Source: Nanobdellota archaeon (lineage in GTDB: Archaea; Nanobdellota; Nanobdellia; Pacearchaeales; GW2011-AR1). Taken from it: a stretch of DNA of 11,515 bases. Each line of letters begins with the position of its first letter. Position 1 is the stretch's first letter. A program made the position numbers and the translations under genes. A model generated the notes under the pieces. The model searched no databases and was not told where the DNA came from. It saw nothing but the letters and a program-made list of their open reading frames with translations. The stretch spans positions 1 through 11,515 of the forward strand of contig JAHJUA010000103.1 in NCBI GenBank assembly GCA_018829425.1. The letters run 5' to 3'. This document shows, in pieces, positions 1 to 11,515 of the stretch.

Positions 1-54
1 AAAAGTATTGTAAGAGCAACCTTCAACCAAACATTTCAAATTAGATTTAGCCAT
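1..54 (-). CDS. N-terminal fragment of a small Cys-containing protein (partial)
   Basis: An ATG at 54 reading leftward opens a frame of 18 codons that stays open to the window edge and begins MAKSNLKCLVEGC. The two cysteines (residues 8 and 13) in the pattern Cys-x4-Cys followed by an aromatic residue resemble the first half of a C2H2-type zinc finger, but the second half lies outside the window, so this is only a suggestion. The start is supported by a TATA-like box whose TTTAAA core ends 21 nt before the ATG, the same spacing seen at neighbouring genes. It lies 48 bp downstream of the ATPase gene and appears to have its own promoter. Confidence 0.5.
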   Translation of the reverse strand, partial: MAKSNLKCLVEGCSYNTF

Positions 55-75
55 GCTAATCTATCAAAAACCAAG

Positions 76-83
76 TTTAAAAA
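76..83 (-). promoter_or_regulatory. TATA box of the gene starting at 54
   Basis: The minus strand reads TTTTTAAA here. The TTTAAA core ends 21 nt before the ATG at 54. This predicts a transcript starting at or within a few bases of the start codon. Confidence 0.5.
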
Positions 84-94
84 TTTTTATATTC

Positions 95-100
95 AAAAAA
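95..100 (-). terminator. Possible oligo-T terminator after the ATPase gene
   Basis: Two bases after the TAA of the ATPase gene the minus strand has a run of six T, with another T run close behind. Archaeal termination commonly uses T-rich tracts without a hairpin. The region is AT-rich, so the T run alone is weak evidence. Confidence 0.3.
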
Positions 101-102
101 GA

Positions 103-2406
103 TTATTTCCCACGCTTCCTCAACTCATCATTCAACCATATCTCCCACAAGGGGAAAACTTTCTCACTCAAAGGCAAACCGAATTCTTGGTGAACCTCGT
201 CTGAAATTCTATGGAACGCGTGGTTCGCGCGCGTTGAAAATCCAGATTCAAGTAAATCTGGGTCTTTCATTTTCTCAGCAGTTTTAACGAGCGCCTCATT
301 TATTTTCGCTCGGAGAAGAATGTTATCCCAAACAGCATCCCAATTTCCAGCCCAACCCTTCACATTCGAAGCAATGTCCTTAATAACTTCGCTGTCGCCG
401 TTAATCAAATCCTCCGTCGGCTCCAGCTCATCAGTCTCAACATTATACCTCATCAAATCAACGAAACCTTTTTCCTCGAGAGGGTCCTTTGTCCAGTGTT
501 TCCTAACTTCAGAAATGCTAACAACTCTCTTCAGAGAATGCAAACCGTCCGGAGTCTTTATCGGATTCGCGACGACAATTATGTCTGTTGCTTTGAAACT
601 CGTCGCAGGAACATCAAGATCATTCACAACTCTGTCAAAAACCGCATAGGGCGACGCACCGTGAATCGTGCCGGCAACAACATTCGCCAACGCACCAACT
701 CTCATCGCTTCATAAAGTGCCTGCGCTTCTAAACTTCTAACTTCACCGATAATCAAACAAGAATCTCCTAATCTCAAACTCGTTCTTATTCCATCATCAG
801 CAGAAACTTCCGTCGTCGTTTTCAAAAGCGCAGAACGAACTTTCATTCTCAAAATATCATACTTAAGTTTTCTAAGCGACTCGACAGGCAATTCCATAGA
901 ATCCTCAATAGTAATTATTCTATACTTCGGAATTATCTCCAACATCAAACTCCCTAACAAAGAAGTTTTTCCACTCGACCTTGTCCCAGCAATTAACATT
1001 GTTCGCGAACCGTCAACCAAAAAACTCATCAGCCCAGCAGCCAGAGGATTTATCATTTTATTTTTTGTAAACAAAGGGAAAGTCCAAGGCTCTTCTCTGT
1101 GTCTTCTGATTGCGTAAGAAATTCCATCAGGACTTAATGGCCTTTGAATTATTGCAATTCTGGCTCTTATCTTTCCTATTTCAAGTTGCGTGTCAAGAAT
1201 CGGATTCGCCTCGTCCAACGGCCGGCCAGAAACAAGCCTGAACTTCGCCGCCCACGAATCAACATCTTCCTGACTTGGAATAACATTAACAACACATTCA
1301 TCATAACCTTGGTGTCGGATAAAAATCGGTGTCATCGAAATCGGCGCATTAAGTGTAATGTCCTGAATTTTCTTGTCCTGGAGAAGAACCTCAATAATTC
1401 CAAACCCAATCGTATGTCGAACAAGAATCATTGCAAGTTTGTTCAAATCAGAATAAGTAATTTTCACACCTTTGTTCTGTGCCAAATCCTGAAGCAAATC
1501 TCTAGAGACATTAAAGAAAACTTGTCTTGTCCTTTCAGTATCTGTAAACTCATCTGCTTTCGGCTGGTGCTCAACAAGAACTCTCCTTGCTAAATTAAGA
1601 ATCGTATTGTGATCTTCGCTCAAGGAATTTTCCGGAGGAACAACATGATAAATAAGCTTCGAGTCATCTTTCCTTTTCAAAATCGTAACAACTGATTTAT
1701 CATACTCATCATTTGAGATTTCATATTGGTCAACAATTTCTGCATCCGACGGGAGATCCGAAATAAGTCTTGAAAGTGTAAAGTTCGGAATCGCGTCCGG
1801 CTTGAAAAGTTTATTGTAAATCTCTCTATCCGCTTTTCGATAATCATCAAGGTATGGCCGCACTTCTTGTATCAGTCGAATTTTTTCCATCATCATCAAA
1901 ATTCTATTAAGAAGGCCTAAATAATTTTCTTGGTCGGAAGCATAAGTCACGCCAAGCTTTTCGAGAAATATTTTTCCTTGGATAATGATTTTTTTAAGTT
2001 CAGTATAAGCCAAAATCGGATCCTTTTTAAGAAAAGTGAGGAAAGAAAAAACTTCCATATATCTCTTAGGGAAAAATCCGGCGTGTATCGGCGCAAGCCG
2101 CTCTTTGGAAAGAATCTTCTCCTGTTTCAAAAGATGATTATGTAAATTAGCAACTTCAAGAAGAAAAGTCGTTTCATTAAAATCATAATTATAGTTTTTC
2201 TGCTGGGAAAAAATGATTCTCGAAACATTCGGATTTTCAATTAGCGCATCGACAGTCCTTTCCATGACTTCTGGAGAATCGACAAGACTCGGGACAAACG
2301 GCGCGCCGAGATAGTTCACATAAAGTATGTCCTCTCCTCCTTCCCTCCTTATTTCGTGAGAATAAAGCGCGTTTCCCTGCGTAGAATTTTTTTCATATTC
2401 AACCAT
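103..2406 (-). CDS. Type II/IV secretion system ATPase (GspE/FlaI/TadA-like)
   Basis: This 767-aa protein is a ring-forming ATPase of the family that powers type IV pili, archaella and type II/IV secretion. The C-terminal half carries the family motifs (numbered from the ATG at 2406): a Walker A loop GTRSSGKT with Lys480, an acidic Asp-box IEDSMELP around Glu501/Asp502, a Walker B LIIGEVR with Glu555, and a His-box GTIHG with His582 followed by the Arg of FDRV. The N-terminal domain preceding the motor is unusually long (about 300 residues), and the whole protein exceeds the roughly 550 aa typical of FlaI. A TTG five codons upstream could also start the frame, but the ATG fits the promoter: its TTTAAA core ends exactly 21 nt upstream. 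No TadC/FlaJ membrane partner or class III pilin is in the window, so the machine it serves is unknown. Confidence 0.93.
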   Translation of the reverse strand: MVEYEKNSTQGNALYSHEIRREGGEDILYVNYLGAPFVPSLVDSPEVMERTVDALIENPNVSRIIFSQQKNYNYDFNETTFLLEVANLHNHLLKQEKILSKERLAPIHAGFFPKRYMEVFSFLTFLKKDPILAYTELKKIIIQGKIFLEKLGVTYASDQENYLGLLNRILMMMEKIRLIQEVRPYLDDYRKADREIYNKLFKPDAIPNFTLSRLISDLPSDAEIVDQYEISNDEYDKSVVTILKRKDDSKLIYHVVPPENSLSEDHNTILNLARRVLVEHQPKADEFTDTERTRQVFFNVSRDLLQDLAQNKGVKITYSDLNKLAMILVRHTIGFGIIEVLLQDKKIQDITLNAPISMTPIFIRHQGYDECVVNVIPSQEDVDSWAAKFRLVSGRPLDEANPILDTQLEIGKIRARIAIIQRPLSPDGISYAIRRHREEPWTFPLFTKNKMINPLAAGLMSFLVDGSRTMLIAGTRSSGKTSLLGSLMLEIIPKYRIITIEDSMELPVESLRKLKYDILRMKVRSALLKTTTEVSADDGIRTSLRLGDSCLIIGEVRSLEAQALYEAMRVGALANVVAGTIHGASPYAVFDRVVNDLDVPATSFKATDIIVVANPIKTPDGLHSLKRVVSISEVRKHWTKDPLEEKGFVDLMRYNVETDELEPTEDLINGDSEVIKDIASNVKGWAGNWDAVWDNILLRAKINEALVKTAEKMKDPDLLESGFSTRANHAFHRISDEVHQEFGLPLSEKVFPLWEIWLNDELRKRGK

Positions 2407-2427
2407 TATAAATAAGACCAAAGAAAG

Positions 2428-2434
2428 TTTAAAA
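2428..2434 (-). promoter_or_regulatory. TATA box of the ATPase gene
   Basis: The minus strand reads TTTTAAA, ending 21 nt before the ATG at 2406. The whole promoter lies in the 47-bp gap after the protease stop, so the ATPase is probably transcribed separately from it. Confidence 0.55.
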
Positions 2435-2453
2435 TTCTTTTGTGATGGAGTTT

Positions 2454-4088
2454 TTAACTAACAACTCGAAATTCCTTAGAGTAAGCCTCAATCTTCTTTC
2501 CATTAGAATCAATCATCACCTGTCCGGAATCATCCCAAAGACCGGCGTAAACTCTAAATTCGCCCTGCGACCTTAATCCCAAACTATCAACAGAAACATT
2601 TTGAGAATTCCATAATGAACTTAAATCATAAGATGTCAAAGCAGGAAGAATAAACTTATTTGAATAAACCGAATTAAAGAGTCTCCATTCATCCAAAACT
2701 TTTTCCTCAAGAGCAAGAACTAATCTCCCTTCAACATCCGAAGTTCCCCAATTAGTTATCTCCGACGGCGGTCGGTATGGCTCTGGCTCTTTCTCAGGTT
2801 CAGAGGGTACAACTTCTTCTTCAAAAAACATTGTTCTTCCAAAGCCAACAGAAGAAGAATCCTTTCCTTCAACAGCAAGCATCAAATCATAATCTCCTTT
2901 TGCAACCTTCCCTGAAACGCTGCAAAGAATACTATTATCAACCAAGGTGCGACCAGAACAAACCAACTCCCAATCTTCCCGACCAATTTCAGAGTAATAG
3001 ACATTATATCCAACAAATTCATCACCCTTAGCCGTTCCCATAATTTCAATTGAGTCAAAAGAGTCATCATATTTTAAATCAGATATCTCAGCAACCATTT
3101 GCTTGCCATTTAATTGAATCGCCTTCGAAATATCAATCATCCCTCTTCCCTGCTCAAAAAGATCAAATCCCAAATCACTCGCTGTGTTCTTTAACGCTGC
3201 CTTAACTTCCGAAGGAGTCCAGTCAGGATTCTTCTGCAAAAGCAAAGCAACAGCTCCCGAAACATGAGGAGTTGCCATAGATGTTCCAGAATAACAACTC
3301 CTTTTTCCACCAGGAACAGCCGCACAGATATTAACTCCTGGCGCAACAACATCCGGCTTAATCGAGACCCTCCGGCTTCCATCTTCATCCACCCAAACAA
3401 CCGGACCAATTGCACTAAAATATGCAAGATTCTTTGACTTATCAACTGCACCAATAGTAATAACTTTTCTCGCTGTGCCCGGAGACCTAAGACCTTCATA
3501 ACCCTCATTGCCCGCGGCCACTACAACAACCATCCCAGCGTCAACAGCATCATCACTTATCTTGCTGATAAAATCATCAGAAGAACAATCAGGCAAACAA
3601 AAAGGATCTCCAAGACTCATGCTTATGATGTCTGCATCTTTTAGAAAAGCATCTTCCATCGCAGAAGCAATCCAACTCATCCAACCCCATCCTTCAAGGA
3701 CCTTGTAAGCCAAAATTTCCGCATCAGGAGCAACACCCTTCAACAATCCGTTCCATGCGGCAGTCGCAGCAACGTGTGTCCCGTGTCCATAGTCATCCAT
3801 AGGATCATCATCATCATTCGCAAAATCATAACCACCGATTACTTTATTCCCAAAGTGAATTTCTCCTTCCTGCGAATAATCATAATTTTCATCATAAACA
3901 TGGCAATAAACATTACTATCAGAAGATAAAAAACAAACCCGTTTCCCTTCAGCGTCAAAAGAACCGGAAGTAATCAGAGAATTTATCTTAACATACTCCT
4001 CTTTTGAAATATCATAAAATAAAATTCTATTTCCATCCCTGTTATTAAAATAAATTCCATCCGAAACTTTTCTTGCTTTATTATCCAA
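2454..4088 (-). CDS. Subtilase (S8) C-terminal part with His/Asn/Ser active-site motifs (frameshifted fragment)
   Basis: This frame encodes the larger part of an S8 peptidase domain. Residues 1-80 look like the end of a beta-propeller. Then come the His motif (GHGTHVA, His102), the oxyanion Asn motif (AAGNEG, Asn194) and the Ser motif (GTSMATPH, Ser270). The catalytic Asp motif is absent and lies in the upstream ORF in another frame. After the catalytic domain (to about residue 325) there is a beta-sandwich region with two Cys, a Pro/Glu-rich linker near 435-445, and a final module ending in a pattern like FRVYAGLWDD...YSKEFRV, which resembles C-terminal modules of archaeal surface proteins. 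The start at 4088 is a TTG with no promoter or ribosome-binding site. The frame is already open from 4130, so this is almost certainly a continuation rather than a separate gene. The stop is TAA. Confidence 0.85.
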   Translation of the reverse strand: MDNKARKVSDGIYFNNRDGNRILFYDISKEEYVKINSLITSGSFDAEGKRVCFLSSDSNVYCHVYDENYDYSQEGEIHFGNKVIGGYDFANDDDDPMDDYGHGTHVAATAAWNGLLKGVAPDAEILAYKVLEGWGWMSWIASAMEDAFLKDADIISMSLGDPFCLPDCSSDDFISKISDDAVDAGMVVVVAAGNEGYEGLRSPGTARKVITIGAVDKSKNLAYFSAIGPVVWVDEDGSRRVSIKPDVVAPGVNICAAVPGGKRSCYSGTSMATPHVSGAVALLLQKNPDWTPSEVKAALKNTASDLGFDLFEQGRGMIDISKAIQLNGKQMVAEISDLKYDDSFDSIEIMGTAKGDEFVGYNVYYSEIGREDWELVCSGRTLVDNSILCSVSGKVAKGDYDLMLAVEGKDSSSVGFGRTMFFEEEVVPSEPEKEPEPYRPPSEITNWGTSDVEGRLVLALEEKVLDEWRLFNSVYSNKFILPALTSYDLSSLWNSQNVSVDSLGLRSQGEFRVYAGLWDDSGQVMIDSNGKKIEAYSKEFRVVS

Positions 4089-6277
4089 TAAGTAGAAAAA
4101 AACATGGAATATTCGTCTGTTAAGGGGTCCTTACTCTCTCTCGTCAAAGTTTTCATTCCAGAAGATTCTTGGATGGAAGAAATCTCATCTGTGCCCGAAG
4201 AAGACACAGTTATTTTCTCACCTGTTTGAAGATTATATAAATTGTAGGACGCATCAGACGCATCATATCCTATCCTATCAGTCACAAGGAAATTATCTTT
4301 TAAATCTCGGGTATATTCTCCCTCACCAACAAAATTAAGGAATTCTTCCTTACCTGTTTTAAGATTGTATGTTTTTATTTTTGAGGGAATATTAAATCCC
4401 CCTCTCACGAAGACAGGTTCCCCAACACCAACCCTATATGCCACCAAACCTTCAGAAACGACAGGAATATTAGGTTCATCACTCCAGCTTTTCGAATCTG
4501 TAATCTTAAAAATTTCCCTGCTTTCAATATCATAACCATAAATATTCCTAACAAGCCAATCCCCCTCTACATGATCCTTCCAAACAGGATCCTCCACCGG
4601 GAAAGAAGAAACCGAATCATAAACAACAAAGCCATCTTCAAGAGAAATTGTGTCCAAACCCCCGATATAAAATCCCTCTTCTATCTCTTGCATAAGATTA
4701 GTTATTTCTATATTTTCTCCAGAAGTCATATTATAAAAATACACAGAAACCTGACTTAATACAGTCGTATTACTTGCAACATAAGCGAAAGAATCCTCCA
4801 TAAGATCTATCTTCATAATTGCCAGTTCCTCAGGCAAGGGTAGAACTTCAGTTGTCTTCCCCGTTTCAAAACTATGAATGTAAACCTTATTCCCGGAAAA
4901 ATAAGCCAACCTGTTGTCATCCATTGAAATTAAATGTTCTTCATTCACACCCCTAAGATTCAAACTTTTTTCAGTAATCTTTTCAAAATCCCTTTTTTCA
5001 TCAATCCATCCAGAACCCAAATCCTCATGAGTATAATCAACCCCGGTATCCAAAATCGCAATCTTAATTCCTTTCCCAGTCAAGCATTCTTCCCCCGAAA
5101 CCAAACAATCGTTCCCATTCCTGTCAAGCTGCCCTGCTAAAATTCCTTCCTGAATCAAAGGGACAGAATCCTCCAAAAGAGGTTCAACTCTCCCATTCGG
5201 CCACACCTTTTTAACACCATTTACATTCTCAACGGCAATTGCCCCCTCATCAGAAATATCCAAGGCGATTCCGTTAAAAACAAATTTAAATTCGTCAAGT
5301 AATTTATCTTCAAGGAGATTTGTTTGCGAAGCTGGTTTTCTTGCAAACACTTCCCTGCCAGTCTCTTCAAGAACACTTGCTATCTCTGCCTTGACTTTTT
5401 CATTCGATTTTCCCAACTCTATTGAATAACCTTCAATCTTTCTTTCAACATCTTCAGGCATCAGAACAACTCGCTTATAGGCAGCCCTCACCCCCGGGAT
5501 TTTATTAAAAAACGATTCTTCATTCTTCCTGGCCTTCTCTTCCCATTCCGCCTTTTTCTGAGCAACAGGCCTCTCCTCAAATTCAATTATGTAACCAAGA
5601 TATTCTAAATCGCTAAAAGAATCTTCCTTCAAAATATTTGTATCAGAAAAAGAGGTCTCATCTCCTTCTACCACTGCAAATAGAGTTCTCGGAGAAAGCA
5701 AAGAAGGCACCATCTCTTTTACATCCACATTTCCCGAACCTCCAACAAGTTCAATTGCCTCTCCTAATTCATAAGAATCTTTGGTTGTTGAAAGTGTCAA
5801 AGAAACATATATATTTTTAGGCAACTGCGGCAGAGTCGAGGGATATTCGATTAAATAAGAAGACAGCAACTCCTCAAGAGATTCACCATCTTCGTCAGAA
5901 TAACTCTTATCCCAAGATGTATCAATCTCATTAAATAAAATAATTTTGTTTTCATTTACATACCAAACATGAAGAAACAATTTTTCTTGTTCTTCAAAAA
6001 GTTCATAAATAACCAAAATAACTTCCTTGCTTAAATTTCCCTCTGAAAAAACTAAACTGTAGTACTCATACTCAAATTCATCTGCTCCTCTGCTTTCCAA
6101 AAATCCTTGAACCAGAGATTCAAACTCATCAACTTCCACAGTTTTATTAAACTCAATCAAAGAAACAACAAAAGATTCTTTAGGAAAATCCCAAAAATAA
6201 TGCTTCAAAGATTCAGAATAAATAGGTTCTGAAATATGAGCCGACACGAGACCTAAATCAATAGCATCACTTCCCAA
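3983..6277 (-). CDS. Subtilase (S8) propeptide, Asp motif and propeller-like insert (frameshifted fragment)
   Basis: This frame has three parts. Residues 1 to about 250 form an acidic region I do not recognise. Residues about 250-373 resemble an I9-type propeptide, including FNGIALDIS and a GVKKVWPN-like turn. Next comes the catalytic Asp motif IAILDTGVDYTHEDL with Asp410. From about residue 420 onward there are repeated segments of the form 'xxLAYFSG...VYIHSFETGKT' that look like beta-propeller blades. The last 40 residues after 4103 are out of frame with the real protein: the frame breaks at a T7 run (4096-4102) and the His/Ser half continues in the next ORF. The TTG at 6277 is only a formal start. 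The frame is open up to a TAG at 6377-6379, contains no ATG there, and reads sensible protein, so translation probably enters from the dockerin ORF. Confidence 0.8.
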   Translation of the reverse strand: MGSDAIDLGLVSAHISEPIYSESLKHYFWDFPKESFVVSLIEFNKTVEVDEFESLVQGFLESRGADEFEYEYYSLVFSEGNLSKEVILVIYELFEEQEKLFLHVWYVNENKIILFNEIDTSWDKSYSDEDGESLEELLSSYLIEYPSTLPQLPKNIYVSLTLSTTKDSYELGEAIELVGGSGNVDVKEMVPSLLSPRTLFAVVEGDETSFSDTNILKEDSFSDLEYLGYIIEFEERPVAQKKAEWEEKARKNEESFFNKIPGVRAAYKRVVLMPEDVERKIEGYSIELGKSNEKVKAEIASVLEETGREVFARKPASQTNLLEDKLLDEFKFVFNGIALDISDEGAIAVENVNGVKKVWPNGRVEPLLEDSVPLIQEGILAGQLDRNGNDCLVSGEECLTGKGIKIAILDTGVDYTHEDLGSGWIDEKRDFEKITEKSLNLRGVNEEHLISMDDNRLAYFSGNKVYIHSFETGKTTEVLPLPEELAIMKIDLMEDSFAYVASNTTVLSQVSVYFYNMTSGENIEITNLMQEIEEGFYIGGLDTISLEDGFVVYDSVSSFPVEDPVWKDHVEGDWLVRNIYGYDIESREIFKITDSKSWSDEPNIPVVSEGLVAYRVGVGEPVFVRGGFNIPSKIKTYNLKTGKEEFLNFVGEGEYTRDLKDNFLVTDRIGYDASDASYNLYNLQTGEKITVSSSGTDEISSIQESSGMKTLTRESKDPLTDEYSMFFSTYWIIKQEKFRMEFILITGMEIEFYFMIFQKRSMLR
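4096..4102 (-). other. T7 homopolymer at the subtilase frameshift
   Basis: The upstream ORF reads ATG TTT TTT TCT here. Its protein stops making sense directly after this point, while the -1 frame becomes good propeller and subtilase sequence. The downstream frame is closed by a TAA at 4131-4133, so the change must occur between 4130 and 3986, and the homopolymer is the only obvious slip site in that stretch. One extra T gives a continuous chain reading ...EYSMFFFYLLDNKARK. The run is not a full X-XXY-YYZ slippery heptamer in the upstream frame, so base loss or assembly error is more likely than programmed slippage. Confidence 0.7.
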
Positions 6278-6376
6278 TCTAAAACTCCCCTCAAGATACT
6301 TTATTGTCCCAAAATTCTTTAAAAAAAGATACTTGCTCGCCGAATCGTATCTAACCTTAAACTCATTGCTCCACTC

Positions 6377-7258
6377 CTAAATAATTGGTGATTGAAATGT
6401 TGAAATTTTCACGCGATATATTCCTTCGGGAATATCAACATCAGACCAAGAATATGAATCTAAAGAAGCAAGAACATTTGTGCTAATCGCGCGCACCCAC
6501 TCTTTTTCGGAATCGTAGAGATCTATTCGTACTTTTTGCCCATCCGCCAAGCTTGACAAAGACCAATTCACTTGAATTTCTTTTTTTGATGGGCTAAAAG
6601 CCGCAACAACAAAATCCTCTTCATCTTCTGGCGCTTCGGCAACACATTCCTTCCCATACTGCTGAGCAAATAAAACATAATCACCAAAGTTAATTGTTCC
6701 GTCACTGTCCAAGTCATACTTGTCCGTCCCCAACGCCACAGAAACAACCTCCCCATAATGAGCTGCGAATAAAATATAATCAGCAAAAGCAACAGTCCCA
6801 TCATCATCGAAATCCGAAGAACAAGCATCTGTGCGAACAGTACTTGTGTCCGAATTATCTGCGGGCGGGACAGAAACAGCAGAACAAGTTGCGGCAAGAA
6901 TCCCTTTCTTCTGTATGTAAACACAAGGGTCTCCATCACAATTAGAATTTGTAAATGTAAAAGTTGACGACTGCTGACCGACGCCAGAGACGGCAGAACA
7001 ATATTTGGATCTGTTCTGTGCATCACCAGGACAATAATAATATGCTTTTATGCTTGTGATGTTGCTTCCAGAAGAACATGAAACTGTTGCAGTGGAACCT
7101 TCCCACACCTCATCAGTAACATCGCCTGTCGGCGGCGAAAGAACTGTTCGACCAGTCATCTTCCCGAAAAAATCAGAGAACCATCCTGCCGAAACTAAAC
7201 TTAAGGATAAAACAAGAACTAACGAAAACGAAATTAAAACTACACGACCTCTTTTCAT
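6377..7258 (-). CDS. Secreted dockerin-domain protein, probably the N-terminus of the surface subtilase
   Basis: This 293-aa ORF starts with a signal peptide (MKRGR, a hydrophobic core, then a VSAG cleavage region). A WFSDFFGKMTGRTV segment follows. Residues 45-130 form a Cys-rich beta domain. Residues 147-204 form a type I dockerin-like pair of EF-hand loops: D149-x-D151-x-D153-G...D160 and D182-x-D184-x-D186-G...D193, each followed by a helix ending in YG and flanked by Cys146 and Cys205. Residues 215-293 begin a beta-sandwich (IQVNWSLSS ... GIYRVKISTFQSPII) that is cut by TAG. The codons after the TAG supply EWSNEFKV in the same frame, which is the usual last strand of such a domain. The start has a TATA box 20 nt upstream. 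TAG is the only TAG stop among the complete genes here. Dockerins bind calcium and cohesins; no cohesin is visible in this window. Confidence 0.8.
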   Translation of the reverse strand: MKRGRVVLISFSLVLVLSLSLVSAGWFSDFFGKMTGRTVLSPPTGDVTDEVWEGSTATVSCSSGSNITSIKAYYYCPGDAQNRSKYCSAVSGVGQQSSTFTFTNSNCDGDPCVYIQKKGILAATCSAVSVPPADNSDTSTVRTDACSSDFDDDGTVAFADYILFAAHYGEVVSVALGTDKYDLDSDGTINFGDYVLFAQQYGKECVAEAPEDEEDFVVAAFSPSKKEIQVNWSLSSLADGQKVRIDLYDSEKEWVRAISTNVLASLDSYSWSDVDIPEGIYRVKISTFQSPII

Positions 7259-7278
7259 GAAGCTACATAGAAATCATA

Positions 7279-7286
7279 TATATAAA
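7279..7286 (-). promoter_or_regulatory. TATA box of the dockerin/subtilase gene
   Basis: The minus strand reads TTTATATA, 20 nt from the ATG at 7258. It shares a 107-bp gap with the divergent promoter of the coiled-coil genes. Confidence 0.55.
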
Positions 7287-7331
7287 TATTTTCGCAATCT
7301 ATTGTAAATTTCCCTAACCAATCACAACAAA

Positions 7332-7337
7332 TTTAAA
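7332..7337 (+). promoter_or_regulatory. TATA box of the coiled-coil gene pair
   Basis: A TTTAAA core lies 28 nt before the ATG at 7366, which would give a leader of only a few bases. It is divergent from the protease promoter. Confidence 0.4.
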
Positions 7338-7365
7338 CTGCTTTATCTTTTAAAAATAATAAAAG

Positions 7366-7713
7366 ATGGTTGAGCAAGAAACGAACTACGAAGAGCAATT
7401 CATGGGTGATGTCAATACTAGAATTCGAGATATTGAAGCAAGAAATCGAATGTTGAAAGACAGACTTCTTCTTGTTGGACAAAACTTAATCGAGACTAAA
7501 GAGAAAACAAGCGCAGACGTTCTTGAAATAAAAAAAGATATCGAGATAATGAAAAGAAATATCGAACGCCTTGTTAGTTTTCTTGAAACTGCATCGCAAG
7601 AATTTCCAAAATTCGCACGCAAAGAAGACCTTGAAATCCTCACCAAACAAGCAAAAATGTTCCAACCACTAGAATTTGTCAGAAAAAAAGATTTAAAAAA
7701 ATTAAAAAACTAA
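7366..7713 (+). CDS. Small coiled-coil protein of unknown function
   Basis: This 115-aa protein has no signal peptide or membrane helix, so it should be cytoplasmic. Residues about 15-75 are rich in charged residues with regular Ile/Leu spacing (for example RIRDIEARNRMLKDRLLL and IKKDIEIMKRNIERLVSFL), a long coiled coil. The C-terminus has FARKEDLEILTKQAKMFQPL followed by a basic tail, which looks like a short conserved helical element rather than coiled coil. Small coiled-coil proteins of this type occur near pilus and secretion ATPase genes in archaea (FlaC/D/E-like scaffolds are one example), but I see no specific signature for those families. It is followed after 31 bp by another coiled-coil gene on the same strand, probably in one transcript. 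No function is assigned. Confidence 0.75.
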   Translation: MVEQETNYEEQFMGDVNTRIRDIEARNRMLKDRLLLVGQNLIETKEKTSADVLEIKKDIEIMKRNIERLVSFLETASQEFPKFARKEDLEILTKQAKMFQPLEFVRKKDLKKLKN

Positions 7714-7744
7714 TACAGACATCAAGATTCTGTATAAATAAAAA

Positions 7745-8644
7745 ATGGGCGTATTAGAACAAGTAACAGAGTTGAAGGGAAGAGGTATTCCTGAAAATGA
7801 AATTGTAACTAAACTTTCTCAAAACGGAGTTTCGCCAAATGAAATAAATGATGCACTAAACCAATCAAAAATAAAGAGCGCTGTTTCTTCAGAAGAGGCA
7901 GGCACAAAAGATTCTGGCGGCGGAGAAGGAATGGAGCCTTCAATAATGGGGGAAGCAACCACTGGTGGTGAGGGTGAAGGAAACTTACCAACAGAAAACA
8001 TTTCTGATGTAGATCTAAGTCCTCCAGAACCATCCTCGAGAGAATTCACCCCCGGAAGAAGCGGCCCTGCAACGAGGGAAATGGACCAAGAAAACTCTCA
8101 AGAATATACACCTCAAGCTCAATCATCTGGAGAATATTCTGGATATTCAGAAGCTCAATACCCTTCTGCTTCTTCTAGTTACGAAGACTACAACTATGCT
8201 CCTGCTCAGACGGGAGATGCAGACACGATGATAGAAATCGCAGAACAAGTTTTCTTTGAAAAAATAAAATCTATAAAAAAACAAGTTGAAGATTTCTCTG
8301 AATTTAAAACACTTTCTCAAGTAAAAATTGATAACATTTCAGAAAGACTAAAAAGAATCGAGATGAACATGGACAGACTTCAAGCAGAAATTCTTGAAAA
8401 GGTCGGTTCTTATGGAAGAGGTATAGAATCTGTAAAAGGGGAAATGGAAATGATGCAAGATTCTTTCGGAAAAATAGTTAATCAAGTTGCAGATAGTGCA
8501 GAACATAGACATCAAACCCACCATACTCCAACTCCCCATCCAACACGCGCACAACACACAACTCATACTCGACACAAGGTAACGCACAAACCAAAAAAGA
8601 CAACAAAGTCAAAAGCTAAGAAATCAACAAGAAAGAAAAGATAA
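7745..8644 (+). CDS. Coiled-coil protein with disordered linker and His/Lys-rich tail
   Basis: This 299-aa protein has four visible parts. Residues 1-45 form a compact helical repeat of the form 'V..LK.RG..E.EIV..L...GVSP.EI..AL', like a small DNA- or protein-binding helical domain. Residues 46-155 are low in complexity, rich in Gly, Ser, Glu, Pro and Tyr, and probably disordered. Residues 160-250 form a coiled coil containing SERLKRIEMNMDRLQ and MEMMQDSFGKIV. Residues 254-299 carry nine histidines among Thr and Pro, then a Lys/Arg-rich end. There is no signal peptide or membrane segment. It is probably co-transcribed with the preceding coiled-coil gene; no Shine-Dalgarno precedes its ATG. 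Similar coiled-coil segments are familiar from DPANN hypothetical proteins, but the role is unknown. The basic tail could bind nucleic acid or a membrane surface, and the histidines could bind metal; both are inference. Confidence 0.75.
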   Translation: MGVLEQVTELKGRGIPENEIVTKLSQNGVSPNEINDALNQSKIKSAVSSEEAGTKDSGGGEGMEPSIMGEATTGGEGEGNLPTENISDVDLSPPEPSSREFTPGRSGPATREMDQENSQEYTPQAQSSGEYSGYSEAQYPSASSSYEDYNYAPAQTGDADTMIEIAEQVFFEKIKSIKKQVEDFSEFKTLSQVKIDNISERLKRIEMNMDRLQAEILEKVGSYGRGIESVKGEMEMMQDSFGKIVNQVADSAEHRHQTHHTPTPHPTRAQHTTHTRHKVTHKPKKTTKSKAKKSTRKKR

Positions 8645-8662
8645 AAAATTATTTCTCAAAAA

Positions 8663-9205
8663 TCAAGGACTATTCTTAAACATTAAAGGCTGATAAGTAG
8701 ATGGGGGATTTGGGGGTTGTTTTCCTGCACCAACCACTACCCCTACAATAGCCAAGAGAACAACAATCGATAAAAGTTTTGGCCAATTATCATAAAGCCA
8801 CCAAGTCCATGGACTTCCAGTCCATGCAAAACTCTGGAATACCACAATTAAGAAAGTGATTGTTCCCACTGCAAGAAGAGAATATCCAACTCCCTTGTGG
8901 TTCGGATCGAAGAACAATCCTCCTAAGATAAGCAAAGCCAAAATAATTGCAAGTCCAACTCCAAGCCTAGGAAATATTTCTGAAAAGAAAATAGGTACAA
9001 AATTAAATTGCAAAGACAAAAGCCCAACAGTTAGAGCGATTATACCATTAATCGCTTTATTCTCTTTAAAAATTTTTGTCCTCGTCAAAATTCCAAAGGT
9101 CAAAGCGAATATTAAAAGGAAGGGAAGAATGTAACTGAAAACTCCGATACTTTCCCAATAAGCAAGAACTCCACCTGCATCACCTCCATAAAGACCTCCA
9201 ACCAT
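8663..9205 (-). CDS. Five-helix membrane protein, paralog of the 9732-10253 protein
   Basis: This 180-aa protein has five hydrophobic segments (about 22-40, 53-71, 80-98, 105-125 and 141-160) and a short Pro-rich cytoplasmic or external tail. The first helix carries LPFLLIFALTFGIL followed by TKIF, and the second starts with NGIIALTVGL. The same order and nearly the same words occur in the 9732-10253 protein, so the two are paralogs. The start is the ATG at 9205 rather than the TTG just before it, because the TTTAAA core of a TATA box ends 21 nt upstream of this ATG. It has its own promoter, separate from the two-gene unit upstream. It converges with the coiled-coil gene, with 18 bp between stop codons, and is the only complete gene here ending in TGA. 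Function unknown; small membrane proteins of this kind are common in DPANN genomes. Confidence 0.8.
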   Translation of the reverse strand: MVGGLYGGDAGGVLAYWESIGVFSYILPFLLIFALTFGILTRTKIFKENKAINGIIALTVGLLSLQFNFVPIFFSEIFPRLGVGLAIILALLILGGLFFDPNHKGVGYSLLAVGTITFLIVVFQSFAWTGSPWTWWLYDNWPKLLSIVVLLAIVGVVVGAGKQPPNPPSTYQPLMFKNSP

Positions 9206-9224
9206 CAAATAGTTCTGTTTGGAA

Positions 9225-9234
9225 TATTTAAATA
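9225..9234 (-). promoter_or_regulatory. TATA box of the 8663-9205 membrane protein gene
   Basis: The palindromic TATTTAAATA has its TTTAAA core at 9227-9232, ending 21 nt before the ATG at 9205. It sits in the 47-bp gap after the stop of the preceding minus-strand gene. Confidence 0.55.
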
Positions 9235-9252
9235 TGTTTTGTTCCGAGGTTC

Positions 9253-9723
9253 TTAGATAGAAACACTATAAGGGTCAGGGCACATCGCTAAGTTTCCTTC
9301 ACCATCTCGAATAAAAATATTATAATCAGCTCTGACAGCATCAGTTATAACATTCCCTTCAGAAGTATCCACGGTCCATCCATATGTATCAAGAGGGGAA
9401 ATTGTTTCATCTACTGAGATTGGACCGCTATTTTCTCCAACAGAATTAAAGAAATTAAATTGAACTTTTTCTATATTTGTTTCACTATCTCCTGCACCGC
9501 GACCAAAAGTAATATCATAAACACTTGAAGTCTCGGAAGGAACAACACTAACATCTTTCAAGGTAATATCTAAACACTTTTGGCGAAGTTCAATCGCATC
9601 AGCCCCTCCTTGGATAGCATCACTTATCTCTTTGCCTTTAGAATAATTATTCCATCCTAATAATCCGAAAACCAAAACTGCCAACAGAATAATAACAACT
9701 GTTATTTTTAATCCCTTTTTCAT
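9253..9723 (-). CDS. Small membrane-anchored extracytoplasmic protein
   Basis: This 156-aa protein has a positively charged N-terminus (MKKGLK), one strong hydrophobic segment (about 7-23) and a soluble domain of about 130 residues. It is therefore an anchored or exported protein. The soluble part is rich in beta-forming sequence and has two cysteines, Cys50 and Cys148, near its two ends, which could form a disulfide closing a beta-sandwich. There is no class III pilin cleavage motif or QxxxE segment, so it is not an evident pilin. Its ATG lies 8 nt after the stop of the 9732-10253 gene, so the two are almost certainly co-transcribed. No ribosome-binding site is visible in the 8-nt gap. Family not recognised. 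Confidence 0.75.
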   Translation of the reverse strand: MKKGLKITVVIILLAVLVFGLLGWNNYSKGKEISDAIQGGADAIELRQKCLDITLKDVSVVPSETSSVYDITFGRGAGDSETNIEKVQFNFFNSVGENSGPISVDETISPLDTYGWTVDTSEGNVITDAVRADYNIFIRDGEGNLAMCPDPYSVSI

Positions 9724-9731
9724 TTTATATT

Positions 9732-10253
9732 TTATTTATCGCTGCCAACTTTCGATTTCAGAACAAGAACAAGGGCTACAATAACCACAACTACAAACAA
9801 GAGGTTAGTCCAAAAGTTTGCACTCCAACCGCTTCCGAAAAGAAAATCCGTAGCATCTCCAAACGCAGTGTTAGGAACTCCTGAAGCCCAGAGCAAACTG
9901 AGAATGACTGCGACAACTAAAACTATTCCTATAAACCATTTAAGCCCTTTCGGTGCTGAACCAAAATCAAGACCTTTGTCGCCAGCGACGAATCCCCAAA
10001 GCAAAAGCGCAACGAACATTGTAACAAGCGCAACCGTTAGGAAGAGTATAAGGTTTGCAACAACGAGTTTCTGTGATATAGCCCCGACAAAAATCAAACC
10101 AATCACGAACGCAATCATCGCATTAAGCTGCTTTTTTCCATCTCCGAAAAGTTTTGTCTTTTCAAGAATCCCGAAAACTATGAGGAACACAAGGAGAAAA
10201 GGTAATACAAAACCTGAAAAAACCCAATGCTGAAGTATTGTTTCTTGCGCCAT
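9732..10253 (-). CDS. Five-helix membrane protein, paralog of the 8663-9205 protein
   Basis: This 173-aa protein has five hydrophobic segments (about 13-30, 44-62, 67-88, 105-122 and 150-168). LPFLLVFLIVFGIL followed by TKLF in helix 1, and the N-x-MIAFVIGL start of helix 2, match the 8663-9205 protein. Both also end with a Trp-containing loop followed by a Val-rich last helix. It is the first gene of a two-gene unit with the anchored protein at 9253-9723. The TATA-like TTTAAA at 10284-10289 lies 30 nt from the ATG, giving a leader of several bases. No enzymatic motif is seen. It may be a structural membrane component, but I cannot name the complex. Confidence 0.8.
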   Translation of the reverse strand: MAQETILQHWVFSGFVLPFLLVFLIVFGILEKTKLFGDGKKQLNAMIAFVIGLIFVGAISQKLVVANLILFLTVALVTMFVALLLWGFVAGDKGLDFGSAPKGLKWFIGIVLVVAVILSLLWASGVPNTAFGDATDFLFGSGWSANFWTNLLFVVVVIVALVLVLKSKVGSDK

Positions 10254-10283
10254 TCTAATAACTGGGTAAAGAAAAGTTTACTA

Positions 10284-10289
10284 TTTAAA
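10284..10289 (-). promoter_or_regulatory. TATA box of the 9253-10253 two-gene unit
   Basis: The minus strand reads TTTAAATA with the core 30 nt from the ATG at 10253. This is longer than the spacing at most other genes here, so a short leader is expected. Repeat copy 1 ends about 16 bp further upstream. Confidence 0.45.
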
Positions 10290-10305
10290 TATTTATACTG
10301 GCAGA

Positions 10306-10470
10306 CCTCGCTGCGCTCGGTCGAACTTTTAAAATTTGCCGCCGCTAGCGCGGCATTTCAATAACGCGCTCCTTTCAGCCGCAAATAAAAAATTAACATG
10401 AACTGGAAAAGTCAATTTAACCAACATGATTTTACTTTGTTCTCATTCATCAATCGCACGGAGCGCGCAA
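10306..10470. repeat. Diverged direct repeat, copy 1
   Basis: This 165-bp noncoding segment shares an ordered set of blocks with 10855-10991: CCTCGCTGC(G/A)CTCG, a GC-rich TTTG(C/T)CGCCGCT block with hairpin potential, the identical 20-mer TTTAACCAACATGATTTTAC (10416-10435 here), and an AATCGC...GCGCGCAA end. Much of the remainder has diverged, with length differences. The GC-rich block can fold (TGCCG ... CGGCA around CGCTAGCG). On the minus strand the 20-mer gives an ATG followed by codons for LVK in both copies, and here a 32-codon ORF follows that I do not regard as a gene. Confidence 0.6.
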
Positions 10471-10506
10471 ACTTAAATTAAATAAATGTATTCAAAAATC
10501 AGGGAA

Positions 10507-10794
10507 TTAAAGAAGGTCTTCAGGAACTTCGTCGAAACCCATATCTGAATCTGAAGCACTTGGAAGAGTAGCACTGTTTATAATAAAAATGTCGCTTACT
10601 GCCTTAACAAATTGATGAGGAATAATCACTCCTCGCGCTCCACCGATAAGCGATGCCGCACTTCCGCCAACTTTTATTCTCCAGCCGTCAATTTTATTTT
10701 CCTGAAGATTTGCCTCTTCAACCTCGCCGAAAAAGTCGCCAGCATCAGTGTAAACCTTCAATCCGATAACGTCAGTAACCCTTTTTACTCTCAT
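10507..10794 (-). CDS. PRC-barrel domain protein
   Basis: This 95-aa protein matches the PRC-barrel fold in pattern: an opening strand VKRVTDVIGLKVYTDAGDFFG, then EVEEANLQENKIDGWRIKV, and a closing GVIIPHQFVKAVSDIFIIN. PRC barrels are small beta-barrels first known from photosynthetic reaction centre subunit H and RNA-processing protein RimM; archaea have many single-domain copies of unclear function, likely in protein or RNA interactions. The acidic C-terminal tail (about 80-95) is probably disordered. The longer frame starting at 10944 is rejected because the ATG at 10794 has a TTTAAA core 21 nt upstream. The gene sits alone between the two copies of a direct repeat. Confidence 0.85.
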   Translation of the reverse strand: MRVKRVTDVIGLKVYTDAGDFFGEVEEANLQENKIDGWRIKVGGSAASLIGGARGVIIPHQFVKAVSDIFIINSATLPSASDSDMGFDEVPEDLL

Positions 10795-10815
10795 AAGGAA
10801 AACTAAGCAGGATTG

Positions 10816-10821
10816 TTTAAA
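10816..10821 (-). promoter_or_regulatory. TATA box of the PRC-barrel gene
   Basis: The minus-strand TTTAAA core ends 21 nt before the ATG at 10794. It decides the start codon against the longer frame beginning at 10944. Confidence 0.55.
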
Positions 10822-10854
10822 TACTTTTCCATGTTTGAATATACAGAAGATGTT

Positions 10855-10991
10855 CCTCGCTGCACTCGAAGTTTGTCGCCGCTGCCGCAGCGTTTGCTTT
10901 CCACAAATGTTAACTAAAAAACGTGAAGCCCGTTTAACCAACATGATTTTACATTGTTAACCTTAAAGAAAATCGCGCCGAAGGCGCGCAA
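10855..10991. repeat. Diverged direct repeat, copy 2
   Basis: This 137-bp copy has the same block order as copy 1 (10306-10470). The identical 20-mer is at 10933-10952. The GC-rich block folds as CGCTG-CCG-CAGCG. The final block here is a perfect hairpin at 10974-10988. The copy lies between the divergent PRC-barrel and membrane-protein genes. Confidence 0.6.
10974..10988. repeat. Perfect GC-rich inverted repeat
   Basis: CGCGCC-GAA-GGCGCG forms a 6-bp perfect stem with a 3-base loop in a very AT-rich setting, about 20 bp upstream of the TATA box of the plus-strand gene at 11037. The equivalent place in copy 1 is imperfect. It could be an operator or an RNA hairpin; no T-run follows, so a bacterial-style terminator is unlikely. 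Confidence 0.5.
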
Positions 10992-11007
10992 CTCAACTAT
11001 AACAAAA

Positions 11008-11015
11008 TTTATAAG
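11008..11015 (+). promoter_or_regulatory. TATA box of the gene at 11037
   Basis: TTTATAAG ends 21 nt before the ATG at 11037, matching the leaderless spacing of the other genes. Confidence 0.5.
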
Positions 11016-11036
11016 AAAATCATTCCAAGATAAAAG

Positions 11037-11515
11037 ATGATAAACAGAAACGAAATCATTTCCATCCTCGCAGTCATAGTCTCCATCGCAGTATCATTCA
11101 CGCTCTTCAAAAGCTTCGCCGCCTTCCCAAAAATTCTTTTGGCAGTTTTTCTTGTTGTTCTGATAAATGTTCTCGCGAAAAAAGTCGCAAGCTTCTACCT
11201 TGAATCTGAGATAGAATTCAGTCCTTGGACAATCCAACGTTACGGATTTAAGCCGGGATATTATTTCAAAAGACCTTTCCACGCCGGAGTAATCTTCCCA
11301 CTCATAACCGCTCTTGTTTCCCTAGGCAACTTTGTCTGGATGGCTTCACTTATCTTCGAAGTAAAACCAAAAGTTTACAGGGCAGCAAAGCGGCACGGTT
11401 TGTACTCTTATTCTGAAATGACTGAACATCACATCGGACTCATCGCGGCAGCAGGAGTTGTAGCAAACCTTCTCTTCGCAGTCGTAGGTTATCTCATCGG
11501 TTTCCCAGAATTTTC
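11037..11515 (+). CDS. Multi-pass membrane protein, possibly site-2-protease-like (partial, 3' end missing)
   Basis: The frame starting MINRNEII is open for 159 codons to the window edge. It has hydrophobic segments at about 7-20, 33-50, 85-108 and 140-157. Between them is a loop with SPWTIQRYGFKPGYYFKRPF and another with KVYRAAKRHGLYSYSEMTEHHIG, followed by LIAAAGVVANLLFA. The last phrase resembles the 'A.aGP..N...A' helix of M50 site-2 proteases, and the overall layout recalls archaeal M50-related membrane proteins. However, no HExxH zinc motif is present in the visible part, so it may be a non-peptidase relative or an unrelated transporter-like protein. The start is supported by a TATA box ending 21 nt upstream. 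Confidence 0.7.
   Translation, partial: MINRNEIISILAVIVSIAVSFTLFKSFAAFPKILLAVFLVVLINVLAKKVASFYLESEIEFSPWTIQRYGFKPGYYFKRPFHAGVIFPLITALVSLGNFVWMASLIFEVKPKVYRAAKRHGLYSYSEMTEHHIGLIAAAGVVANLLFAVVGYLIGFPEF

Follow-up and report, generated by a model that had tools for sequence, protein, structure and literature searches.

Probable disruption of a gene for a secreted dockerin-subtilase fusion by an in-frame TAG and a frame change in a Nanobdellota archaeon

We define "the window" as the whole stretch of DNA analysed here, 11,515 bases that make up positions 1-11,515 of contig JAHJUA010000103.1 (contig C96) in the assembly of a Nanobdellota archaeon, GCA_018829425.1. The assembly comprises 545,105 bases on 115 contigs and is 78% complete. 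All window features described below lie on the minus strand. A dockerin ORF of 293 codons (6377-7258) encodes a signal peptide, an N-terminal domain, dockerin-like repeats and the start of a beta-sandwich, and ends at an in-frame TAG (6377-6379). Beyond the TAG the same frame is open again (3983-6376) for 797 codons, up to a TAA at 3985-3983; it carries an extracellular domain (5747-6340), an Inhibitor_I9 propeptide (5183-5407) and the first part of a Peptidase_S8 domain (4991-5077). The rest of the S8 domain is found, with C-terminal domains, in a third piece (2454-4088), and the stretch in which the frame changes (4083-4219) lies inside an insertion in the S8 domain. Directly downstream of the protease pieces is a gene for a type II/IV secretion ATPase (103-2421; PF00437, E = 1.8e-14).

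The frame that follows the TAG is open and coding. Over the 40 codons past the TAG the codon score is 0.56 in frame, whereas the two remaining forward frames score -0.03 and -0.68 and no frame of the opposite strand exceeds 0.16. That the dockerin ORF ends at a TAG with the same frame open beyond it, as the original prediction had stated, was confirmed. To place this continuation in context, we used a sample of 23 contigs (124,186 bases, including the window and contigs C17 and C100) on which ORFs of at least 100 amino acids had been called mechanically. Stops in the sample are TAA in 61 ORFs, TAG in 21 and TGA in 21, and 14 ORFs run off an end. At least 100 open in-frame codons past the stop were seen for just three of the 103 sampled ORFs with a stop, the window's TAG among them, so the long open frame there is more than chance would give. 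The other two long continuations were rejected as TAG-split genes: they are ordinary gene boundaries, 8xMP-like/RuBisCO-like (the 8xMP-like member being below the Pfam cut-off) and L7Ae/S28e, where a start codon follows the stop at a distance of 0 and 6 codons. At the former locus (L061:165-1508, minus strand) the gene for the 8xMP-like membrane protein ends in a TAG, and a RuBisCO large-chain-like gene (PF00016, E = 1.1e-38) starts immediately afterwards.

The archaeon also has a paralogous locus, L006, on contig C100. There, a signal peptide, dockerins and the domain that follows the TAG in the window are found in one ORF (211-1653), which is followed by an I9-S8 subtilase. The dockerin-like repeats of the window (6629-6838, residues 141-210 of the read-through translation) are 59% identical to C100 over 70 residues (E = 6e-23), and the post-TAG domain, residues 307-504, aligns to the C100 ORF at E = 2e-14 and is 30% identical to it across 212 aligned positions. 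A single, weak tblastn alignment of the C100 protein, P0008 (25% identity, E = 8e-14), crosses the TAG, extending from 6814 to 5747 without a change of frame. The stop thus falls inside a unit that is continuous in a homologue, the C100 ORF being uninterrupted at the TAG position. Among the five relatives compared, P0008 alone aligns across the TAG, and it has no beta-sandwich; the homologues of the TAG region are all distant. As a Pfam family, Dockerin_1 stays below its cut-off of 22.9 bits in the window (13.7 bits, E = 0.074), compared with 37.2 bits in the C100 paralogue, and the N-terminal 130 residues of the dockerin ORF are 82% identical to P0007. Hydropathy also bears on the unity of the gene: the best 15-residue value is 1.04 within the first 100 post-TAG codons and 1.37 around the first ATG, compared with 3.17 at the start of the C100 subtilase. 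With dockerin and post-TAG domain in one ORF on C100 and no signal-peptide-like stretch past the TAG, these comparisons support the view, already put forward in the original prediction, that the dockerin and subtilase parts would form one coding unit with the TAG inside it.

Whether the TAG also falls inside a beta-sandwich, as had been proposed, is less firmly indicated. A Kre9/KNH-like profile (PF10342) matches 6395-6595 with E = 0.004 and 18.3 bits, below the cut-off of 24.6, over positions 9-78 of the 94 in the profile. An end at position 78 fits a domain that the TAG cuts before its last strand, but when the stop was read through as X the PF10342 score was not raised and the match dropped from the list. 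NCBIfam gave a chance-level match to the beta-sandwich, and a comparison with solved structures gave four matches (E = 0.16-0.44), none of them convincing. Among relatives, PF10342 was matched in 5 of 56 genomes at E = 0.01, with one match over the cut-off and none in the archaeon's own genome at that setting; the PF10342-bearing relatives yielded no usable alignment of the last strand. The profile end is therefore no more than suggestive of a beta-sandwich cut by the TAG.

Alternatively, the window might encode two or more proteins that are translated independently, among them the dockerin fragment and a protease begun at an internal start such as TTG 6277. The first in-frame ATG past the TAG is at position 5713, codon 222, leaving 221 codons without one; TTG and GTG appear earlier, beginning with a TTG at 6277 (codon 34) that has the purine-rich GAGGGGAG upstream. 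A Shine-Dalgarno-like motif precedes only 12 of 59 ATG-started ORFs, hence it is not the rule in this genome, and a start at TTG 6277 would cut into the conserved post-TAG domain. The arrangement in relatives points both ways. On C100 the dockerin protein and the subtilase are two genes that overlap by 4 bases (1650-1653); the locus is unbroken, and the subtilase has its own signal-peptide-like start. A second genome of the same genus (G007; L083, 4146-5396 and 166-4149, minus strand) likewise has dockerin-like repeats, below the Pfam cut-off, followed by S8, with an N-terminus 54% identical to the window's over 153 aligned positions; there, too, the two are separate genes that overlap by 4 bases and each begin with a signal-peptide-like stretch, and no match to the post-TAG domain was found in the G007 genome. 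A motif pattern, moreover, found no dockerin upstream in the same ORF at any of 18 S8 loci from relatives. These facts favour separate proteins, and separate dockerin and subtilase genes in relatives were what the original prediction had named as grounds against it.

The position of the boundary, however, does not suit that alternative. On C100 it follows the post-TAG domain and lies about 630 bases past the place equivalent to the TAG, and no beta-sandwich is seen there between the dockerin and the post-TAG-type domain. The C100-type boundary is open in the window, as it is in two proteins, P0003 (1565 aa) and P0005 (1319 aa), that have dockerin-like repeats, a KDxYxxGE-type linker (identified by eye), I9 and S8 in one unbroken frame. 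The dockerin of P0003 is below the Pfam cut-off and that of P0005, unlisted by Pfam, was read by eye; the alignments of both proteins begin past the post-TAG domain, and none covers that domain or the beta-sandwich. Because the C100 boundary is beyond the post-TAG domain and is open in the window, and because the window has no second signal-peptide-like stretch, the TAG is not the old gene boundary. The usual boundary has been fused away in the window, and the post-TAG frame lacks the signal-peptide-like start that the C100 and G007 subtilases have. The post-TAG domain was found in two of 181 family genomes, in two places in the archaeon's own genome and in G041, where it lies within an ORF that has a signal-peptide-like start. 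This, the single-frame P0003 and P0005 and the codon score past the TAG also speak for one coding unit. The frame change described below would break the protease in any case. We regard two or more separate products as rather improbable.

A second break, missed by the original prediction, separates the catalytic Asp of the protease from its His and Ser. Upstream of it the Inhibitor_I9 propeptide is recognised (PF05922, E = 3.2e-4, 21.8 bits against a cut-off of 21.2), and PF00082 is matched in two pieces: profile positions 1-32, with the Asp motif, at 4991-5077, and positions 35-279, with the His and Ser motifs, at 3848-3162 in the third piece (E = 2.6e-53). The residues were read by eye, and we take them to be the S8 catalytic motifs. 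All three motifs are thus present, but the domain as a whole does not lie in one open frame. Between the Asp and His motifs is an insertion (window 4990-3849, minus strand) that looks propeller-like by eye, and P0004, an S8 protease of 1616 aa, has a similar one. P0004, for which Pfam lists no dockerin, aligns with the window on both sides of the change (frame -1 as far as 4220, frame -3 from 4082 onwards) and is itself one open frame; the window therefore has a further disabling lesion at 4083-4219, where the homologue is open. From about 4120 the second frame has the better codon scores, although those of the first come close to them at some later steps. Because the scores are ambiguous in places, the case for a frame change rests mainly on the alignment with P0004 and on the S8 domain being divided between frames.

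The usage of TAG in the genome provides little encouragement for recoding, which had been offered as one explanation of the stop. The tally of stops in the window itself, seven TAA and one TGA among the complete ORFs checked, is correct as originally given, the TAA at 3983 having been left out of the count as it merely ends a frame-broken piece. In the larger sample, TAG is the stop of 20 of the 102 other ORFs, one of them the ribosomal L7Ae gene just before S28e; TAG is plainly an ordinary working stop in this genome. A search for pylS in the 78%-complete genome gave a best match of 26.5 bits against a cut-off of 178.15 (in a control search 13 of 14 genomes had matches and one had a match over the cut-off). 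ARAGORN found no CUA anticodon in the loci of the 28 RF00005 matches in the incomplete genome, nor in intron mode in the 12 of these loci to which it was applied, and called as Glu two partial tRNA matches near contig ends (L036 and L037); at 78% completeness the absence of such a tRNA is not proof. The suggestion of a recoded or read-through TAG was accordingly not borne out. Programmed recoding, in which read-through of the TAG and frame slippage would together yield a little full-length protease, could draw on the open, coding frame past the TAG and on an intein at the GGQ of the archaeon's own release factor, which could in principle lower termination. It needs two independent events, and P0004 requires no recoding to stay open where the window changes frame; we consider programmed recoding very unlikely.

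We propose, with a probability of roughly 60%, that a gene for a secreted dockerin-subtilase fusion in the window has been disrupted and is decaying, and that its lesions are present in the organism. The gene would have encoded one secreted multi-domain protease, with a signal peptide, dockerin, beta-sandwich, extracellular domain, I9 propeptide and an S8 domain bearing an insertion. Two separate lesions would then have struck it, an ordinary in-frame TAG and, about 2.2 kb further on, the frame change. The ribosome would be predicted to make only a secreted dockerin fragment of 293 residues. No active protease is expected, because the protease part lacks an export signal and because the catalytic Asp is in a different frame from the His and Ser. 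Loss of the protease may have been tolerated because the two-gene paralogue remains on C100. We infer that both lesions exist in the organism itself and arose recently.

The main rival to decay is an error of assembly or sequencing in a gene that is intact in the organism, which we hold to be unlikely, if less so than the other alternatives. The metagenome assembly is fragmented and incomplete, as the figures given above attest, and the three pieces are well preserved: apart from the two lesions no decay is visible, and the Asp, His and Ser motifs and the codon bias have been kept, an observation that counts against decay and favours error. On the other side, an exact overlap of 141 bases between the window and contig C17 suggests that the contigs come from a short-read k-mer assembly, a reading of the overlap that follows the usual assembler defaults. 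Lesions of this kind are uncommon as errors in such assemblies at fair depth. A database record also has the same 764-aa frame and the same frame-broken tail, on contigs of which the longest is 6112 bases, compared with 11,515 here; perhaps it is a second assembly of the same reads. Finally, decay fits better than scattered errors because two lesions occur in one 4.8-kb gene and no other interrupted gene was recognised in the sample. A scan for overlaps found 9 overlapping pairs among 69 same-strand neighbours, of which the window's own pair has the largest overlap. The scan for broken genes was mechanical and would miss many; the one other overlapping pair checked with Pfam consists of two different families.

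Under the decay interpretation the annotation of the locus changes from two genes to one fused, broken gene, and a candidate for TAG recoding is removed. If the breaks are instead assembly errors, the locus would encode a complete dockerin-subtilase fusion, about 1,600 residues long. No relative was found in scans of named genomes, plasmids or, by pattern, viral contigs, sets that may omit the archaeon's own genome. The accessible part of PMC2605481 has no bearing on this gene.

The protease locus looks as if it adjoins a pilus-like secretion cluster. The overlap with C17 is exact (window 1-141 corresponds to L005 1-141 as the reverse complement of the window), and on this basis the operon probably runs on into C17 beyond the secretion ATPase. 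Across the overlap, C17 encodes a large membrane protein with the look of a secretion-system partner and a short pilin-like ORF, both named by eye. It also encodes a dockerin protein with the same signal sequence as the window's, the DNA being 89% identical over 117 bases. A closely similar signal-peptide region is common to three dockerin proteins of the genome, at window 7142-7258, L005:2626-2742 and L006:220-326, with DNA identities to the window of 89% (L005) and 79% (L006). The sole further stretch matched at the DNA level has 69% identity and is also on C17.

The class-1 release factor of this archaeon, aRF1 (G000:C97:5868-8246; L092:869-3247, plus strand), carries an intein directly after the catalytic GGQ. 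Intein profiles from Pfam, run on this aRF1 only, matched it with E values of 7.9e-16 (PF14890) and 2.3e-17 (LAGLIDADG_3). The NCBIfam match to the gene is split into parts of 228 and 128 bits, each below the cut-off of 234.7, and Pfam finds all three eRF1 domains. An intein at this position would place translation termination under the control of protein splicing, which matters more than the broken gene. One could imagine that leaky termination, arising because the sole class-1 release factor found in the assembly must splice its GGQ intein, allows conditional read-through of selected surface genes, the dockerin-protease among them; we think this extremely improbable. No paper dealing with an aRF1 intein was found in the literature searched, and the accessible part of PMC5871332 mentions a viral release factor as well as inteins located in other genes, with none in the release factor there.

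Interrupted release factors recur among related genomes. An aRF1 match is present in 90 of 93 genomes (the archaeon's own included) and is broken at the same profile position in 13, that is, in 12 of 92 relatives (L123-L135) and in the archaeon itself. Ten of the 13 broken genes (nine relatives and the archaeon's own) have both junctions, GGQ/C and HN/S, readable, and the remaining three only one. Where both were read, the inserts are either of mini size, 130-141 residues, or of full size, 423-496 residues. In one genome, G082, the halves of aRF1 lie on different contigs, L134 (G082:C5) and L135 (G082:C13), in ORFs of 424 and 436 aa, which represent either contig ends or a split intein.
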